From contig NZ_CAJSLV010000114.1 of assembly GCF_907177275.1 (NCBI RefSeq), forward strand, positions 1-64,000: 64,000 nucleotides of DNA. The letters run 5' to 3'. Every line of letters begins with the position of its first letter. Positions within the stretch are counted from its first letter, which is position 1. This DNA comes from Actinacidiphila cocklensis (GTDB lineage Bacteria > Actinomycetota > Actinomycetes > Streptomycetales > Streptomycetaceae). The notes below the pieces were generated by a model. It saw only the letters and a list, made by a program, of their open reading frames with translations, had not been told where the DNA came from and did not search any database. A program made the position numbers and the translations under genes. Positions 1-64,000 of this stretch are shown here, one piece after another.

Positions 1-143
1 GTGCAGGCCGCGGGCGCCGCGTCCGGCGACAGGCCGGCGGCCGGGCCGGTGGCGCCCGCCGCGCCCGCGACGCCGAGGCTGACGGCGGCGGCGAGACCGG
101 CCGCGCCGGCACCGGCCATCAGGGAGAGAAGTCGTTTCCTCAT
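1..143 (-). CDS. Secreted protein, N-terminal part only (runs off the window)
   Basis: The reverse strand reads an ATG at 143 into MRKRLLSLMAG followed by a long Ala/Gly/Val/Leu-rich hydrophobic stretch, typical of an actinobacterial Sec signal peptide, and then an Ala/Pro-rich mature start. A GAGAGGA ribosome-binding site lies about 11 nt upstream. Only about 47 codons are inside the window, so the mature domain cannot be identified. The small neighbouring gene at 450 is transcribed the other way. Confidence 0.6.
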   Translation of the reverse strand, partial: MRKRLLSLMAGAGAAGLAAAVSLGVAGAAGATGPAAGLSPDAAPAAC

Positions 144-216
144 GTACTCATCGGTCCTCTCGGAGGTGGGGGATGAGCCGGCAAGTGGCGCTGCCGTAGG
201 GGGAGTCTGAACACGG

Positions 217-250
217 CCGCTCCCCGCCGGTAAGGCCCGGCGGGGAGCGG
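217..250. terminator. Strong 14-bp hairpin in the 143-450 gap
   Basis: Perfect inverted repeat CCGCTCCCCGCCGG / CCGGCGGGGAGCGG with a 6-nt loop. It lies upstream of both flanking genes, so it may be a leader structure or insulate the two units rather than end either one. The rest of the 306-bp gap shows nothing recognisable. Confidence 0.45.
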
Positions 251-449
251 TAGGGATATCCCTATGGGGTTCCTGTGCGATTCACCGCGGCGGCGGCCGG
301 CGGGGGTGCGCGGCTCAGGGCGGAGGCCGGGCCTGCCGGCGTCCGGCTCGGGCCGGCGGCCCCGCGGGAGGTACGGCGGCTGCAGGCGGTGCGGGTGTCG
401 TGCGGTGCGGGACGGCCGGCGGGTTCTTCGCCTGCGGGGTCGCGGTGCC

Positions 450-674
450 ATGGACCGCAGGCCCACGAAGGCGGTGCGGCCCACCGCCTTCGGAGCCTGG
501 GCGGTCGGCGCGGGTGCCGCGGCCATCGCCCACTGGCACGCCCCGCAGCTCTCCGACGCGGTGACCGGCCTGGTCGTCGCCGTGGTGGCCCACGCCACGC
601 TGGAACGGCTGCTGCCCCGGGAACCGGCCCTGCCCGCCGCGGCCTCGGAGCCCCGGGCGACATCGGCGATCTGA
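450..674 (+). CDS. Small hypothetical protein with one hydrophobic segment
   Basis: A 74-residue frame from ATG 450 (MDRRPTKAVRPTAFGAW) with a short basic start, an Ala/Val/Gly-rich hydrophobic middle (about residues 12-50) and a Pro/Ala tail. I do not recognise the family. A very stable 18-bp hairpin begins 16 nt after the stop, which supports a transcription unit ending here. No convincing ribosome-binding site is visible and the frame stays open upstream in a low-complexity basic reading, so both start and reality are uncertain. It may be a small single-pass membrane protein. Confidence 0.4.
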   Translation: MDRRPTKAVRPTAFGAWAVGAGAAAIAHWHAPQLSDAVTGLVVAVVAHATLERLLPREPALPAAASEPRATSAI

Positions 675-689
675 GCGGAACCGGCGCCT

Positions 690-732
690 GACGGCCACCG
701 GCAGGAGCAGCGTCCTCCTGCCGGTGGCCGTC
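690..732. terminator. Bidirectional terminator hairpin
   Basis: Perfect 18-bp stem (GACGGCCACCGGCAGGAG and its complement) with a 7-nt loop, between the convergent small gene ending at 674 and the SDR gene ending at 788. No T-run follows, as is usual for actinomycete terminators. Confidence 0.75.
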
Positions 733-787
733 GCCGTCCCCGCGCGAAGGCCGGCCTCGCGGTCGAAGGGGTGGCGCATGGAAGCCC

Positions 788-1606
788 TCAGTCGACGAGC
801 GCGCCCGCGGACAGGTTGACGACGGCCCCGGTCATGGCCCCGGCACGGTCCGACGCCAGGAAGGCGGCCGTCTCGGCGACTTCGGAGAGCCACGGCAGCC
901 TTCCCAGGAGCGTGCCCTGCGTCATCGCGCCGCCGTCCAGCAGCATCTCCTGGACCGACTGCCCGGCCGCTGCCGCGGTCTGCCCGAAGAGGTCCGCGGT
1001 GTAGGAGCCGGCCGCAGGCGCGTCGGCGACGGCGTGCGGGCGGATGCCGATCACCCGGACGTCGGGGGCCAGTTCGGCGGCGAGCACCCTTGCGAAGGCC
1101 TCCTTGCCCGCCGCGCTCACGGCGTGCCCCAGGATGCCGCCCACCGCGAGCTTGGCGCCCGGCTCGGACAGCGTCAGGATGACGCCGGGGCGTCCGCGGC
1201 CCATGTGCCTTGCCACGGCCTTGCTGGTGACGAAGAGCGCCCGCAGGAAGCCGTCCACCGGCCGCATGAACTCCTCCAGCGAGAGGTCCGCCAGCGTCGT
1301 CCCCTGGTCGTGCGGGAAGCTCACGGCGTTGAGGGCGATGTCGATGCGGCCGGTGCCGGTCCTCGCCGCGACCGCGTCGGCGTGCGCTTCGACCGCCTGC
1401 TGGTCGAGGACGTCGACCAGCGCGGTCTCGGCCTCGCCGCCCGTGGCGGCGATGTCGCGCGCCACGGCGTCGAGTTTCGCCTGCGTCCGTCCGGCGACGA
1501 AGACCCGCGCGCCCTCCCGGGCGAACACCCGGGCGACGGCGCCGCCGATGGCGCCTCCGCCTCCGTAGATCACGGCGTTCTTACCGCCGAGCAGCAGCCC
1601 ACTCAC
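788..1606 (-). CDS. SDR-family (Rossmann) protein lacking the usual catalytic tyrosine
   Basis: A 272-residue short-chain dehydrogenase/reductase-like protein. The nucleotide-binding glycine motif is visible near the N terminus (YGGGGAIGGAVA), followed by an NADP-like Arg at AGRTQ and the NAV of the beta-4 motif. The catalytic region reads LTLSEPGAK, then HAVSAAGKEAF: the Ser and Lys of the Ser-Tyr-Lys triad are present, but the Tyr four residues before Lys is Ser. Only two Tyr exist in the protein and neither lies there. It may use another mechanism, act on a non-redox substrate or be a binding protein. It lies downstream of the SRPBCC-ArsR pair on the same strand (97 bp), possibly co-transcribed. 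Confidence 0.85.
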   Translation of the reverse strand: MSGLLLGGKNAVIYGGGGAIGGAVARVFAREGARVFVAGRTQAKLDAVARDIAATGGEAETALVDVLDQQAVEAHADAVAARTGTGRIDIALNAVSFPHDQGTTLADLSLEEFMRPVDGFLRALFVTSKAVARHMGRGRPGVILTLSEPGAKLAVGGILGHAVSAAGKEAFARVLAAELAPDVRVIGIRPHAVADAPAAGSYTADLFGQTAAAAGQSVQEMLLDGGAMTQGTLLGRLPWLSEVAETAAFLASDRAGAMTGAVVNLSAGALVD

Positions 1607-1703
1607 CTGAGTCCTCCACGTGCGATGCGTTCTTCCTGGTGGTGCGGGGCCGGCCCGAAGGCCGCCCGCACCCGCGACGCCGGCAGGGCGCCGGCGCCGC
1701 CGG

Positions 1704-2048
1704 TCAGCCGTTCTTCCGGCGCTGGATCTGCTCCGCGATGCGCTTGATGCGGTTCAGCCGCGCGTCCCATGTGCTGCCGACCTCGTTCAGCTGCCGGACG
1801 GCGCGGGCGAGTTGTGCCTCGTCGACTTCGTAGCGCCTCTCACGGCCCAGGGGCGTCGCGTGCACGAGGCCCGCGCGGTCGAGGACGGCCAGGTGCTTGG
1901 CGACGGCCTGGCGCGAGATCGGGAGGCGGTCGCTCAGGCCCGTCGGCGTACCGACGCCCTCCGCGAGCAGCAGGTCGAGCAGCCGGCGCCTGACCGGGTC
2001 GCCGACTGCCGACCAGAGCTGGTCGTCGTCGACCGTGTCGGCCGTCAT
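1704..2048 (-). CDS. ArsR-family winged-helix transcriptional regulator
   Basis: A 114-residue regulator with the typical ArsR opening (WSAVGDPVRRRLLDLLL), a recognition helix region ISRQAVAKHLAVLDRAGLV and a wing with GRERRYEV. The ATG at 2048 overlaps the TGA of the upstream SRPBCC gene in an ATGA, so the two are translationally coupled. No CxC metal-binding motif is present, so this is the non-metal ArsR subgroup usually paired with an AHSA1/SRPBCC protein. The palindrome GCAACC-ATC-GGTTGC upstream of the pair is the obvious candidate for its own binding site, giving autoregulation. Confidence 0.92.
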   Translation of the reverse strand: MTADTVDDDQLWSAVGDPVRRRLLDLLLAEGVGTPTGLSDRLPISRQAVAKHLAVLDRAGLVHATPLGRERRYEVDEAQLARAVRQLNEVGSTWDARLNRIKRIAEQIQRRKNG

Positions 2049-2494
2049 CGCACGACCACGGAAGGGGCGTAGCTCCGCAGCCTGGGCAGGAACACGTCCC
2101 AGCCGCGCTCGTGGTCGTGGAAGGCCTCCTCCAGGACCGCGGCCTCCCATCCCCGCTCCCGCCAGCCGCTCTCGGTCATGCGCAGGATCGTGCCGTCGCC
2201 GGAGGGCTCCAGCTCGAAGGTGACCAGCAGGGAGTTGTCCGCGCCGGGCAGCTCGTCCGGGGGCGCGACCCAGTGGAAGGCGAACCGGTGCGGCCGGTCC
2301 ACCTCGACCACCGTGATCCGCTCGACCGCGGCGCGGTCACCCCACACGAGCTCGCCGACCTCGCCCGGCTCGGGCACGAACGACGCGTCGTCGGGCCACC
2401 ACATCCTGATGTGCTCGGGGCGGCTCACCACGTCGAAGACGACGTCCGGTGCCGCGTCCACGCGGATCTCGCGCTCCAGCTTCCCGAATTCCAC
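2045..2494 (-). CDS. SRPBCC (AHSA1/activator-like) domain protein
   Basis: About 149 residues of the Bet v1-like/AHSA1 fold: EREIRVDAAPDVVFDVVSRPEHIRMWWPD at the start, a central beta-strand run ending in the GGWD-like helix region, and ERGWDVFLPRLRSYA. Such proteins bind hydrophobic ligands. The frame is open to an ATG at 2518, but that codon lies inside the operator palindrome and close to the predicted transcription start. A GGGAGG stands 6 nt before the GTG at 2494 (3 nt before a GTG at 2497), which I prefer. First gene of an operon with the ArsR regulator. Confidence 0.88.
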   Translation of the reverse strand: MEFGKLEREIRVDAAPDVVFDVVSRPEHIRMWWPDDASFVPEPGEVGELVWGDRAAVERITVVEVDRPHRFAFHWVAPPDELPGADNSLLVTFELEPSGDGTILRMTESGWRERGWEAAVLEEAFHDHERGWDVFLPRLRSYAPSVVVR

Positions 2495-2510
2495 CACTGA
2501 CCTCCCATGT

Positions 2511-2525
2511 GCAACCATCGGTTGC
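2511..2525. promoter_or_regulatory. Palindromic operator GCAACC-ATC-GGTTGC
   Basis: A perfect 6-bp inverted repeat with a 3-bp spacer, a few bases downstream of the -10 of the SRPBCC-arsR promoter, so a bound repressor would block initiation. A second, looser inverted repeat (GCAAC-N5-GTTGC, 2556-2570) covers the -35 region. Candidate ArsR autoregulatory sites. Confidence 0.65.
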
Positions 2526-2530
2526 GTATG

Positions 2531-2559
2531 AATGTAGTGGTGGTGCCGGTGATCCGCAA
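2531..2559 (-). promoter_or_regulatory. Promoter of the SRPBCC-arsR operon
   Basis: Reverse strand: TTGCGG (2559-2554), 17 bp, TACATT (2536-2531). Transcription would start within the palindrome at 2511-2525. Confidence 0.6.
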
Positions 2560-2591
2560 CCTTGTGTTGCGCATGCTGGCGGTGGGTGTGG

Positions 2592-2630
2592 TTCGGGGCC
2601 GTCCGCGGATGGTGGTCGGACGGCCCCGAA
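2592..2630. terminator. Terminator after the first mannanase gene
   Basis: Perfect 14-bp stem TTCGGGGCCGTCCG / CGGACGGCCCCGAA with an 11-nt loop, 40 bp beyond the stop of the reverse-strand mannanase gene. Confidence 0.75.
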
Positions 2631-2669
2631 GCGGTGCTCAGGTGCTCATGTGCTGGCGTGCCGGTGCGG

Positions 2670-4118
2670 TCAGGCGGGCAGGTGCCAGAGTTGCCAGGCG
2701 TTGGTGTTGCGGTCCCAGATCTGCAGGCGGGTGCCGTTGGCGGTGCTGCCGCCGGGGACGTCGAGGTAGCGGCCGGACTGCGGGTTCTTCAGATGGCCGT
2801 CGGACTCGGCGACCCACTGCTGCGCACCGGAGCCGTTGCAGTCCCACAGCTGGAGCACCGTGCCGTTCACCGTGCCCTGGCCTGTGGCGTCAAGGCACTT
2901 GCCCAACGCCCGGACCGTCCCGTCGGAACCCACCGTCCAGGACTGGGCAGTCGTGCCGTTGCAGTCGTACAACTGCACCGCAGAACCGTTCGCACTGCTC
3001 GCCCCGGCCACGTCCACGCACTTGCCGCCCACACCCGTGACCGGGCCGGTCGCCGAACCACCCGGAGGCGTCGTCGGCGGGGTCGTCCCCCCGCCGGCGG
3101 GGACGGTGAACTGGCCCTGGCTGAGCACGCGTGCGGAGTTGAAGGTGGCCTGGAGGCCGGAGGCGGAGTTGGCCGAGGTGATGTAGTCCGCCCAGATCAT
3201 GAACCAGGTCCACTGCGGCTGCGCCGCCAGCTGCGAGGGGGTGGGCACCGTGCCGACCTCTGCGAGGGAGACGGGCTTGCCGTGGGCGACGTTGACGATC
3301 GCCTGGTACCAGTCGCTCGTCGGGAAGCCGTGCACCCACGGGTCGAGGCTGGCCACGTCGACGTAGTTGTCGCCCGGGTAGAAGCCGGACGCGCCGCCGG
3401 AACCGCCGTTGGCGTCGCTGTCCTTCACGTTCCACACCCAGATGATGTTGCTCAGGCCCTTGGACTGCAGGTAGTCGTGGGTGATCTGGAACAGCCGCGC
3501 GCTGCCGTTCGGCCCCGAACGGCCGCCCCACCACGCCCAGCCCTCGTTCATCTCGTGCAGCGGCCGGAACAGCACCGGGATACCGGCGTCCTTGAGCTGC
3601 TGGAAGTAGGGCACCGCGGTGTCGAGTTTGGCCTTGTAGGCGTTGTTGAGCGCGGTGCCGCCGGTGATCAGCTGGTTCCAGTCGGAGTCCGACAAGGACG
3701 AGCCGTTGATGCCGCCGTCGAAGGCGCAGGTGGCCACGTCGGGGCGGCACATGTGCCAGGTCAGGTTCACCAGCGAGCCGTTGGCCCACTCGGTCTTCGC
3801 CTGGTTGACCATCGTCTGCCGGTTGGCGATGTCCGTGGCCGTGAAGCCCAGTTCACCGCCCCACAGGCCCGGCCACTTGCCGGTGATCGTGTGCGCCTGC
3901 GCGGTGTACTGCGACGGGTTGCTCAGCGGTTCCTTGTTGTGCACGCCGCTGACCGTGTGGTTGCCGCTGATCTGGTGCAGGTAGCCGATCACGGCGTCGG
4001 GCGTCGAGGCGCCGGTCGCGGACGCCGGGGACGTGGAGGTGGCCAGCCATGCGGCGCCGGCCAGCGGTAGCGCGGCCAGCAAGGCGGCGGCCCTGCGCGT
4101 GAAGATCTTCGGTCTCAA
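2670..4118 (-). CDS. Secreted GH26 endo-beta-1,4-mannanase with C-terminal ricin-type CBM13
   Basis: A 482-residue exported enzyme expected to cut internal beta-1,4-mannan linkages. The N-terminal signal peptide reads FTRRAAALLAALPLAGAAWL and ends near ASA. GH26 catalytic domain about residues 35-330: acid/base Glu in RPLHEMNEGWAWWG (about 189), nucleophile Glu in SLAEVGTVP (about 287). A Thr/Pro/Gly linker leads to a ricin B-type beta-trefoil (about 355-482) with repeated QSW/QQW/QLW motifs. The start is TTG at 4118 preceded by GAGAGGG. A 156-bp and a 364-bp block are identical or nearly so to the divergent mannanase-esterase gene at 4695, while the rest has diverged. A TAAAACG operator lies in the shared upstream region. 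Confidence 0.93.
   Translation of the reverse strand: MRPKIFTRRAAALLAALPLAGAAWLATSTSPASATGASTPDAVIGYLHQISGNHTVSGVHNKEPLSNPSQYTAQAHTITGKWPGLWGGELGFTATDIANRQTMVNQAKTEWANGSLVNLTWHMCRPDVATCAFDGGINGSSLSDSDWNQLITGGTALNNAYKAKLDTAVPYFQQLKDAGIPVLFRPLHEMNEGWAWWGGRSGPNGSARLFQITHDYLQSKGLSNIIWVWNVKDSDANGGSGGASGFYPGDNYVDVASLDPWVHGFPTSDWYQAIVNVAHGKPVSLAEVGTVPTPSQLAAQPQWTWFMIWADYITSANSASGLQATFNSARVLSQGQFTVPAGGGTTPPTTPPGGSATGPVTGVGGKCVDVAGASSANGSAVQLYDCNGTTAQSWTVGSDGTVRALGKCLDATGQGTVNGTVLQLWDCNGSGAQQWVAESDGHLKNPQSGRYLDVPGGSTANGTRLQIWDRNTNAWQLWHLPA
2677..3040 (-). repeat. CBM13 block, 364 bp, inverted copy of 5773-6136
   Basis: By direct comparison 360 of 364 bases match the CBM13 module of the opposite-strand mannanase-esterase gene. 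Identity stops abruptly at both ends. Confidence 0.95.
3453..3608 (-). repeat. GH26 active-site block, 156 bp, identical inverted copy of 5220-5375
   Basis: All 156 bases match. The block encodes the acid/base Glu region. Flanking GH26 sequence has diverged, pointing to recent gene conversion. Confidence 0.95.
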
Positions 4119-4239
4119 GGGGGGACCCTCTCATGAACGGTCATGGGTCATGGGGGTGGAACGTTGCATGTCCGCAGGCAGCCGGCCCTGTTCGGCCGCG
4201 CCCGAGTGACATCGCTGTCACGCTCTGGACTGACGCCAG

Positions 4240-4268
4240 AAGCTAGAACTCCGCACTTCCGGTGTCAA
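4240..4268 (-). promoter_or_regulatory. Promoter of the GH26-CBM13 mannanase gene
   Basis: Reverse strand: TTGACA (4268-4263), exact 17-bp spacer, TAGCTT (4245-4240). The transcription start falls near 4233, giving a leader of about 115 nt before the TTG start. Confidence 0.7.
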
Positions 4269-4271
4269 TGG

Positions 4272-4287
4272 ATTGGACCAGACCAGA
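4272..4287. promoter_or_regulatory. Weak dre-like (DasR-type) sequence
   Basis: ATTGGACCAGACCAGA matches the published DasR dre consensus (ACTGGTCTAGACCAGT) at 12 of 16 positions, with a perfect AGACCAG half. It lies just upstream of the mannanase -35. Could be chance. Confidence 0.25.
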
Positions 4288-4289
4288 TG

Positions 4290-4296
4290 TAAAACG
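4290..4296 (+). promoter_or_regulatory. TAAAACG operator between the two mannanase genes
   Basis: ATG-TAAAACG-TGCCAG in the 576-bp divergent region. Same core as the sites before manD, the ROK kinase, the hydrolase and lacI. It lies 22 bp upstream of the -35 of the leftward mannanase. Confidence 0.6.
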
Positions 4297-4507
4297 TGCC
4301 AGCAACGCTGGAGAGGAACCCTGCAACACCGTTCCCGCGCCCGGAGTTCCGGCCCCCGCCACGCCCGTACGGCGGGTCCGCGGAGGCCGCCGTCGCCTGA
4401 CGGGCGCCGGGGAACACCGGAGTCGTGCAGTGGAACAACCCGCAGTTCAGGGGTACTTGCGGCGTCCACGTCGGCGAAGACCTCGGGATTTCTACTTGAA
4501 CGATATA

Positions 4508-4536
4508 TGGACAGCGGTAACCCGCGGGTCTACTGT
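4508..4536 (+). promoter_or_regulatory. Promoter of the mannanase-esterase gene
   Basis: TGGACA (4508-4513), 17 bp, TACTGT (4531-4536). This predicts a leader of about 150 nt before ATG 4695. Nothing else was recognised in the 4300-4694 part of the gap. Confidence 0.6.
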
Positions 4537-4694
4537 GACGCCGATCCGGGACCGCACCACCATCGCCCGGCAGCACTGCCACTTCCCTTCCTGAACCTGC
4601 CAGGGCACCCCCCGGCCGGCCCCCGAACCGGGGCACCGGCCGGCGCGGAACGAGGCGCCGGCCGGACCACCTCCTCCCCTCGAAAGGCACCTCC

Positions 4695-7043
4695 ATGTCC
4701 TTACGCGCCAGAACCCGCGCGCTGCTGGCCGGTATCGTGGCCGCGGCGACGGCGGGCGTCGCGCTCACCCTGACCGGCGGGAGCGCCGCGGCGGCGCCGC
4801 CGGCGGCGTCCGGTGTCACCAAGGCCGACGAGATCGCGTACCTCAAGAGCCTCACCGGGAACCACGTGCTGTCCGGCCAGCAGGGCGGCGCCAACAGCAG
4901 CCCGTCCCAGTGGATCAGCAAGGTCCACGACATCACCGGCAAGTACCCGGGCATCTGGAACGGCGACTTCGGTTTCAGCCAGAACGACATCGACAACCGG
5001 CAGACCGTCGTCAACGAGGCCAAGGCCGAGTGGAACAACGGCGCGCTGCCCGGCCTGATGATGCACGCGTGCCGTCCCGACGTCGCCACCTGCGCCTTCG
5101 AGGGCGGCTCGAACCCCGTCAACGGCAGCAAGCTGTCGGACCCGGAGTGGCAGCAGGTCATCACCGACGGCACGACGCTCAACACCGACTACAAGCGCAA
5201 ACTCGACCAGTTCGTCCCGTACTTCCAGCAGCTCAAGGACGCCGGTATCCCGGTGCTGTTCCGGCCGCTGCACGAGATGAACGAGGGCTGGGCGTGGTGG
5301 GGCGGCCGTTCGGGGCCGAACGGCAGCGCGCGGCTGTTCCAGATCACCCACGACTACCTGCAGTCCAAGGGCCTGGACAACATCATCTGGGTCTGGGCGC
5401 TCAAGGACGTCCAGGGCGCCGCCCCCCAGGCGTCCGGCTACTACCCGGGCGACAGCTACGTCGACGTCGTCGGCCTGGACGTGTGGTGGCAGAAGTTCCC
5501 CGCCACCGACTGGTACAACGCGATGTCGGCCATCGCGGGCAGCAAGAAGCCCATGGCCCTGGCCGAGGTGGGCAGCGTGCCGCAGCCCGCGCAGCTGTCG
5601 GCACAGCCCAAGTGGGTCTACTGGAACGTGTGGCTGGACTACCTGACGAACTCCGGCTACAACACCAACGACTCCGTCAAGGCCGGCTACTACGACGCAC
5701 GCGTGCTCAGCCGCGGCGACATCCACATCCCCGGCGGGGGGACGCCTCCGGGTGGTCCGGGTACGGGGCCGATCACGGGTGTGGGCGGCAAGTGCGTGGA
5801 CGTGGCCGGGGCGAGCAGTGCGAACGGTTCTGCGGTGCAGTTGTACGACTGCAACGGCACGACTGCCCAGTCCTGGACGGTGGGTTCGGACGGGACGGTC
5901 CGGGCGTTGGGCAAGTGCCTTGACGCCACAGGCCAGGGCACGGTGAACGGCACGGTGCTGCAGCTGTGGGACTGCAACGGCTCCGGTGCGCAGCAGTGGG
6001 TCGCCGAGTCCGACGGCCATCTGAGGAACCCGCAGTCCGGCCGCTACCTCGACGTCCCCGGCGGCAGCACCGCCAACGGCACCCGCCTGCAGATATGGGA
6101 CCGCAACACCAACGCCTGGCAACTCTGGCACCTGCCGCAGGGCGGGGGCGGCACGACGTCGCCGGGATCCTGCACCCCGAGCCTGGGCAGCGGGCAGTAC
6201 AGCACGCCGGTGTCCTTCGGCGGCAGCAGCTACCAGGTCCTCGTGCACATCCCGGCCCGTGCCGCGGGTACCCGGCTGCCCCTGGTCCTTGACCTGCACG
6301 GCAGCCAGTCCACCGGGGCAGGGCAGCTGTCGTACAGCGACATGGCGCCCACCGCCGACGCGGGCGCCTTCATCGTCGCCGCGCCCACCGGCGTGGTGCC
6401 CGCCGGCAGCGGCTACATCTGGAACGTCCCCTCCGTCACGCCCAGCGGCACGCGCGACGACGTCGGCTTCCTGCGGCAGGTCATCGACACCCTCACGGCG
6501 AGCGCGTGCGCCGACCCGGCGCGGGTGTACGCCACGGGCTACTCCGGCGGCGGGCGGATGACCTCCGCCCTGGGCTGCATGCTCGCGGACAAGGTCGCTG
6601 CGATCGCCCCGGTGGCCGGCATCCGTGCGGGCCGGCCCGACCCGGCCGACCACAGCAAGCCGGAGGCGTCGAGCTGCACGCCCTCCCGCGCTGTCCCGGT
6701 GATCGCCTTCCACGGGCAGCAGGACGCCACCAACCCCTACGACGGGGGAGGCGACGGGACGGCCTGGCAGTACTCGGTGCCGGTGGCGCAGCAGGCGTGG
6801 GCAGGACTCGACGGCTGCACCGCGGCGCCTGCCACCAGCCAGGTGAGCACCCACGTCAGCAGGACCGTCTACAGCGGCTGCCGGGACGGCGCAGAGGTCC
6901 AGCTCTACACCGTTTCCGACGGCGGGCACACCTGGCCCGACTCCCCGCAGGACAACGGCAACGGCACGGTCACCCACGAGGTCAGCGCCGACACCCTCAT
7001 GTGGCAGTTCTTCCGGCAGCACCCCATGCCCGGGGCCTCGTGA
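4695..7043 (+). CDS. Secreted three-module enzyme: GH26 mannanase, CBM13, CE1/LpqC-like esterase
   Basis: A 782-residue exported protein. Signal peptide residues 1-36 (RTRALLAGIVAAATAGVALTL). GH26 domain about 38-345, with acid/base Glu in RPLHEMNEGW (about 192) and nucleophile Glu in LAEVGSVP (about 290). Ricin-type CBM13 about 358-480. After a Gly/Thr linker, a CE1/LpqC/PHB-depolymerase-like alpha/beta hydrolase, about 490-782, with LDLHG, nucleophile Ser in GYSGGG (about 616) and a His in DGGHTWP (about 743). I infer that it both cuts mannan and removes acyl groups, most likely acetyl from glucomannan; a feruloyl or polyester esterase activity cannot be excluded. ATG 4695 follows GAAAGG at 7 nt. 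A terminator hairpin follows. The GH26 core and CBM share near-identical blocks with the neighbouring mannanase. Confidence 0.93.
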   Translation: MSLRARTRALLAGIVAAATAGVALTLTGGSAAAAPPAASGVTKADEIAYLKSLTGNHVLSGQQGGANSSPSQWISKVHDITGKYPGIWNGDFGFSQNDIDNRQTVVNEAKAEWNNGALPGLMMHACRPDVATCAFEGGSNPVNGSKLSDPEWQQVITDGTTLNTDYKRKLDQFVPYFQQLKDAGIPVLFRPLHEMNEGWAWWGGRSGPNGSARLFQITHDYLQSKGLDNIIWVWALKDVQGAAPQASGYYPGDSYVDVVGLDVWWQKFPATDWYNAMSAIAGSKKPMALAEVGSVPQPAQLSAQPKWVYWNVWLDYLTNSGYNTNDSVKAGYYDARVLSRGDIHIPGGGTPPGGPGTGPITGVGGKCVDVAGASSANGSAVQLYDCNGTTAQSWTVGSDGTVRALGKCLDATGQGTVNGTVLQLWDCNGSGAQQWVAESDGHLRNPQSGRYLDVPGGSTANGTRLQIWDRNTNAWQLWHLPQGGGGTTSPGSCTPSLGSGQYSTPVSFGGSSYQVLVHIPARAAGTRLPLVLDLHGSQSTGAGQLSYSDMAPTADAGAFIVAAPTGVVPAGSGYIWNVPSVTPSGTRDDVGFLRQVIDTLTASACADPARVYATGYSGGGRMTSALGCMLADKVAAIAPVAGIRAGRPDPADHSKPEASSCTPSRAVPVIAFHGQQDATNPYDGGGDGTAWQYSVPVAQQAWAGLDGCTAAPATSQVSTHVSRTVYSGCRDGAEVQLYTVSDGGHTWPDSPQDNGNGTVTHEVSADTLMWQFFRQHPMPGAS
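5220..5375 (+). repeat. GH26 active-site block, copy of 3453-3608
   Basis: Inverted, 156/156 identical partner of the block in the leftward mannanase gene. Confidence 0.95.
5773..6136 (+). repeat. CBM13 block, copy of 2677-3040
   Basis: Inverted partner, 360/364 identical. One of the four differences changes Lys to Arg. Confidence 0.95.
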
Positions 7044-7061
7044 CCGGATGAGCACCCCTGG

Positions 7062-7088
7062 GCGGCCGGGACGTGCGGTCCCGGCCGC
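7062..7088. terminator. Bidirectional terminator hairpin
   Basis: Perfect 11-bp stem GCGGCCGGGAC / GTCCCGGCCGC with a 5-nt loop, between the convergent mannanase-esterase and manD genes. Confidence 0.75.
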
Positions 7089-7118
7089 GCAGGCGACGCC
7101 GTACGCGTCGGACCACCG

Positions 7119-8357
7119 CTACCAGTCGTGGACGGTGCCGTCCACCAGCCGGTTCACCGGCAGATACGCCGCCTCGTAGGGGAAGCGGGCCGCCGCCTCC
7201 TCGTCGATCTCCACCCCGAGCCCGGGGTTCTCGCCCGGGTGGAGCAGGCCGTCCTGGAAGGTCGCGGAGGTGCGGAAGACCTCCAGCGTGAGCGGGTCGT
7301 GGCGCATGTACTCCTGGATGCCGAAGTTGTGGACGGCCAGGTCCAGGTGCAGGGCGGCGGCCATGCCGACGGGGGAGATGTCGGTGGGGCCGTGCATGCC
7401 CGACTTCGCGCCGTACAGGCCGGCCAGGTCCAGCAGGCGGCGCATCGGGGTGATGCCGCCGGTGTGGGTGACCGCCGAGCGCACGTAGTCGATCAGCCGC
7501 TCGGTCAGCAGCGTCGTGTAGTCGTGTACGGAGTTGAACACCTCGCCGATGGCCAGCGGCGTGGTGGTGTGCGAGCGGATCAGCCGCAGCGCGGCCTGGT
7601 CCTCGCCGGGGGTGGCGTCCTCCAGCCAGAACAGGTCGTACGGTTCGAGGTCGCGGCCCAGGCGGGCCGCCTGCACCGGCGTCATCCGGTGGTGCCCGTC
7701 GTGGAGCAGCGGCAGTTCCGGGCCGAACTCGCCGCGCACGGCCTCGAAGACGCTCGGCACGTGCCGCAGGTAGGCGCGGGTGTCCCAGGTCTCCTCAGCC
7801 GGCGCCGGCGGGGCGCCGGCCCCCGACCGGCGGGCGGGCTCGTAGTCGTAGCGGGTGCCGGCGGTCGACGCGGCGACCCCGTAGACCGGGCCGAGCCCGG
7901 GTACCCCGGTCTGCACGCGGACCGCGCGGAAGCCGGCTTCCAGGTGGGCGCGCACGGAGTCGAGCAGTTCGGGGACGTCCCGCCCGGAGGCGTGCCCGTA
8001 GGCGAGGGCGCCCGTGCGGGACTGGCCGCCGAGCAGCTGGTAGAGCGGCATGCCGGCCGCCTTGGCCTTGATGTCCCACAGCGCGGTGTCCACCGCGGAT
8101 ATGGCGGCCATGGTGACCGGGCCCCGGCGCCAGTAGCCCCCGCGGTACAGGTACTGCCAGGTGTCCTCGATACGGGCCGCGTCGCGGCCCACCAGGAGCG
8201 GCACGAGGTGGTCGGACAGGTAGGAGGCGACCGACAGTTCACGCCCGTTGAGGGTGGCGTCGCCCAGACCCGTCAGCCCGTCGTCCGTGGTGATCTTCAG
8301 GGTGACGAAGTTGCGGCCGGGGCTGGTGACGATGACCTCGGCGCTGAGGATTCTCAT
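7119..8357 (-). CDS. D-mannonate dehydratase family protein (ManD/RspA, enolase superfamily)
   Basis: A 412-residue enolase-superfamily protein starting [22 protein letters not shown], the ManD/RspA signature. The metal ligands are visible as Asp in [11 protein letters not shown], Glu in [11 protein letters not shown] and Glu in IGEVFNS. Active-site features of ManD such as YGHASGRD and [15 protein letters not shown] are also present. True ManD enzymes convert D-mannonate to 2-keto-3-deoxy-D-gluconate, but the family is known to include low-activity and inactive members. ATG 8357 is preceded by AAGGA; the frame is open further upstream but that stretch carries the promoter. A TAAAACG operator sits at its -35 position, placing it in the mannan regulon. 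Confidence 0.88.
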
Positions 8358-8397
8358 GAGTGCGTCCTTGGCTGCTGGTCGATGGAGGTGCGACCGC

Positions 8398-8427
8398 AGA
8401 CTATCGCCCCGGCGCTCGCGCGTTTTA
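8398..8427 (-). promoter_or_regulatory. manD promoter with TAAAACG operator at the -35
   Basis: Reverse strand: TAAAACG (8427-8421) occupies the -35 position, 17 bp before TAGTCT (8403-8398). Confidence 0.55.
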
Positions 8428-8589
8428 GGCAGGCCGCTCGGAGCGGGGAGCAGGGTGGTGTGCGCTTCCGGCTGTCGCACGCGGCTCTCGCCGGGGAAGC
8501 GGGGCTGATGCCGCGACAGAAGTTAAGTAAAGACACAGTAGTCATCCGCTCCGGTGCAGGTGGGATCAGCATGCCATCGGCAAACTAGA

Positions 8590-8626
8590 CCGTTCTATGG
8601 ACACGGCCCTGCGATCCGTCTACGTT
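8590..8626 (+). promoter_or_regulatory. Promoter of the sugar ABC transporter operon with degenerate operator
   Basis: TGGACA (8598-8603), 17 bp, TACGTT (8621-8626). A degenerate operator, TAGAACGG on the reverse strand (8597-8590), abuts the -35. With the manD control region it fills most of the 369-bp gap 8358-8726. Confidence 0.55.
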
Positions 8627-8726
8627 ATGCAGCCATCGAGCCGCTTCGCCCCGACGACGAGACGTCCGTCGCTGCGCGGCATGCAGTGCGGCGCTTTCCG
8701 TTCAGTGACAAGGGAGTGGGATCGGC

Positions 8727-10049
8727 ATGCGTAGAACAGCTCTTGCGGCCACCGCGGTGGTGCTCGCCATGGGCCTGGCCGCCTGCGGCCAGGGGAGCGG
8801 CGGCGGTGGCTCGTCCGCGGACGACGCGGCCCAGGTGCCGGCCGACCCGGCCACGGTGACGGGCACCATCACCGTCCTGACCAACCGCACCGACCAGGTG
8901 CAGGACGGCACCGCCAAGAAGTACGCCGCGGAGTTCAACAAGCTCTACCCGCATGTGACGGTGAAGTTCCAGGGCCTCACCGACTACGAGGGCGACGTCA
9001 AGATCCGGATGAACAGCAAGAACTACGGCGACGTGCTGTCCATCCCCAACTCGGTGCCGCTCAAGCAGTACCCGACGTTCTTCGCCTCCCTGGGCACCTC
9101 CGCCGACCTGTCCAAGACCTACGACTTCACCGACCACGCCACCGTCGACGGCAAGGTCTACGGCATCGCCAACATCGGCACCGCGAACGGCTTCGTCTAC
9201 AACAAGGCCGTGTGGAAGCAGGCCGGCGTCACCGACTGGCCCACCACGCCCCAGCAGTTCGTCGACGACCTCAAGGCCGTCAAGGCCAGGACCGGCGCGA
9301 CCCCGTACTACACGAACTACCACGACGGCTGGCCCATGACGAACTGGGGCAACGCGCTGGGCTCGCCCAGCTGCGACCCGGCGGCCAACGACAAGCTCGC
9401 CACCACCAAGGACCCCTGGGGACCCGGCCAGGACCTGAACACCGTCGACTCGCTGCTGTACGACGTCGTGCACGAGAAGCTGTCCGAGGCCGACCCCAAC
9501 ACCACCAACTGGGAGAACTCCAAGGCCCTGATAGGCAGCGGCAAGGTCGCCACCATGTGGCTCGGCTCGTGGGCCGTGGTGCAGATGCGGGACGCCGCAG
9601 AGAAGGCCGGCAAGAACCCCGACGACATCGGCTTCATGCCCTTCCCGACCCAGAAGGACGGCCACTTCTGCTCCGTCGTGCGCCCCGACTACCAGTACGG
9701 CGTCAACGTCCACTCCAAGAACAAGGCGGCGGCGCGCGCCTGGATCGACTGGTTCGTCAACAGGTCCGGTGACGCCCGGGCCGCGCTGTCGATCTCCTCG
9801 GTCAAGGGCTCGCCGCTGCCCGACGACCTCAAGCCGTTCCAGGACGCGGGCGTGCAGTTCGTGCACATGGCGTACGGCAGGACGGCGCAGGTCGACGAGA
9901 TCGACAAGGCCTCCGAGATCGGCCTGAACTCCCAGGACTACCCGCAGCACATCGTCGACGTCGCCCGCGGGGCGGCAGGCGGCGACAAGGACTCGATCTT
10001 CGACGACCTGAACAAGAAGTGGTCCGACGCGCTGGGCACGGTCGGCTGA
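8727..10049 (+). CDS. ABC transporter solute-binding lipoprotein (sugar, family 1)
   Basis: A 440-residue extracellular solute-binding protein. The lipoprotein signal ends in LAAC (MGLAACGQGS), followed by a Gly/Ser linker and the family-1 opening GTITVLTNRTD. It carries the motifs usual for oligosaccharide-binding proteins (YEGDVKIRMNSKNYGDVL, NGFVYNKAVWKQAGV). It would deliver manno-oligosaccharides from the secreted mannanases to the two permeases downstream; the substrate is inferred from context only. A nested hairpin separates it from the permease genes. No ATPase gene is present in the locus, so a shared MsiK-type ATPase elsewhere is likely, as in other actinomycete oligosaccharide importers. 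Confidence 0.92.
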   Translation: MRRTALAATAVVLAMGLAACGQGSGGGGSSADDAAQVPADPATVTGTITVLTNRTDQVQDGTAKKYAAEFNKLYPHVTVKFQGLTDYEGDVKIRMNSKNYGDVLSIPNSVPLKQYPTFFASLGTSADLSKTYDFTDHATVDGKVYGIANIGTANGFVYNKAVWKQAGVTDWPTTPQQFVDDLKAVKARTGATPYYTNYHDGWPMTNWGNALGSPSCDPAANDKLATTKDPWGPGQDLNTVDSLLYDVVHEKLSEADPNTTNWENSKALIGSGKVATMWLGSWAVVQMRDAAEKAGKNPDDIGFMPFPTQKDGHFCSVVRPDYQYGVNVHSKNKAAARAWIDWFVNRSGDARAALSISSVKGSPLPDDLKPFQDAGVQFVHMAYGRTAQVDEIDKASEIGLNSQDYPQHIVDVARGAAGGDKDSIFDDLNKKWSDALGTVG

Positions 10050-10062
10050 CCGGCCCCTGCCG

Positions 10063-10108
10063 GCACCGCGGCTCCGACCCGGCACGGGTCCGGGCGGAGC
10101 CGCGGTGC
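10063..10108 (+). terminator. Intercistronic hairpin between binding protein and permease genes
   Basis: 14-bp perfect stem GCACCGCGGCTCCG / CGGAGCCGCGGTGC. The 18-nt loop itself contains ACCCG-GCA-CGGGT. Likely a partial terminator or mRNA-stabilising element that keeps the binding protein in excess. Confidence 0.65.
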
Positions 10109-10207
10109 GCACCACCGGCGTACGGGGCAACGCCCCGCGCCCGTCCTCGGCCAGCACCGACCCACGACGCCGCCGCCCAGCCGAGCGGCCACCGGAAGAA
10201 GGACCCC

Positions 10208-11173
10208 ATGAGCGCACCGCGGACCGCGGGCCGCACGCCGCCCGCCCGCACCCTGCCGCCGCCGGACGCGGCCCGCTCCACGACCCGGCGCCGCCCGCGG
10301 CTGCGCCGCCGGGGCGGAGCCTGGTGGTTCACCCCCTGGCTGTACCTGCTCGCACCGCTCGTGCTGCTGGTGGCCTTCACCTGGCTGCCGGTGGTGGACA
10401 TGTTCTCCTACAGCTTCACCGACTGGGACGGCATCAGTCCCACCCGCAACTGGGTCGGGCTGGACAACTACACCGACCTGTTCACCCGGCCGCAGCTCTT
10501 CCAGGTCTTCTGGGTCAGCCTGTTCTACCTCGGGGCGTCTGCCGTGCAGATCTGCGCGGCGCTGTACTTCGCCACCGTCCTCAGCTTCGACACCCGGCTG
10601 CGGAACCTGTTCAAGGGCATCCTGTTCTTCCCCTACCTGATCAACGGAGTCGCCGTCGGCTTCGTGTTCCTCTACTTCTTCCAGCCCGGCGGCACCCTCG
10701 ACACGGTGCTGCACTGGTTCGGCGTCGGACCGCACCTGTGGCTGGGCGACCCGCACCTGGTCAACACCTCGCTGGCCGGGGTGTCGGTGTGGCGGTTCAT
10801 GGGCCTGAACATGGTGCTGTTCCTCGGCGCCATCCAGTCCATCCCGCCGCAGCTCTACGAGGCCGCGGCACTGGACGGCGCGAGCCGCTGGCAGCAGTTC
10901 CGCTACGTCATCGCGCCCAGCATCCGGCCGATCATCAGCCTGAGCGTGATCCTCGCGGTCTCCGGATCGCTGTCGGTGTTCGAGATCCCGTTCATCATGA
11001 CCGGCGGCTCCAACAACAGCGAGACCTTCGTCATCCAGACGATCAAGCTGGCGTTCAACTTCAACAAGACCGGACTGGCCTCCGCGGCGGCCGTCGTACT
11101 GCTGGCCATCGTGCTGCTGGTGACCTGGGTGCAGCGCCTGCTGTTTCCCGACGAGAGGGTGGAACAGTCATGA
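10208..11173 (+). CDS. Sugar ABC transporter permease 1 (MalF-like)
   Basis: A 321-residue inner-membrane protein with a basic N-terminal tail and about six transmembrane helices, beginning at WLYLLAPLVLLVAFTWLPV. The EAA loop that docks with the ATPase reads EAAALDGASRWQQFRYVIAP near residues 217-236. ATG 10208 follows AAGGA. Its TGA overlaps the ATG of the second permease (ATGA), so the two subunits are translationally coupled. Confidence 0.93.
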   Translation: MSAPRTAGRTPPARTLPPPDAARSTTRRRPRLRRRGGAWWFTPWLYLLAPLVLLVAFTWLPVVDMFSYSFTDWDGISPTRNWVGLDNYTDLFTRPQLFQVFWVSLFYLGASAVQICAALYFATVLSFDTRLRNLFKGILFFPYLINGVAVGFVFLYFFQPGGTLDTVLHWFGVGPHLWLGDPHLVNTSLAGVSVWRFMGLNMVLFLGAIQSIPPQLYEAAALDGASRWQQFRYVIAPSIRPIISLSVILAVSGSLSVFEIPFIMTGGSNNSETFVIQTIKLAFNFNKTGLASAAAVVLLAIVLLVTWVQRLLFPDERVEQS

Positions 11174-12057
11174 CCGTGCTCAGCAGCCCCGCCGTGGCGC
11201 GGGCACCGCGGTCCGCCGTCCGGCCGGCCCCGCTGCGCAACCGCGTCGCGGTGTTCCTGAAGTACCTGTCGCTCGTCCTGTCCTGCGCGGTCGTCGTGGT
11301 CCCGCTGGCCGCGGTGCTGCTCACCTCGCTGCGCACCAGCAAGGAGATGGCGACCGGCGGGGCGCTGGCCGCGCCGCACGACTGGTTCAACCTCCACAAC
11401 TACGCGGTGGCGTTCACCGACGGCAACATGCTGCGCGCCCTGGGGAACACCACGTTCATCCTGGTGTTCTCGGTGACCGGCACGGTGCTGATCGGGTCGA
11501 TGACCGCCTACGCCATCGACCGGTTCACCTTCCGGTTCAGGCGGCTGGTGATGGCGCTGTTCCTGATCGCCTCGCTCGTCCCGAGCGTGACCACCCAGGT
11601 CGCCACCTACCAGATCGTCAACCGGCTCGGAGTGATGGACACCCGCTGGGCGCCGGTCCTGCTCTACATGGGCACCGACATCGTGTCCATCTACATCTTC
11701 CTGCAGTTCATCCGGTCGATCCCGATCTCGCTCGACGAGGCCGCCCGGCTCGACGGCGCCAACTCCTTCACCATCTACTGGCGGATCATCGTCCCGCTGC
11801 TCAAGCCCGCCATCGCCACCGTCGTGATCGTCAAGGGTGTGGCCATCTACAACGACTTCTACATCCCCTTCCTCTACATGCCGGACGACAGCCTCGGCAC
11901 CATCTCGACCTCGCTGTTCCGCTTCAAGGGTCCCTACGGAGCCCACTGGGAGGTCATCTCGGCGGGCGCCGCGCTGGTCATCATCCCCAGCCTGGTCGTC
12001 TTCCTCGCCCTGCAGCGCTTCATCTACAACGGCTTCGCCTCCGGCGCCACCAAGTGA
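11170..12057 (+). CDS. Sugar ABC transporter permease 2 (MalG-like)
   Basis: A 295-residue permease, about six transmembrane helices, with the EAA loop DEAARLDGANSFTIYWRIIVP and a MalG-type C terminus. The frame is open far upstream, but the ATG at 11170 overlaps the stop of permease 1 by 4 nt and starts the recognisable protein. The beta-mannosidase gene follows after 67 bp, so import and intracellular hydrolysis are made from one operon. Confidence 0.93.
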   Translation: MTVLSSPAVARAPRSAVRPAPLRNRVAVFLKYLSLVLSCAVVVVPLAAVLLTSLRTSKEMATGGALAAPHDWFNLHNYAVAFTDGNMLRALGNTTFILVFSVTGTVLIGSMTAYAIDRFTFRFRRLVMALFLIASLVPSVTTQVATYQIVNRLGVMDTRWAPVLLYMGTDIVSIYIFLQFIRSIPISLDEAARLDGANSFTIYWRIIVPLLKPAIATVVIVKGVAIYNDFYIPFLYMPDDSLGTISTSLFRFKGPYGAHWEVISAGAALVIIPSLVVFLALQRFIYNGFASGATK

Positions 12058-12124
12058 CGCCGCCGGAGGGCAGGCGGCCGCGTACCCCCGCCACTGACGA
12101 GCCCCTCGGGGCCAAGGAGACCGC

Positions 12125-14614
12125 ATGAAGGTCAGCACGCCGCTCACCCGCGGCTGGACCCTGCGCCCGGACGACTCCAGGCACCTGCCCGCGCACGCAC
12201 CCGGCGGCCTGGCCGGCCGGCCCGTGGCCGCGACCGTTCCCGGCTGCGTGCACACCGATCTGCTGGCCGCGGGCCTGATCCCCGACCCCTTCCTCGACCG
12301 CAACGAGACCGACGTGGCCTGGGTCGGCCGGGCCGACTGGACGTACAGCACCGAACTGCCCGCGGGCGGCGCAGGACACGAGCGCACCGACCTGGTCTTC
12401 GACGGCCTCGACACCGTCGCCGAGATCCGCCTCGGCGGCAGCGTCCTCGGCCGCACCCGCAACATGCACCGCTCGTACCGCTTTGACGTCACCGGCGAAC
12501 TCCGCGGCGGCGGAGTGCCGTTGACCGTGGCGTTCACCTCGGCGTACGCGGAGGCCGAGCGGGTCCGCGGGCTGCTCGGCGACCGGCCCGGCCCCTACTC
12601 CGAGCCCTTCCAGTTCATCCGCAAGATGGCCTGCTCCTTCGGCTGGGACTGGGGACCGACCCTGGTCACCGCAGGACTGTGGCGGCAGCCGCGGCTGGAG
12701 CAGTGGTCGACCGCCCGGCTGGCGGAGGTCCGCCCGGAGGTGACGGTCGCCGAGGACGGCACCGGAATCGTTTCCGTACACGTCACCGTCGAGCGGGCCG
12801 TGAGCGGGGCCGGCCGCGCCCTGCGCCTGGTCCTCAGCGTCGCCGGCACCGACGTCCACGCCGAACTCCCGGCAGGCAGCGACCGGTTGACGGTACGAGC
12901 CGAGGTGCCCGGCGTCGAGCGGTGGTGGCCGCGCGGCTACGGCGAGCAGCACCGGTACGCCTGCACCGTCACGCTCTCCGGCGACGGCGCTGCCCCGCTC
13001 GACGTGTGGGAGCGCGCGGTCGGCTTCCGCAGCGTGGCGATCGACACCACCCCCGACGAGCACGGCAGCGCCTTCACCCTGGTCGTCAACGGGACACCGC
13101 TGTTCGCCCGCGGCGTCAACTGGATACCCGACGACGTCTTCCCCTCCCGCGTCACTCCCGAGCGCTACCGGCGGCGCCTGGAGCAGGCCACGGCGGCGGG
13201 CGTGGACCTGGTGCGGGTGTGGGGCGGCGGCATCTACGAGAGCGACGACTTCTACGACGCCTGCGACGAGTTGGGCCTGCTGGTCTGGCAGGACTTCCCG
13301 TTCGCCTGCGCCGCCTACCCCGAGGAGGAACCGCTGCGCTCGGAGGTCGAGGCCGAGGCGCGGGAGAACGTCGTCCGGCTGATGCCGCACCCGTCGCTTG
13401 CGGTCTGGAACGGCAACAACGAGAACCTGTGGGGTTTCCGCGACTGGGATTGGGAGCCGGCTCTTGCCGGGGCGTCCTGGGGCGAGGGCTACTACCTCGA
13501 CCTGCTGCCCCGCGTCGTCGCGGGGACCGACCCCACGCGGCCGTACTGGGCGGGCAGCCCCTGGTCCGGCTCGCGCGAGCTGCACCCCAACGACCCCGGG
13601 CACGGCACCACCCACTCCTGGGAGGTGTGGAACCGGCTCGACCACACCGCCTACCGCGACGACGTCCCGCGCTTCGTCGCCGAGTTCGGCTGGCAGGCGC
13701 CGCCCGCGTACGCCACCGTCCGCCGCGCGCTGTCCGACGACCCGCTGACGCCCGACTCGCCCGGCATGCTGCACCACCAGAAGGCCGGCGACGGCAACGG
13801 CAAGCTCGCCCGCGGCCTGGCCCACCACTTCGCGGAACCCGCCGACTTCGACACCTGGCACTACCTGACCCAGGTCAACCAGGCCCGTGCGATCGCCACC
13901 GGCGTCGAGCACTGGCGCTCGCACTGGCCGCGCTGCGCGGGAGCCGTCCTGTGGCAGCTCAACGACTGCTGGCCGGTGACCTCGTGGGCCGCCGTCGACG
14001 GCGACGGCCGCGAGAAGCCGCTCTACCACGAGCTGAAGCGCCTCTACGCCGACCGCCTGCTGACCCTGCAGGAACGCGGCGGCCGGCTCGTGCTGGCCGC
14101 CGTCAACCAGAGCGGCGAGCCCTGGACCTGCCAGGCGCGGGTGCGCCGGGTCGACGCCCACGGAGGACCGGGGGCGGAGGCGCAGCTGCCCGTGCGGGTG
14201 GCGGCCCGTTCCGTGGCCCTGATCGAGCTGCCGGGTGAGGTCGCGGTCCCGGCCGGCTCCGCGCGCGACTTCCTCGTCGCCGACGCGGACGGGCTGCGTG
14301 CGGTGCACTTCCCGGTCCCCGACCACGCGTTCGCCTACCCGGTCGCGGAGATGGCCACCGAGGTGACGCTGCGGCCCGGGGGAGTGCGGGTGACCGTCAC
14401 CGCCCGCACCCTGCTCCGCGACCTGCTGCTCCAGGCCGACCGCCTGCACCCCGACGCCCGCACCGACCGCGGGCTGGTCACCCTGCTGCCCGGCGAGAGC
14501 GCCGAGTTCACCGTCACCGGCTGGAACGGCGAGTATCCCGAGCGGCTGGCGACGGCCCTGCGCTGCGTCAACGCCACCGGCGCGATGAGTCCGGTCGCCG
14601 AGTCGGTGCGGTGA
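12125..14614 (+). CDS. GH2 beta-mannosidase (cytoplasmic)
   Basis: An 829-residue GH2 enzyme without a signal peptide, hence intracellular. The N-terminal jelly-roll contains the beta-mannosidase motifs PGCVHTDLLAAGLIPDPF and FGWDWGP. The TIM barrel carries the acid/base Glu in WNGNNENLWGF (about 432) and the nucleophile Glu in FVAEFGWQ (about 519). Expected role: release of mannose from the non-reducing end of imported manno-oligosaccharides. ATG 12125 is preceded by CAAGGAGA. Last gene of the transporter operon. Confidence 0.94.
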   Translation: MKVSTPLTRGWTLRPDDSRHLPAHAPGGLAGRPVAATVPGCVHTDLLAAGLIPDPFLDRNETDVAWVGRADWTYSTELPAGGAGHERTDLVFDGLDTVAEIRLGGSVLGRTRNMHRSYRFDVTGELRGGGVPLTVAFTSAYAEAERVRGLLGDRPGPYSEPFQFIRKMACSFGWDWGPTLVTAGLWRQPRLEQWSTARLAEVRPEVTVAEDGTGIVSVHVTVERAVSGAGRALRLVLSVAGTDVHAELPAGSDRLTVRAEVPGVERWWPRGYGEQHRYACTVTLSGDGAAPLDVWERAVGFRSVAIDTTPDEHGSAFTLVVNGTPLFARGVNWIPDDVFPSRVTPERYRRRLEQATAAGVDLVRVWGGGIYESDDFYDACDELGLLVWQDFPFACAAYPEEEPLRSEVEAEARENVVRLMPHPSLAVWNGNNENLWGFRDWDWEPALAGASWGEGYYLDLLPRVVAGTDPTRPYWAGSPWSGSRELHPNDPGHGTTHSWEVWNRLDHTAYRDDVPRFVAEFGWQAPPAYATVRRALSDDPLTPDSPGMLHHQKAGDGNGKLARGLAHHFAEPADFDTWHYLTQVNQARAIATGVEHWRSHWPRCAGAVLWQLNDCWPVTSWAAVDGDGREKPLYHELKRLYADRLLTLQERGGRLVLAAVNQSGEPWTCQARVRRVDAHGGPGAEAQLPVRVAARSVALIELPGEVAVPAGSARDFLVADADGLRAVHFPVPDHAFAYPVAEMATEVTLRPGGVRVTVTARTLLRDLLLQADRLHPDARTDRGLVTLLPGESAEFTVTGWNGEYPERLATALRCVNATGAMSPVAESVR

Positions 14615-14690
14615 CGGGTCCCGGCGCGGAGGTTCGTCGGCCTTCAACAGGGCGCCCGGCGTGGCCCGATCGTGCGTGAGCCCGCGCCGG

Positions 14691-15941
14691 CTACCCGGGC
14701 AGCACGCACACCGGCGCCGTGACCGCGAACGGGGCGCCGGCCGGCGTCAGGGCGCCCGTCGCCCGGTCGCGGGCGAACACCGCCACCGTCCCGGAGTTCT
14801 GGTTGGCCGCGAACAGCCAGTCGCCACCGGGGTCCAGGGCCATGTGGCGCGGGTAGGCACCGCCGGAGGCGACGGCGTCGAGCAGCCGCAACTGCCCGCC
14901 GTCTGAGGACACTTCGTAGCGCGCGACACTGTCGTGGCCGCGGTTCGACACGTAGACGAACGCGCCGTCGGCCGATACGAGCACCTCAGCGGGGTAGTTG
15001 CGCCCGGAGCCGCCCTCGCCGGCCGGCACCGTCGGCAGCGAGTCGCCGGGAGTCACCAGGCCCGATTCCGGGTTGTAGCCGCACACGGTCAGGGAGTCGC
15101 CCAACTCGTCGGCCACGTACAGGTAGCGCGCCGAGGGGTGGAAGGCGGCGTGCCGGGGACCCGCGCCCGGGGACACCGTCGCGGTCGAGACGGCGGCGAG
15201 CTTCCCCGTGCCGGTGTCGAGGCGGTAGGTGTAGACGCTGTCCGTGCCCAGGTCGACGGCCAGCACGAAGCCCCCGGCAGGGTCGTTGAGCACCATGTGG
15301 GCGTGCGGCCCGCTCTGCCGGTCGGGGTCGGGGCCTGAGCCGGTGTGCTGCACGAGGTCGGTGCGCTGCCCCAGCGAACCGTCGGCGGCGAGCCGGTGGA
15401 CCGCGACGCTCCCGGAGTCGTAGTTCGCCGTCAGCAGGTGGCCGCCGGCCGGGTGCACCACGAGGTGGCAGGGCCCGGAACCGCCGGTGCCGCTGCTGTT
15501 CAGCACGGCAGGTCCGCCGTCCGACACCGTGACGGCGGTCACCCGGTTCTGGTACTCGTCGACGCAGTAGAGCAGGTCGCTGCCCCACGCGGCCAGGAAC
15601 GACGGGTCGGACACCTCGGACAGGGCGCCCGATCCGCTGACCGCCCCCGTTGCGGGGTCGTACGTCCTGAGGGCGACACCCGGGCCGCCGGAGGAGGTGT
15701 ACGTGCCGACGAACAGCGGCCGCGTGCCGGCCCGGGCGGCCCGCGGTCCGGGCACGGGGGCGGCGGCCGGGGCGGGCGCAGGGGTGGTGGCAGGGGTGGT
15801 GGCGGGCGCGTCGGCCCGCGCTGTTCCGGCGGCGCTCGCGACGGCGAACGCCCCTGCCGCGCCGAGGAGTTGCCGCCGCGGCAGGCCGCGCGGCCGCCTC
15901 TGCGGTGTGGTCCCTGTGCTGATGTGCTCTTCGTTGCTCAC
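14691..15941 (-). CDS. Tat-exported lactonase-family beta-propeller protein
   Basis: A 416-residue protein with a twin-arginine signal (LPRRQLLGAAGAFAVASAAG) followed by an Ala/Pro/Thr linker and a seven-bladed propeller of the 6-phosphogluconolactonase/YkgB lactonase type. Repeats such as GPCHLVVHPAGGHLLTANYDSGSVAV and GPHAHMVLNDPAGG are typical. The family hydrolyses sugar lactones, but the exported actinobacterial members have no fixed substrate. GTG 15941 follows GGAAGG. It is convergent with the beta-mannosidase gene. I saw no TAAAACG in its 240-bp upstream gap (15942-16181). Confidence 0.85.
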   Translation of the reverse strand: MSNEEHISTGTTPQRRPRGLPRRQLLGAAGAFAVASAAGTARADAPATTPATTPAPAPAAAPVPGPRAARAGTRPLFVGTYTSSGGPGVALRTYDPATGAVSGSGALSEVSDPSFLAAWGSDLLYCVDEYQNRVTAVTVSDGGPAVLNSSGTGGSGPCHLVVHPAGGHLLTANYDSGSVAVHRLAADGSLGQRTDLVQHTGSGPDPDRQSGPHAHMVLNDPAGGFVLAVDLGTDSVYTYRLDTGTGKLAAVSTATVSPGAGPRHAAFHPSARYLYVADELGDSLTVCGYNPESGLVTPGDSLPTVPAGEGGSGRNYPAEVLVSADGAFVYVSNRGHDSVARYEVSSDGGQLRLLDAVASGGAYPRHMALDPGGDWLFAANQNSGTVAVFARDRATGALTPAGAPFAVTAPVCVLPG

Positions 15942-16181
15942 GCCAGTGGCCTTCCTTGTGGGGAGGAGGAGCCGGCCGGATCGCTGCGGAGCCCGCGACG
16001 TGCGCGGGTCCGCCCGGACTCCGGCCGCGCCCTGCCACGACGGCGACGGGGGAACCCGTGAGTCGCTTACGTCACTCCGGCCACAGGTCCACTTTAGGCG
16101 GGCCGGGTTGGCCTGCGCGAGACCGTACGAGACCGGACCAGCCGGGCCGCCTGCCGGGGAGAGGGGATCTGCCGGCCCCGC

Positions 16182-17174
16182 TCAGCAGGCCGCCCCGGCC
16201 GGTTGCAGGTCGGATGCGATCAGCGCGGCTCCTATCAGCCCCGCGTCGGCACGCAGTGCGGCCACCTCGATGCGGACTCCGGCGGCGAACGGCAGCACCG
16301 CGTAGGACGCCAGGTGCCGGCGCAGCGGGGGGAAGAGCACGTCGTGGGCCTCGGCGACACCGCCGCCGATGACGGCCACCTCGATCTCCACCAGGGTCGC
16401 CACCGCCGCGACGGCCGCGGCCAGCGCCCGCGCGGAGGTGTCGAAGGACGCCAGGGCGATGGCGTCGCCGGCGCGGGCGTCCGCCGCGAGGGCGGCGCCG
16501 TCGGGCTCACCTGCGGGCCGCCACCCGTTCTGCAGCGCCCGCCGGGTCAGGGACGTACCGCTGGCCAGCTGCTCGACGCAGCCGCGGGCGCCGCATGGGC
16601 AGGGGTCACCGAGCAGGTCGACGGTGATGTGCCCGAGGTGGCCGGCGTTGCCGGTCGGGCCGTTGCGGACGGCGCCGTCCATGACCAGGCCCGCGCCCAC
16701 TCCGGTGGACACCACCATGCACAGCGCGTCCCGGCAGCCGCGGGCGGCGCCGAGCCGGTGCTCGGCCGCCGTCATGGCGACCGCGTCGCCGCACAGCACC
16801 ACCGGCAGCCCGGCGGCCTGCGGCAGCTCCCGCACCCTGTCCACCAGCGGAAAGCCCCGCCATCCCGGGATGTTGACCGGGCTCACCAGGCCCCGGGCGA
16901 TGTCGACGGGACCCGCGCTGGCGATGCCCAGCGAGCTCACGCGGCCCCACTGCGGCAGCGCGGCCAGCTGTTCCAGGACTTCCCGGACGGCGGTGAACAC
17001 GTCCTCGGGCCCGCCGCCGGGCGGGGTCGGCCGCTGAGCGCGGTGCAGGACGGTTCCGCCGGCGTCGAGCACGGCCCCGGCGATCTTGGTGCCGCCGATG
17101 TCGACGGCGGCCAGGAGCCGGCCGCCGGCCGGTGGCCGGGAGGCATGCGATGCCTCGGGAGCGCTGGTGACCAT
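16182..17174 (-). CDS. ROK-family sugar kinase
   Basis: A 330-residue kinase. The phosphate-binding motif is AAVDIGGTKIAGAVLD near residue 22, the catalytic Asp region is LCGDAVAM, and the ROK zinc motif is CPCGARGCVEQ. No DNA-binding N terminus is present, so it is an enzyme rather than a ROK repressor. It probably phosphorylates mannose or glucose released inside the cell. ATG 17174 has GGAGA upstream. A pair of CGTTTAA/CGTTTTA half-sites overlaps its promoter. Confidence 0.92.
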   Translation of the reverse strand: MVTSAPEASHASRPPAGGRLLAAVDIGGTKIAGAVLDAGGTVLHRAQRPTPPGGGPEDVFTAVREVLEQLAALPQWGRVSSLGIASAGPVDIARGLVSPVNIPGWRGFPLVDRVRELPQAAGLPVVLCGDAVAMTAAEHRLGAARGCRDALCMVVSTGVGAGLVMDGAVRNGPTGNAGHLGHITVDLLGDPCPCGARGCVEQLASGTSLTRRALQNGWRPAGEPDGAALAADARAGDAIALASFDTSARALAAAVAAVATLVEIEVAVIGGGVAEAHDVLFPPLRRHLASYAVLPFAAGVRIEVAALRADAGLIGAALIASDLQPAGAAC

Positions 17175-17241
17175 GACTGTTTCTCCGTCCGGATCAGGAG
17201 GGTGGGCGAGGAGGCGGTACGGTCGTGCGGGACGCGGCACC

Positions 17242-17260
17242 CGTTTAATGTAGCGTTTTA
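17242..17260 (-). promoter_or_regulatory. Double operator upstream of the ROK kinase
   Basis: Reverse strand: TAAAACG (17260-17254) followed by TTAAACG (17248-17242), 12 bp apart and flanking a possible -10 TACATT. The first copy also contains the stop codon of the upstream hydrolase. Confidence 0.6.
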
Positions 17261-17958
17261 GGTCCAGCCGGACAGCGCGGCCATGAACCCGGGGAAGTCG
17301 TCGCGGTGGACGGAGTGCCCCGTGCCGGGCACCGTACGCACCACGAACCCCGTGACCGCAACTGCCGCTGCTGCTGCGGCGGGACGCGCTCGCTGGGGTC
17401 GGCGAGCAGCACCAGCGACGGTGTGAGTGCGGACTCCGGAAGGCCGGGCGGCGGTTCCAGCACCGCCAGCGTGTCCGGGTCCCACACCGCCAGGCACCGC
17501 ACCTCGTCGTCGACGGCCGCGTCCTCCCAGCGGGGGTTGGCGGTCCGGATCTCCTCCCGCGTGGCGTGCTTGTAGGCGCGTGCCGGTGCCAGGTCATGGG
17601 GCTCGCTGCGCCACGCGGGGTCGCTGTAGACGGCCCGGCCGACCGTCAGACCCCGGGAGATCGCCCGTTCCAGCACCAGCGCGCCCAGCGAGTGCCCGAT
17701 CGCCAGGTCCGCGCCGCCGGGGCAGGCGGCGGCCACGGCGCGGGCCATGTCCCCCAGCCGGTAGCGGCGGCCGCCGTCCGGGCCGGCCGCACGGAAGCTG
17801 CCCCCGTGGCCCGGCAGGTCGAGCCCCCGCACGTGGTAGCCCCGGTCGGCCAGCGCGGGGCCGACCCGGCGCCAGGTGCTGTGGTCGGCCATCATGCCGT
17901 GCACCAGCAGCGCCACCCGGCCGCCGGCGGCGCCCCAGGTGCGAGTCGCCAGTTCCAT
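17258..17958 (-). pseudogene. Alpha/beta hydrolase interrupted by a frameshift
   Basis: From ATG 17958 (GGGAG upstream) the frame reads a canonical alpha/beta hydrolase: VALLVHGMMADHSTWRRV (oxyanion region) and nucleophile Ser in IGHSLGALV. After LVLLADPSERVPP the frame runs into a Gln/Arg/Ser-rich tail and on past the expected end. In another reading frame the reverse strand gives GFVVRTVPGTGHSVHRDDF and ends at a TAA at 17258; that stretch is the family's C-terminal strand, catalytic His and last helix. The shift lies in the CAG/CGG-rich run near 17360-17390. The 701-bp span is not a multiple of three. It may be a true pseudogene, a sequencing error or, less likely, a programmed shift. A TAAAACG operator overlaps its -10. 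Confidence 0.75.
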
Positions 17959-18019
17959 CGTCGTCTCCCGGTGTCGTGGGCAACAGGCCGGGCGGCAGCC
18001 CCCGGATCCGCCTCTTGAA

Positions 18020-18052
18020 CGTTTTATAGACGTAATGCCGGTGCGGCGTCTA
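18020..18052 (-). promoter_or_regulatory. Hydrolase promoter with overlapping TAAAACG operator
   Basis: Reverse strand: TAGACG (18052-18047), 18 bp, TATAAA (18028-18023), running directly into TAAAACGTTC (18026-18017). The operator covers the -10. Confidence 0.6.
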
Positions 18053-18210
18053 CCGTGAGCCGCAGACCGGCACTCACCGAATCCTCGGCCACCGTGCCGG
18101 ACCGCCGGGGCAGGCGGCGCTGCGACGCCCTGACGGGCACGGCTGGTTCGCCCCGCGGCGGGGTGTCGGGTCGAGTGCCTTGCGCCCGGGTTCATGTCGG
18201 GGCCTGGTCG

Positions 18211-18222
18211 TAAAACGTTCCA
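18211..18222 (+). promoter_or_regulatory. TAAAACG operator upstream of lacI
   Basis: TCG-TAAAACGTTCCA, the best match to the local consensus, about 200 bp before the LacI-type gene. The rest of the 461-bp gap 17959-18419 shows no gene. Confidence 0.55.
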
Positions 18223-18419
18223 CCAGATCCCCTGGTGAGAGCGGCGCACCCATGCGCAAGGCCGCAGGCCGGCAGCGTCGCGCGGCCGTGGTGCTCCCCC
18301 CGGCCGGAGGCTATTGTGGGCGTCGTCGTATCGGTCCAGCACAGTGGGGTCGCGGGTACTCGCGCGCTCTACCGGTCGCGGCGCGGTACTCCGGCAACGA
18401 CGTGAAGGTGGACTTCCTG

Positions 18420-19469
18420 ATGGCTCGCACGACAGCGTCGGGGGAGGGCCGCAAGGCCACGATCAAGGACGTGGCCAAGCTCGCCGGGGTGTCGCCCTCC
18501 GCCGTCACCATCGCGGTCCACGACAAGCCGGGCGTCTCCTCGAAGACCAAGGAGCGCATCCTGCAGGCCGCCCGCGACCTGGGCTGGAGCCCCAACCAGG
18601 CAGCGCAGTCGCTGTCGGGGCGCGCGGTGCACACCGTCGGCCTGGCCATCGCCCGGCCGGCCCGGATGCTGGGCCTGGAACCGTTCTACATGGAGTTCAT
18701 CTCCGGCATCGAGAGCGTGCTGTCCCGGCACTCCTGCTCGCTGCTGCTGCGCCTGGTGGAGCCCGAGGAGGAGATCGAGGTCCAGCGCGGGTGGTGGCAG
18801 GGCAACCGGATCAACGGCTCGATCCTCGTCGACCTGCGGACCGACGATCCGCGTATCCCGGTGCTCTCGGGCATCGGCCTGCCGGCCGTCGTGGTCGGGC
18901 ACCCGTCACTGGCCGGCCCCTTCACCTCGGTGTGGACCGACGACGCCGCGGCGACCGCGGAGGCCGTCCAGTACCTGGCGGCGCTCGGCCACCGCAGGAT
19001 CGCCCGGGTCAGCGGCCCGGAGGAGCTGGGCCACAGCGCCATCCGCAGCAAGGCGTTCGGCGAGACCGCGCAGCAACTCGGCCTGACCGCCCGCACGGTG
19101 GTCGCCGACTTCTCCGCCGACCAGGGCAGCCGCGCCTGCCGCTCGCTGCTGCTGTCCCCGGAGCGCCCGACGGCGATCGTGTTCGACAACGACCTCATGG
19201 CGGTCACCGCGCTCGGCGTGATCGCGGAGTTCGGCCTCTCCGTGCCGCACGACCTGTCGGTGCTGGCCTGGGACGACTCCCTGCTGTGCCAGCTGACCCG
19301 GCCCACCCTCTCGGCCATGCAGCACGACATCTTCTCCTTCGGCGCCGATGTCACCGAGACCCTCTTCGATGTGATGGCGCACCGCGAGGCGGTCTCCCAC
19401 GCAGCCCAGGTCCCCAGCCTGGTCCCGCGCGGATCGACGGCGCCGCCCCCGGCCGGCCAGCGCCGCTGA
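18420..19469 (+). CDS. LacI-family transcriptional regulator (proposed mannan-regulon repressor)
   Basis: A 349-residue regulator with the LacI helix-turn-helix at residues 14-60 (ATIKDVAKLAGVSPSAVTIA) and hinge helix (NQAAQSLSGRAV), then a periplasmic-binding-protein-like sensor domain. ATG 18420 follows AAGGTGGA; the frame is open upstream but that part overlaps regulatory DNA. LacI proteins bind short palindromes with a central CG. TAAAACGTT-type sites occur upstream of this gene, the hydrolase, the kinase, manD and the mannanases, so it is the natural candidate regulator, probably released by a manno-oligosaccharide or a phosphosugar. The ligand is inference. Confidence 0.92.
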   Translation: MARTTASGEGRKATIKDVAKLAGVSPSAVTIAVHDKPGVSSKTKERILQAARDLGWSPNQAAQSLSGRAVHTVGLAIARPARMLGLEPFYMEFISGIESVLSRHSCSLLLRLVEPEEEIEVQRGWWQGNRINGSILVDLRTDDPRIPVLSGIGLPAVVVGHPSLAGPFTSVWTDDAAATAEAVQYLAALGHRRIARVSGPEELGHSAIRSKAFGETAQQLGLTARTVVADFSADQGSRACRSLLLSPERPTAIVFDNDLMAVTALGVIAEFGLSVPHDLSVLAWDDSLLCQLTRPTLSAMQHDIFSFGADVTETLFDVMAHREAVSHAAQVPSLVPRGSTAPPPAGQRR

Positions 19470-19509
19470 GGCGGTACGGGGCAGTACGGAGGTCGGTCCC
19501 CGTACCGCC
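19470..19509. terminator. Bidirectional terminator hairpin
   Basis: 12-bp perfect stem GGCGGTACGGGG / CCCCGTACCGCC with a 16-nt loop, immediately after lacI and before the convergent GH3 gene end. Confidence 0.7.
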
Positions 19510-19541
19510 CCGCTCCGGGCGGAGGTGCGGAGGTGCGGAGG

Positions 19542-22500
19542 TCAGGAGGTCAGGTTGACCTCCGCGATCGACCACCAGCTGGTGGACGTGCCGGTCTGGA
19601 CGACCTTGACGTAACGGGCCGTCGTCGCCGGGAAGTTCGCCGTCACCTGGGCGGCGGTCCCGGTGCCGGTGGCCACCGCGCTGCCGAAGTTCGTGCCGTC
19701 GGTGGAGGTGAGGACCTGGTAGCCGCGGGCGTAGTCGGCCGCGCTGCCCGCCGAGTCCATCGTCAGCTTGGAGAAGGTCCGCGCCGCGCCCAGGTCGAGG
19801 GTGAAGGACTGCCCGTTCGCCATCGGGACGCCGGTGCTCCAGCGGGTTGCCGTGCTGCCGTCGAGCATGTTCGCCGGCACGTCCCCGCCGCCGCTCGACG
19901 ACCCGGTCGCCGTCCAGCCGGTCCTGGGCAGGACGGTGCCCGTGCCGCCCGTTCCACCGGTGCTGCCGTCGGTGAAGACGTTCAGCTCCGCGATCGACCA
20001 CCAGCTGGTGGAGGTGCCGGTCTGGACGACCTTGACGTAACGGGCCGTCGTGGCGGGGAAGTTCGCCGTCACCTGGGCGGCGGTCCCGGTGCCGGTGGCC
20101 ACCGCGCTGCCGAAGTTCGTGCCGTCGGTGGAGGTGAGGACCTGGTAGCCGCGGGCGTAGTCGGCCGTGCTGCCCGCCGAGTCCATGACCACCCGGTCGA
20201 TGCTCCTGGCCGCCCCCAGGTCGAGGGTGAAGGACTGCCCGTTCGCCATCGGAGCGCCGGTGCTCCAGCGGGTTGCCGTGCTGCCGTCGAACATGTTCGC
20301 CGGGACGTCGCCGCCGCTGCTGGAGGTTGCGGTCGCCGTCCAGCCGGTGCGCGGCAGGGCCGTCTGCGTACCGCCGCCCGTACCGCCGGCGATCGTGGTG
20401 CTGCCGGTGAGCCGGATGTCGCGCGACGAGGAGCCGACGTAGACGCTGTTGGTGCCGGCCGCGTCGGTCCAGCCGTTGTTCCAGTACTGGAAGCTGCGCG
20501 CGTCCAGGGTGATCGCCACGTGCTGGGTCTGCCCGGGGTTGAGGGTGATCCGGGTGAAGCCGCGCAGGTTCTTCGGCGGTTCACCGGTCGTGGCGGGCTG
20601 GCCCACGTAGACCTGCGGCACCTCGGCCCCGGCCCGCGAGCCGCTGTTGGTGACGTCGAAGCCGACCGCCACGTTGCCTGCGCCGTCGGGCTGCCCGACG
20701 GTCAGGTTCGCGTAGGAGAAGGTGGTGTACGACAGCCCGAAGCCGAACGGGAACATCGGCGCGATGTTCTGGCTGTCGTACCAGCGGTAGCCGACCTTGA
20801 GCCCCTCGGAGTACTGCACCTGCCCGTTCTGGCCGGGCCACTGGGCCGCGGAGGTGGTCGGCCCCTGCGACAGGGCCGTCGGGAAGGTCACCGGGAGCTT
20901 GCCGCTGAAGTTCGTGTCGCCGAAGAGCAGCGACGCGATCGCGTTGCCGTCCTCCTGGCCCGGGTACCACGCCTCGACCACGCCCTTGACGGCGTTGACC
21001 CAGGGCATGGTGACGGCCGAGCCGCTGTTGACGACGACGACCGTGTTGGGGTTCGCCGCCGCCACGTCGGTGACGAGGGTGTTCTGCGCGGACGACAGGC
21101 CGATGCCGCTCAGGTCGCCGCCCTCGGACTCGAAGTTCGAGACGAACACGACGGCCAGCTTGGCCGCCCGCGCCGCCGCGACCGCCTGGTCGTGCGGCGA
21201 CTGGCCGGGGATCGACCAGCCGAGCGTGGCGTTGCTGGCGCCCGCGGCGTTGTAGTAGTCGACCTCGATGCTGACCGGCTGCCCTGCGGTCAGCGACACG
21301 CTGCCGGTGCGGGTGGTGCTGCCCTGGTTGAACCAGTTGTTGACGATCTGCTGCCCGTTGACGTACACCCGCGAGCCGTCGTCGCTGGTCAGCGACAGCT
21401 GGTAGGTGCCGGTGGCCGGCGGGTGCAGGGTGCCGGTCCACTTGGCCGACCAGTTCGCGGCGTTGACGCCGGGGGCTGGTGACGCGCCGCCCCACACGTT
21501 GTCGACGGCGGACTCGTTGCGGGTGACCACCGGGGTGCCGGTCAGGCCGGTGTTGTTGTAGTACGACGCGGTGAGCCCCGCGCCGCTGCCCGAACTCGGC
21601 GTCAGGTACGCGCTGCCCAGCGGCGGGAGCGCCCCGTCGGCGGCCGCGGTGCCCTGCGAGTAGCTGACGTTCACGCCGCTGCCGGCCCGGTCCTTGATGC
21701 CCTGGTAGGGCGTGACCAGGTAAGAGGCGTTGACCGCCGCGCTCCCGCCGCCCTGCGCCATGGCGTGGGTGCCCGCGTCGTCGCCGATCACGGCGATCGA
21801 GTCGGTGCCTCCCGCCACCGGCAGGACCGGGCCGCTGTTCTTCAGCAGCACCGCCCCCTCCTGCGCGACCTGCTTCGCGGTGGCGTTGTGCGCGGCGCTG
21901 GTCACCACCGCGCCCGCACTGCCGGACTGCGTGCGGTCGAAGAGGCCCGCCTTGAACATCGAGGTCAGGATGCGGCGGACGTGGTCGTCGATCGTCGCCT
22001 GCGACACCTGGCCGCCTGCGACCGCGGTGGTCAGCGCCGAGCCGTAGTAGTCGCTGCCCGGCATCTCCATGTCCAGGCCGTTGTCGGCCGACGCGACGGT
22101 GGAGTGGGTGGCGCCCCAGTCGGAGGTGACGAACCCGGTGAAGCCCATGTCGCCCTTGAGGACGGTGTTCTGCAACTGGCCGTTCTCGCAGGCGAAGGCG
22201 CCGTTGACGGCGGAGTAGGAGCACATCGCCGAGTCGGCGCCGCCCTGCTTGACCGACGTCTCGAACGCCGGCAGGTAGATCTCCCGCTCGGTGCGGTCCG
22301 AGACGATCGCGTTGTCGGTGATGTTGTTGCGGTTGGTCTCCTGGTTGTAGACCGCGTAGTGCTTGACCTGCGCCATCGGTCCCTGGCTCTGGATGCCCTG
22401 GATGTCGGCGGCGCCCATCTGCCCGGCGAGGTAGGGGTCCTCGCCGAAGGACTCGAAGGCCCGTCCCCACTGCGGGTCGCGCACGATGTTGATGGTCGGG

Positions 22501-22976
22501 GCCAGCACCACGTTGGTGCCCTTGCCCCACTGCTCGGAGCCGAGCACCTGGCCGTACTGGTTCATCAGCGCGGTGTCCCAGCTCGCGGCGCCCGCGACCG
22601 GGGCCGGCAGCTGGGTGACGTCGGTGAACCCGTCGCCGGCGCCGACCGGGCCGTCCTGCAGGCGCAGCGCCGGTATCCCGAGGCGGGAGTTGGCGTCGAC
22701 GCAGCCGGCGTAGCCGCATCCCTGGCCGCCGTGCATCATGGCCAGCTTCTCGGTCTGGGTCATCGCCGCGAGCAGTTCGTTGGCGCGGTCCAGCGGGGCC
22801 TGCGCGGCGTTCGTCCACGGCTGGTCCGCGGCGGCGGCCTGCCCGGTGACGGCGGCGACGCCGGTCGACAGGACCAGGGCGACCGCGGCCGCCAGGACCT
22901 CCACGGTGCGCCGGCGGCCCTGCGGACGGCGCCGGCGGGACCGGAAGCGCTGGGCGGGGCTGGGCGGGGCGTTCAT
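19542..22976 (-). CDS. Secreted GH3 beta-glycosidase with PA14 insert and two C-terminal discoidin (F5/8C) domains
   Basis: An 1144-residue exported enzyme. Long basic N terminus and hydrophobic signal (EVLAAAVALVLSTGVAAV). GH3 barrel with substrate-binding KHYAVYNQE and nucleophile Asp in GFVTSDWGA (Asp286). A PA14 domain, about 465-560, is inserted in the GH3 C-terminal domain. A fibronectin-III-like domain lies near 730-810. Two discoidin modules follow, about 860-1000 and 1005-1144. It could remove terminal glucose from glucomannan oligosaccharides, though GH3 members also act on xylosides and other sugars. Its upstream palindrome differs from the TAAAACG sites, so it may have separate control. 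Confidence 0.92.
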   Translation of the reverse strand: MNAPPSPAQRFRSRRRRPQGRRRTVEVLAAAVALVLSTGVAAVTGQAAAADQPWTNAAQAPLDRANELLAAMTQTEKLAMMHGGQGCGYAGCVDANSRLGIPALRLQDGPVGAGDGFTDVTQLPAPVAGAASWDTALMNQYGQVLGSEQWGKGTNVVLAPTINIVRDPQWGRAFESFGEDPYLAGQMGAADIQGIQSQGPMAQVKHYAVYNQETNRNNITDNAIVSDRTEREIYLPAFETSVKQGGADSAMCSYSAVNGAFACENGQLQNTVLKGDMGFTGFVTSDWGATHSTVASADNGLDMEMPGSDYYGSALTTAVAGGQVSQATIDDHVRRILTSMFKAGLFDRTQSGSAGAVVTSAAHNATAKQVAQEGAVLLKNSGPVLPVAGGTDSIAVIGDDAGTHAMAQGGGSAAVNASYLVTPYQGIKDRAGSGVNVSYSQGTAAADGALPPLGSAYLTPSSGSGAGLTASYYNNTGLTGTPVVTRNESAVDNVWGGASPAPGVNAANWSAKWTGTLHPPATGTYQLSLTSDDGSRVYVNGQQIVNNWFNQGSTTRTGSVSLTAGQPVSIEVDYYNAAGASNATLGWSIPGQSPHDQAVAAARAAKLAVVFVSNFESEGGDLSGIGLSSAQNTLVTDVAAANPNTVVVVNSGSAVTMPWVNAVKGVVEAWYPGQEDGNAIASLLFGDTNFSGKLPVTFPTALSQGPTTSAAQWPGQNGQVQYSEGLKVGYRWYDSQNIAPMFPFGFGLSYTTFSYANLTVGQPDGAGNVAVGFDVTNSGSRAGAEVPQVYVGQPATTGEPPKNLRGFTRITLNPGQTQHVAITLDARSFQYWNNGWTDAAGTNSVYVGSSSRDIRLTGSTTIAGGTGGGTQTALPRTGWTATATSSSGGDVPANMFDGSTATRWSTGAPMANGQSFTLDLGAARSIDRVVMDSAGSTADYARGYQVLTSTDGTNFGSAVATGTGTAAQVTANFPATTARYVKVVQTGTSTSWWSIAELNVFTDGSTGGTGGTGTVLPRTGWTATGSSSGGGDVPANMLDGSTATRWSTGVPMANGQSFTLDLGAARTFSKLTMDSAGSAADYARGYQVLTSTDGTNFGSAVATGTGTAAQVTANFPATTARYVKVVQTGTSTSWWSIAEVNLTS
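19560..20364 (-). repeat. Tandem discoidin-module duplication, 426-bp period
   Basis: 19560-19938 and 19986-20364 are two nearly identical copies offset by exactly 426 bp (142 codons). Differences cluster near the middle of each module. Confidence 0.9.
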
Positions 22977-23102
22977 GCGTGCGCGCTCCGTTTCTGGTGA
23001 CGCGCCGCCCTGCGCGGGCGCGGGTCACCGTGAGCCCGGGCGGAACCGCGGGAGCCGTCCGTGCGGGCTGGTGGGGGGTGGGAACTCGACGGGCGAAGCA
23101 GG

Positions 23103-23158
23103 CGGGAGAGCGCTCTCCCGACGCTGACGAGACTCGCCCACGTGCGAGGCGGTGTCAA
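23103..23158 (-). promoter_or_regulatory. GH3 promoter and perfect 18-bp palindromic operator
   Basis: The palindrome CGGGAGAGCGCTCTCCCG (23103-23120) resembles CebR-type LacI operators (GGGAGCGCTCCC). It lies about 10 bp downstream of a possible reverse-strand promoter: TTGACA (23158-23153), 17 bp, GAGTCT (23135-23130). The 402-bp gap 22977-23378 holds nothing else recognisable. Confidence 0.65.
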
Positions 23159-23378
23159 GGATTCCGACCACTTCTTTCACGCCATGAACTAGCCCCGGGG
23201 CGCCGGGCGTTATCGGCTACCGCCCGTCGCGGCCCGGCAACGGAATGACCGCTTCCGTGCACGGTGTCGTCACAGACCGGGACGGCGCGTGAGGGGCGGG
23301 TGCCCGTGCCGCAGACTCGGCGTGCGTGCCCGCCCGCATCGACGCAGGGCCGCACAATGCCGACAACGGGGGAAGACC

Positions 23379-24056
23379 ATGAAGACCACCGCCCGCAAGA
23401 ACCACCGGAGTTCCAGAGCCCGGACGTCCTGCCTCCTGGGGGCCGCGGCGGCCGCAGCGCTGCTCGCGTCCACCGGATGCGGTCCGTCCGACGACGACGG
23501 ATCGGCCACCGCCGAACCCAAGGACACCCCGAGCGCGACGAGTCCGGCGAGCTCCACGTCCGCGCCGAGCCCGACCGCGACCGCCACCGGCAGCACCGGT
23601 GGAGACGACGGCAGCGGCAGCGGCGTCGCCGCGTGCACGGCCGGCTCGGTGTCGCTCTCCGCGACGAGCGCGGACGGCAAGGGCAAGAACGCCAGGCACA
23701 TCCTGCTGACCGTCGCCAACACCGGCGGCAAGAAGTGCACGGTCTACCACTACCCGTACCTGCGGTTCCCCGACGCCAGGGAGCCGGTCGCGGTGATCAA
23801 GGACAGCGCGGACGACCCCGTCACCCTGGCTCCGGGCGAGCAGGCGTACGCCGCTCTGCTGGCCAACGGTGGTGGCATGGACACGTACGACACGAAGACC
23901 GTGCCCCTCAGCCTCCAGGGACCCACCCCGGGCAGCAGGGCGACCGATCCGGTCGAGGTCGCCCTGCCCGGTACGGTCTCCTTCGACGACGGTGCGCAGG
24001 TCACCTACTGGACGACCGCCTCCGGCCTCGTCCTGCGCTTCATCATGTCGCACTGA
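23379..24056 (+). CDS. DUF4232-domain secreted protein or lipoprotein
   Basis: A 225-residue protein. The basic start and hydrophobic stretch end in LLASTGCG, a near-lipobox, followed by a long Ser/Thr/Pro-rich linker typical of surface-exposed actinobacterial proteins. The C-terminal half is a DUF4232 domain: VAACTAGSVSLSATSADG, then LLTVANTGGKKCTVYHYPYL, with the two conserved Cys. The function of the family is unknown. ATG 23379 is preceded by GGGGGAAG. A terminator hairpin follows. Confidence 0.88.
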   Translation: MKTTARKNHRSSRARTSCLLGAAAAAALLASTGCGPSDDDGSATAEPKDTPSATSPASSTSAPSPTATATGSTGGDDGSGSGVAACTAGSVSLSATSADGKGKNARHILLTVANTGGKKCTVYHYPYLRFPDAREPVAVIKDSADDPVTLAPGEQAYAALLANGGGMDTYDTKTVPLSLQGPTPGSRATDPVEVALPGTVSFDDGAQVTYWTTASGLVLRFIMSH

Positions 24057-24067
24057 CGGGCGGACGG

Positions 24068-24094
24068 GCGCCCCCCGACCCGGTCGGGGGGCGC
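24068..24094. terminator. Bidirectional terminator hairpin
   Basis: 11-bp stem GCGCCCCCCGA / TCGGGGGGCGC with a 5-nt loop, between the convergent DUF4232 and GlsB/YeaQ genes. Confidence 0.75.
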
Positions 24095-24099
24095 TCAGG

Positions 24100-24372
24100 T
24101 CAGCGGCGGGATCGTGAGTCGCCGAACAGCACCCGGTAGACGATCAGCAGCACCAGCGAGCCGGCGATGGCGGCCAGCCAGGTCTTGCCGTCGAAGAAGT
24201 CGTGCGGGATCGGCTTGTCCAGCAGCTTCGCCGACAGCCACCCGCCCAGCAGAGCGCCGACGAAACCGATCACCGTCGTCCCCACCAGGCCGCCGGGGTC
24301 GCGCCCCGGCAGGATGACCTTGGCGATGACGCCGGCGAGCAGTCCCAGAACGATCCAACCTATGATGCCCAT
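24100..24372 (-). CDS. GlsB/YeaQ/YmgE-family small membrane protein
   Basis: 90 residues with three hydrophobic segments. The family signature reads GIIGWIVLGLLAGVIAKVILPGRDPGG, followed by GLVGTTVIGFVGALLGGWL. These transglycosylase-associated proteins are small integral membrane proteins often linked to stress; their activity is unproven. The start follows GGAGG in the preceding sequence. Confidence 0.92.
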   Translation of the reverse strand: MGIIGWIVLGLLAGVIAKVILPGRDPGGLVGTTVIGFVGALLGGWLSAKLLDKPIPHDFFDGKTWLAAIAGSLVLLIVYRVLFGDSRSRR

Positions 24373-24433
24373 ATCGGCCTCCTGCCCCGGGCTTTCCGGG
24401 ACACGCCTGTTCGACTCGCGGGCAACGCGGCGG

Positions 24434-24622
24434 TCAGCGCCGCCGGTCGGTGTGCCGGTAGCCGAACGGCCCCGGCAGGTCCGCCGAGGTGGTGCGGCGC
24501 CCGGTGGTCGACCAGGTGCGGTGGGCGCCCTTGCGCCCGAGGGTGATGGACAGCGACTTGCGGTTCACGTTGACCCGGACGCCGGGCAGGATGTGGAACG
24601 ACTTGCGGAATGTCATCGGCAT
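24434..24622 (-). CDS. DUF4236-like small protein
   Basis: 62 residues: FRKSFHILPGVRVNVNRKSLSITLGRKGAH followed by a Thr-rich strand and LPGPFGYR. This is the compact DUF4236 pattern (FRKSF-x-PGV-x-LN-x-S). Function unknown; a beta-rich fold is predicted from the family. A GGGAGG lies about 7 nt upstream of the ATG. It sits just upstream of, and in the same direction as, the GlsB-type gene. Confidence 0.8.
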   Translation of the reverse strand: MPMTFRKSFHILPGVRVNVNRKSLSITLGRKGAHRTWSTTGRRTTSADLPGPFGYRHTDRRR

Positions 24623-24705
24623 GTGGTGGCCTCCCGAGGTTGTCGGGGGTCCGTCTGCCCGCCGCCGGGCCTTTCACCGCGGCGCCGACCCGAATTGACG
24701 GGATC

Positions 24706-25512
24706 TCAGCGCGGACCGCTCCGCCCGCCGGCCCGGTAGCGGCCCGGGGTCGTTCCGATGACGGCGGTGAACGCCGCGATGAAGCTGCTGGGGTTGGACC
24801 ATCCGCAGGCGTGGGCGGTCCTGACGGTGTCGTGGCCGTCGGCGAGCAGCACGAGCGCGTGGTGGATGCGCAGCTGCGTGCGCCACTCGTAGAAGGTCAT
24901 GCCGAGTTCGTTGCGGAACAGCCGGCTGAGGGTGCGGGTGCCGGCTCCGACCGTCCTGCCGAGTTCGGCCAGCGTGGAGTTGTCCGCGGGCGTCTCGCGC
25001 AGCATCCGGGCGATGGCCTGCAGCCGGTCGTCCCGCGGCTCCGGCAGGTGCAGCGGCTGTTCGTGTGCTTCGCGGAGCTCGTCGACCAGGACGCGCAGGA
25101 GGCGGGTGCGCGCGGCTCTGCTGTGTCCCGGTGCGGCGTCGTCGCCGCTGGGGCCGGTCAGGGTGAGCAGGACCTCGCGGGCGAGGCCGGAGGCGAGGAA
25201 CACGGCGGGACGGTCCGGTACGAGCCGGGCCAGCGACGGCGCGAGGAAGACGATCCGCATGTCGGTGTCGCCGTGGGCGCGGTGGCGGTGGGTGAACCCG
25301 GCGGGGGTCCAGGCGACCCGGTTGGCCGGCACGATCCACGTGCCGTGCTCGGTGTGGACCGACAGGACGCCGCCGGCCGCGTACACCAGGTGGCCCCGTG
25401 CGTGCGACTGCATCTCGCTCGACCCGCCGGACGGCCACAGGTGCCGCCCGCCGGACGGCCACACGTAGGACGTCGCGCCGGCGGTCGGGCGGGGTTGGCG
25501 GCGAACGGGCAT
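24706..25512 (-). CDS. AraC-family regulator with N-terminal cupin
   Basis: 268 residues: a cupin sensor domain (HARGHLVYAAGGVLSVHTEHGTWIVPANRVAWTPAGF pattern, read in pieces) and two C-terminal HTH motifs with the AraC signature ACGWSNPSSFIAAFTAVIGTTPGRYR. The N terminus contains WPSGG twice, encoded by a short tandem DNA repeat near 25420-25470. It is divergent, across 135 bp, from an alpha/beta hydrolase gene that is its likely target. The start at 25512 is the first ATG of the recognisable protein; longer readings run into the hydrolase promoter. Confidence 0.88.
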   Translation of the reverse strand: MPVRRQPRPTAGATSYVWPSGGRHLWPSGGSSEMQSHARGHLVYAAGGVLSVHTEHGTWIVPANRVAWTPAGFTHRHRAHGDTDMRIVFLAPSLARLVPDRPAVFLASGLAREVLLTLTGPSGDDAAPGHSRAARTRLLRVLVDELREAHEQPLHLPEPRDDRLQAIARMLRETPADNSTLAELGRTVGAGTRTLSRLFRNELGMTFYEWRTQLRIHHALVLLADGHDTVRTAHACGWSNPSSFIAAFTAVIGTTPGRYRAGGRSGPR

Positions 25513-25647
25513 CACTTGGCATCGTAGCGGTGGTGAGCCACACCGTGAGCCGGTGAGACTTCCTCCATGGGCGGTGGCCGCCTGCCGCACACACGGCGTC
25601 GAGGCGGCGTACCCCGAGGCCACGGCGTGGGAGGGAAGGGGAGACAC

Positions 25648-26334
25648 ATGGCGACATTCGTTCTGGTGCCCGGCGGTTGGAAGGGCTCCTGGTCGTACGA
25701 GACGGTGGTCCCGCTGCTGGAGCGTGCCGGTCACGAGGTGCACGCGCTGACCCTGACCGGCCTGGGGCCGGACGACGACGAGGCGGCGGTCGCGACCGCC
25801 AACCTCGACACGCACGCCGCGGACGTGGTGCGGCACCTCGACCGCCACCACCTCACCGGCGTGACGCTGGTGGGCCACAGCTACGCCGGGATGGTGGTCG
25901 CCGCCGCCGCGGACCGCGCGGCCGGCCGGATCTCACGGCTGGTGCACCTCGACGCCTTCGTACCGCGCGACGGCGAGTCGTGGTGGTCGTCGACGAACGA
26001 GTACTTCAGGGAGGTGGCCGCCGCCGGCGCTGCGGCCACCGGCTACTCCGTCCAGCCGCCGGAAGGCGGCGACCCCCGCCGCCGCCCCCACCCCCTCGCC
26101 TCGTTCCTGCAGGCGATCCGGCTCACGGGCGCCGTCGACCGCGTGCCCCGCCGGGAGTTCGTCTACTGCTCGGGATGGGAGGACCGGACGCCGTTCGCCG
26201 AACTCCGCACCCGGCTCCGGGCCGATCCCGGGTGGCAGGTCCACGACCTCCCCACCCGGCACGACGCCATGCACGAGGCACCCGAGGCGGTGGCCGCTCT
26301 CCTGCTCGGCGGGGTCGCAGCGTCCGCGTCGTGA
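25648..26334 (+). CDS. Alpha/beta hydrolase (EstC/MeNA-esterase-like)
   Basis: 228 residues: MATFVLVPGGWKGSWSYETVV opening, the nucleophile elbow GHSYAGM, Asp in HLDAFVP, and a C-terminal His in LPTRHDAMHEAPE. This compact cofactor-free esterase type acts on small esters; the substrate is unknown. ATG 25648 follows GGGGAGA. Divergent from the AraC regulator. Confidence 0.9.
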   Translation: MATFVLVPGGWKGSWSYETVVPLLERAGHEVHALTLTGLGPDDDEAAVATANLDTHAADVVRHLDRHHLTGVTLVGHSYAGMVVAAAADRAAGRISRLVHLDAFVPRDGESWWSSTNEYFREVAAAGAAATGYSVQPPEGGDPRRRPHPLASFLQAIRLTGAVDRVPRREFVYCSGWEDRTPFAELRTRLRADPGWQVHDLPTRHDAMHEAPEAVAALLLGGVAASAS

Positions 26335-26500
26335 ACGTACCGCCGGGATCGGGGCGGTGGCCGCCGAACGGCCCGCCGGGGGCGGACCCCGGCCTCACCA
26401 CCCGGCCACGCGGCCCGCCCGGACACCGGCAGGCCCGGCCCACTATCCTGGCGGCTGTCCGGCACCTCGGGCATCGTTCGTCGCATCGGTGGAGGACCGC

Positions 26501-27502
26501 GTGTCAGCTCACGACCGCCAGAGCGAGGTACCGGGCCTGGACGAACTCCAGCGGCGGGCCGCCGCGACCAGCGCCCCGCGCCGCGAGGAGGGACTGGTGG
26601 TCTGCGAGAACCTCGTGCGGATCTACCAGACCGGGGGAGTGGAGGTGCAGGCCCTGCAGGGCCTCGATCTGGCCGTCTCCGAAGGGGAGATGATCGCGGT
26701 GATCGGGGCGTCCGGCTCCGGCAAGTCGACCCTGCTGGGCATATTGTCCGGCCAGGACGTCCCCACCGCGGGGACCGCCGAGGTCGCGGGACACGACCTG
26801 CTGACGATGAAGCGCCGCGCCCGGCTCGGCTACCGCCGTACGGCGGTGGGCTTCGTCTGGCAGCAGACGGCCCGCAACCTGCTGCCGTACCTGTCGGCGG
26901 CGGAGAACGTGATGCTTCCGATGACCTACACCAAGGTCGGACGCTCCGGCCGCCGCGCCCGCGCCGAGGAGCTGCTCGACCTGCTCGGTGTCGTCCACTG
27001 CCGGGACCGCTACCCCGACGAGCTCTCCGGCGGGGAGCAGCAGCGGGTCGCCATCGCGGTGGCCAACGCGAACGAACCGAGGGTCCTGTTCGCCGACGAG
27101 CCCACCGGGGAGCTGGACACCGCCACCAGCGACGAGGTCTTCGCCGCCCTGCGCCGGGCCAACAAGGACCTGGGCGTCACCGTCGTCGTGGTCACCCATG
27201 ACGCGCTGGTGTCCGAGCAGGTCCAGCGCACCGTACGGATACGCAACGGCCGCACGTCGACCGAGGTGCTGCGCCGGGTCGCCACCGACGAGCACGGCGT
27301 CGAGGCGCTCTCGGCCGAGGAGTACACGGTGATGGACCGGCACGGGCGGCTCCAGCTGCCGAGCGAGTTCACCGAGCGCCTGCACATGCGCAAGCGGGTG
27401 CGGCTGGCCCTGGAGGACGACCACATCGGGGTGTGGCCCGCCCCCGCCGTACCGCGGCAGGACCCCGAAGGGGAGAGCGGGACGCCCGACCCCCTCACAT
27501 GA
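26501..27502 (+). CDS. ABC transporter ATPase (MacB/LolD-like) with AbrB-like C-terminal tail
   Basis: 333 residues. The ABC domain spans about 28-250: Walker A GASGSGKST, Q-loop VWQQTARNL, signature LSGGEQQR, Walker B VLFADEPTGELD and H-loop THD. The C-terminal extension, about 270-315 (DRHGRLQLPSEFTERLHMRK then VRLALEDDHIGVWP), looks like a swapped-hairpin AbrB/SpoVT half, which is unusual for an ABC ATPase. It should power the FtsX-type permeases encoded convergently next door. Its stop overlaps theirs by 8 bp. GTG 26501 has GGAGGA upstream. Confidence 0.9.
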   Translation: MSAHDRQSEVPGLDELQRRAAATSAPRREEGLVVCENLVRIYQTGGVEVQALQGLDLAVSEGEMIAVIGASGSGKSTLLGILSGQDVPTAGTAEVAGHDLLTMKRRARLGYRRTAVGFVWQQTARNLLPYLSAAENVMLPMTYTKVGRSGRRARAEELLDLLGVVHCRDRYPDELSGGEQQRVAIAVANANEPRVLFADEPTGELDTATSDEVFAALRRANKDLGVTVVVVTHDALVSEQVQRTVRIRNGRTSTEVLRRVATDEHGVEALSAEEYTVMDRHGRLQLPSEFTERLHMRKRVRLALEDDHIGVWPAPAVPRQDPEGESGTPDPLT

Positions 27503-30371
27503 GGCGTAGGACCGCGCCCAGCCTGCGCCTGCGGGCCAGGACGGTCTCGGTGGCCGCGGCGGCGAAGACCACCAGGGCCACGCCGCCGACCAGCGCGAGG
27601 GTCAGGCTGTAGTCGGTGCGCAGCGCCGGCTGGGCGGGGCCGCCGGTGAACTGCCGCAGGTCCATCGTCCCCGCCAGCAGGCGCGGTTCGAGCACCCCGA
27701 GGAGGGTGCCGCCGACGGCCGAGGCCACCGCGAGCGGCAGCAGTTGCAGGAAGTGCACCGCACCGGCCTGCCTGCCGCCCAGTCCGAGCGTACGCAGCAG
27801 CGACGTCGTACGGCTGCGCTCGTCGTAGGTGAGGATCAGCTCCATGGCGACCGCGAGCAGGCCTGCCAGGGCGGCCAGCGCCGAGCTGGTGACGTAGACG
27901 CTGCGCAGGCCGCGGACCAGGCCGTCGTCGCGCAGGGTGGCCAGCGCCTGGGAGCGGGTGCGGACCTGCGCCAGCGGCCCGAGCGCCTGGACGGCCGCCG
28001 ACCGCAGCGCCGCGTCGCCGGTGGCGGCGGAACCGTCACCGCGCAGCAGCAGGACGGTGCTGCCCGAGGACTGCTGCGGTATCAGGCGCTCCGCGGCGGC
28101 GGTGGTGATGAGGATCGGCGTCCCGGCCCGGATGCGTGCCGTGACCGGCCCGAGCAGCGGGTCGTGCAACTCCGCGGTGCTGAGGGTGCGGACGGGGTCC
28201 AGCAGCAGGCTCACCGGCCGGTCGCCGTGGGACGCGCCGGTCGCGGTGAAGCCGCCGGTGCGCTCGCTCGCCCGCAGGTCGGGGGAGATCACGGACGGCA
28301 CCCGGACGCTCCCGCCGGCCTGGGCCGGGGGCGGCGCCGACAGCGCGGCGAGCAGGGTGGCGGCCAGCGGCGACTTCGGGGTGACGGCGGCCAGTTGACG
28401 CGGGTCGACGGTGATCACGGCGACCGCGGAGATCGCCGCGCCGTCGGCCTGCCCCACCAGGTCCAGGGGGCGCAGATGCTGGACGGCCGTACGTATCCCG
28501 GTGCCGGCCGGCGTGCCCGGCGCGGGTGCCGTGATCCCGTCGACGGTGGCGGCGGCGTCGGCACCGGCGCTCCAGGTCGCGCCCGTCGCCAGGCCGTCGC
28601 CGACCGTGCGCTGCACGAGTCCGCCGAAGACCGCGGTGCCCAGCGTCAGGACCAGGACGAACAGGGCCAGCCCCGTCGCAGGGGCGTCCTGGCTCGCGCG
28701 GGCCATCCCGACGACGCCGACCGCCCCCCTGCTGCGCCGGGTGCGGCCCAGCAGGAGGCGCAGGACGAGCGGGTAGATCCGCAGCAGGACCAGCACGGCG
28801 GCCAGCGCCACCAGGACCGGCACCGCGCCCAGGATCCCGTCGGGACCCTGGGACCGCAGTGCGACCACCCCGGCGGCCGCCGCGAGCAGCACCGTCAGCT
28901 CCATGACGATGCGCCGGCCGCCCGCGGGGGTACGGCGCGAGCGCCGCAGCCGGCCGGGCCTGGGCCGCTCGCGGACCGCCAGCCAGGTCATCACCGACAG
29001 CGTCAGCGCCACGGTCACGGCGGCGGCTGCGGCGGCCACCGGCTGCGCGGAGCCGGAGGTCCCCGCAGGAGCCAGCTGCCCGCCGGCCGCCCAGCCGAGC
29101 AGGGCGGCGAGCAGCACGACAGGCCACGCCACGGCGCTGCGGAGCAGGACCAGCCGCGCCGTGGACGCACCCCGGGCGCGCTGCAACCCCAGCTGCGCCC
29201 TCCTGCGGCGCAGCAGCAGCCGTACGGCGACCGCGGTGGTGGCCAGCGCGACGGCGGCCAGCGAGTCGACGGCGAAGGACGCGAGCGCCCTGGCCTGGTG
29301 GTCCTGGGTGGTGAAGGTGCCCAGGAGCGGTGTCAGGTTGTCGGTCACCAGCAGGGACCCGGTGGCGTGGTCACCGACCTGGCAGCTGGCGTCGCCGGTG
29401 TACGGGTCCGCACCCTGGCACAGCGCCACGTTCAGGTCCGCGCTGTACTCGGACAGCGGACCGGCCAGGTCGCGGGCGCGGTCGAGCGCCGCCCCGCGCA
29501 GGTCGGCGCGCAGCCGCCAGGTCACCATCGGCCCCGATACCCCGGCGTGGGCCAGCAGGTCGGCGGCGTCGGTGCCGACCAGGCCGCGGGCGGCCAGTAC
29601 GGTGCCGCCGCCCTTCTGCGCCGGATAGCGCAGCGGCTGGGCCAGCGCCGCGTGGCCGCTCCAGAAGCCGTCGGAGCCGGATGCGGCGCGGTAGACCCCG
29701 CTCACCACGAGCGTTGCCCTGGGGTCCGTGAGCTGCGCGGTGGGAAGTTTGGCGAACTCCAGGTCGAGCCGGCTGCCGACCCCCACGCCCAGCGCCTGCG
29801 CGGTGGCCTGCGACAGCCCGACCTGCGGCGGTGTGCCGGACGGCGTGTGGTCGGCGGGTGCCCGGCCGCTGACGTAGCGCAGGTGCGCCGCGGCGTCCGG
29901 CAGGTTGCTGATCGCCAGTCTGGTGCTGCTCACCGGCGGCCCCGGCGGGCTCGGGGCGTCCACGACCGCCTGGTTGTAGTCGTAGCTGCCGCCGGCGAAG
30001 GCGAGGTCGCGCGCCGCGGAGCCGCCGAGCCGCCCGGCGAGCGTACGGCCGTCGCCGAGCAGGGCGGCCATGTGCAGGGAGGGCGGGTCGGAGAGGAAGA
30101 CCTCCGGCACGGTGGTGATGGTGATGAGGGGAGCCTGGGCCTGCGCGGCGTCGATGCGCTGCCGCAGCGCCCGGTCCTCCTGGCGGCCTGCCATCGCGGG
30201 AGCCCACGCGCACAGTGCGGTCAACACGACGACCAGCACCGCCAGGCAGGCCAGCAGCGGCAGATCGCCCCGGGTCTCCCTGCGGATCAGGCGCAGCGTC
30301 ATCGCGGCGCCGGTCTGCGCGGACCGTGTCGCGGTCCGCTCCTTCCGGGTGTCGCCGGCCTTACGGCTCAA
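27495..30371 (-). CDS. FtsX/MacB-type ABC permease
   Basis: About 958 residues, with two FtsX-like halves and large extracytoplasmic regions, beginning LIRRETRGDLPLLACLAVLVVVL and ending in a four-helix FtsX core (LTYDERSRTTSLLRTLGLG). The TTG at 30371 overlaps the TGA of the upstream permease and has GGGGGAGGA just before it, so I prefer it to the ATG at 30302, which has no ribosome-binding site. The frame stays open far upstream through the other permease gene; that is a high-GC artefact. Function: probably lipid, lipoprotein or peptide handling; substrate unknown. Confidence 0.88.
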   Translation of the reverse strand: MSRKAGDTRKERTATRSAQTGAAMTLRLIRRETRGDLPLLACLAVLVVVLTALCAWAPAMAGRQEDRALRQRIDAAQAQAPLITITTVPEVFLSDPPSLHMAALLGDGRTLAGRLGGSAARDLAFAGGSYDYNQAVVDAPSPPGPPVSSTRLAISNLPDAAAHLRYVSGRAPADHTPSGTPPQVGLSQATAQALGVGVGSRLDLEFAKLPTAQLTDPRATLVVSGVYRAASGSDGFWSGHAALAQPLRYPAQKGGGTVLAARGLVGTDAADLLAHAGVSGPMVTWRLRADLRGAALDRARDLAGPLSEYSADLNVALCQGADPYTGDASCQVGDHATGSLLVTDNLTPLLGTFTTQDHQARALASFAVDSLAAVALATTAVAVRLLLRRRRAQLGLQRARGASTARLVLLRSAVAWPVVLLAALLGWAAGGQLAPAGTSGSAQPVAAAAAAVTVALTLSVMTWLAVRERPRPGRLRRSRRTPAGGRRIVMELTVLLAAAAGVVALRSQGPDGILGAVPVLVALAAVLVLLRIYPLVLRLLLGRTRRSRGAVGVVGMARASQDAPATGLALFVLVLTLGTAVFGGLVQRTVGDGLATGATWSAGADAAATVDGITAPAPGTPAGTGIRTAVQHLRPLDLVGQADGAAISAVAVITVDPRQLAAVTPKSPLAATLLAALSAPPPAQAGGSVRVPSVISPDLRASERTGGFTATGASHGDRPVSLLLDPVRTLSTAELHDPLLGPVTARIRAGTPILITTAAAERLIPQQSSGSTVLLLRGDGSAATGDAALRSAAVQALGPLAQVRTRSQALATLRDDGLVRGLRSVYVTSSALAALAGLLAVAMELILTYDERSRTTSLLRTLGLGGRQAGAVHFLQLLPLAVASAVGGTLLGVLEPRLLAGTMDLRQFTGGPAQPALRTDYSLTLALVGGVALVVFAAAATETVLARRRRLGAVLRLM

Positions 30372-33300
30372 CGGTCCTCCCCCGCTCGCAGTACGCGGAC
30401 CAGGTCGACTCGCGCCAGCAGCCGGGCGAGCAGCAGCACGACCGCGCCGATGGCCACCGCGGTCAGCGCCGTGACCAGCGCCACCGTGGCCCACGGCAGC
30501 ACCACCGGCAGCGGTGGGTAAGGGGCATGGCCGGTGTCGTCCAGGGTGACCAGCGGCAGCACGGTCGAGGCCAGCGCCATGCCCATCAACGCCCCGGGGA
30601 TCACCGCGAAGAGCACCAGGCCCAGTTGCTCGGCGCCCAGCAGCACCGAGAGGCCCTGGGAGCGGATGCCGATCGCCCGCAGCAGGGCGAACTCCTTGCG
30701 GCGCTGCCGGGTGGAGACCACCGCGTGGACGGTGAAGGCGACGACCGCGAAGGCGGGGGCCAGCAGCCGGACCAGTTCCAGCACCCGGTGCAGCCCGCGG
30801 CGGAAGGGGTCGGCCTGCAGTGCCGCGGCGGCGCTCGCCGTGGTGGTCGCGTGCCCCAGCGCGGGCTCCGCCGCGACGGCGGCGGCCGTACGGGAAGTGT
30901 CGCTGCTGTCGATCCGCCAGAAGGCGGGGTCCTTCTGGAGGCCGCCGGCGAGCGTCAGGGCGGCGGCGAGCTGCCGCTGGTCGGCGATCAGATGGCCCTG
31001 CCCGCGGCCCAGCCCGCGCAGCGAGGCGGGCACACCGACGATCTTCGCGGTCACCGGGCTGCTCAGGCCCACGTCCAGCGTGGTGGTGCTGCCCACGGTG
31101 AGATGGCCGTCGCGCAGCGCCGTGGCGTCGGCCACCACCGGAAGCGGCGCAGGTCCGCCGGCCGGACCGGCCACCAGCCGCACCTGGCCGCCGGGCGCGG
31201 TCGGCGCCTCGACCGAGGCGGAGTCCTGCCCCGGCGGGGCGTCGCCGGCGTACTTCGGGTCCCGGAAGCCGGTGCTGACGTCGGCATGCAGCACGCCGGG
31301 GCTGCCGGGGAGGATCGCGCACACGCCGGGAGCGCCGATGAAGGCGTAGCTGTCGGGGCCGTCCTTGCCGCACGCCGCCGCGCGGACGTCCGCGGCGTGC
31401 GTGGTGCCGTCGGTCCAGACCTGCCCGGCGGGCAGGGCGGTGGCCCAGCTGTCCGTGGCGCCGCGGGAGCCGACCCGGTGGAGCCTCAGGTCCAGCCGCG
31501 CGGCGCGCACGCCGGGTTTCGGCAGGACGTTGAGGGCGGACACGGTCAGCGGGTACGTCCGCGGGTGGCCGCCGCTCTGCGGGAGGCCGAGCGGGACCAC
31601 GAGGGTGTGCCTGGCTCCGTCGGCGGCCGGCAGGGCGGCGGACACGGTGCTCTGCAGCCCGTCCGCGTCCTGCAAGGTCAGCGACAGGACCGGCGCGGAG
31701 CTGTCGCCGTCGCTGCGCAGCGTCTCGTCGAGCAGCAGCGCGGTCGGGCGGCCGGGGAGGGTGATCCCGTCGGCGATCGGGGACCGGGGCCGGGGCGCGG
31801 GGCCGCCGAGCGTGCCCACCAGGTCCTCGGTGGCTCCGCCCGGCAGGTTGGCCGGCGTACGGGTCACCGGTGCCACGCCCGTCACCGCGGGCAGGGCGCG
31901 GTAGGCGCCGCCCAGGACCGTGGCGGAGTAGCCGTCCTGGCCGGTCGGGGCGACCCTCACGTCGGCGCCGACGGTGTAGGCGGCCTGCTCCGTCGTCAGG
32001 CCGCCCAGGCAGGCCAGCGCCGTGGTGGCGAAGGCGCTCGCCGACACCGCCAGGCACATCAGCACGATCGGCCCCGCGTTGCGGGCCGACCGCCGGCTCA
32101 GCTGCCACCCGGCCAGCGCGCCGACCAGCGTCCGGCTGCGGCGGCCGAACGCGTCGAGCAGCCGGGACGTCAGCGGCAGCAGCCGCAGCAGCAGGAGCGC
32201 CGCGGCCCCGCTCGCCGCGGCGGGGACCAGCACCAGCACCGGGTCAACCGACAGGCCGCCCGCGTTCGACCCGCTGCCGGCGCCGACCAGCGAGTGGTGC
32301 CGCCGCAGCTCCAGGTACCCGAGCACCGCGACGGCCAGCAGCGCCAGATCGGCGCCCAGCCGCTGCGCGACCGCGGCCCGCGGGTTCCGGGCCGCCGACA
32401 ACCGCACCTGCGGCAGCGCGGGCAGCAGCACGGCCCCGGCGTGCACCAGCAGGGTCAGGCCCACGGCCGCCCAGGCGCCGGACCCGCGGCTGCCGGGGTG
32501 CAGCAGACCGGCGACGTACGGTGCCGCGAGCGCGGCCGGGACGCCGGTGAGCGCCCATTCGACGCCCGCGCCGCGCAGCAGCCGCAGCGTGCCCGAGCCC
32601 CTGGCCTGCTGCAGGGCCAGTTCGCCGCGGCGGCGTACGGTCGTCTGGCGGCCGGCGAGCACCAGGGTGGCCAGCGCGAGCACCGCCAGCATCACGCTCG
32701 GCAGGTACAGCTCGGACCGTGCCGCCACGGCGGGCAGCGCCAGCTGGTCGATGGCTCCCGGCAGGCCGGAGGAGATCTTCAGGTCGTCGAGCGGCGGCTG
32801 CTTCCCGCGGAAGACCGACACGTTGCTGTGGCTGCCGGCGAAGGCGCGGACCCGGTCGCGCAGCCCCGTGAGGTCTCCGGCGCCGAGGCGGGCGAAGTCG
32901 GGCTGCACGCTCCAGTGGGCCGTCAGATGCCCGTTCAGCACGGCACTGCCGTTCACCGCCGCGGCCGGGACGAGCAGCACCTTCTCGCCGGCGCTCTCGT
33001 CCGCGGACCCGTCCCCGGCCATCGCGGACCAGAACCCGGCCGCACCGCTCGCGCGGAAGACGGCGGATATCCGCAGCTCCATCGTGCGGCTGAAGGCGTC
33101 CTGCACCTGGACTCGGGAACCCGGTCTGAGCCCCAGGCGCCGGGCCAGCGGCTCCGGCACGGCGGCATCGACCGGGGCGGTGGAGCCCGTGCCGACCCGG
33201 ACGCTCGGCAGCGCGGTGAACGCACCGGCCGCGGCGTCCGCCGCGCCGGCGGGCCAGCGCCCGGCGACCAGCTGCCCGAAGGCCCGCCCGTCCTGTACCG

Positions 33301-33751
33301 CGATCGGGTGGAGCCCGCTGCCGCCGGGGCCGTCGGGCACCTTCGTGCCCCCGTCGACCCGCTTCACCGCGACCGGCGCGGTACCCACCAGCCCCACGTA
33401 GGTCCGCTCCGGCGCACCCGCGAAGACCCGGTCGGCGGCGGCCCGGACGTCGCGGTCGGCTGCGGCCATGCCGGCGGTGTCGAAGGACGCGGTGACCGAG
33501 ACCCGGGTGTCGGGGTCGGCGGCGAGCCTGCGTATCTGCCCGGACCCGACCGAACTGCCCGCCAGTGTCACCAGGGTGGCCAGCGCCGTCGCGCACAGCA
33601 GCACGGAGACGGTGACGGCGGCCAGGGCCAGGCCCTGCTGGGTGGAGCGCCGGACGGCGGCGGGAAGGCGTCGCCTGAGCCGGTGCCGGATGTCCTGGCG
33701 CCGCTGTGCCGAAGGCCGCCTCGACGACGAGGGAGGGACCGTCGCGACCAC
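30368..33751 (-). CDS. FtsX/MacB-type ABC permease (large)
   Basis: 1127 residues, starting from GTG 33751. First transmembrane segment at GLALAAVTVSVLLCATALATLV, then a large extracytoplasmic domain (about 70-320), a multi-helix central block and a C-terminal FtsX domain (VSTRQRRKEFALLRAIGIRSQGL). It precedes the second permease with a TTGA overlap, so the two form a heterodimer-like pair sharing the ATPase gene on the opposite strand. Confidence 0.88.
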   Translation of the reverse strand: MVATVPPSSSRRPSAQRRQDIRHRLRRRLPAAVRRSTQQGLALAAVTVSVLLCATALATLVTLAGSSVGSGQIRRLAADPDTRVSVTASFDTAGMAAADRDVRAAADRVFAGAPERTYVGLVGTAPVAVKRVDGGTKVPDGPGGSGLHPIAVQDGRAFGQLVAGRWPAGAADAAAGAFTALPSVRVGTGSTAPVDAAVPEPLARRLGLRPGSRVQVQDAFSRTMELRISAVFRASGAAGFWSAMAGDGSADESAGEKVLLVPAAAVNGSAVLNGHLTAHWSVQPDFARLGAGDLTGLRDRVRAFAGSHSNVSVFRGKQPPLDDLKISSGLPGAIDQLALPAVAARSELYLPSVMLAVLALATLVLAGRQTTVRRRGELALQQARGSGTLRLLRGAGVEWALTGVPAALAAPYVAGLLHPGSRGSGAWAAVGLTLLVHAGAVLLPALPQVRLSAARNPRAAVAQRLGADLALLAVAVLGYLELRRHHSLVGAGSGSNAGGLSVDPVLVLVPAAASGAAALLLLRLLPLTSRLLDAFGRRSRTLVGALAGWQLSRRSARNAGPIVLMCLAVSASAFATTALACLGGLTTEQAAYTVGADVRVAPTGQDGYSATVLGGAYRALPAVTGVAPVTRTPANLPGGATEDLVGTLGGPAPRPRSPIADGITLPGRPTALLLDETLRSDGDSSAPVLSLTLQDADGLQSTVSAALPAADGARHTLVVPLGLPQSGGHPRTYPLTVSALNVLPKPGVRAARLDLRLHRVGSRGATDSWATALPAGQVWTDGTTHAADVRAAACGKDGPDSYAFIGAPGVCAILPGSPGVLHADVSTGFRDPKYAGDAPPGQDSASVEAPTAPGGQVRLVAGPAGGPAPLPVVADATALRDGHLTVGSTTTLDVGLSSPVTAKIVGVPASLRGLGRGQGHLIADQRQLAAALTLAGGLQKDPAFWRIDSSDTSRTAAAVAAEPALGHATTTASAAAALQADPFRRGLHRVLELVRLLAPAFAVVAFTVHAVVSTRQRRKEFALLRAIGIRSQGLSVLLGAEQLGLVLFAVIPGALMGMALASTVLPLVTLDDTGHAPYPPLPVVLPWATVALVTALTAVAIGAVVLLLARLLARVDLVRVLRAGEDR

Positions 33752-33796
33752 ACGTACCCCCGCGAATCGAACATGTGACGACGCCGGTGCGCCTCA

Positions 33797-33825
33797 TTTT
33801 TACCAGTGATGAACATTCGTCGCAA
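33797..33825 (-). promoter_or_regulatory. Promoter of the FtsX permease operon
   Basis: Reverse strand: TTGCGA (33825-33820), 17 bp, TAAAAA (33802-33797), in a local A+T-rich patch. It predicts a leader of about 40 nt. The rest of the gap to the RecQ-like gene at 33997 shows no gene. Confidence 0.5.
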
Positions 33826-33996
33826 TGAAATCGATCTTCACCGGACGGGACCTGGCGGTGACCACCCTACGCAGCCGGGGCGGCGTCCCCGCGCGGGGGT
33901 CCGCGGCGGCACGGCGGTTCCGGAGGCGATAACCGGGCGAGGCTGGGTAGTCGGCAGGCACACAGCAGTTCGACGCCCGGACCACCGAGGAGAAGA

Positions 33997-35745
33997 ATGT
34001 TCGCACTCCCGTCCCGACGGCTGCGCGCCACCGCGCGCCGGGTCTTCGGCTGGCAGAAGCTGCGCCCGGCCCAACTGGCCGCGATGAAAGCGGTGATGAA
34101 GCGCCGCGACGTGATCGCCGTGATGCCGACGGGGGCGGGGAAGTCCGCGATCTACCAGGTGCCGGCGGCGCTGCTGGGCGGCCCCGCCGTGGTGGTCTCA
34201 CCGCTGATCGCCCTGCAGCGCGACCAGATGCAGGGCCTGCTCGACTCCGGGGCACTGCGCGCCGCGGCGGTCAACTCGGCCCAGCGCCGCAGCGACAACG
34301 ACAGCGCCTGGGAGAGGATCAGCGCCTCGTCGATCGACGTGGTCTTCCTCGCCCCCGAACAGCTCGCCAAGGACGAGGTGCTCGACCGGCTCGCCGCCGC
34401 GCGGCCCCGGCTGCTGGTGGTGGACGAAGCGCACTGCGTCTCGTCCTGGGGGCACGACTTCCGCCCGGACTACCTGCGGCTGCGCCACGCGCGGGAGCGG
34501 CTGGGCGATCCGCCGGTGCTCGCGCTGACCGCGAGCGCGGCGGCCCCGGTCCGCCGCGACATCGCCGAACGCCTGGGCATGGACGACCCGGTGGAGATCG
34601 TGGCCGGTTTCGACCGGCCGAACATCGCGCTCGAGGTGGCGGCCTTCCAGGACGAGGCCGCCAAGAACCGCTTCGTGGTGGAGCGGGCGGCCGTGGAGGA
34701 GAAGCCGGGGGTCGTGTACGCGACGACCCGCAGGGCTGCCGACACGCTGGCGCGGGAGCTGTGCGGCCTCGGTCTTGACGCGGAGAGCTACCACGCAGGC
34801 CGGACGTCCACCGACCGCGGCGACGTCCAGGACCGTTTCCTCGCCGGCGGCCTGGACGTGGTCGTGGCGACCTCGGCCTTCGGGATGGGCATCGACAAGG
34901 CGGACGTGCGGTTCGTCCTGCACGCGTCGGTTCCCGGGTCGCTGGACGCGTACTACCAGGAGATCGGCCGGGCGGGTCGCGACGGCGCCCCGGCCCGGGC
35001 GATCCTGGCCTACCGGCACAAGGACCTCGGCCTGCAGCGCTTCTTCGCCGCGGGGGCGCCGGACGCGGAGGTGCTGGCGCGGGTCGCCGAGCGGCTGCGC
35101 AAGGCCGGGGGGAAGGTGCGGGCGACCGCGCTGCGGACGGAGTGCGACCTGTCCGCGACCCGGCTGTCCGCCGCCCTGAACCTGCTGGAGGAGGCCGGGG
35201 CGGTCCGTACGGCACGCGACGGCAGCCGCTGGACCGGCGGCGGCGGTGGGGACGGGGTGGACGCCGCCGTCCATGCCGCGCTGGCCGTCGACGCCACCCA
35301 CCGGAAGCTGGAGCAGTCGAGGGTCGACATGATGCGGGGGTACGCCGAGACCGTCGACTGCCGGCGCCGCTTCCTGCTCGGGTACTTCGGCGAGACCGCG
35401 GCCGGCTCCTGCGGGTCCTGCGACAACTGCGGCGGAAGGCCTTCCGGTCTGCCGGACGGCCGAGCCCTGCGGGCCGGCGCGGACGAGCCCGCCGCCCGAG
35501 GGCGCCGGGCGGGCCGCCGCAGGTCCGCCGGCGGCGGGCGCCCCGCCGGCCGTTCCGAGGCGGCGGCCCACCCCTACCGGCCCGGCGTCCGCGTGCGCCA
35601 CGAGCAGTGGGGCGACGGCGAGGTGATGAGCGAGGGCGACGGCAAGGTCACCGTGCTGTTCTCCTCCGTCGGCTACCGCACCCTGTCGGTGGCGGTGGTG
35701 ACGGACCGGCGCCTGCTCGCCCGGCTGCCGGAACCGGGACGCTGA
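33997..35745 (+). CDS. RecQ-family ATP-dependent DNA helicase with C-terminal SH3-like domain
   Basis: 582 residues. Helicase motifs: Walker A MPTGAGKS, DEAH box VVDEAHCVSSWGHDF, motif VI region QEIGRAGRDG. A four-Cys zinc site follows (DCRRRFLLGYFGE, then CGSCDNC). After a basic Arg/Ala linker (about 490-525), a roughly 50-residue beta-rich tail (VRVRHEQWGDGEVMSEGDGK) resembles the small C-terminal domain of UvrD/PcrA-type helicases. HRDC is absent. It would unwind DNA during repair; shorter than classical RecQ. ATG 33997 follows GAGGAGAAG. Confidence 0.93.
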   Translation: MFALPSRRLRATARRVFGWQKLRPAQLAAMKAVMKRRDVIAVMPTGAGKSAIYQVPAALLGGPAVVVSPLIALQRDQMQGLLDSGALRAAAVNSAQRRSDNDSAWERISASSIDVVFLAPEQLAKDEVLDRLAAARPRLLVVDEAHCVSSWGHDFRPDYLRLRHARERLGDPPVLALTASAAAPVRRDIAERLGMDDPVEIVAGFDRPNIALEVAAFQDEAAKNRFVVERAAVEEKPGVVYATTRRAADTLARELCGLGLDAESYHAGRTSTDRGDVQDRFLAGGLDVVVATSAFGMGIDKADVRFVLHASVPGSLDAYYQEIGRAGRDGAPARAILAYRHKDLGLQRFFAAGAPDAEVLARVAERLRKAGGKVRATALRTECDLSATRLSAALNLLEEAGAVRTARDGSRWTGGGGGDGVDAAVHAALAVDATHRKLEQSRVDMMRGYAETVDCRRRFLLGYFGETAAGSCGSCDNCGGRPSGLPDGRALRAGADEPAARGRRAGRRRSAGGGRPAGRSEAAAHPYRPGVRVRHEQWGDGEVMSEGDGKVTVLFSSVGYRTLSVAVVTDRRLLARLPEPGR

Positions 35746-35785
35746 GGCCCTCGGCGACCGCGGGCAGCGCCGTAGGATGCGCGCC

Positions 35786-36556
35786 ATGGGCGATCTCGTG
35801 AAGGGCCTCGGGCTGCTGGCACGGGGGCAGCACTGGGCGCTGCGGCACAGGTCGGACTGGCGCTACGGGATGATCCCCGCCCTGATCACCCTGGTCGGCT
35901 ACGTCGTCGCGCTGGTCGCCCTGGTGGTCTGGGCGGACGATCTCGCGAGCTGGGCGACCCCCTTCGCCGACGGCTGGACGTCCCCGTGGCGCGGCCTCTT
36001 CCGCGACCTGGTGACCGCGATGCTCGTCGGCGGCGGGCTGCTGCTCGCGGTGGTCTCCTTCACCGCGGTGACGCTGCTGGTGGGCCAGCCGTTCTACGAG
36101 TCGCTCGCCCAGCGGGTGGACGTCGCCGAGGGCAACGCCCCGCAGCCCCCCGAGCGTTCGCCGCTGCGGGAGCTGTGGATCGGGGTGCGGGACAGCGTGC
36201 GGGTGCTGCTGCTGGTCGCCGCCTTCGGCGCGGTCCTCTTCGCGCTGGGCTTCGTGCCCGCCGTCGGGCAGACCGTGGTGCCCGCGGTCGGCTTCTGCGT
36301 GTCCGGCTTCTTCCTCACCGCGGAGCTGTGCGCGGTGTCCATGCAGCGACGTGACGTCGAACTGTGCGAGCGCCTGCGGCTGATGCGCGGCCGGCCGCTG
36401 CTGGTCCTCGGCTTCGGGGTGCCCCTGGTGCTGTCCTTCCTCGTGCCGTTCGCGGCGGTCGTGCTGATGCCGGGCGCGGTCGCCGGCGCGACGCTGCTCA
36501 CCCGCGAGCTGCTGCCCGCCGCCCCGCCCGGATCCGCCGGCACGCCCGGCGACTGA
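35786..36556 (+). CDS. EI24-domain (CysZ-like) integral membrane protein
   Basis: 256 residues with about five to six transmembrane helices and the EI24 pattern (RHRSDWRYGMIPALITLVGY, VGQPFYESLAQRVD, ELCAVSMQRRDVELCERLRLM). Some family members are implicated in sulfate uptake, but the actinobacterial members have no established role. ATG 35786 is preceded by TAGGAT. It follows the helicase gene after 40 bp. Confidence 0.88.
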   Translation: MGDLVKGLGLLARGQHWALRHRSDWRYGMIPALITLVGYVVALVALVVWADDLASWATPFADGWTSPWRGLFRDLVTAMLVGGGLLLAVVSFTAVTLLVGQPFYESLAQRVDVAEGNAPQPPERSPLRELWIGVRDSVRVLLLVAAFGAVLFALGFVPAVGQTVVPAVGFCVSGFFLTAELCAVSMQRRDVELCERLRLMRGRPLLVLGFGVPLVLSFLVPFAAVVLMPGAVAGATLLTRELLPAAPPGSAGTPGD

Positions 36557-36676
36557 CCCGGCAGCAGGTTCCGCACGCCGGACGTCTCATGCTCCGGAGA
36601 GCGGGCAGGGATACAGCGTGGCCCGTGCGCCTGGGCGAGCGGGCGCTGCTCGGCATCCGGAGAGGGGAGCGTGGCG

Positions 36677-37111
36677 ATGGGCGAAGGATCGCTGAAGGCC
36701 GTGGGATGGGCGCAGTCCTTCCCGATCTCCGGCGGAGTGCAGTCGGGCAGGCAGTGGGCACGCCGGCACCTGAAGACGCTGAAGTGGACGCAGGACGCCC
36801 CGGAGACCGTCGACGCGATCGTCCTGACGGTCTCTGAACTGATCACCAACGCGCACATCCACGCCCACAGCGGTGCGCAGCTGGTCATGGCCTGGGACAG
36901 CCGGTGCCTGCACGTCAGCGTCCACGACTCCGACAGCGGCGAACCGGCCTCACCCTCGCAGGACCCGGACCGCACCTCGGGAAGGGGCCTGATGCTGATG
37001 GACGCGCTCGCCGACAGCTGGGAGACCCGGCACCAGGCGGACGGCAAGACCGTGACGGCCTGCTTCATCCCGCCGGACCACCCCGACCCGCACGAGTCCG
37101 GCACGCGGTGA
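36677..37111 (+). CDS. RsbW-type anti-sigma ATP-binding protein
   Basis: 144 residues of the HATPase_c_2 type: a paired N-box SELITNAHIHAHS, an Asp region VHDSDSGEP and a G-box GRGLMLMDALADSW. These proteins bind ATP and, in partner switching, sequester sigma factors or phosphorylate STAS antagonists. ATG 36677 is 7 nt after AGGGGAG; a GTG at 36671 is too close to it. A stand-alone member near, but outside, the stress island. Confidence 0.88.
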   Translation: MGEGSLKAVGWAQSFPISGGVQSGRQWARRHLKTLKWTQDAPETVDAIVLTVSELITNAHIHAHSGAQLVMAWDSRCLHVSVHDSDSGEPASPSQDPDRTSGRGLMLMDALADSWETRHQADGKTVTACFIPPDHPDPHESGTR

Positions 37112-37177
37112 GCGGACACCCCTGCGCGGAACCGTGCCCGGACGCGGCGCCCGGCCCCGGCAGGGTTCGCGGGGGAT

Positions 37178-38002
37178 TCAGCCGTTGCCGTCGGCGGTGA
37201 GTTGTACCGGCAGCGCCCCGCTGGAGATCGCGGCGGCGAGGTCCTGCGCGCCTTCCTTCGTGTAGCTTCCGCTGATCTGGGCCTTGCCGCCGGTGATTGC
37301 GGACACGACCGAGGGCGCGGAGATCACCTCTGCGTCGACCACGATGGCGAACTGGTTCGTCGGCGGGGTGTGCTGGGCCAGGGTGCCGGTGACGGCGGCG
37401 AACGTCTTGCTGCCCGCGGGGCTGAACGCGAGGTCGACGAGCCATCCGGCGCCGGTCACGGAGTCGAACTCCGCCGTCGCGCTCTCCACCTTCGCGCCGT
37501 CGAGGGCGGTCGGCCCGAGCAGGTACTTCTGCTCCTTCACCCCGTCGCAGGCCACGGTCGGACGTGCCGGCAGCGACGGAGTCGCCCGCGTCGTCCGGCT
37601 GCAGTCCATGGAGTCGTAGGCCTGCTTGAGCCCGTTCTGCCCGGCGGTGGCCGGGTCGAGCACAGGCCGGAACTCCAGCAGGGCCGTGGTCGTCATCCGC
37701 CGCAGCCGGTCGGCGTTGCCGTGCGGCGCCGTGATGGTGACCACGGTGCCGTCGACCCGCACGTCGGTGTCCTTGAGCCCGAGGGCGGCGGCGCGTTCGC
37801 GCACCCGGTCGGCGGTCACCCGCATGTCCTCGTCGGTCGGCGTGCCGGAGCCGGCCAGGCTCGCGGTGTACGCCGCGGTGGTGCGCGCCGACGCGTTCTT
37901 CTCTTCGGCGCCACCGGAGTCGGAGCAGCCCGAGACGGCGGACGCGAGGGCGAGCACGACGACGGCGAACGCGGCGGAATACGCCTTGCGGTGAGGAAGC
38001 AT
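37178..38002 (-). CDS. Orphan SecD-like (SecDF P1 domain) lipoprotein
   Basis: 274 residues. A lipoprotein signal ends in AVSGCSDSGG. The mature protein shows the SecD periplasmic pattern: a P1-base-like start (VTADRVRERAAALGLKDTDVRVDG with TITAPHGNADRL), then LLEFRPVLD, YLLGPTALDG and the head region (DLAFSPAGSKTFAAVTG, NQFAIVVDAEVISAPSV, ISGSYTKEGAQDLA). The six-helix membrane domain of SecD is absent altogether. It is anchored outside the membrane by lipid only. It may assist folding or release of exported proteins, or be a repurposed binding module. ATG 38002 lacks a clear ribosome-binding site. Confidence 0.87.
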   Translation of the reverse strand: MLPHRKAYSAAFAVVVLALASAVSGCSDSGGAEEKNASARTTAAYTASLAGSGTPTDEDMRVTADRVRERAAALGLKDTDVRVDGTVVTITAPHGNADRLRRMTTTALLEFRPVLDPATAGQNGLKQAYDSMDCSRTTRATPSLPARPTVACDGVKEQKYLLGPTALDGAKVESATAEFDSVTGAGWLVDLAFSPAGSKTFAAVTGTLAQHTPPTNQFAIVVDAEVISAPSVVSAITGGKAQISGSYTKEGAQDLAAAISSGALPVQLTADGNG

Positions 38003-38101
38003 GAACCCAGTGTGGCGTGTTCCTCCCCGCCGGGTGATATTGCCGTGCCCTGAGGCCCTTTCACGTGCCAGGATGCGCCGCGTCGTGATGTCGGCACCTT
38101 C

Positions 38102-39400
38102 GTGGAGCTGCTCTTGCCCGGCAATCGCCGCCCGTTCACCGCCGTGCTCGCCGCCAACGTCGTCTCCATCACCGGGAACGCGCTCACCGGGATGGGCGTG
38201 CCGTGGTTCGTGCTGCAGAGCACCGGGAGTGCGGCCGAAGCCGGGTTCGTCGCGCTCTGCACGATGCTGCCCGTCGTGCTGTCCGCCGTAGCCGGCGGTC
38301 CCGTCATCGACCTGATAGGGCGTCGGCGGGTCGGCATCGCGTCCGACCTGGTCTGCGGGGCGGCCGTCGCCGCGGTTCCGCTGCTGGAGTTCGCCGGGGT
38401 GCTGCGGTTCTGGATGCTGTGCGGGCTGATGGCCGTCACCGGGCTGTGCCACGCCCCGGGCGAGACGGCCCGCGGCGTGCTGCTGCCCACGCTCGCCGGC
38501 TCCGCCGGGATGCCGCTGGCCAAGGCGGCCGCGTGGTACGACGGCGCCGCACGCTGTGCGGGGATGATCGGATCGGCGGTCGGCGGCGTGCTCATCGCCC
38601 TCCTGGGAGCGCAGAACGTCCTGCTGCTGGACGCCGCGACCTTCGCCGTGTCCGCCTCCCTGCTCGCGTTCGGCCTGCGCGGCCTGGCCGAGGCCCAGCC
38701 GCGGAAGCGGTCGGTACCGGCGCTGCCGCGCACGTACCGCCGAGAGCTGGGCGAGGGCTACCGCTATGTGCTCGCCACGCCGCTTCTCCTCGGCATCTGC
38801 CTCATGACCCTCGTCACGAAGGGCCTCGACCAGGGCTGGAGCGCGGTGCTCCTCCCCGTCCACGTCCGCGAGGATCTGGGCGGGTCCGCCGACCTGGGCC
38901 TGCTCAACGCGCTGTTCTCCGCGAGCGCGCTCACGGGTGCACTGGTCTACGGTGCCGTGGCCGGGCGCTTGAGGCGGTGGCCGGTGTTCACCGTCGCCTT
39001 CCTGGTCGGCGGCATGCCCCGCTTCCTGGTCGCCGCCCTCACCGGTACCGTCGCGCCGCTGGCCGTGACGATGGCGATCGAGGGCCTCGCCTTCGGGGTC
39101 CTCAACCCCATAATGGCCACGGTGATGTACGAGACCGTGCCCGAGGAGCTGCGCAGCCGCGTGCTGAGCGTGACGACCGCCTCGGTCCTGATGGTCACCC
39201 CGCTGGGCGGGCTCGCCGCGGGCTTCTTCGCCGACTCGGCCGGTGTGCCCGGCACGATGCTGGTTGCCGGCGGGGTGTACCTCCTGGCCACGCTCAGCCC
39301 GGTGGTCTTCCCCGCATGGCGGCAGATGGACGCCCCCGGCCCCGCCGCGGCCGGGCGGCAGGGCCTGGTGCCGCGGGAGCCGGGGCCGGAGCCGGGGTAG
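38102..39400 (+). CDS. MFS transporter (drug-exporter-like)
   Basis: 432 residues, about 12 transmembrane helices, starting GTG 38102. The MFS loop signature appears as VIDLIGRRRVGIASD, and the second half begins near TPLLLGICLMTLVTKGL. It resembles the macrolide-efflux-like MFS_3 group. Substrate unknown. No convincing ribosome-binding site precedes the GTG. Confidence 0.88.
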   Translation: MELLLPGNRRPFTAVLAANVVSITGNALTGMGVPWFVLQSTGSAAEAGFVALCTMLPVVLSAVAGGPVIDLIGRRRVGIASDLVCGAAVAAVPLLEFAGVLRFWMLCGLMAVTGLCHAPGETARGVLLPTLAGSAGMPLAKAAAWYDGAARCAGMIGSAVGGVLIALLGAQNVLLLDAATFAVSASLLAFGLRGLAEAQPRKRSVPALPRTYRRELGEGYRYVLATPLLLGICLMTLVTKGLDQGWSAVLLPVHVREDLGGSADLGLLNALFSASALTGALVYGAVAGRLRRWPVFTVAFLVGGMPRFLVAALTGTVAPLAVTMAIEGLAFGVLNPIMATVMYETVPEELRSRVLSVTTASVLMVTPLGGLAAGFFADSAGVPGTMLVAGGVYLLATLSPVVFPAWRQMDAPGPAAAGRQGLVPREPGPEPG

Positions 39401-39438
39401 CCGGGCGGCCCCGGTGCGCCGCCGCGGACGAGCCGGTG

Positions 39439-40813
<1,375 letters not shown>

Positions 40814-40819
40814 GGGCGC

Positions 40820-41683
40820 ATGAGAATGCACAACGCGGACGAGAGCTGCGGGATCGCGCAGGCCGCCCTGGTCCTGGGGGACTGGTGGAACGTCCTGGTG
40901 CTGCGGGAGATCGCCCGCGGCCACGTCCGCTTCGACGCGCTGGCCGCTGAGATCGGCCTGTCCCGCAAGGTGCTCACCGAGCGGCTCGGCCGGCTCGTCG
41001 GGAGCGGGGTGCTGCGGCGCAGCCTCTACCAGCGGCGCCCGGTGCGCTACGAGTACCTGCTCACCGACGCGGGGGACGCGCTGCTGCCCCTCCTGGCCGC
41101 CATGCAGGACTGGGGCGACCGGTGGGTGCTCGGTGACGGCAGCCTCACCGCGACGGCGGTCGAGGACGGGGCCGAACACGCCCGCGTCCACGCCCTGGTC
41201 GGCACCCGGCTGCCCGACGGCCTCGAACTGCCCGGCGCGCAGGGCGAGATGCTGCCCGTGGTCGCCCCGGGCGCCGCCGCGACCGTGCTGTTCACCTATC
41301 CCGGCACCGGAGTCGAGTGGGGCGCTGTCCCCGGGGCGGCGGGCTGCACCCTGGAGAACCGGCTGTTCCGCGACGCCTGGCCGGACTTCCGGCGGGCCGG
41401 CGTGGACCTGCGCGGGGTCAGTACGCAACTCGTCTCGGAGCAGGCGGAGTTCGCCCGCGCCGAGGACATCCCTTACCCGCTCCTGTCCGACGCCGACCAC
41501 CACCTGGTCGCGGCCCTGCGACTGCCCGCCTTCCGGGGCGCAGGCCGGCTGCGCCACAAACGCCTCGCCCTGGTCGTCGACGCCGAACGGACCGTACGGC
41601 ACGCGCTCTTCCCCGTCGACGACATCCCGCACGCGGTCACCGAGACCCTGCGCCTGGCGGAGGAGCGTGCCCGCCCGGCCTGA
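40820..41683 (+). CDS. HxlR-family regulator fused to a BCP/PrxQ-type peroxiredoxin
   Basis: 287 residues. Residues 8-105 form a DUF24/HxlR winged helix (CGIAQAALVLGDWWNVLVLRE, FDALAAEIGLSRKVLTERLG, RPVRYEYLLTDAG). Residues 128-285 form a thioredoxin-fold peroxiredoxin with the peroxidatic motif PGAAGCTLENRLFRD. There are exactly two cysteines: Cys10, at the position of the conserved N-terminal redox Cys of HypR-type regulators, and Cys176, the peroxidatic Cys. I infer a one-protein peroxide sensor. ATG 40820 coincides with the predicted transcription start, so the mRNA may be leaderless; the AAAAGGA nearby instead precedes a three-codon ATG-GGC-GCA-TGA whose stop overlaps this start. Confidence 0.9.
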   Translation: MRMHNADESCGIAQAALVLGDWWNVLVLREIARGHVRFDALAAEIGLSRKVLTERLGRLVGSGVLRRSLYQRRPVRYEYLLTDAGDALLPLLAAMQDWGDRWVLGDGSLTATAVEDGAEHARVHALVGTRLPDGLELPGAQGEMLPVVAPGAAATVLFTYPGTGVEWGAVPGAAGCTLENRLFRDAWPDFRRAGVDLRGVSTQLVSEQAEFARAEDIPYPLLSDADHHLVAALRLPAFRGAGRLRHKRLALVVDAERTVRHALFPVDDIPHAVTETLRLAEERARPA

Positions 41684-41712
41684 CCGCCCCGCCGCCGCGA
41701 CCGCAGCCCCGC

Positions 41713-41728
41713 GAGCACCGAGGTGCTC
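41713..41728. terminator. Short terminator-like hairpin
   Basis: GAGCAC-CGAG-GTGCTC between the convergent regulator and serine hydrolase genes. The 130-bp gap holds no gene I can support. Confidence 0.45.
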
Positions 41729-41813
41729 ATCTCGGGATCGCTCGCCTCCTCCGGCATTTTCGAGAGCAGGTACCTGTACCTCGCCCGCAGCACTTCCTGG
41801 CGGTCGCGCCGCG

Positions 41814-43565
41814 TCAGTCGCGCGGGGGCGGGAGGAGGTGCCAGGCGCCGGCCGGGGTGGGGGAGGCCGGCAGGGGGTGGTGGAGGGAGGTCAGGGACAG
41901 GTGGGCCAGGGTGATGCCGCGGCCCTCGTAGACCGGGTCGGTGGTGTAGCGCCAGCGCAGCTGGAGGGCGCCGGACGGCTGCGGGACCTGCGTGTGGACG
42001 TGCCACCAGGCGCGGACGGCCTGGCCGGACAGGGAGGTCGGCGTGCCGGCCGGGGCGCCCGGGCCGGTGGCGGTCAGCGGCAGGGCGTGCCAGGTCGCGC
42101 CGCCGTCCGTGGAGTCCTCGACGACGAGCGGATCGGTGGACTCGCTGTTGACGAAGGCGGAGAAGTCGACGTCGACCGGGGCGGTCGCGGTGAGCGGGCC
42201 GGTGGTCAGGGTGCTGGTGGTGGCGCCGCCCTGGCCGGAGTACCAGAGCGGGCCGCCGCCGGGCGCCGCCACCCGCATCGCCTGCGACATCGCCACGCCG
42301 ATGGCCCGGCGCGGCGGGTTGGTCGAGGGGGTGGTGCGGGTGGGGTGCACCCGGTTGCTCAGCAGGATGACGAAGGACCGCGACTGCGGGTCGATGACCA
42401 GCGAGGTGCCGGTGTAGCCGGTGTGCCCCAGGGTCTGCGGGCCGGAGAGGCCGCCCATGTACCAGATCTGGTCGAGCTCGAAGCCCAGGCCGTGCGAGTC
42501 GCCGGGGAACGCCTGGTTGAAGTTCTGCTCCATCAGCCGGACGCTGTTCCCACCGAGGATGCGGTGGCCCTTGTACGTACCGCCGTTGAGGATCGTCTGG
42601 GCCAGGACCGCGAGGTCGTCGACGGTGGAGAAGACGCCCGCGTGGCCGGCCACGCCGCCCAGCGCCCAGGAGTTCTCGTCGTGCACCTGGCCCCGGACCA
42701 TCCCGCGTGCGGGGCTGGTCTGGTACTCGGTGGCGGCGATCCGGGGGAGCTTGTCGGCCGGCGGGTTGTAGCCGGTGTCGGTCATGTGCAGCGGCGTGGT
42801 GATGCCGTCGCGGACCAGGGCGTCCAGCGGCTTTCCGGTCACCTTCTCCAGGACCAGTTGCATGCTGAGCATGTTGAGGTCGGAGTAGAGGTACGTGCTG
42901 CCCGGCGGGTTGATCGGCACGGCGTCGAGGACGGCCTTCTCACGCGCGGGGACGTCGGAGTACCCCTGCCACAGCGAGGGGACCGGGTCCGCGTCGAACC
43001 CCGAGGTGTGGGTGAGGAGTTGCTCGACGGTGATGTCGCCCTTGCCGCCCGTGGCGAACTCCGGGATGTAGTGCGCCACGGGCGTGCCGAGGTCGATCCG
43101 CCCGGCTTCGAGCTGCTGCATGGCCACGATCGAGGTGAACAGCTTCGACAGCGAGGCCAGGTCGTAGATGGTGTCGGTACGGGCCGGGACCCACTGGTCG
43201 GGGGGCAGCTCGTCGGCGGCGTCGGCGTACTTCACCGCGTAGCCTCCCGCGCCGCGTTCGACCACGACACCGTCGTGGGCCATCAGCGTGGTGGCACCGG
43301 GGAAGAGGTAGCCGGTGCCGGCGGCCGGGTCCTCCCAGCCGGCCATCCGGCGCTCGAAGGCGTCGATGGGCGCCGCGTCGAGCCCCGCGTCGCCCGGGGT
43401 CCCCGGGCGGAGCACGGTGCCGGCCGGCGCGAAGCCGGTGTACGGCCGGTCGAACCGGCCGCCGTCCGCGTGCCGCCCCGCCGGGTCCGCGGCGGCGCCG
43501 CCGGCCAGCGAGAGGGTCAGCGACGTGATCAGCGCAACGGTCGCCGTCAGTGCAGGAATCCGCAT
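41814..43565 (-). CDS. Secreted serine hydrolase (class C beta-lactamase/AmpH-like) with C-terminal beta-rich domain
   Basis: 583 residues, Sec signal (ALTATVALITSLTLSLAGGAAA). The beta-lactamase-like domain spans about 45-430, with SxxK as SLSKL, YxN as YSDLN and a third motif HTGYTG (His-Thr-Gly in place of KTG, usual for the esterase/peptidase branch). Residues 440-583 form a Thr-rich beta domain. It probably acts on peptidoglycan peptides or esters outside the cell. ATG 43565 has GAGGTT upstream. A clear promoter is present. Confidence 0.9.
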   Translation of the reverse strand: MRIPALTATVALITSLTLSLAGGAAADPAGRHADGGRFDRPYTGFAPAGTVLRPGTPGDAGLDAAPIDAFERRMAGWEDPAAGTGYLFPGATTLMAHDGVVVERGAGGYAVKYADAADELPPDQWVPARTDTIYDLASLSKLFTSIVAMQQLEAGRIDLGTPVAHYIPEFATGGKGDITVEQLLTHTSGFDADPVPSLWQGYSDVPAREKAVLDAVPINPPGSTYLYSDLNMLSMQLVLEKVTGKPLDALVRDGITTPLHMTDTGYNPPADKLPRIAATEYQTSPARGMVRGQVHDENSWALGGVAGHAGVFSTVDDLAVLAQTILNGGTYKGHRILGGNSVRLMEQNFNQAFPGDSHGLGFELDQIWYMGGLSGPQTLGHTGYTGTSLVIDPQSRSFVILLSNRVHPTRTTPSTNPPRRAIGVAMSQAMRVAAPGGGPLWYSGQGGATTSTLTTGPLTATAPVDVDFSAFVNSESTDPLVVEDSTDGGATWHALPLTATGPGAPAGTPTSLSGQAVRAWWHVHTQVPQPSGALQLRWRYTTDPVYEGRGITLAHLSLTSLHHPLPASPTPAGAWHLLPPPRD

Positions 43566-43660
43566 GGGAACCTCGTCCGTTGGGGCCGTCGCACGGGGCC
43601 GGGGGCGGCGGCGGGGGAGGGACGCAGAAGCGTGGTCACCAGGTGGTGATCGACGTCGGT

Positions 43661-43689
43661 AAGTTACTGACCCGCTGTGCAGCGGTCAA
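43661..43689 (-). promoter_or_regulatory. Promoter of the serine hydrolase gene
   Basis: Reverse strand: TTGACC (43689-43684), 17 bp, TAACTT (43666-43661). The -10 overlaps a small palindrome GTAAGTTAC. Confidence 0.65.
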
Positions 43690-43753
43690 CCATCCCACCC
43701 GGCTCAACACCCCCACGGCCAACGCTTCCTGAGGCACCCTCGGGGCCGGAGCC

Positions 43754-43783
43754 GTGCCCGGGACCGGCTATAGTCCCGGGCAC
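43754..43783 (+). promoter_or_regulatory. Palindrome enclosing a -10 box
   Basis: GTGCCCGGGAC / GTCCCGGGCAC, 11-bp arms with an 8-bp centre that holds most of TATAGT (43769-43774). No good -35. Fits an operator over an activator-dependent promoter for the gene at 43807. Confidence 0.5.
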
Positions 43784-43806
43784 ACCGAGTCCAGGGGAGG
43801 GACGCA

Positions 43807-44196
43807 GTGCATCCGCTCGCGTTGGAGCAGGGGTTCAGGAGCCGTTCCGACCGGTTGCGGGCATGGGGCGTCGGCCTGCTGGCCGTGGCGGGGCTGCTGT
43901 GGGTGTACGCGGCCTGGAGCATGTTCGTGCCGTACACCGACCACCACTGGGACAAGGGCTGCACCGCCCCCGCCTTCGCCGACCGCAAGGACCTCTACGT
44001 CGACGACGGCCTGCCCGACGGCGACCGGCAGGACCACCTGGAAAGGTGCGCCGCCTCCCGCGACTGGCCCGGACCGGTGAGCGCCCTGGTCCTGTCCACC
44101 CCGCTGGGCGTCGGCGGTGCCCTGCTCTACGCGATGGGCGCGACCGCGGTCCGGCTGCGCGAGCACGACGAGTTGCGGGCACGGGCCGAGAGCTGA
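43807..44196 (+). CDS. Hypothetical membrane protein
   Basis: 129 residues with two transmembrane helices (AWGVGLLAVAGLLWVYAAW and VSALVLSTPLGVGGALLYAM) around an acidic, Cys-containing extracytoplasmic loop (HHWDKGCTAPAFADRKD, then ERCAASRDW). Family not recognised. GTG 43807 follows GGGGAGGGA. Ends before a terminator-like hairpin shared with the convergent stressosome operon. Confidence 0.78.
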   Translation: MHPLALEQGFRSRSDRLRAWGVGLLAVAGLLWVYAAWSMFVPYTDHHWDKGCTAPAFADRKDLYVDDGLPDGDRQDHLERCAASRDWPGPVSALVLSTPLGVGGALLYAMGATAVRLREHDELRARAES

Positions 44197-44199
44197 GCC

Positions 44200-44225
44200 G
44201 CGGGCCGCGTCACGCACCGGCCCGC
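44200..44225. terminator. Hairpin between the hypothetical gene and the stressosome operon
   Basis: 8-bp stem GCGGGCCG / CGGCCCGC with a 10-nt loop, just beyond the stop of the reverse-strand operon. Confidence 0.5.
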
Positions 44226-44230
44226 GCCCG

Positions 44231-45829
44231 TCAGCGCAGGCGTGCCGTCATCAGCGCGACGTCGTCCCTGCCGTCCGGCGGGAAGTGGGCGAGGAGCAGT
44301 TCGCACACCTCCTCCGGGTCCTCCGCGGCGCCGGTGAGCACGTCCGCCATCCGCTGCATCGCCTCGTCGAGGTCGCCGTCGCGCCGCTCCAGCAGGCCGT
44401 CGGTGACCATGACCAGCTGGGTGCCGGGGCCGACGAGGACGCGTACCGCCGGCGGATGGGTCAGGTCCAGCCCGAGCATGGGGCCGTGCTCCGTCACGAA
44501 GTACGTCTTCTCGCCCCGGTTGCGTACGGCCAGCGGCAGGTGCCCGGCGTTGGCCACCTGGACGGCACCCCCGGACTCCTCGACGAGGGCCACGCAGAGC
44601 GTCGCGCCCACCGGCGAGTCGACCTGCCGCAGCAGCCGCTCCAGGTGGGAGAGGATGACGGCGGGGCCGTGCCCTTCGAGGGCGTAGGCGCGCAGCGCGT
44701 GCCGGATCTCGCCCATCACGATGGCCGCGTCCAGGGAGTGGCCTGCGACGTCGCCCACGGCGAGCAGCAGCCCGTCGGGGACCGGCAGCGCCTCGTAGAA
44801 GTCGCCGCCGATCTCCGCGGTCTGGCTGGCCGGGAGGTAGCGCACCGCCAGGTCGGCGAGCGAAGTGGCGGGCAGCGAGGCGGGCAGGAAGGTGCGCTGC
44901 AGCGTCAGGGCCAGGGTGTGCTCCTCCCGGTAGGAGCGCAGCGCCTCCAGCGACAGCGCGCAGGCGTGCGCCAGCTGGGTCAGCACCTCGTAGTCGTCGT
45001 CGCCCAGCGCGTCCTGCGGCAGGACGACGCCCGCCGCGGAGCCGGTGCCCTTGACCCGCGCAGAGGCGATGGCGAGCGCCCGGGTGCCGCCGGTCAGCGG
45101 GTCGCGGCCGGCCAGCCCGCCGGCCGGCACCACCTCCATCCGCACGCCCGCGTCGTCGCGGGACTGCAGCCGCAGCACCGCCCGGGCGAAGCGTTCCGGC
45201 GGCTCGGCGACGGCTGCCGCCGTACCGCCCTGCGTCCCGATCATCTGCACCAGGCCGTCCTCGGCGGTGCGGACCACCACGAGCGCGTCGACGCCGAACA
45301 GCCGCCGCGCGCCGGCGGCGGCCCTGGCGGCCAGGTCGGCGACGTTCTCGGCGGAGTAGAAGTCGAGCGTGGCGCGGTTGAGTCCGCGCAGCCGGGTGGC
45401 GAGGGTCTCGGCCCGCTGCCGGGCCCGCGCGTAGCGGAGCACGGCGGCCACGGTGGCCAGCAGCTCGTTGGAGGCGACGGGTTCGGTCAGGTAGGCGTCC
45501 GCGCCCATGTTGAGGCCCTGCGCCCGGTCGGTGACGCTGATCGCCGAGGCCGACACGTGGATGATCGGCAGCGGCGCGGTCCTGGCGTCGGCCTTGATGA
45601 TCTCGCAGACCTCGAAGCCGGTCATGTCGGGGAGCCGGATGTCGATCACCGCCAGCTCCGGCAGGTCCGTGCACTGCCGCAGCAGTTCGAGCGCGCTCAC
45701 GCCGTCCTCGGCCTCCAGCACCTCGTGCCCCGCCCGGCGCAGGTAGGTGCCCAGCACGTAGCGGTTGGTGGGGTTGTCGTCCACCAGCAGTACCGTCGCG
45801 CCGGCGGCGCCGGGCAGGTCCACGCTCAT
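44231..45829 (-). CDS. Receiver-GAF-PP2C (SpoIIE-type) response regulator phosphatase
   Basis: 532 residues. Receiver about 10-130, phospho-acceptor Asp63 in AVIDIRLPD; the usually conserved Lys near the end is Glu (YLTEPVAS). GAF about 155-305. PP2C/SpoIIE domain about 320-532, with GGDFYEAL, GDVAGHS and VTDGLLERR, the metal-binding Asp motifs. It would dephosphorylate STAS antagonists, coupling the upstream hybrid kinase to the partner switch. Its ATG overlaps the TGA of the kinase gene. Last gene of the six-gene operon. Confidence 0.92.
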   Translation of the reverse strand: MSVDLPGAAGATVLLVDDNPTNRYVLGTYLRRAGHEVLEAEDGVSALELLRQCTDLPELAVIDIRLPDMTGFEVCEIIKADARTAPLPIIHVSASAISVTDRAQGLNMGADAYLTEPVASNELLATVAAVLRYARARQRAETLATRLRGLNRATLDFYSAENVADLAARAAAGARRLFGVDALVVVRTAEDGLVQMIGTQGGTAAAVAEPPERFARAVLRLQSRDDAGVRMEVVPAGGLAGRDPLTGGTRALAIASARVKGTGSAAGVVLPQDALGDDDYEVLTQLAHACALSLEALRSYREEHTLALTLQRTFLPASLPATSLADLAVRYLPASQTAEIGGDFYEALPVPDGLLLAVGDVAGHSLDAAIVMGEIRHALRAYALEGHGPAVILSHLERLLRQVDSPVGATLCVALVEESGGAVQVANAGHLPLAVRNRGEKTYFVTEHGPMLGLDLTHPPAVRVLVGPGTQLVMVTDGLLERRDGDLDEAMQRMADVLTGAAEDPEEVCELLLAHFPPDGRDDVALMTARLR

Positions 45830-47634
45830 CGCTCCTCCGTCCCGGCTCCGGCGGCGGCACGCCGGCCCAGCACGGGCGCCAGGACGTCGGCCAGCCGCGC
45901 CGCGGACAGATGCGTCTTGCCGAGCACGGCCTGCGCGTGCGCCAGCCGGGAGTTCTCCAGCCCCGACGGGTCGTTGGAGGTGAGGACGACCACCGGCAGC
46001 CGGCTCAGCCCGGGGTCGTCGGCAAGCCGGGCCAGCAGCTGGTAGCCGTCGGGCGGCGGCATGCTCAGGTCGAGCAGGACCGCGTCAGGCAGCCGGCGGC
46101 GTATCACCGCGACGGCCTCGGAGCTGTCACCGACCTCGACCACCTCGCGGGCCAGCTCGGCCAGGACCGGCCGGACCGTCGCACGGAAGACCGGGTCGTC
46201 GTCGACGACGACGAGGAGGTCCAGCTGCACGGGAGCCGCCGCAGGGTCTCCCCCCGGCGTCGCGGCATGCGGCCCCGCGGGGATCTCGACGACCACCCGG
46301 GTCCCCTCACCGGGGGTGCTGTCCAGCATCATCCGGCCGCCGAGGAGTTCGGTGAGCCGGCGGGCGTACGGCAGGCCGAGCCCGGTGCCCGAGTGCGCCC
46401 GCTGGTGCGGGCCGCGGACCTGGTAGAACTCCTCGAACACCCGGGCCTGCTCCTCGACGGGGATGCCGATGCCGGTGTCGGTGACGGTCAGCACGCACCA
46501 CGGCCGGCCCGCCCGCTCGGCCCGCTCCACCCGCAGGACGACCTCGCCCTGTGCGGTGAACTTCAGGCTGTTGGACAGCACGTTGCGCAGGATCCGGGTG
46601 AGCATCACCTCGTCGGTGACGACCGGCTGCTGGGGAGCGTCGTCGGGAAAGACCAGCGACGCCCCGGGCTGGGCCGTGCCGCTGAGCGTGCCGCGCATCT
46701 GGTGCAGCAGCATCCGCAGGTCGACGGGCACCAGTTCGGGTTCCAGCCGCCCCGACTCGGCCTTGGCCACGTCGAGCAGTTCCTCGACCAGGGCCAGCAT
46801 CGTGCTGCCCGCCGAGGCGATCATCTGGACCTGCTGGACCTGCTCGTCGGTGAGCGGCTCGGCGCCCGTGGCCAGCAGCAGCCTGGTCAGTCCGAGGACG
46901 CCGTTGACGGGGGAGCGCAGCTCATGGCTCACGTTCGCCCAGAAGCGGGTCTTCGCCTTGTTGAGCAGGCTGAGCTCCCGTGTCTTCTCCTCCAGTTCGG
47001 CGTACAGCGCCACCACCCCGCTGTTGGTGGCCTCCAGTTCGCTGGACAGTTCCGCGTACAGCGCCATGACGCCCTGGTTGGTCTCCTCCAGCTCCTGGTT
47101 GAGCCGCTGCAGTTCCTCCTGGTGGGCGCGGGCCTGCTGCAGCGCGGCCAGCAGGTCGTGGTTCTGGCTCCGCAACTCTTCACCCATGCTTACGTCACCC
47201 AGTCCCATCAGCTCCTCGCGTAGCCCGGCAGCCCGCTCGGCGAGGGGCTGAGACGTCTGGGGAACCGGCTGCCCGAGAATCACCTGGGAAAACGGGTTAT
47301 CGTGCAGCTCACAGGTGTGCAGCAGCCGCCGCGCGGCGTCCAGCGCCCCCTCCGGCGGGCGCAGCGCGCCCGACCAGCCGAACACGGCGGTGATCCGCGG
47401 GCGCTCCCCGTCGACCAGCGCGAGCCGGCCGGTGAGCCCGCGGGCGCCCAGCAGGCTCCCGCCCACCTCGCCCACCACGGTGGCCAGCCGAACCGTCTCG
47501 GCTTCCGACATGCCCAGCCGGCGGCAGGCCTCCTGGACGTCCCTGCGCATCGCCAGCATCTTCCGGTCGCCCGTGACGGCCAGCGAGAGCAGGACCAGCG
47601 GATCGTCGCCGGAGGCCGCCGCGGCAGCGGTCAC
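45826..47634 (-). CDS. Hybrid histidine kinase with degenerate RsbT-like N terminus
   Basis: 602 residues from GTG 47634 (GTGA overlap with the gene before). Residues 1-125 resemble an RsbT-type ATPase domain, but its N-box reads GEVGGSL instead of ExxxN. Then a coiled coil (150-228) with a near repeat, ETNQGVMALYAEL and ATNSGVVALYAEL. HisKA with His237 in NVSHELRSPVNG, HATPase with DTGIGIP and GTGLGLPYA, and a C-terminal receiver with Asp in AVLLDLSMP. Probably cytoplasmic: no transmembrane helix. It should phosphorylate itself, its receiver and perhaps the downstream response regulator. Confidence 0.92.
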   Translation of the reverse strand: MTAAAAASGDDPLVLLSLAVTGDRKMLAMRRDVQEACRRLGMSEAETVRLATVVGEVGGSLLGARGLTGRLALVDGERPRITAVFGWSGALRPPEGALDAARRLLHTCELHDNPFSQVILGQPVPQTSQPLAERAAGLREELMGLGDVSMGEELRSQNHDLLAALQQARAHQEELQRLNQELEETNQGVMALYAELSSELEATNSGVVALYAELEEKTRELSLLNKAKTRFWANVSHELRSPVNGVLGLTRLLLATGAEPLTDEQVQQVQMIASAGSTMLALVEELLDVAKAESGRLEPELVPVDLRMLLHQMRGTLSGTAQPGASLVFPDDAPQQPVVTDEVMLTRILRNVLSNSLKFTAQGEVVLRVERAERAGRPWCVLTVTDTGIGIPVEEQARVFEEFYQVRGPHQRAHSGTGLGLPYARRLTELLGGRMMLDSTPGEGTRVVVEIPAGPHAATPGGDPAAAPVQLDLLVVVDDDPVFRATVRPVLAELAREVVEVGDSSEAVAVIRRRLPDAVLLDLSMPPPDGYQLLARLADDPGLSRLPVVVLTSNDPSGLENSRLAHAQAVLGKTHLSAARLADVLAPVLGRRAAAGAGTEER

Positions 47635-48689
47635 GAGGGCACCTTGACGACGACGACGCCGGCGTCGTCGCGCCGGGTGCCCGCCTGCCACAGCAGCTGG
47701 GCCGCGACGACCGCAGGGACCTGCGCCGTCAGCCCGGGGAACTGCGCGGGCTGCCAGCGGCTGTTGAGCCCGTCGGAGTGCAGCACCACCGCGTCACCGG
47801 GGGGAAGGGCGGCGCTGAAGGTCCGCGGGCGGCTCATGTTGTGCCCGACGATGCCCGGCATGGACATCAGGGTCTGCCGGGACTCGGCGCCCAGGACGAA
47901 AGCGGCGATGTTCCCCACCCCGCACAGCGACACCCGCCGGGCCAGCGGGTCCAGCCGTGCCACCGCGACCGCGGCGCCTCGGGTGCCCTTGAGCCCGGTG
48001 TGGATGTCGGCGAGGATTCCGGCCGGCTCGGCCGCCCGGCTGTTGCGGAACGCGGTGCGCGCCTCGCCGGCCGCGCGCGCCGCGAGCGGGCCGTGGCCCA
48101 GCCCGTCGCACATCATCACCAGCAGGTGCGCGGCGCCCTCGGCGACCGGCTCCTCCCGTACCGCCCAGGTGTCGCCGCACTGCGTCTCGCCGCTGATGGG
48201 CCGGGTCAGGCCGCTGAACTGCGCGGCCGATCCCGATCCCGATCCCGGTTCCGGCGGCCGGCCGGCCGGCTGGGCGGAGAAGCGGGCGTACAGGCAGGTT
48301 CCGCGGCCCGGCAGGGTGTGGATGGCGAAGAAGTCGGCGAGCCGGCGGATGGCGCCGAGCCCGACGCCCAGCGTCCCGGCGGTGGACGAGCCGTCCCGCA
48401 GTGCCGCGCCGAGGTCGGCGATGCCGGGGCCGCTGTCGAGTGCCAGCACCTCGACCGCGGCCTGGTCGCCGAAGGCGGTGATCCGCAGGGCCAGCGCGCC
48501 GTCGTCGGCGTGCCGCTGGAGGTTGGTGGCCGCCTCGGTGACCACGAGGGCGAGGTCGGCGGCCCGGCCGTCGGCGAGCCCCACCCGGCGTGCCAGTCCT
48601 GCGGCCTCGCGCCGCCCGGCGGAGGCCAGCCCCTGGTCGACCCGCAGCCACAGCACCTCGCCGGCCTCGGCGGGCGACGCGGCGTTCAC
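47631..48689 (-). CDS. RsbT-like ATPase fused to a SpoIIE/RsbX-type phosphatase
   Basis: 352 residues. N-terminal HATPase about 15-135 with intact N-box VVTEAATNLQRHAD, DSGPGIADL and GVGLGAIRRLAD. C-terminal PP2C about 155-352 with CDGLGHGPLAARAAGEA, a beta-sandwich and a final DDAGVVVV. In Bacillus, RsbX feeds back on the stressosome by dephosphorylating RsbR and RsbS; this fusion would join a switch-kinase fold to that activity. GTG 48689 overlaps the TGA of the RsbT gene. Confidence 0.9.
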   Translation of the reverse strand: MNAASPAEAGEVLWLRVDQGLASAGRREAAGLARRVGLADGRAADLALVVTEAATNLQRHADDGALALRITAFGDQAAVEVLALDSGPGIADLGAALRDGSSTAGTLGVGLGAIRRLADFFAIHTLPGRGTCLYARFSAQPAGRPPEPGSGSGSAAQFSGLTRPISGETQCGDTWAVREEPVAEGAAHLLVMMCDGLGHGPLAARAAGEARTAFRNSRAAEPAGILADIHTGLKGTRGAAVAVARLDPLARRVSLCGVGNIAAFVLGAESRQTLMSMPGIVGHNMSRPRTFSAALPPGDAVVLHSDGLNSRWQPAQFPGLTAQVPAVVAAQLLWQAGTRRDDAGVVVVKVPS

Positions 48690-49114
48690 CGTGCCCACTT
48701 GACGACCACGACGTGCGTGCCCTTGCCCGGTTCCGAGACGAGGTCGAACTCGTCGGCCAGCCGGCGCGCGCCGCTCAGTCCCAGCCCCATGCCCTTGCCC
48801 GAGGACCAGCCGTCGGTCAGTGCGAGCTCCAGGTCGGGGATGCCCGGTCCCTCGTCGCGGAACACCACCTTCACCCCGGTGCGCCCGTCCCGGGTGACGA
48901 TGCTCATCCGCATGCTCCCGCCGCCGCCGTAGGTCAGGGTGTTGCGGGCCAGCTCGCTGGCCGCGGTGACCAGCTTCGTCTGGTCGACGAGCGAGAGCCG
49001 GGCCTGCTGCGCGAGCGCGCGGACCATCTGCCGCGCCTTGACCACGTCGGCGTTGGCGACGATGGGTGACTCTTCTGCCGCCGATTCCTCGACCGGCTCG
49101 ACGCCGGAGCTCAC
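48686..49114 (-). CDS. rsbT: RsbT-type switch kinase
   Basis: 142 residues: N-box SELARNTLTYGGGG, DEGPGIPDLELAL and GLGLSGARRLADEF are the RsbT motifs. RsbT phosphorylates RsbS and RsbR, leaves the stressosome and activates a downstream phosphatase. GTG 49114 overlaps the TGA of rsbS. Confidence 0.93.
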   Translation of the reverse strand: MSSGVEPVEESAAEESPIVANADVVKARQMVRALAQQARLSLVDQTKLVTAASELARNTLTYGGGGSMRMSIVTRDGRTGVKVVFRDEGPGIPDLELALTDGWSSGKGMGLGLSGARRLADEFDLVSEPGKGTHVVVVKWAR

Positions 49115-49488
49115 CGGCCGACCGGGCCCTGGTCCCTGGCCCGGCGCAGCGCGCCGATCCCCTGCTCCAGGTTGAGCGCGGTGCGCACACCGCCCAGCGA
49201 CAGCCCCAGTTCCACCAGCGTCATCGCCACCGCGGGCCGCATGCCCACCACGACGGTGTCGGCGCCCAGGACGCGGGAGATGGCCGCGATGGTGGCCAGC
49301 ATCCGGCCGACGAAGGAGTCCACGATCTCCAGCGCCGAGATGTCGATCACGACGCCGTGGGCACCGGTGTCGACGATCCGCTGCGACAGGTCCTCCTGCA
49401 GGTCCATGACCATCTGGTCCTCCAGGTCGACCTGGATGGACACCAGCAGGACGTCCCCGATCTTGAGTACCGGTACCCGGTCGGTCAC
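49111..49488 (-). CDS. rsbS: RsbS-type STAS antagonist
   Basis: 125 residues, a single STAS domain: VPVLKIGDVLLVSIQVDLED start and the phosphorylation loop DISALEIVDSFVGRML with Ser58 at the RsbS phospho-site. RsbS forms the stressosome core and holds RsbT. GTG 49488 overlaps the stop of rsbR. Confidence 0.94.
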   Translation of the reverse strand: MTDRVPVLKIGDVLLVSIQVDLEDQMVMDLQEDLSQRIVDTGAHGVVIDISALEIVDSFVGRMLATIAAISRVLGADTVVVGMRPAVAMTLVELGLSLGGVRTALNLEQGIGALRRARDQGPVGR

Positions 49489-50330
49489 GCCTGCCCGCCG
49501 ATCCCGGCCGGGACCCTGGTCTGCTCGATCCGGTGCAGCGCGTGCCGCAGCGCGTCGGCGAGCGTCGCCTTGGTGGTGATGTCGCCGAACTCGATGCCCA
49601 GCGCGACGATGGTCTGCGCGATCTGCGGCCGGATGCCGGAGATGGTGCACTCCGCGCCCATCATCCGGGCGGCCACCACGGTCTTGAGCAGGTGCTGGGC
49701 GACCTGGGTGTCCACCGAAGGGACGCCGGTGATGTCCACGATCGCGTGGGTGGCGTTCTGGTCGAGCAGCGACTGCAGCAGCTTCTCCATCACCACCTGG
49801 GTGCGAGCCGAGTCCAGCGTCCCGACCAGCGGAACGCCCACGATGCCGTCCCACAGCTTGACCACCGGGGTGGACAGTTCGAGCAGCTGCTCGGCCTGCG
49901 CGGAGATGATCTCCTCGCGGGTCTTGGCGTGCACCTCGACGGTGTAGAGCCCGAGGTCGTCCAGGACCCGCGAGAACCGCACGAACGCGGCGACGTCGGC
50001 GGACTCGACGAGGGCCGGCTCCAGCACCTCCTTGAGCGCGAAGAGGCTGATCGCGGTCTCGGTCGGGCTGAAGCCCTGCCGGGCACGGTTGCGCGACAGC
50101 TCGGTCAGCAGGCTGCGCACCTCCCCGAACGCCTCGCCCCTGGTGGCCGTGCCGCCCTCCCGCACCGCGACGAGCAGCGCCCGGTACAGCTCGGTGAGGT
50201 CCTGCTGGACCTCAGCGGGCGTGAGCCGGCCGGCCAGCGACGATGTCACGGTGCGTATCCACCGTGCCACGAGGTCGTCCTGTCCGTCGGTCAGCAGGCT
50301 CAGCAGCCGGCCCGATTCGTCCTGCGCCAT
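49485..50330 (-). CDS. rsbR: RsbR-type stressosome sensor
   Basis: 281 residues. N-terminal RsbR-type sensor domain about 1-150 (DDLVARWIRTVTSSLAGRL, then a helical globin-like region), followed by a linker helix and a STAS domain about 155-275. Thr208 in VPSVDTQVAQHLLK matches the first phospho-Thr of Bacillus RsbR; the second position is Ser231 in CTISGIRP. First gene of the operon, with ATG 50330. The sensory ligand is unknown. Confidence 0.93.
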   Translation of the reverse strand: MAQDESGRLLSLLTDGQDDLVARWIRTVTSSLAGRLTPAEVQQDLTELYRALLVAVREGGTATRGEAFGEVRSLLTELSRNRARQGFSPTETAISLFALKEVLEPALVESADVAAFVRFSRVLDDLGLYTVEVHAKTREEIISAQAEQLLELSTPVVKLWDGIVGVPLVGTLDSARTQVVMEKLLQSLLDQNATHAIVDITGVPSVDTQVAQHLLKTVVAARMMGAECTISGIRPQIAQTIVALGIEFGDITTKATLADALRHALHRIEQTRVPAGIGGQA

Positions 50331-50631
50331 CGTGCACCTCTCTTGTCCTGCCGACGTCCGGGGGGAGCCTACGGCATGGCCTGCCGGCTCCCGGGTTCGC
50401 CGCTGACGGGACGGACCGGCAGGGCGCACCGCCCGTGACCCCCGAACCGCCGTGCGCCGCCGCACCGTCGGCACCACCGCGCGGCATGACGCGGCATCGC
50501 TGTGGCGTGAATCCGTGTAACAGCGGCTTACCCAGGGAAGTCGACGACTCGTGTCCCTTTCACGGCAGGGAGCCGCCGATCACTGAGCCGTCCAGCAGCC
50601 GCCGCCACACCGACCTGACAGAGGTCCGCGC

Positions 50632-51039
50632 ATGACCCAGAACTCCTTCCTCGTGGCCGAACCCGTGGTCGACCAGGACCGGCACCCGGCGGCCGCCGCG
50701 CGCCGGACCGTGGCGCAGGCGCTGGACGGCGTCGCCGGGCACACCGAACGGGCCAGAGCGGACGCGGAGCTGGTCGTCTCGGAACTGGTGAGCAACGCGG
50801 TGCGGCACGGCGGCGGCCTGGTCGCCCTCCGGGTCGGTGTCACGCCCGACGGGACCGGACTGCGGCTGGAGATCGAGGACGCCAGCGGGCGGCTGCCGCA
50901 GGCGCGCAGGGTGCTGGGCGAGGACCCCTGCCGGGCCGGCGGGTTCGGGTGGCCGATCGTGCTGCGCCTGGCCACCTCGGTCCAGGTGGACGAGCTGCCC
51001 GGCGGCAAGCGGATCCAGGTCGTGCTGCCGCTGACGTGA
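50632..51039 (+). CDS. RsbW/SpoIIAB-like ATP-binding protein
   Basis: 135 residues: HPAAAARRTVAQAL start, N-box SELVSNAVRHGGG, IEDASGRLP and GGFGWPIVLRLATSV. An HATPase_c_2 anti-sigma or switch kinase. Divergent from rsbR across 301 bp, in which I found no firm promoter. It is convergent with a STAS gene (gap 30 bp) that may be its antagonist. Confidence 0.88.
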   Translation: MTQNSFLVAEPVVDQDRHPAAAARRTVAQALDGVAGHTERARADAELVVSELVSNAVRHGGGLVALRVGVTPDGTGLRLEIEDASGRLPQARRVLGEDPCRAGGFGWPIVLRLATSVQVDELPGGKRIQVVLPLT

Positions 51040-51069
51040 CCCCCGCCCGCGGCGGCGTTCGACCGCAGG

Positions 51070-51429
51070 TCAGAGGGCGGCCACGGCCTGGTCGACCGTG
51101 GGGTAGGAGGAGAAGACCTCGTGCAGCCCCGCGATGTCGAAGACCCGCCGGAGGTTGTCGCTGAGCCCGGCGAGCGCGAACGGCGAGCCGGCGTTCCCGG
51201 CGTGCTGCGAGACGGTGACCAGCTCGGTGATGCCGGCGGAGTCGCAGTAGAGGACACCGGTGAGGTCGATGACCACGCCCACCGGCGTGAAGTCCGTGTC
51301 ACGGATGACGTCGTGCATGTCGGCCACGGTGGAGAAGTCCAGCTCGCCGACCAGGGTGATCAGGGTGGGGCCCGCGGGGTGGGGCTCGGTGGTGACGGTC
51401 AGGACGGGGTCCGGATCGGGATCGCTCAC
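51070..51429 (-). CDS. STAS-domain anti-anti-sigma factor
   Basis: 119 residues: TLITLVGELDFSTVADM, then IDLTGVLYCDSAGITEL with the phosphorylatable Ser in DSAG. GTG 51429 has a strong GAAGGAGG. It would bind an RsbW-like kinase when unphosphorylated. Confidence 0.92.
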   Translation of the reverse strand: MSDPDPDPVLTVTTEPHPAGPTLITLVGELDFSTVADMHDVIRDTDFTPVGVVIDLTGVLYCDSAGITELVTVSQHAGNAGSPFALAGLSDNLRRVFDIAGLHEVFSSYPTVDQAVAAL

Positions 51430-51491
51430 GCTGCCTCCTTCTCGGGCCTGCTGTCCGTCGTGGCGCCTTTCACACGTCCCGGGGTCCGGTT

Positions 51492-51515
51492 GTTTGTCCG
51501 CCGATCTGCGGGCAG
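51492..51515 (+). promoter_or_regulatory. Possible SigB/SigF-type promoter of the hub gene
   Basis: GTTT (51492-51495), 14 bp, GGGCAG (51510-51515); SigB-type sites are GTTT-N14-16-GGGTAT. Partial match only. Confidence 0.25.
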
Positions 51516-51644
51516 AGGACATCCTACGGCGCGTGGCGAGGCCCACGGGCCGGACCGGTGCGGAGCCGGAGCAGGACCGTACGCCCCCCGGAGCAGCCGG
51601 GACGGCGGGACGGTGAGTGGTCGGAGGCGGCAGGAGGCGCATGC

Positions 51645-54600
51645 ATGGCAGGTCGTGAGGACGACGAGGAGAGCCGGTGGCCGGGCGCCGCGAGCGGCGG
51701 GGTGTTCGCCGGGAACGACGAGATCCACCAGGACCTCGCCGCGGTCGACTGGACGGCGACGCCGCTGGGGCCGCCGCAGGCCTGGGAACAGAGCCTGCGC
51801 ACCGCGGTCAGCATCCTGCTGTCGTCGCGCTTCCCGATGTGGATGGCGTGGGGTCCCGAGCTGACCTTCTTCTGCAACACGGCCTACCGGCGCGACACCC
51901 TCGGCCGGAAGTACCCCTGGGCGCTGGGCCGTCCGGCGAGCGAGGTGTGGGCGGAGGTCTGGGAGGACATCGGGCCCCGTGTCACCGGCGTCCTCGGCAC
52001 CGGCAAGGCCACCTGGGACGAGGCGCTGCTGCTTTTCCTGGAGCGCTCCGGCTACTCCGAGGAGACCTACCACACCTTCTCCTACAGCGCGTTGCGCGAC
52101 GACGCCGGCACCGTGGTCGGCATGCTGTGCGTGGTCAGCGAGGACACCGACCGCGTCATCGGCGAGCGCCGGATGGCCACACTGCGCGACCTGGGCTCCG
52201 ACGTGAGCGTGGCGCGCAGCGAGGAGCGGATGCTCGCGTTCGCCGCCAGGCAGCTCGCGCACAACGAGCGGGACCTGCCCTTCACGCTGACGTATCTGTT
52301 CGACGAGGACGGCGGCGCCCGGCTGGCGGCCGCGACGGGCATGGCCCCGGGGCATCCGGCGGCCCCGGCCCTGCTGGCGGCCGACGACCCCGACGCGGTG
52401 TGGCCGGTCCACGAGCCGGCCGCGTCCCGCTCCGCGGTGGTGGTGCTGGACCGGGAGCCCTTCACCGGGCTGCCGGCCGGCGCCTGGCCGCAGCCGCCCG
52501 CGCAGGCGCTGGTGGTGCCGCTGCTCCAGCAGGGCAGCGACCCCTACGGCTTCCTGGTCGCCGGGCTCAACCGCTACCGGCGGCCCGACGAGGCCACCCG
52601 CGGCTTCGTCGAACTGGTCGCGGCCCACCTGGCCGCCGGCGTCGGAAGCGCCCGCAGCTACCGGGTGCAGCAGCGGCGGGCCGAGGAACTGGCCGAGCTG
52701 GACCGCGCCAAGACCGCCTTCTTCTCCAACGTCAGCCACGAGTTCCGCACCCCGCTGGCACTGATCATGGGACCTGCCGAGGAGTTGCAGGCCCGGCTGG
52801 CGGGCGCCGAGCCGCAGGTGCGCGAGGAGCTGGAGGTGATCCGCCGCAACGGGATGCGGCTCGGCAAGCTCGTCAACACCCTGCTGGACTTCTCCCGTAT
52901 CGAGGCCGGCCGGATGCAGGCCGGTTACGAACGCGCCGACCTGGCCGCCCTCACCGCGGAGCTGGCCAGCGTCTTCCGGTCCGCCGTCGAGGCGGCGGGG
53001 CTGTCCTTCGACGTGGACTGCCCCCCGCTGCCGCAGCCGGTGCTCCTGGACCGCGGCATGTGGGAGAAGGTCGTGCTCAACCTGCTCAGCAACGCGCTGA
53101 AGTTCACGTTCGACGGCGGCATCCGCCTGACCGTGCAGGACGGTCCGGGGGAGGCGGTCGTCACGGTCGCCGACACGGGCGTCGGGGTGCCGGAGCAGGA
53201 GATGCCGCGGCTGTTCGAACGCTTCCACCGGGTGGCGAACGTCCGCGCGCGCTCCAACGAGGGCAGCGGCATCGGACTGGCGCTGGTCAAGGAGCTGGTC
53301 GCGCTGCACGGCGGCACGATCGGCGCCGCCAGCCGGGAGGGGGAGGGCACCACCTTCACCGTCCGGCTGCCCTACGGGAACGGGCACCTGCCGCCGGACG
53401 CGGCGGTCGGGGCCGACGGCACTCCCGCGCCCCCCTCCGGCGCCGAACCCTACGTGCAGGAGGCGCTGCGCTGGCTGCCCGACCCGGCGGTGCCCGCCGA
53501 GGTGCCCGGGCAGGGCGGCGGCACGTCCGGCGGAGCGCCCGTCGACGTGGTGGTCGCGGACGACAACGCCGACATGCGGGAGTACCTCACCCGCCTGCTG
53601 CGGGGCGCCGGCCACCGGGTCCGCGCGGTCGGCGACGGCAAGGCGGCGCTGGAGGCCGTGCACGCCCACGCCCCCGACCTGGTGGTCGCCGACGTGATGA
53701 TGCCGCGGCTCGACGGGCTGCAGCTGGTCGCGACGCTGCGCGCCGCGCCGCGTACCGCGGGCGTCCCGGTCCTGCTGGTGTCGGCGCGGGCCGGGCAGGA
53801 GGCGTCCGTCGAGGGCCTGGACGCCGGCGCGGACGACTACCTCGTCAAGCCGTTCTCCGCCGCCGAGCTGCTGGCCCGGGTGCGGGCGAACGTCGAACTC
53901 GCCCGGCTGCGCACCCAGCACGCCCGCTGGCGCCGCGCGTTGACCGACTCGATGCAGGAGGCGTTCTTCGTCTGCGACGCACAGGGCGGCATCGTCGAGG
54001 CCAACGCCGCGTTCGCCGACGTGCTGGGCTTCGGTCCCGAGGACCTGCCCGCAGGCCCCGACCAGCCGTGGTGGCCCGACGCCGCCGCGGACCCGGAGGG
54101 CCACCGGCTCGTGGCCGAGGCCTTCGCCGGCCCGGAGGAGCGGTCCGGCGCCGGCCACATCCTTCCGCTGCGGCACCGCGACGGCCGCCCGCTGTCGGTG
54201 TCGGCCAGCCTCGCCCGGGTCCAGGACCCGGAGACCGGCGGGCAGATGGTGGTGGGCACCCTGCGCGACGTGACGGCCGAGCAATACGCCATCCGGCGCG
54301 AGTCGGCGGTGGCGGCACTGAGCGTGCGGCTGTCCCGGTCCGCCAGTACGGCGGAGTCCCTGGACGGCGCCCTGAAGGAGATGGGCGCCCTGTGGCAGGC
54401 CCGCCACGCGCTGGCGGTGGTCTTCCCCGACGGCGGGCGGCCCGTGCTGACGGCGACCGGCGGGGCGACGGACTGGTCCGCGCTGACCGCCGAGCACCGG
54501 GCCGCGCTCACCGCCCTGCGCGACGGACCCCCGCTGACGCCGTCCGGCGACGGGCACGGCGGCGTGGGAGTCGGCCTCGCGCACCCCCGGGGGCCGATGG

Positions 54601-55799
54601 TGCTCTGGCTCGACCTCGGCGAGCAGCGGCCGTTCACCGACCAGGACGTGAACCTGCTGTCGCTGCTGGCGGGACATCTGGTGCAGGGCCTCTCCCGCGC
54701 CCACCAGATCGACCAGCAGCGGGAGACCGCCCTGGCCCTGCAGCGGGCCATCCTCGGCCCCGCGGAACTGCCCGAGGGCTTCGCCGTACGCTACGAGCCC
54801 GCCGCACGCCCGCTGGAGGTCGGCGGCGACTGGTACGACACCGTCGCCCTGTCCGACGGGCGCATCGGCATCGTCGTCGGCGACTGCGTGGGCCGCGGTC
54901 TGCAGGCGGCCGCGGTCATGGGCCAGTTGCGCAGCGCGTGCCGCGCGCTGCTGCTCCAGGACCCGCGTCCGGACCGGGTACTCCTCGCGCTCGACCGTTT
55001 CGCGGCCAACATCCCCGGGGCGATGTGCACCACCGTCTTCTGCGGCGTCCTCGATCCCGGCAGCGGCCGGGTGGCGTACTCCAGCGCCGGGCACCCGCCG
55101 GGGGTGCTGGTCGACCCCGACGGCGGCGTCAGGCTGCTCGACCAGGGGCGCTCGACGCCGCTGGCGGTGCGCGCCGTCGACTCCCGCCCGTGGGCGCAGG
55201 AGGAGGTCCCGCCGCACGCGACCCTGCTGCTGTACACCGACGGCCTGGTCGAGCGCCGCCGCCGGCCGCTGACCGAGGGCATCGACCGGGCCGGGGCCGC
55301 GGTGCGCGAGGCTCGGCACATCGGCGTCGAGGACCTCGCGGCACGCGTCATGGACCGGATGGCCCCGCCCGGGGGATACGACGACGACGTCGCGCTGCTG
55401 CTCTACCGGCATCCCGCGCCGCTGTCGGTGAGATTCCCCGCGGAGGCGGCACAACTCGCCCCGGTCCGCAGGGCGCTGCGCAGCTGGCTGAACCAGTGCG
55501 CCCTGCCGCCGCAGACCGTCCAGAACGTCCTGGTGGCGGCAGGCGAGGCGTGCGCCAATGCCGTCGAACACGGTCACCGCGACACCCCCGGTGACACCAT
55601 CCGCCTGCGGGCCGAGGCCCAGCAGGGCAGCATGCGCCTGACCGTCTCCGACACCGGGCGCTGGCGGCCTCCCCGCCCCGAGGCCAATCCCAACCGCGGG
55701 CGCGGTATCGCGCTCATGCGGGCGCTCATGCAGAACGTCACCGTCACTTCAGGTCCCGACGGCACCACCGTCGCGATGAACACCGGGATCCCTCGATGA
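51645..55799 (+). CDS. 1384-residue signalling hub: PAS, GAF, histidine kinase, receiver, PAS, GAF, PP2C, RsbW-like ATPase
   Basis: Domains in order: PAS about 20-150; GAF 185-345; HisKA with His365 in NVSHEFRTPLALI; HATPase (NLLSNALKFTF, DTGVGVPEQE) 465-580; receiver 632-750 with Asp683 in VADVMMPR and intact Lys in YLVKPF; second PAS 765-865; GAF-like 880-1010; SpoIIE/PP2C 1030-1240 (GGDWYDTV, GDCVGRG, YTDGLVERR); RsbW-like HATPase 1260-1384 (N-box GEACANAVEHGH). No transmembrane helix. One chain thus holds two-component phosphorelay, phosphatase and anti-sigma kinase activities. ATG 51645 is 7 nt after GGAGG. Its stop overlaps the ATG of a STAS gene. Confidence 0.93.
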   Translation: MAGREDDEESRWPGAASGGVFAGNDEIHQDLAAVDWTATPLGPPQAWEQSLRTAVSILLSSRFPMWMAWGPELTFFCNTAYRRDTLGRKYPWALGRPASEVWAEVWEDIGPRVTGVLGTGKATWDEALLLFLERSGYSEETYHTFSYSALRDDAGTVVGMLCVVSEDTDRVIGERRMATLRDLGSDVSVARSEERMLAFAARQLAHNERDLPFTLTYLFDEDGGARLAAATGMAPGHPAAPALLAADDPDAVWPVHEPAASRSAVVVLDREPFTGLPAGAWPQPPAQALVVPLLQQGSDPYGFLVAGLNRYRRPDEATRGFVELVAAHLAAGVGSARSYRVQQRRAEELAELDRAKTAFFSNVSHEFRTPLALIMGPAEELQARLAGAEPQVREELEVIRRNGMRLGKLVNTLLDFSRIEAGRMQAGYERADLAALTAELASVFRSAVEAAGLSFDVDCPPLPQPVLLDRGMWEKVVLNLLSNALKFTFDGGIRLTVQDGPGEAVVTVADTGVGVPEQEMPRLFERFHRVANVRARSNEGSGIGLALVKELVALHGGTIGAASREGEGTTFTVRLPYGNGHLPPDAAVGADGTPAPPSGAEPYVQEALRWLPDPAVPAEVPGQGGGTSGGAPVDVVVADDNADMREYLTRLLRGAGHRVRAVGDGKAALEAVHAHAPDLVVADVMMPRLDGLQLVATLRAAPRTAGVPVLLVSARAGQEASVEGLDAGADDYLVKPFSAAELLARVRANVELARLRTQHARWRRALTDSMQEAFFVCDAQGGIVEANAAFADVLGFGPEDLPAGPDQPWWPDAAADPEGHRLVAEAFAGPEERSGAGHILPLRHRDGRPLSVSASLARVQDPETGGQMVVGTLRDVTAEQYAIRRESAVAALSVRLSRSASTAESLDGALKEMGALWQARHALAVVFPDGGRPVLTATGGATDWSALTAEHRAALTALRDGPPLTPSGDGHGGVGVGLAHPRGPMVLWLDLGEQRPFTDQDVNLLSLLAGHLVQGLSRAHQIDQQRETALALQRAILGPAELPEGFAVRYEPAARPLEVGGDWYDTVALSDGRIGIVVGDCVGRGLQAAAVMGQLRSACRALLLQDPRPDRVLLALDRFAANIPGAMCTTVFCGVLDPGSGRVAYSSAGHPPGVLVDPDGGVRLLDQGRSTPLAVRAVDSRPWAQEEVPPHATLLLYTDGLVERRRRPLTEGIDRAGAAVREARHIGVEDLAARVMDRMAPPGGYDDDVALLLYRHPAPLSVRFPAEAAQLAPVRRALRSWLNQCALPPQTVQNVLVAAGEACANAVEHGHRDTPGDTIRLRAEAQQGSMRLTVSDTGRWRPPRPEANPNRGRGIALMRALMQNVTVTSGPDGTTVAMNTGIPR

Positions 55800-56152
55800 C
55801 CACACCTCTGAGCCTCATCTGCAGCAACCGGCCGGACGGCGCCGTCGTGCTCGCCGTCACGGGGGAGGTCGACATGAGCAACTGCGCCGAACTCGCCGCC
55901 GCCGCCGACCAGGCCCTCGGCCGGGGACCCGGCTCGCTGGTCGTCGACCTGAGCGCGGTGGGCTACCTCGACAGCGCGGGGCTGAAGGAACTCCTCACCC
56001 GCGCCGACCGGATCGAGATCGTCGCCTCCGGCGTTCTCGGCCCGGTGCTGACCGTCAGCGGTCTCACCGAGCTGACCGCGGTCCACGGCCTGGAACCGCC
56101 CGGGCGCCTCGACGGGGACCTGCCCACGCAGCCTTACGAGCCGCCGAGTTGA
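55796..56152 (+). CDS. STAS anti-anti-sigma factor coupled to the hub
   Basis: 118 residues: VVLAVTGEVDMSNCAELAAA, VDLSAVGYLDSAGLKELLTR with the phospho-Ser in DSAG. The ATGA overlap with the hub gene implies coupled synthesis, so it is the likely substrate of the hub's C-terminal kinase and PP2C domains. Confidence 0.93.
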   Translation: MTTPLSLICSNRPDGAVVLAVTGEVDMSNCAELAAAADQALGRGPGSLVVDLSAVGYLDSAGLKELLTRADRIEIVASGVLGPVLTVSGLTELTAVHGLEPPGRLDGDLPTQPYEPPS

Positions 56153-56189
56153 CGCCGCCGCCGGGGAGGCGGCTTTCCCGGGCTGCGGG

Positions 56190-57152
56190 TCAGTGCAGCG
56201 CCATCGTCAGCCGGACGGTGGTGCCGCGCCCCGGCGCCGAGCGGATCTGCACCAGGTCGCAGAGCTGGTGGACCAGCCACAGGCCCCGCCCGCCGTTCTG
56301 GCCCGGGGTCGGGCGGGAGCGGCCCGCGAGCGGATCGCTGATGTGGCCCGCGTCGTGGAACTCGCACACGAGCAGGTCGCCGTCGCCCCAGGTGCGCAGG
56401 GTGCCGGAGCCGCCGCCGTGCCGGATGCTGTTGGCGGCCACCTCCGTGACGGCCACCAGCAGTTCCTGCAGCCGGGCGCCCCGCAGACCCCACCGGGAGG
56501 CGCACTCGGTGACCGTGCCGCGGACGGTCGCGAGCGCGCCGGCGCCATAGGCCAGGGTCCTGCCGGGATCGCCGGCCGGGGCCAGATCCTCGAAGCGGAA
56601 GGGCTCGTCGGCGAAGGTGGGGTTGCGGCCGTGCGAGCCGTCGGCGAGCTGGAAGGGGTGGCACAGGCGGGCCGACTCCAGGGCGGCCGCCTCGACGGTG
56701 GTGACGTCGTAGGGACACAGCAGCCACCAGGCGGGGGAGGCGGCGAAGGTCAGGTTCAGCAGCCACTCGTGGTAGCGCAGCTCGCCGCGCTCGGCCGGGG
56801 TGGCCGTCCCCCACGGCGACTCGCTGATGCCCCGCACCGGCAGGCCGTCACTGACGCTCTTGGCGATCCAGTCGTGCCAGGCGGGGATGAGCCGTCCCGG
56901 GTTGCGTCCCAGCGCGCCGGTGTCCACGAACGACACCTGGCGCTCCACGCCGCTGCTGTCGAGCGCGTCGCGCAGCATGACCTGCTTGTCCTCGCCGACC
57001 GCGACGAGCACCGTCTCGTCGGTCGCCAGGGCGTCCTCGATGAAGGACACCGCCCCCTGGAGGAAGCCGGAGTCGCCCTGGTAGGCGTACAGCTCATGGC
57101 GGAAGGCGGGCGCCGCGTCGGCGCCGTGCTCGGCTGTGCGGGGCGGGGTCAC
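56190..57152 (-). CDS. RsbA-like sensor: MEDS domain plus HATPase
   Basis: 320 residues. MEDS sensory domain about 15-170 (HELYAYQGDSGFLQGAVSFIEDALATDE, read in parts, and WHDWIAKS), then HATPase_c_2 about 190-318 with N-box TEVAANSIRHGGG and GGRGLWLVHQLCDL. Such proteins are blue-light, redox or stress-linked anti-sigma regulators in actinobacteria. GTG 57152 overlaps the stop of the neighbouring MEDS gene (GTGA). Confidence 0.88.
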   Translation of the reverse strand: MTPPRTAEHGADAAPAFRHELYAYQGDSGFLQGAVSFIEDALATDETVLVAVGEDKQVMLRDALDSSGVERQVSFVDTGALGRNPGRLIPAWHDWIAKSVSDGLPVRGISESPWGTATPAERGELRYHEWLLNLTFAASPAWWLLCPYDVTTVEAAALESARLCHPFQLADGSHGRNPTFADEPFRFEDLAPAGDPGRTLAYGAGALATVRGTVTECASRWGLRGARLQELLVAVTEVAANSIRHGGGSGTLRTWGDGDLLVCEFHDAGHISDPLAGRSRPTPGQNGGRGLWLVHQLCDLVQIRSAPGRGTTVRLTMALH

Positions 57153-57964
57153 GGCACCAGCTCCGCGGGGACGGCGGGATCGTCGTAGCCGAGCAGTTCC
57201 CAGCACCTTCGCACCGTGGGGTTGGCGCGTTCGAGCACGATCCTCCTGCCGGGCATCGCGGCAGCCGCGTCGGCGAGTGTCTGCATGCCGACCGCGTCCA
57301 TCAGCTGCAGGCCGTCGCAGCGCAGCCGCAGCGTCGCGAGCGTCCGCAGCAGCCCGGTGACGGCGGCCCTGAAGGCGCCCGCACCGTCGGCGTCGACGAC
57401 GCCGCTGACCCGCCAGCAGTCCGCGGCCTCGCTGAAGATATGGAAGGAGGGTTGCTGTGCGGGGTGGCCCGCGAAATGAGGATGCACGCTCGCCGCCTGT
57501 TCGAGCACCTTGGGTGCAAGACCGGGACTCGCATAGGCGCAGACCACCATGGCGGCAGTGCCGCCGGTCAGCGCGTCCAGCCTCAGCTCCTGATCGGCCA
57601 CCTGCTCAGCCGTGATGTCGGCAGGCCAGATGCGGTCCATCTCTGCCAGTACCCGCAGGGCACGGAAGCCCTGCCGATCTGCCCTCTCGGCCTCCTGGCG
57701 CACCAGCGAGACCAGTTCGTCCGCGTCCCACCCTACGCCGCCGTGCACGACGACGGGGTCGACGAGCAGTCCGTCCGGGGCGGGGGACTCCAGCCAGGCG
57801 GGGGTCGAGGACCCCACGACCATGATCTTGTCACCGAGATGCGTGCCGTCCGACAGGTACCCCAGGGCCGCGTTCCGGAAGTCGCCGGGCCGCGGCATCA
57901 CCCAGCACACGTGGTCACCGATGTCGACGGGGCCGAGGCTCGCGACGCTGCGAGCGATCCTCAC
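57149..57964 (-). CDS. MEDS-domain sensor with C-terminal STAS-like domain lacking the phospho-serine
   Basis: 271 residues. MEDS domain about 10-170 (VDIGDHVCWVMPRPGDFRNAALGYLSDG in parts; metal-binding His/Cys near HVCW). STAS-like domain about 185-265 (FHIFSEAADCWRVSGVVDADGAGAF), in which the phosphorylation loop reads LQLMDAVGMQTL, with Ala instead of Ser after Asp. It could therefore bind a switch kinase without being phosphorylated. GTG 57964 has GAGGAGG. First gene of a two-gene operon with the RsbA-like protein. Confidence 0.85.
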   Translation of the reverse strand: MRIARSVASLGPVDIGDHVCWVMPRPGDFRNAALGYLSDGTHLGDKIMVVGSSTPAWLESPAPDGLLVDPVVVHGGVGWDADELVSLVRQEAERADRQGFRALRVLAEMDRIWPADITAEQVADQELRLDALTGGTAAMVVCAYASPGLAPKVLEQAASVHPHFAGHPAQQPSFHIFSEAADCWRVSGVVDADGAGAFRAAVTGLLRTLATLRLRCDGLQLMDAVGMQTLADAAAAMPGRRIVLERANPTVRRCWELLGYDDPAVPAELVP

Positions 57965-58091
57965 AAGCCCTCCTCGCCTCGACTCCGGGTGGAAACCCCT
58001 GGCACAGTCTGTCACCTCGCGCGGGCGGCACGACGAGGCGCCCCGGCCCCGAACGTGCGGTGGCCGGCGTACGGGCACCCGTCCCGACCGG

Positions 58092-58583
58092 CTACTGGTC
58101 GGGGTCGGCCGTCGGGTTCACCAGGTCCTCGTAGGAGCTGAACACGGCCTCGGCGCCGGTGATCTGCAGCAGCCGGCTCACCGCGGCGCCGGGGTGAGCC
58201 AGGGCCGTCCGCCGTCTGGAGGCAGTGCGCACCAGGTGGTTGAGCAGCGCCGAGTCGCAGAAGGCGACCATCGCGAGGTCGAAGACGAGCGGGCCGTCGA
58301 AGGCGGCCAGTGCCTGCTCGGTGACGCTCTGCACGACGCTCAGCGTGTCCAGGTCGAACTCCCCGTGCAGGGCGATGACCCACACCGAGCCGTACGGCTC
58401 CGAGTAGTAGACGCCCGCCTCCACGCCGTCCCCGGAATCCACGGAAGCCGCCTCCTCTTCTCCCCGGTAGCGGCGTGTCCGGCCGCGCACATCCACCAGA
58501 GCGTGCCACTCCGGCACCGGGTCCGCCACTTTGGAGGGTGACGCTCGCGCCCCTGCCCACAGGGGGTGTTCCGCCGGATTCAC
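58092..58583 (-). CDS. STAS-domain anti-anti-sigma factor with N-terminal extension
   Basis: Up to 163 residues from GTG 58583, which overlaps the TGA of the AraC-type gene (GTGA) and has AGGA 7 nt upstream. The first 65 residues are low-conservation; a shorter start within the acidic stretch before VYYSEPYGSV is possible. The STAS domain follows: VWVIALHGEFDLDTLSVV and FDLAMVAFCDSALLNHL with the phospho-Ser in DSA. Confidence 0.82.
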   Translation of the reverse strand: MNPAEHPLWAGARASPSKVADPVPEWHALVDVRGRTRRYRGEEEAASVDSGDGVEAGVYYSEPYGSVWVIALHGEFDLDTLSVVQSVTEQALAAFDGPLVFDLAMVAFCDSALLNHLVRTASRRRTALAHPGAAVSRLLQITGAEAVFSSYEDLVNPTADPDQ

Positions 58584-59437
58584 TCCGTGGTCCTGCGAAG
58601 GTGGGCGGCACGGTACTCGGTCGGGCGCAGCCCCTTCAGCTCACGGAAGCGGCGGTTGAAGTTCGACAGGTTGCGGTAGCCGCTGCGGGCGGCGACCTCC
58701 GTGACCGGCAGCGGGGTGCCGGTCAGCAGCGCGCACGCGGTCTCCACCCGGAGCTGGTTGACGTAGTCGGTGAGGGTGCGGCCCATGGCGTTGCGGAAGA
58801 AGCGGCTGAAGGACGTCGGCGACATGTGCACCAGCGCCGCCACGTCCTCGTGGTGCACCGGTCCTGTGTGGCTCTGCTGGAGGTGGCGGCACACCGCGTC
58901 GATGCGGTCGCGTACTACCGTGCCGGGCGCGGGCGCGTACCCGGGGCCGGTCAGGGGCCTGGCCGTCGCGCCGGGGGCGAGGCGGCAGAGCACGTCCAGG
59001 AGCGCCGTGGTCTGGGCCGCGGCCCCCAGGAGGGGCAGCCGGGCCACGAGCGCCCGCATCTCCTCGGACACCCGGCCGAAGGACAGGCCGCGGCTGGAGC
59101 GGGCCAGGAGGTCGTCGAGGACGCGGAACTGGGGGAGGGCGAAGAACCCAGGCCCGAGGAAGTCGTGCCGGAACTGCGTCACCGCCGCCTCGGCCGCTCC
59201 CTCGTACGGTTCCGAGGTGAAGGTGTGCGGCAGGTCGGGGCCGAGCAGGACCAGGTCTCCCGGCTGGTAGCGCTCGACGGTGGTACCCACGTAGCGGGTG
59301 CCCGTCCCCTCGGTGATGAGCGTGAGCTCGTACTCCCGGTGGTGGTGCCAGCCGAAGCCGAAGGCGTCCTCGCGGCGGATGTAGCTGACGAAAGTGCTTC
59401 CGTCGAGCGTGGGCGGCTGTTCGAAGCGCGGCTTCAC
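58580..59437 (-). CDS. AraC-family regulator with cupin domain
   Basis: 285 residues. Cupin about 20-110 (FGFGWHHHREYELTLITEGTGTRYVG); AraC HTH pair about 190-285 (VAALVHMSPTSFSRFFRNAMG, VAARSGYRNLSNFNRRFRELKGLRPTEYR). Divergent from a PhyH dioxygenase gene, its probable target, and overlapping a STAS gene downstream, which is an unusual partner. GTG 59437 has a weak GGCTGAG upstream. Confidence 0.9.
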   Translation of the reverse strand: MKPRFEQPPTLDGSTFVSYIRREDAFGFGWHHHREYELTLITEGTGTRYVGTTVERYQPGDLVLLGPDLPHTFTSEPYEGAAEAAVTQFRHDFLGPGFFALPQFRVLDDLLARSSRGLSFGRVSEEMRALVARLPLLGAAAQTTALLDVLCRLAPGATARPLTGPGYAPAPGTVVRDRIDAVCRHLQQSHTGPVHHEDVAALVHMSPTSFSRFFRNAMGRTLTDYVNQLRVETACALLTGTPLPVTEVAARSGYRNLSNFNRRFRELKGLRPTEYRAAHLRRTTE

Positions 59438-59582
59438 GCAGCTCAGCCTAGGGCCGTCCGGGCCGTGCGGGTAAGCGGCAACTGCGTACCGGAAGTGGGC
59501 AACACCGGCGTGGCGGGACCGCGGCCGCCCTGCGAGCGTGGACGCCGGCAACCCGCCCACTCGTGACCTTCGGGAGCAACGG

Positions 59583-60419
59583 ATGACCACGGCGACGCAA
59601 GCGCCGATCGGCGAACTGGACACCCCCTACGAGGGCCTGGCCCCGACGGCGGCCGCCGACTTCAACCGCGACGGCTTCGTCCACCTGTCCGGCGTGCTGT
59701 CGCCCGGGACGGTCGCCCGGTACGAGCCGGTGGTCACCTCCGAGGTCATCCGGCTGAACACCCAGCACCTGCCGCTGTCCGAACGCGACACCTACGGCCG
59801 GGCGTTCCTGCAGGTGTCGAACCTGTGGCAGGAGAACGAGGAGGTCAGGCAGCTGGTGTTCGCCCGCCGGCTGGCCGGCATCGCGGCCGCGCTGCTCGGC
59901 GTGCACGCCGTCCGCCTCTACCACGACCAGGCCCTGTACAAGGAGCCCGGCGGCGGCATCACCCCCTGGCACGCCGACCAGTACTACTGGCCGCTGTCCT
60001 CCGACCGCTGCCTGACGATCTGGCTGCCGCTCCAGGAGACCCCGCTCGACATGGGTCCGCTCGCCTTCGCCCGCGGCAGCCACCAGCTGTCCTACGGCCG
60101 CGAACTGCCCATCTCCGACGAGTCCGAGACCCGGCTCCGGCGGGTCGTCGCCGAGCAGGACTTCGAGGACGTGGTCGAGCCCTTCGCCCTCGGCGACGCC
60201 GGCTTCCACCGCGGCTGGACCTTCCACCACGCCGGCCCCAACCGCGGCACGCACCCGCGCCGGGTGATGACCGTGATCTACATGGACGCCGACATCCGGG
60301 TCGCCGCGCCCACCAACGACAACCAGACCCGCGACCGCGCCTGGATGCCCGGCGCCGAGGTCGGCCAGATCCCCAGGACACCCCTGAACCCCGTCCTGTA
60401 CGACAGCAGGACCGCCTGA
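59583..60419 (+). CDS. Phytanoyl-CoA dioxygenase (PhyH) family Fe(II)/2-oxoglutarate oxygenase
   Basis: 278 residues. The iron ligands His and Asp are in ITPWHADQYYWPL (about 130-132), the distal His in GWTFHHAGPN (about 214), and the 2-oxoglutarate-binding Arg probably in HPRRVMTVIYM. It hydroxylates or oxidises an unidentified small molecule. ATG 59583 is preceded by GGGAGCAAC. Probably controlled by the divergent AraC regulator (145-bp gap). Confidence 0.9.
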   Translation: MTTATQAPIGELDTPYEGLAPTAAADFNRDGFVHLSGVLSPGTVARYEPVVTSEVIRLNTQHLPLSERDTYGRAFLQVSNLWQENEEVRQLVFARRLAGIAAALLGVHAVRLYHDQALYKEPGGGITPWHADQYYWPLSSDRCLTIWLPLQETPLDMGPLAFARGSHQLSYGRELPISDESETRLRRVVAEQDFEDVVEPFALGDAGFHRGWTFHHAGPNRGTHPRRVMTVIYMDADIRVAAPTNDNQTRDRAWMPGAEVGQIPRTPLNPVLYDSRTA

Positions 60420-60528
60420 CCTCCGGCGACCGGGTCAGCGGCCGGCGTCACTTGCTTGACGGGTGACGCATCGGCGTGCGAATCTTTCGTCACCAGTCAG
60501 AGCGGTTACATGTTGGTGAGGAAGTCCC

Positions 60529-60957
60529 ATGGCAGTCGTACGGTTCCATCTCGTCTCCACCCTCAGCCCGGCCGACGTGCTGGAGGTGCTGACCGACTTC
60601 AGCCCCTCCAGGCCGCAGGCCTGGCCCACCATCGACGCCGGGCACTTCACCGTCCACGGGCAGGGCGAGACGTGGGCCGAGGTCACCGAGGGCACCTCCG
60701 CCGCGTGGGAGCGGGCACGCTACGAGTGGAAGCCGGGCGGCGACACCGTCACGATCACCACGCTCGACTCCAAGCTCTTCGGAGCCGGCGGCGGTTGGGT
60801 CTTCCGGATGACCCCCGAGGGCGACGGCACCCGCGTCGACGTCGAACTGACCCGGCAGCCGGGCACGCTCAAGGGAAAGATGCTCGCCTCCCTCCTCCCC
60901 CTCGCCGCCCCCGCCTCCCTCCGCAAGTCCTTCGCCAAGCCCCTGCAGGCCGCGTGA
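60529..60957 (+). CDS. SRPBCC-fold protein
   Basis: 142 residues: RFHLVSTLSPADVLEVLTDF start, a beta-strand core (YEWKPGGDTVTITTLDSKLFG) and a long C-terminal helix region. A hydrophobic-ligand-binding Bet v1-like fold; ligand unknown. ATG 60529 has GAGGAAG upstream. A possible TTGACG-18-GAATCT promoter lies at 60456-60485. Confidence 0.85.
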   Translation: MAVVRFHLVSTLSPADVLEVLTDFSPSRPQAWPTIDAGHFTVHGQGETWAEVTEGTSAAWERARYEWKPGGDTVTITTLDSKLFGAGGGWVFRMTPEGDGTRVDVELTRQPGTLKGKMLASLLPLAAPASLRKSFAKPLQAA

Positions 60958-60994
60958 TCGGTGCGCAGCGGCACCCCGCTGACCCGGAGGGCTG

Positions 60995-61879
60995 TCAGCT
61001 CTCGGTCAGCATCCCGGTGCGGAGCTTGGCCAGGATGCGGGAGAGCAGCCGGGAGACGTGCATCTGGGAGTAGCCGAGTTCCGCGCCGATCTCGGCCTGG
61101 GTCATCTCCTGGCCGAAGCGCATCTGCAGGATCCGGCGCTCGCGGTCGTCCAGCTTGTCCAGCATCGGGGCGAGGGCGTGGAAGTCCTCCACCAGGTCCA
61201 TCGCCGGGTCGCATGCGCCGACGGTCTCCGCGTAGGAGCGCCCCGCGTCCTCGTTGCTCTCGCTTCCGGTGGGCAGGTCGATCGAGCCCGCCGTGTAGCC
61301 GTTCGAGGCCACCAGCCCCTCGATGACCTCCTCCTCGGTGATCTCCAGGTAGGCGGCGAGTTCGGCCACGGTGGGCGGGGCGTCCAGGGTGGCCGTGAGG
61401 TGGTCGCGGGCCTTGGCCAGCTCCACCCGCAGCTCCTGGAGCCGCCGCGGGACGTGCACGGCCCAGCTGGTGTCGCGGAAGAACCGCTTCATCTCGCCGA
61501 CGATGTACGGCACGGCGAAGGTGGTGAACTCCACCTCCCGGGACAGGTCGAACCGGTCGATGGCCTTGATCAGCCCGATCGTGCCGACCTGGAGGATGTC
61601 CTCCCACACCTCGGGTCCGCGCCCGCGGAAACGGCGGGCGCTGAACTGCACCAGGGACATGTTCATCTCGATCAGGGTGTTCCGGGCGTAGCTGTACTCC
61701 TCGGTGCCCTCCTCGACGGCCTGCAGCCGGTCGAAGAACATCTTCGACAGCGCCCGCGCGTCCTTCGGGGCGACCTTGTGCGGGTCCTGGACGAAAGGCA
61801 GTTCGCCCACGGTCGGAGCGTGGCCGCCGGTCTGCGCCAACGCAGTGGTGGCGCCTGCTTCGTACGTCGTCACCGTCAT
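60995..61879 (-). CDS. RNA polymerase sigma factor of the SigB/SigF/SigG family
   Basis: 294 residues. Region 2: LVQFSARRFRGRGPEVWEDILQVGTIGLIKAID with FDLSREVEFTTFAVPYIVGEMKRFFRD. Region 3: VPRRLQELRVEL. Region 4: RRILQMRFGQEMTQAEIGAELGYSQMHVSRLL. Group 3 stress/sporulation sigma factors of this type are held by RsbW-like kinases, exactly the proteins encoded nearby. It is the likely output of the island, although which anti-sigma factor binds it cannot be told from sequence. ATG 61879. Confidence 0.95.
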   Translation of the reverse strand: MTVTTYEAGATTALAQTGGHAPTVGELPFVQDPHKVAPKDARALSKMFFDRLQAVEEGTEEYSYARNTLIEMNMSLVQFSARRFRGRGPEVWEDILQVGTIGLIKAIDRFDLSREVEFTTFAVPYIVGEMKRFFRDTSWAVHVPRRLQELRVELAKARDHLTATLDAPPTVAELAAYLEITEEEVIEGLVASNGYTAGSIDLPTGSESNEDAGRSYAETVGACDPAMDLVEDFHALAPMLDKLDDRERRILQMRFGQEMTQAEIGAELGYSQMHVSRLLSRILAKLRTGMLTES

Positions 61880-62035
61880 CTGATCGCCTTACGTCGCCGG
61901 AACGTTCTGCCGCCGTCTACCCGGCTTCGGCGGCGGCACACCGGCAAGTCCACTTTTTGTTGAGCGGGCAGGAAGCTCCCCCGGGCGGTCCCGCCGGATG
62001 CCCGGAAGAACCGCCCGTCGCTCCTGCGGGGAGTC

Positions 62036-63691
62036 TCAGCCGGTGATCAGGTCGAACTGCTCCCAGCCGCCGATGGTGGTCCGGTTGGCGACGAGCGCGG
62101 CGGCTCCGGCGTTCTCGGCGGTGACGTACATTGCGTTGATCTGGGCTTTGAGGCTGATGGTGCCGTTGGGGTTGTGGAGGAGTTGGAAGGTTTCCCAGGC
62201 GCCTGCGGTGGTGCGGTTGGCGATCAGGGGGGAGGTGCCGGCGTTGTCGGCGCAGACGACGAGGTTGTTGGCGTGGGCGCGCAGTGCGATGTTGCCGCTG
62301 CCGAGGTCGAGCAGGTCGAACTGTTCCCAGGGGCCGATGGAGGTGCGGTTGGCGATCAGGGGGGAGGTGCCGGCGTTGTCCGCGGTGACGTACTGGTTGT
62401 TGGCGCGTGCGCGGAGGCTGACGACGGTGCCGGGTCCGCCGGTGGACGGGCCGGTGGTCGGCTGCGTCGGGCGGGTGGCGGTGAGGGCGATCTGGCCTTT
62501 GAGCATGCGGCCGCCGTCGCCGGTGAGGCGCAGGTAGTAGTCCGACGAGCAGGCCGTACCGTCCTCGTCCAGCGCCCACAGACCGGAGCCGGCCGGCACG
62601 GAGGCCGCGGTCTCCGCGGTCTTGGCGATCTGGTTGCCCTCGCCGTACTCGTCGAACATCGAGACGTAGACGCCTTGCGCCCCGGCCCGGCACACGTTGT
62701 AGAACTGCCGCCACATGAAGTCGCCGTGCGCCCGCTGCCGGGCCGACACGTCGCCCGGCAGGACGCACGGCTGGTAGTCGATGCCGTGCGCGTTGCAGTC
62801 CGCCTGGTCCGGCACGGTGTAGGCGGTGTACGCGTTGTCGGAGTCGCCCGCGTTGCCGATGGCCCCGACCATCCACGGGGAGATCATGTTGAGCGCGTGG
62901 TAGACGTCCGCGTAGCCGGCCCGCGAGCCGCCGGTGCCGGTACGCCATTCGCGCGGCACCCCGCCGATCACGTAACAGCCCTGCGACTTGAACCAGTTGA
63001 CGACGTCCAGACAGGCGGCGGCGCTGAAGGTGTGGTTGCTGTCGTTGAAGCCGAAGCCCCAGATGCACACCACCGGCCTGCCGTTCTGCAGGGCGTAGGC
63101 CGACGAGGCGGTGTGCGCCTTCATCTTGTTCGTCCAGTCGGTCTTGATCTCCGACTGCATATTCGTCCAGCCGGTGACGTCGTACATGACGTAGAACTTC
63201 CGCCCGTGCGACTCCGCGGCGCTGCGCACCTTCGCCGCCATCGCGTCCCGGGTCGGCCCCTCCGGGCTGTTGGGGTTGAACCGCTGGAGGGCGGCGGTGT
63301 CGATGCTGTTCTGCTGCATCCACAGGAAGTGGGTGTCCACCGTCTGCTGGTCGTACGACGAGAACAGCGTCGCCGGCTGGCCGTTGTTCAGGTCGGGGTA
63401 CGCGGTCGGGTACGTCCTGGTGTACTCGCGCATGTCCGGCCACGCCTTGATGACGTTGTTGGACGGGGAGGGCGCCTGGCCCGCGTTCTGGCTCCAGTGC
63501 CACCAGGTGTTGATCGGGGCGCCGTCGCCGATGCAGGCGAACCAGCCCTGGTATCCGACGGTCACCTTGCCGACCACGTCACCGGGTGCGCCGGCCGCGG
63601 ACGCGGTACGGGCGATGCCGAGAGTGCCCAGGGCCGCGGCGGCGACCCCGCCGGCCGCGGTGCCGATGAACGTACGACGCGAAACTGACAT
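62036..63691 (-). CDS. Tat-exported GH71/99-like protein with fascin-like beta-trefoil
   Basis: 551 residues. Twin-arginine signal SRRTFIGTAAGGVAAAALG. The catalytic-type domain, about 40-395, has the features of actinobacterial GH71/99-like proteins: KVTVGYQGWFACIGDG, PATLFSSYDQQTVDTHFLWM, YVMYDVTGW and GVYVSMFDEYGEGNQIAK. A Thr/Pro linker follows, then a C-terminal trefoil, about 420-551, with three fascin-like repeats (SLRARANNQYVTADNAG, ALRAHANNLVVCADNAG, SLKAQINAMYVTAENAG). Activity is not established; an endo-alpha-mannan or similar carbohydrate role is possible. ATG 63691 follows GGAGA. Confidence 0.87.
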   Translation of the reverse strand: MSVSRRTFIGTAAGGVAAAALGTLGIARTASAAGAPGDVVGKVTVGYQGWFACIGDGAPINTWWHWSQNAGQAPSPSNNVIKAWPDMREYTRTYPTAYPDLNNGQPATLFSSYDQQTVDTHFLWMQQNSIDTAALQRFNPNSPEGPTRDAMAAKVRSAAESHGRKFYVMYDVTGWTNMQSEIKTDWTNKMKAHTASSAYALQNGRPVVCIWGFGFNDSNHTFSAAACLDVVNWFKSQGCYVIGGVPREWRTGTGGSRAGYADVYHALNMISPWMVGAIGNAGDSDNAYTAYTVPDQADCNAHGIDYQPCVLPGDVSARQRAHGDFMWRQFYNVCRAGAQGVYVSMFDEYGEGNQIAKTAETAASVPAGSGLWALDEDGTACSSDYYLRLTGDGGRMLKGQIALTATRPTQPTTGPSTGGPGTVVSLRARANNQYVTADNAGTSPLIANRTSIGPWEQFDLLDLGSGNIALRAHANNLVVCADNAGTSPLIANRTTAGAWETFQLLHNPNGTISLKAQINAMYVTAENAGAAALVANRTTIGGWEQFDLITG

Positions 63692-63799
63692 GGCTGTCTC
63701 CGGGGAGCGGCGCACGGCGCGGTCGGCCGGGCGCGACGGTGGACTGAGCGCACGGCACCTGCTGCGTCACGCTTCAACAGGTGAACCCAGTGCCCCGCG

Positions 63800-63830
63800 C
63801 GCGGCCGTGACGGAGCGCGTCACGGCCGCG
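63800..63830. terminator. Strong hairpin upstream of the GH71/99-like gene
   Basis: 12-bp stem CGCGGCCGTGAC / GTCACGGCCGCG with a 7-nt loop, 110 bp upstream of the start codon. It could be a leader structure or attenuator, as it lies downstream of the proposed promoter. Confidence 0.5.
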
Positions 63831-63923
63831 GTGGAATCCGCTTGTTTCGGGCTGACTTGCGGTGGGGGGGGAGGTGCGCGCAGTCCCATGACACGCACCA
63901 CGCTGAGCACTTCCGAAAGCGCG

Positions 63924-63970
63924 GTTTCAGGTACGCAGGGATTCAACTGCTGAAACAAACATCCCGTCAA
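63924..63970 (-). promoter_or_regulatory. Possible promoter with inverted repeat, GH71/99-like gene
   Basis: Reverse strand: TTGACG (63970-63965), 18 bp, TTGAAT (63946-63941). The inverted repeat GTTTCAG / CTGAAAC (63924-63930, 63950-63956) brackets the -10, and a further GAAAGC is adjacent. Nothing else was seen in 63692-64000. Confidence 0.4.
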
Positions 63971-64000
63971 GGGTCCAGACCAGAGAAGTGAATTGTCCGC

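Follow-up and report, generated by a model that had tools for sequence, protein, structure and literature searches.

The open reading frame at 40820-41683 of the window, that is, of the whole 64,000-nucleotide stretch of Actinacidiphila cocklensis DNA analysed here, encodes an HxlR-type regulator fused to a PrxQ-like peroxiredoxin, and the explanation that we cautiously prefer overall is that of an autoregulated HxlR repressor of its own gene and of the divergent second enolase gene, eno2, carrying a sensor domain derived from PrxQ. The architecture, the shared operator and the fusion gene and eno2 as targets are supported by comparison of related sequences, and we infer DNA binding, repression rather than activation, a thiol-oxidation input and derepression as the output. 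The initial annotation had described a single protein that joins a regulator to a sensor-like domain, and this was likewise supported. The gene and its two domains are located as follows:

40820-41683, plus strand: HxlR–peroxiredoxin fusion regulator, 287 aa, aligned with 63 distinct full-length relatives
40871-41128, plus strand: HxlR winged-helix DNA-binding domain, residues 18-103 (PF01638, E 1.6e-21)
41192-41674, plus strand: PrxQ/BCP-like peroxiredoxin domain, residues 125-285 (PF00578, with PrxQ/BCP proteins as best Foldseek matches)

Both domains, which had been proposed to share a single reading frame, were recovered by Pfam above the cut-offs. The HxlR domain scored 76.4 bits against a cut-off of 20.8, which places it in the HxlR/DUF24 family, and AhpC-TSA (PF00578) matched residues 173-261 with an E value of 2.3e-11, also above its curated cut-off. 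The AlphaFold2 model, built from 34 sequences of fusion relatives, had a mean pLDDT of 82 and a pTM of 0.74, with a confident peroxiredoxin half and a linker at residues 98-111 that was modelled with low confidence. The solved structures nearest to the model by Foldseek were the BCP/PrxQ proteins 9a4d, 5epf and 5enu, and the TM-score by target of 0.82 for 5epf indicates an AhpC-TSA/Redoxin fold for which PrxQ is the nearest type. In the same model, helix 11-19 starts directly after Cys10, as expected for the N-terminal cysteine of HxlR/DUF24 proteins, and Cys176 occupies the first turn of helix 176-192, which is the placement of the peroxidatic cysteine in PrxQ/BCP proteins. A longer N-terminus starting from the upstream GTG at 40595 (a 362-aa reading frame) was considered and rejected, as it would cross the conserved operators and the eno2 start region. 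Elsewhere in the window, the minus-strand gene at 41814-43562, convergent with the fusion gene, encodes a serine hydrolase of the beta-lactamase family with a C-terminal InhA-like MAM match, and the minus-strand gene at 37178-37951 encodes a small protein that contains the P1-head subdomain of SecDF and has the appearance of a solitary SecD-like fragment.

Four residues of the fusion bear on how a signal might be sensed, and their codons are given below:

40847-40849, plus strand: Cys10, at the N-terminal cysteine position of HxlR/DUF24 proteins (Cys in 63 of 63 relatives)
41345-41347, plus strand: Cys176, at the peroxidatic-cysteine position (Cys in 56 of 63 relatives)
41360-41362, plus strand: Arg181, in the place of the PrxQ resolving cysteine (Arg in 40 of 45 enolase-linked orthologues)
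41561-41563, plus strand: Arg248, probable peroxiredoxin active-site arginine, assigned by the motif KRLxLV (44 of 45 enolase-linked orthologues and 15 of 15 others)

The equivalent of Cys10 is also a cysteine in the solved HxlR proteins 4gcv, 2f2e and 2fsw, and it is equally invariant in the relatives that have a resolving cysteine inside the peroxiredoxin domain. Since this residue is common in HxlR proteins without any peroxiredoxin, its conservation need not reflect a partner in the peroxiredoxin domain; the assignment of Cys10 to the sensing position of HxlR/DUF24 regulators was therefore borne out, but as a general HxlR feature rather than one specific to the fusion. The claim that Cys176 lies in a complete BCP/PrxQ motif did not hold. 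The residues three and seven positions before Cys176 are Ala173 and Ala169 (sequence YPGTGVEWGAVPGAAGCTLENRLFRD), which departs from PxxxTxxC because the loop before Cys176 is expanded (YPGTGVEWGAVPGAAGCT), and the resolving cysteine, found five residues after the peroxidatic one in atypical 2-Cys members of PrxQ, is absent from the window protein. Position 181 is a cysteine in 8 of the 15 aligned non-enolase relatives and in L072-L080, and the resolving cysteine within GCTLESC is kept by many of the non-enolase fusions. An extra cysteine was also observed in YCFPG, about 23-25 residues before the peroxidatic cysteine, in many non-enolase fusions (L072-L080, L109-L140). Translation of the reading frame gave Cys10 and Cys176 and no other cysteine, so that the count of two is correct for the window protein, but Cys283 occurs in 22 of the 45 enolase-linked orthologues, which means that a two-cysteine design is not conserved.

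Cys176 is kept by all relatives without a link to enolase, and its losses, about four in the tree, all fall inside the enolase-linked branch (L041, L048, L051 and the pair L050 and L082); these losses lie on terminal or cherry branches, some of them long (L082, L050), of a tree obtained by quick search. The loci lacking Cys176 retain Cys10, the adjacent enolase and both operators, and L106 was confirmed to retain Cys176 when its alignment was inspected by eye. The thiol chemistry of the peroxiredoxin domain is probably ancestral and being relaxed in the enolase branch.

A search for the same two-domain architecture, as had been suggested, proved productive: at a threshold of E 1e-60 or better the fusion was present in 105 of 298 Streptomycetaceae genomes, and in an evenly drawn sample of the phylum 3 of 396 genomes gave a match, all three belonging to Streptomycetaceae. 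The scan of genome contigs, which yielded 56 loci encoding relatives of the fusion, added two Sphaerisporangium fusions and one from Nonomuraea outside the family, and the 63 distinct full-length proteins that were aligned combine these loci with the hits of the genome search. The enolase-linked fusions, the window protein among them, form one side of a 92-row tree with an SH-aLRT of 100, the tree being the product of a quick search. Among the enolase-linked orthologues the mean pairwise identity was 90% for the HxlR half (residues 1-104) and 73% for the peroxiredoxin half, and by this comparison the peroxiredoxin half is the faster-evolving one in the enolase branch. Its motifs STQ, LLSD, ALRLP and KR248 are near-invariant in the same alignment, suggesting that the peroxiredoxin domain is under selection and unlikely to be inert. 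No characterised HxlR-peroxiredoxin fusion was found in the open-access literature, in agreement with the earlier statement that no characterised system of this design was known. The fusion belongs to a widespread and apparently uncharacterised family, and open-access papers seem to contain no description of the fusion, of the operator shared across the family or of enolase as the target, HxlR regulators and PrxQ proteins themselves being known. In one strain, Streptomyces sp. P3 (L053), both the fusion and the enolase are frameshifted, by sequencing errors or by decay.

The region between the fusion gene and eno2 contains the following elements, the operator sites being predicted ones:

39439-40722, minus strand: eno2, encoding the divergent second enolase, a full-length protein of 427 aa that begins at a GTG codon (TIGR01060, E 6.6e-194)
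40767-40787, no strand: operator site 1, TAAGTTCC-N5-GAAACAAA, on the enolase side, conserved at -53 in enolase-linked loci
40789-40809, no strand: operator site 2, TGAGTCCCGAAAAGGAACCTA, a near-palindrome, conserved at -31 in enolase-linked loci
40808-40813, plus strand: TACTAT, -10-like element of the fusion gene, identified from sequence and conservation

The two sites are 21-bp near-palindromes set 22 bp apart. The conserved intergenic core is TAAGTTCC-N5-GAAACAAAGTGAGTYCCGAAAAGGAACYTACTATGG, and the palindromes are kept across 47 distinct intergenic sequences, which confirms the reported arrangement of a divergent enolase across a palindrome. The operator common to the fusion family is AGTTCC-N5-GGAACT, and the same palindrome precedes fusions without a neighbouring enolase, at distances that vary. 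When the upstream regions of 96 fusion genes were scored against TGAGTTCC-N5-GGAACTCA, 86 reached at least 12 of 16, compared with 8 of 4,800 shuffled controls that reached 12 and none that exceeded it; the shuffles were mononucleotide and preserved nothing beyond base composition, and since the sequences are also related to one another, the score is a guide and not a probability. Site 2 is the only perfect match to the consensus in the 9.1-Mb genome, and a wider regulon, sought there with the strict consensus at two mismatches or fewer, was set aside as the search returned the local site and one other at two mismatches, probably a chance match. The palindrome was also considered as an RNA terminator, for which the minus strand gave a single, weak match resembling a terminator; this reading was rejected because fusions with other neighbours have the palindrome too, at differing distances from the gene.

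Evidence for the targets comes from the loci where the enolase is missing. Site 1 scored 11-16 of 16 in enolase-linked loci and 2-9 in five loci without the enolase. In four of the latter (L026, L043, L045, L046) site 2 was kept (19-21 of 21) and site 1 was lost (4-9 of 16), and at L057, a locus of the enolase-linked type without enolase, both sites were lost; the enolase losses among loci of this type amount to two or three independent events. Retention of site 2 together with loss of site 1 where eno2 is gone gives good support to control of both the fusion gene and eno2, and the fusion very probably binds both sites and controls itself and eno2. Control of the enolase through the palindromes, which had been suggested initially, is supported by the same conservation. 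Site 2 overlaps the -10 element of the fusion gene itself in enolase-linked loci and abuts the -10 in several other branches. As TACTAT is close to the ATG, the fusion transcript may be leaderless or nearly so. The intergenic search found no TTGACA-type -35 for the fusion-gene promoter and no sigma-70-like promoter pair for eno2.

The initial annotation had further suggested redox control of a glycolytic step. The glycolytic part of this was not upheld: the housekeeping enolase (L086) lies on another contig of the same genome, eno2 is an isozyme, and what would be controlled is therefore a spare enolase and not the glycolytic step as such. The enolase was adjacent at 41 of the 46 contig-scan loci with the close fusion type. 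Of 30 eno2 genes compared, the 14 at 85% identity or above all adjoin a divergent fusion and none of the 16 with 78-83% identity does; in 15 of these 16 the neighbour is a MarR protein, in every case one without cysteine. The intergenic regions between MarR and eno2 (L157-L171) contain repeated elements resembling CTGTnCAG/ACAGCAATGCTGT about 11 bp apart, which are suggestive of an operator array. Streptomyces copies of eno2 mostly share 90-94% identity with that of the window genome, and copies from genus-mates 85-90%, the reverse of the housekeeping enolase (92-93% to Streptomyces and 95-99% to genus-mates), and from this comparison the fusion-eno2 cassette (39439-41683) was probably acquired horizontally as a unit. 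The literature search gave no lead on resistance to the enolase inhibitor SF2312 as a role of eno2, and no characterised regulator of any Streptomyces enolase was found in open-access papers. A related case is described in S. coelicolor, where SCO7639, like the fusion, is divergent from the second enolase (SCO7638), and the two are reported to rise together in Pi-proficient S. lividans (PMC9739823). Unlike the fusion, SCO7639 is annotated as a MarR protein (PMC6637917), and going by that annotation it is probably of the cysteine-free MarR type that stands beside the more divergent eno2.

In the mechanism that we propose, the fusion would be an HxlR-type repressor, probably dimeric, that has captured a PrxQ-like peroxiredoxin as its C-terminal effector domain. 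This repressor would bind the two 21-bp near-palindromes, which lie two helical turns apart, site 2, abutting the -10 of the fusion promoter, giving autorepression and site 1 governing the divergent isozyme gene eno2. Across the family the peroxiredoxin domain would most likely sense peroxides or other thiol oxidants through the peroxidatic cysteine, working with its own resolving cysteine or with Cys10 of the HxlR domain, and oxidation would release the operator. A redox origin of the domain is indicated by the non-enolase fusions, which keep the peroxidatic cysteine and in many cases also the resolving one, and the domain was probably a thiol-based sensor that in most relatives still is one. 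In the enolase branch the resolving cysteine is gone and the peroxidatic cysteine is dispensable in some species, suggesting that the input there may have been simplified, to Cys10 alone or to Cys176 with Cys10, or shifted to a ligand. Both the losses of Cys176 and the pairing of eno2 with a cysteine-free MarR suggest that thiol sensing is unnecessary for eno2 control. That the signal in the window protein is redox or electrophilic in nature is in our view evenly balanced, and peroxide in particular is weakly suggested by the presence of Cys176 in most relatives, including all the non-enolase ones.

How the signal would reach the DNA-binding domain can be read in several ways. The initial annotation favoured a relay from Cys176 to Cys10. 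In detail, peroxide would convert Cys176 to a sulfenic acid, which a Cys10 from either subunit would resolve by forming a disulfide, and the resulting strain would pull the HxlR dimer off the operator. In the window protein, where the resolving cysteine and Cys158 are gone, Cys10 is indeed the sole remaining thiol partner for Cys176; the two occur together in 40 of the 45 enolase-linked orthologues, the probable active-site Arg248 is kept, and the low-confidence linker in the model would leave the docking of the domains open. Against this, Cys176 was lost repeatedly with Cys10, the operators and the enolase intact, the conservation of Cys10 needs no partner to explain it, and Cys283 offers an alternative one in nearly half of the orthologues; the relay as a required mechanism was not sustained, and a Cys10-Cys176 disulfide as the working switch is unlikely. 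The invariance of Cys10 and the dispensability of Cys176 agree with a classical one-cysteine HxlR/DUF24 sensor, in which Cys10 would be the sole site of reaction with quinones, aldehydes, HOCl or other electrophiles and the peroxiredoxin domain would serve here only in structure or dimerisation. The homologous cysteine of HxlR proteins is described as a sensor of electrophiles or oxidants (PMC7835342), and the faster divergence of the peroxiredoxin half points the same way, but the near-invariant motifs show this domain to be still strongly selected, and we consider this reading rather unlikely. One form of it can be dismissed: formaldehyde-sensing HxlR uses a Cys11-Lys13 crosslink (PMC7835342), and sensing as in the Bacillus protein was ruled out for the fusion, where Cys10 is followed by Gly11-Ile12 and the lysine two residues after the cysteine is missing.

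The peroxiredoxin-like domain could instead be a non-redox effector that binds a ligand, for example a glycolytic intermediate or a natural product. The cysteine-free MarR proteins beside most of the more divergent eno2 genes are in line with such an input, as is the position of non-enolase fusions divergent from MFS and ABC-2 transporters, a usual setting for drug-sensing repressors; a pure ligand pocket would, however, need no Cys176, which most members and all non-enolase relatives keep, and we regard this possibility as improbable. The non-enolase HxlR-peroxiredoxin fusions L122-L141, L052 and L054 often have a divergently oriented neighbour encoding an MFS or ABC-2 membrane protein, and they share the same operator; such transporter-adjacent fusions may be repressors of drug or oxidant efflux. 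As to the direction of control, the Bacillus HxlR protein activates hxlAB, and site 1 lies on the enolase side, apart from site 2. For SCO7639 and SCO7638, too, activation was proposed on the basis of protein levels (PMC9739823), but their joint rise is equally expected from the release of an autorepressor, SCO7639 is probably a neighbour of the MarR type and not a fusion, and site 2 coincides with or abuts the -10 of the fusion gene. Weighing these points from sequence comparison, we consider it likely that the fusion acts mainly as a repressor and doubtful that it activates eno2.

The favoured repressor model has parallels in several known systems. The fusion resembles the HxlR/DUF24 redox regulators YodB, HypR/YybR, QsrR and HxlR in its winged-helix domain, in the N-terminal cysteine that most of them carry, in a palindromic operator and in a gene that often lies divergent from its target, but those regulators consist of one domain and about 105-130 aa, and the window protein adds a complete peroxiredoxin-fold domain and an enolase isozyme as target. 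With PrxQ/BCP proteins (5epf, 5enu and the X. campestris PrxQ 5iiz) it shares the fold, a peroxidatic cysteine at a helix start, the GCT-E-FRD block and the conserved arginine; it differs in having neither the resolving cysteine nor the canonical PxxxTxxC spacing and in being joined to a DNA-binding domain. The closest peroxiredoxin found in the same genome is a standalone actinobacterial protein of the GCTPEAC-FRD type (L005), 41% identical over residues 121-266, which has in common with the fusion the GCTxE-FRD block, the expanded loop and the STQ/SGQ, LLSD/MLSD, LPxF and KRL motifs, but is unfused and keeps the resolving cysteine (GCTPEAC). In the Gpx3/Orp1-Yap1 and Tpx1-Pap1 systems, a thiol peroxidase passes oxidation to a separate transcription-factor protein; the logic proposed for the relay is the same, except that the fusion is one chain and its relay hypothetical.

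Should the relay hold, which we think improbable, Cys176 would capture peroxide, Cys10 would resolve it, the operator would be released and a stress isozyme of enolase would be induced by one chain, and in that case all members of the fusion family would make up a new class of peroxidase-based repressors acting on transporters and enolase. The family also provides a natural set of variants: some fusions have both peroxidatic and resolving cysteines, others keep just the peroxidatic one, and others lack both, with the operator the same in nearly all of them. Only a few of these proteins would need to be purified to answer whether a peroxiredoxin can serve directly as the sensor of a repressor. 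One enolase isozyme would moreover stand under two unrelated regulators: depending on the branch, an HxlR-peroxiredoxin fusion or a MarR protein without cysteine.
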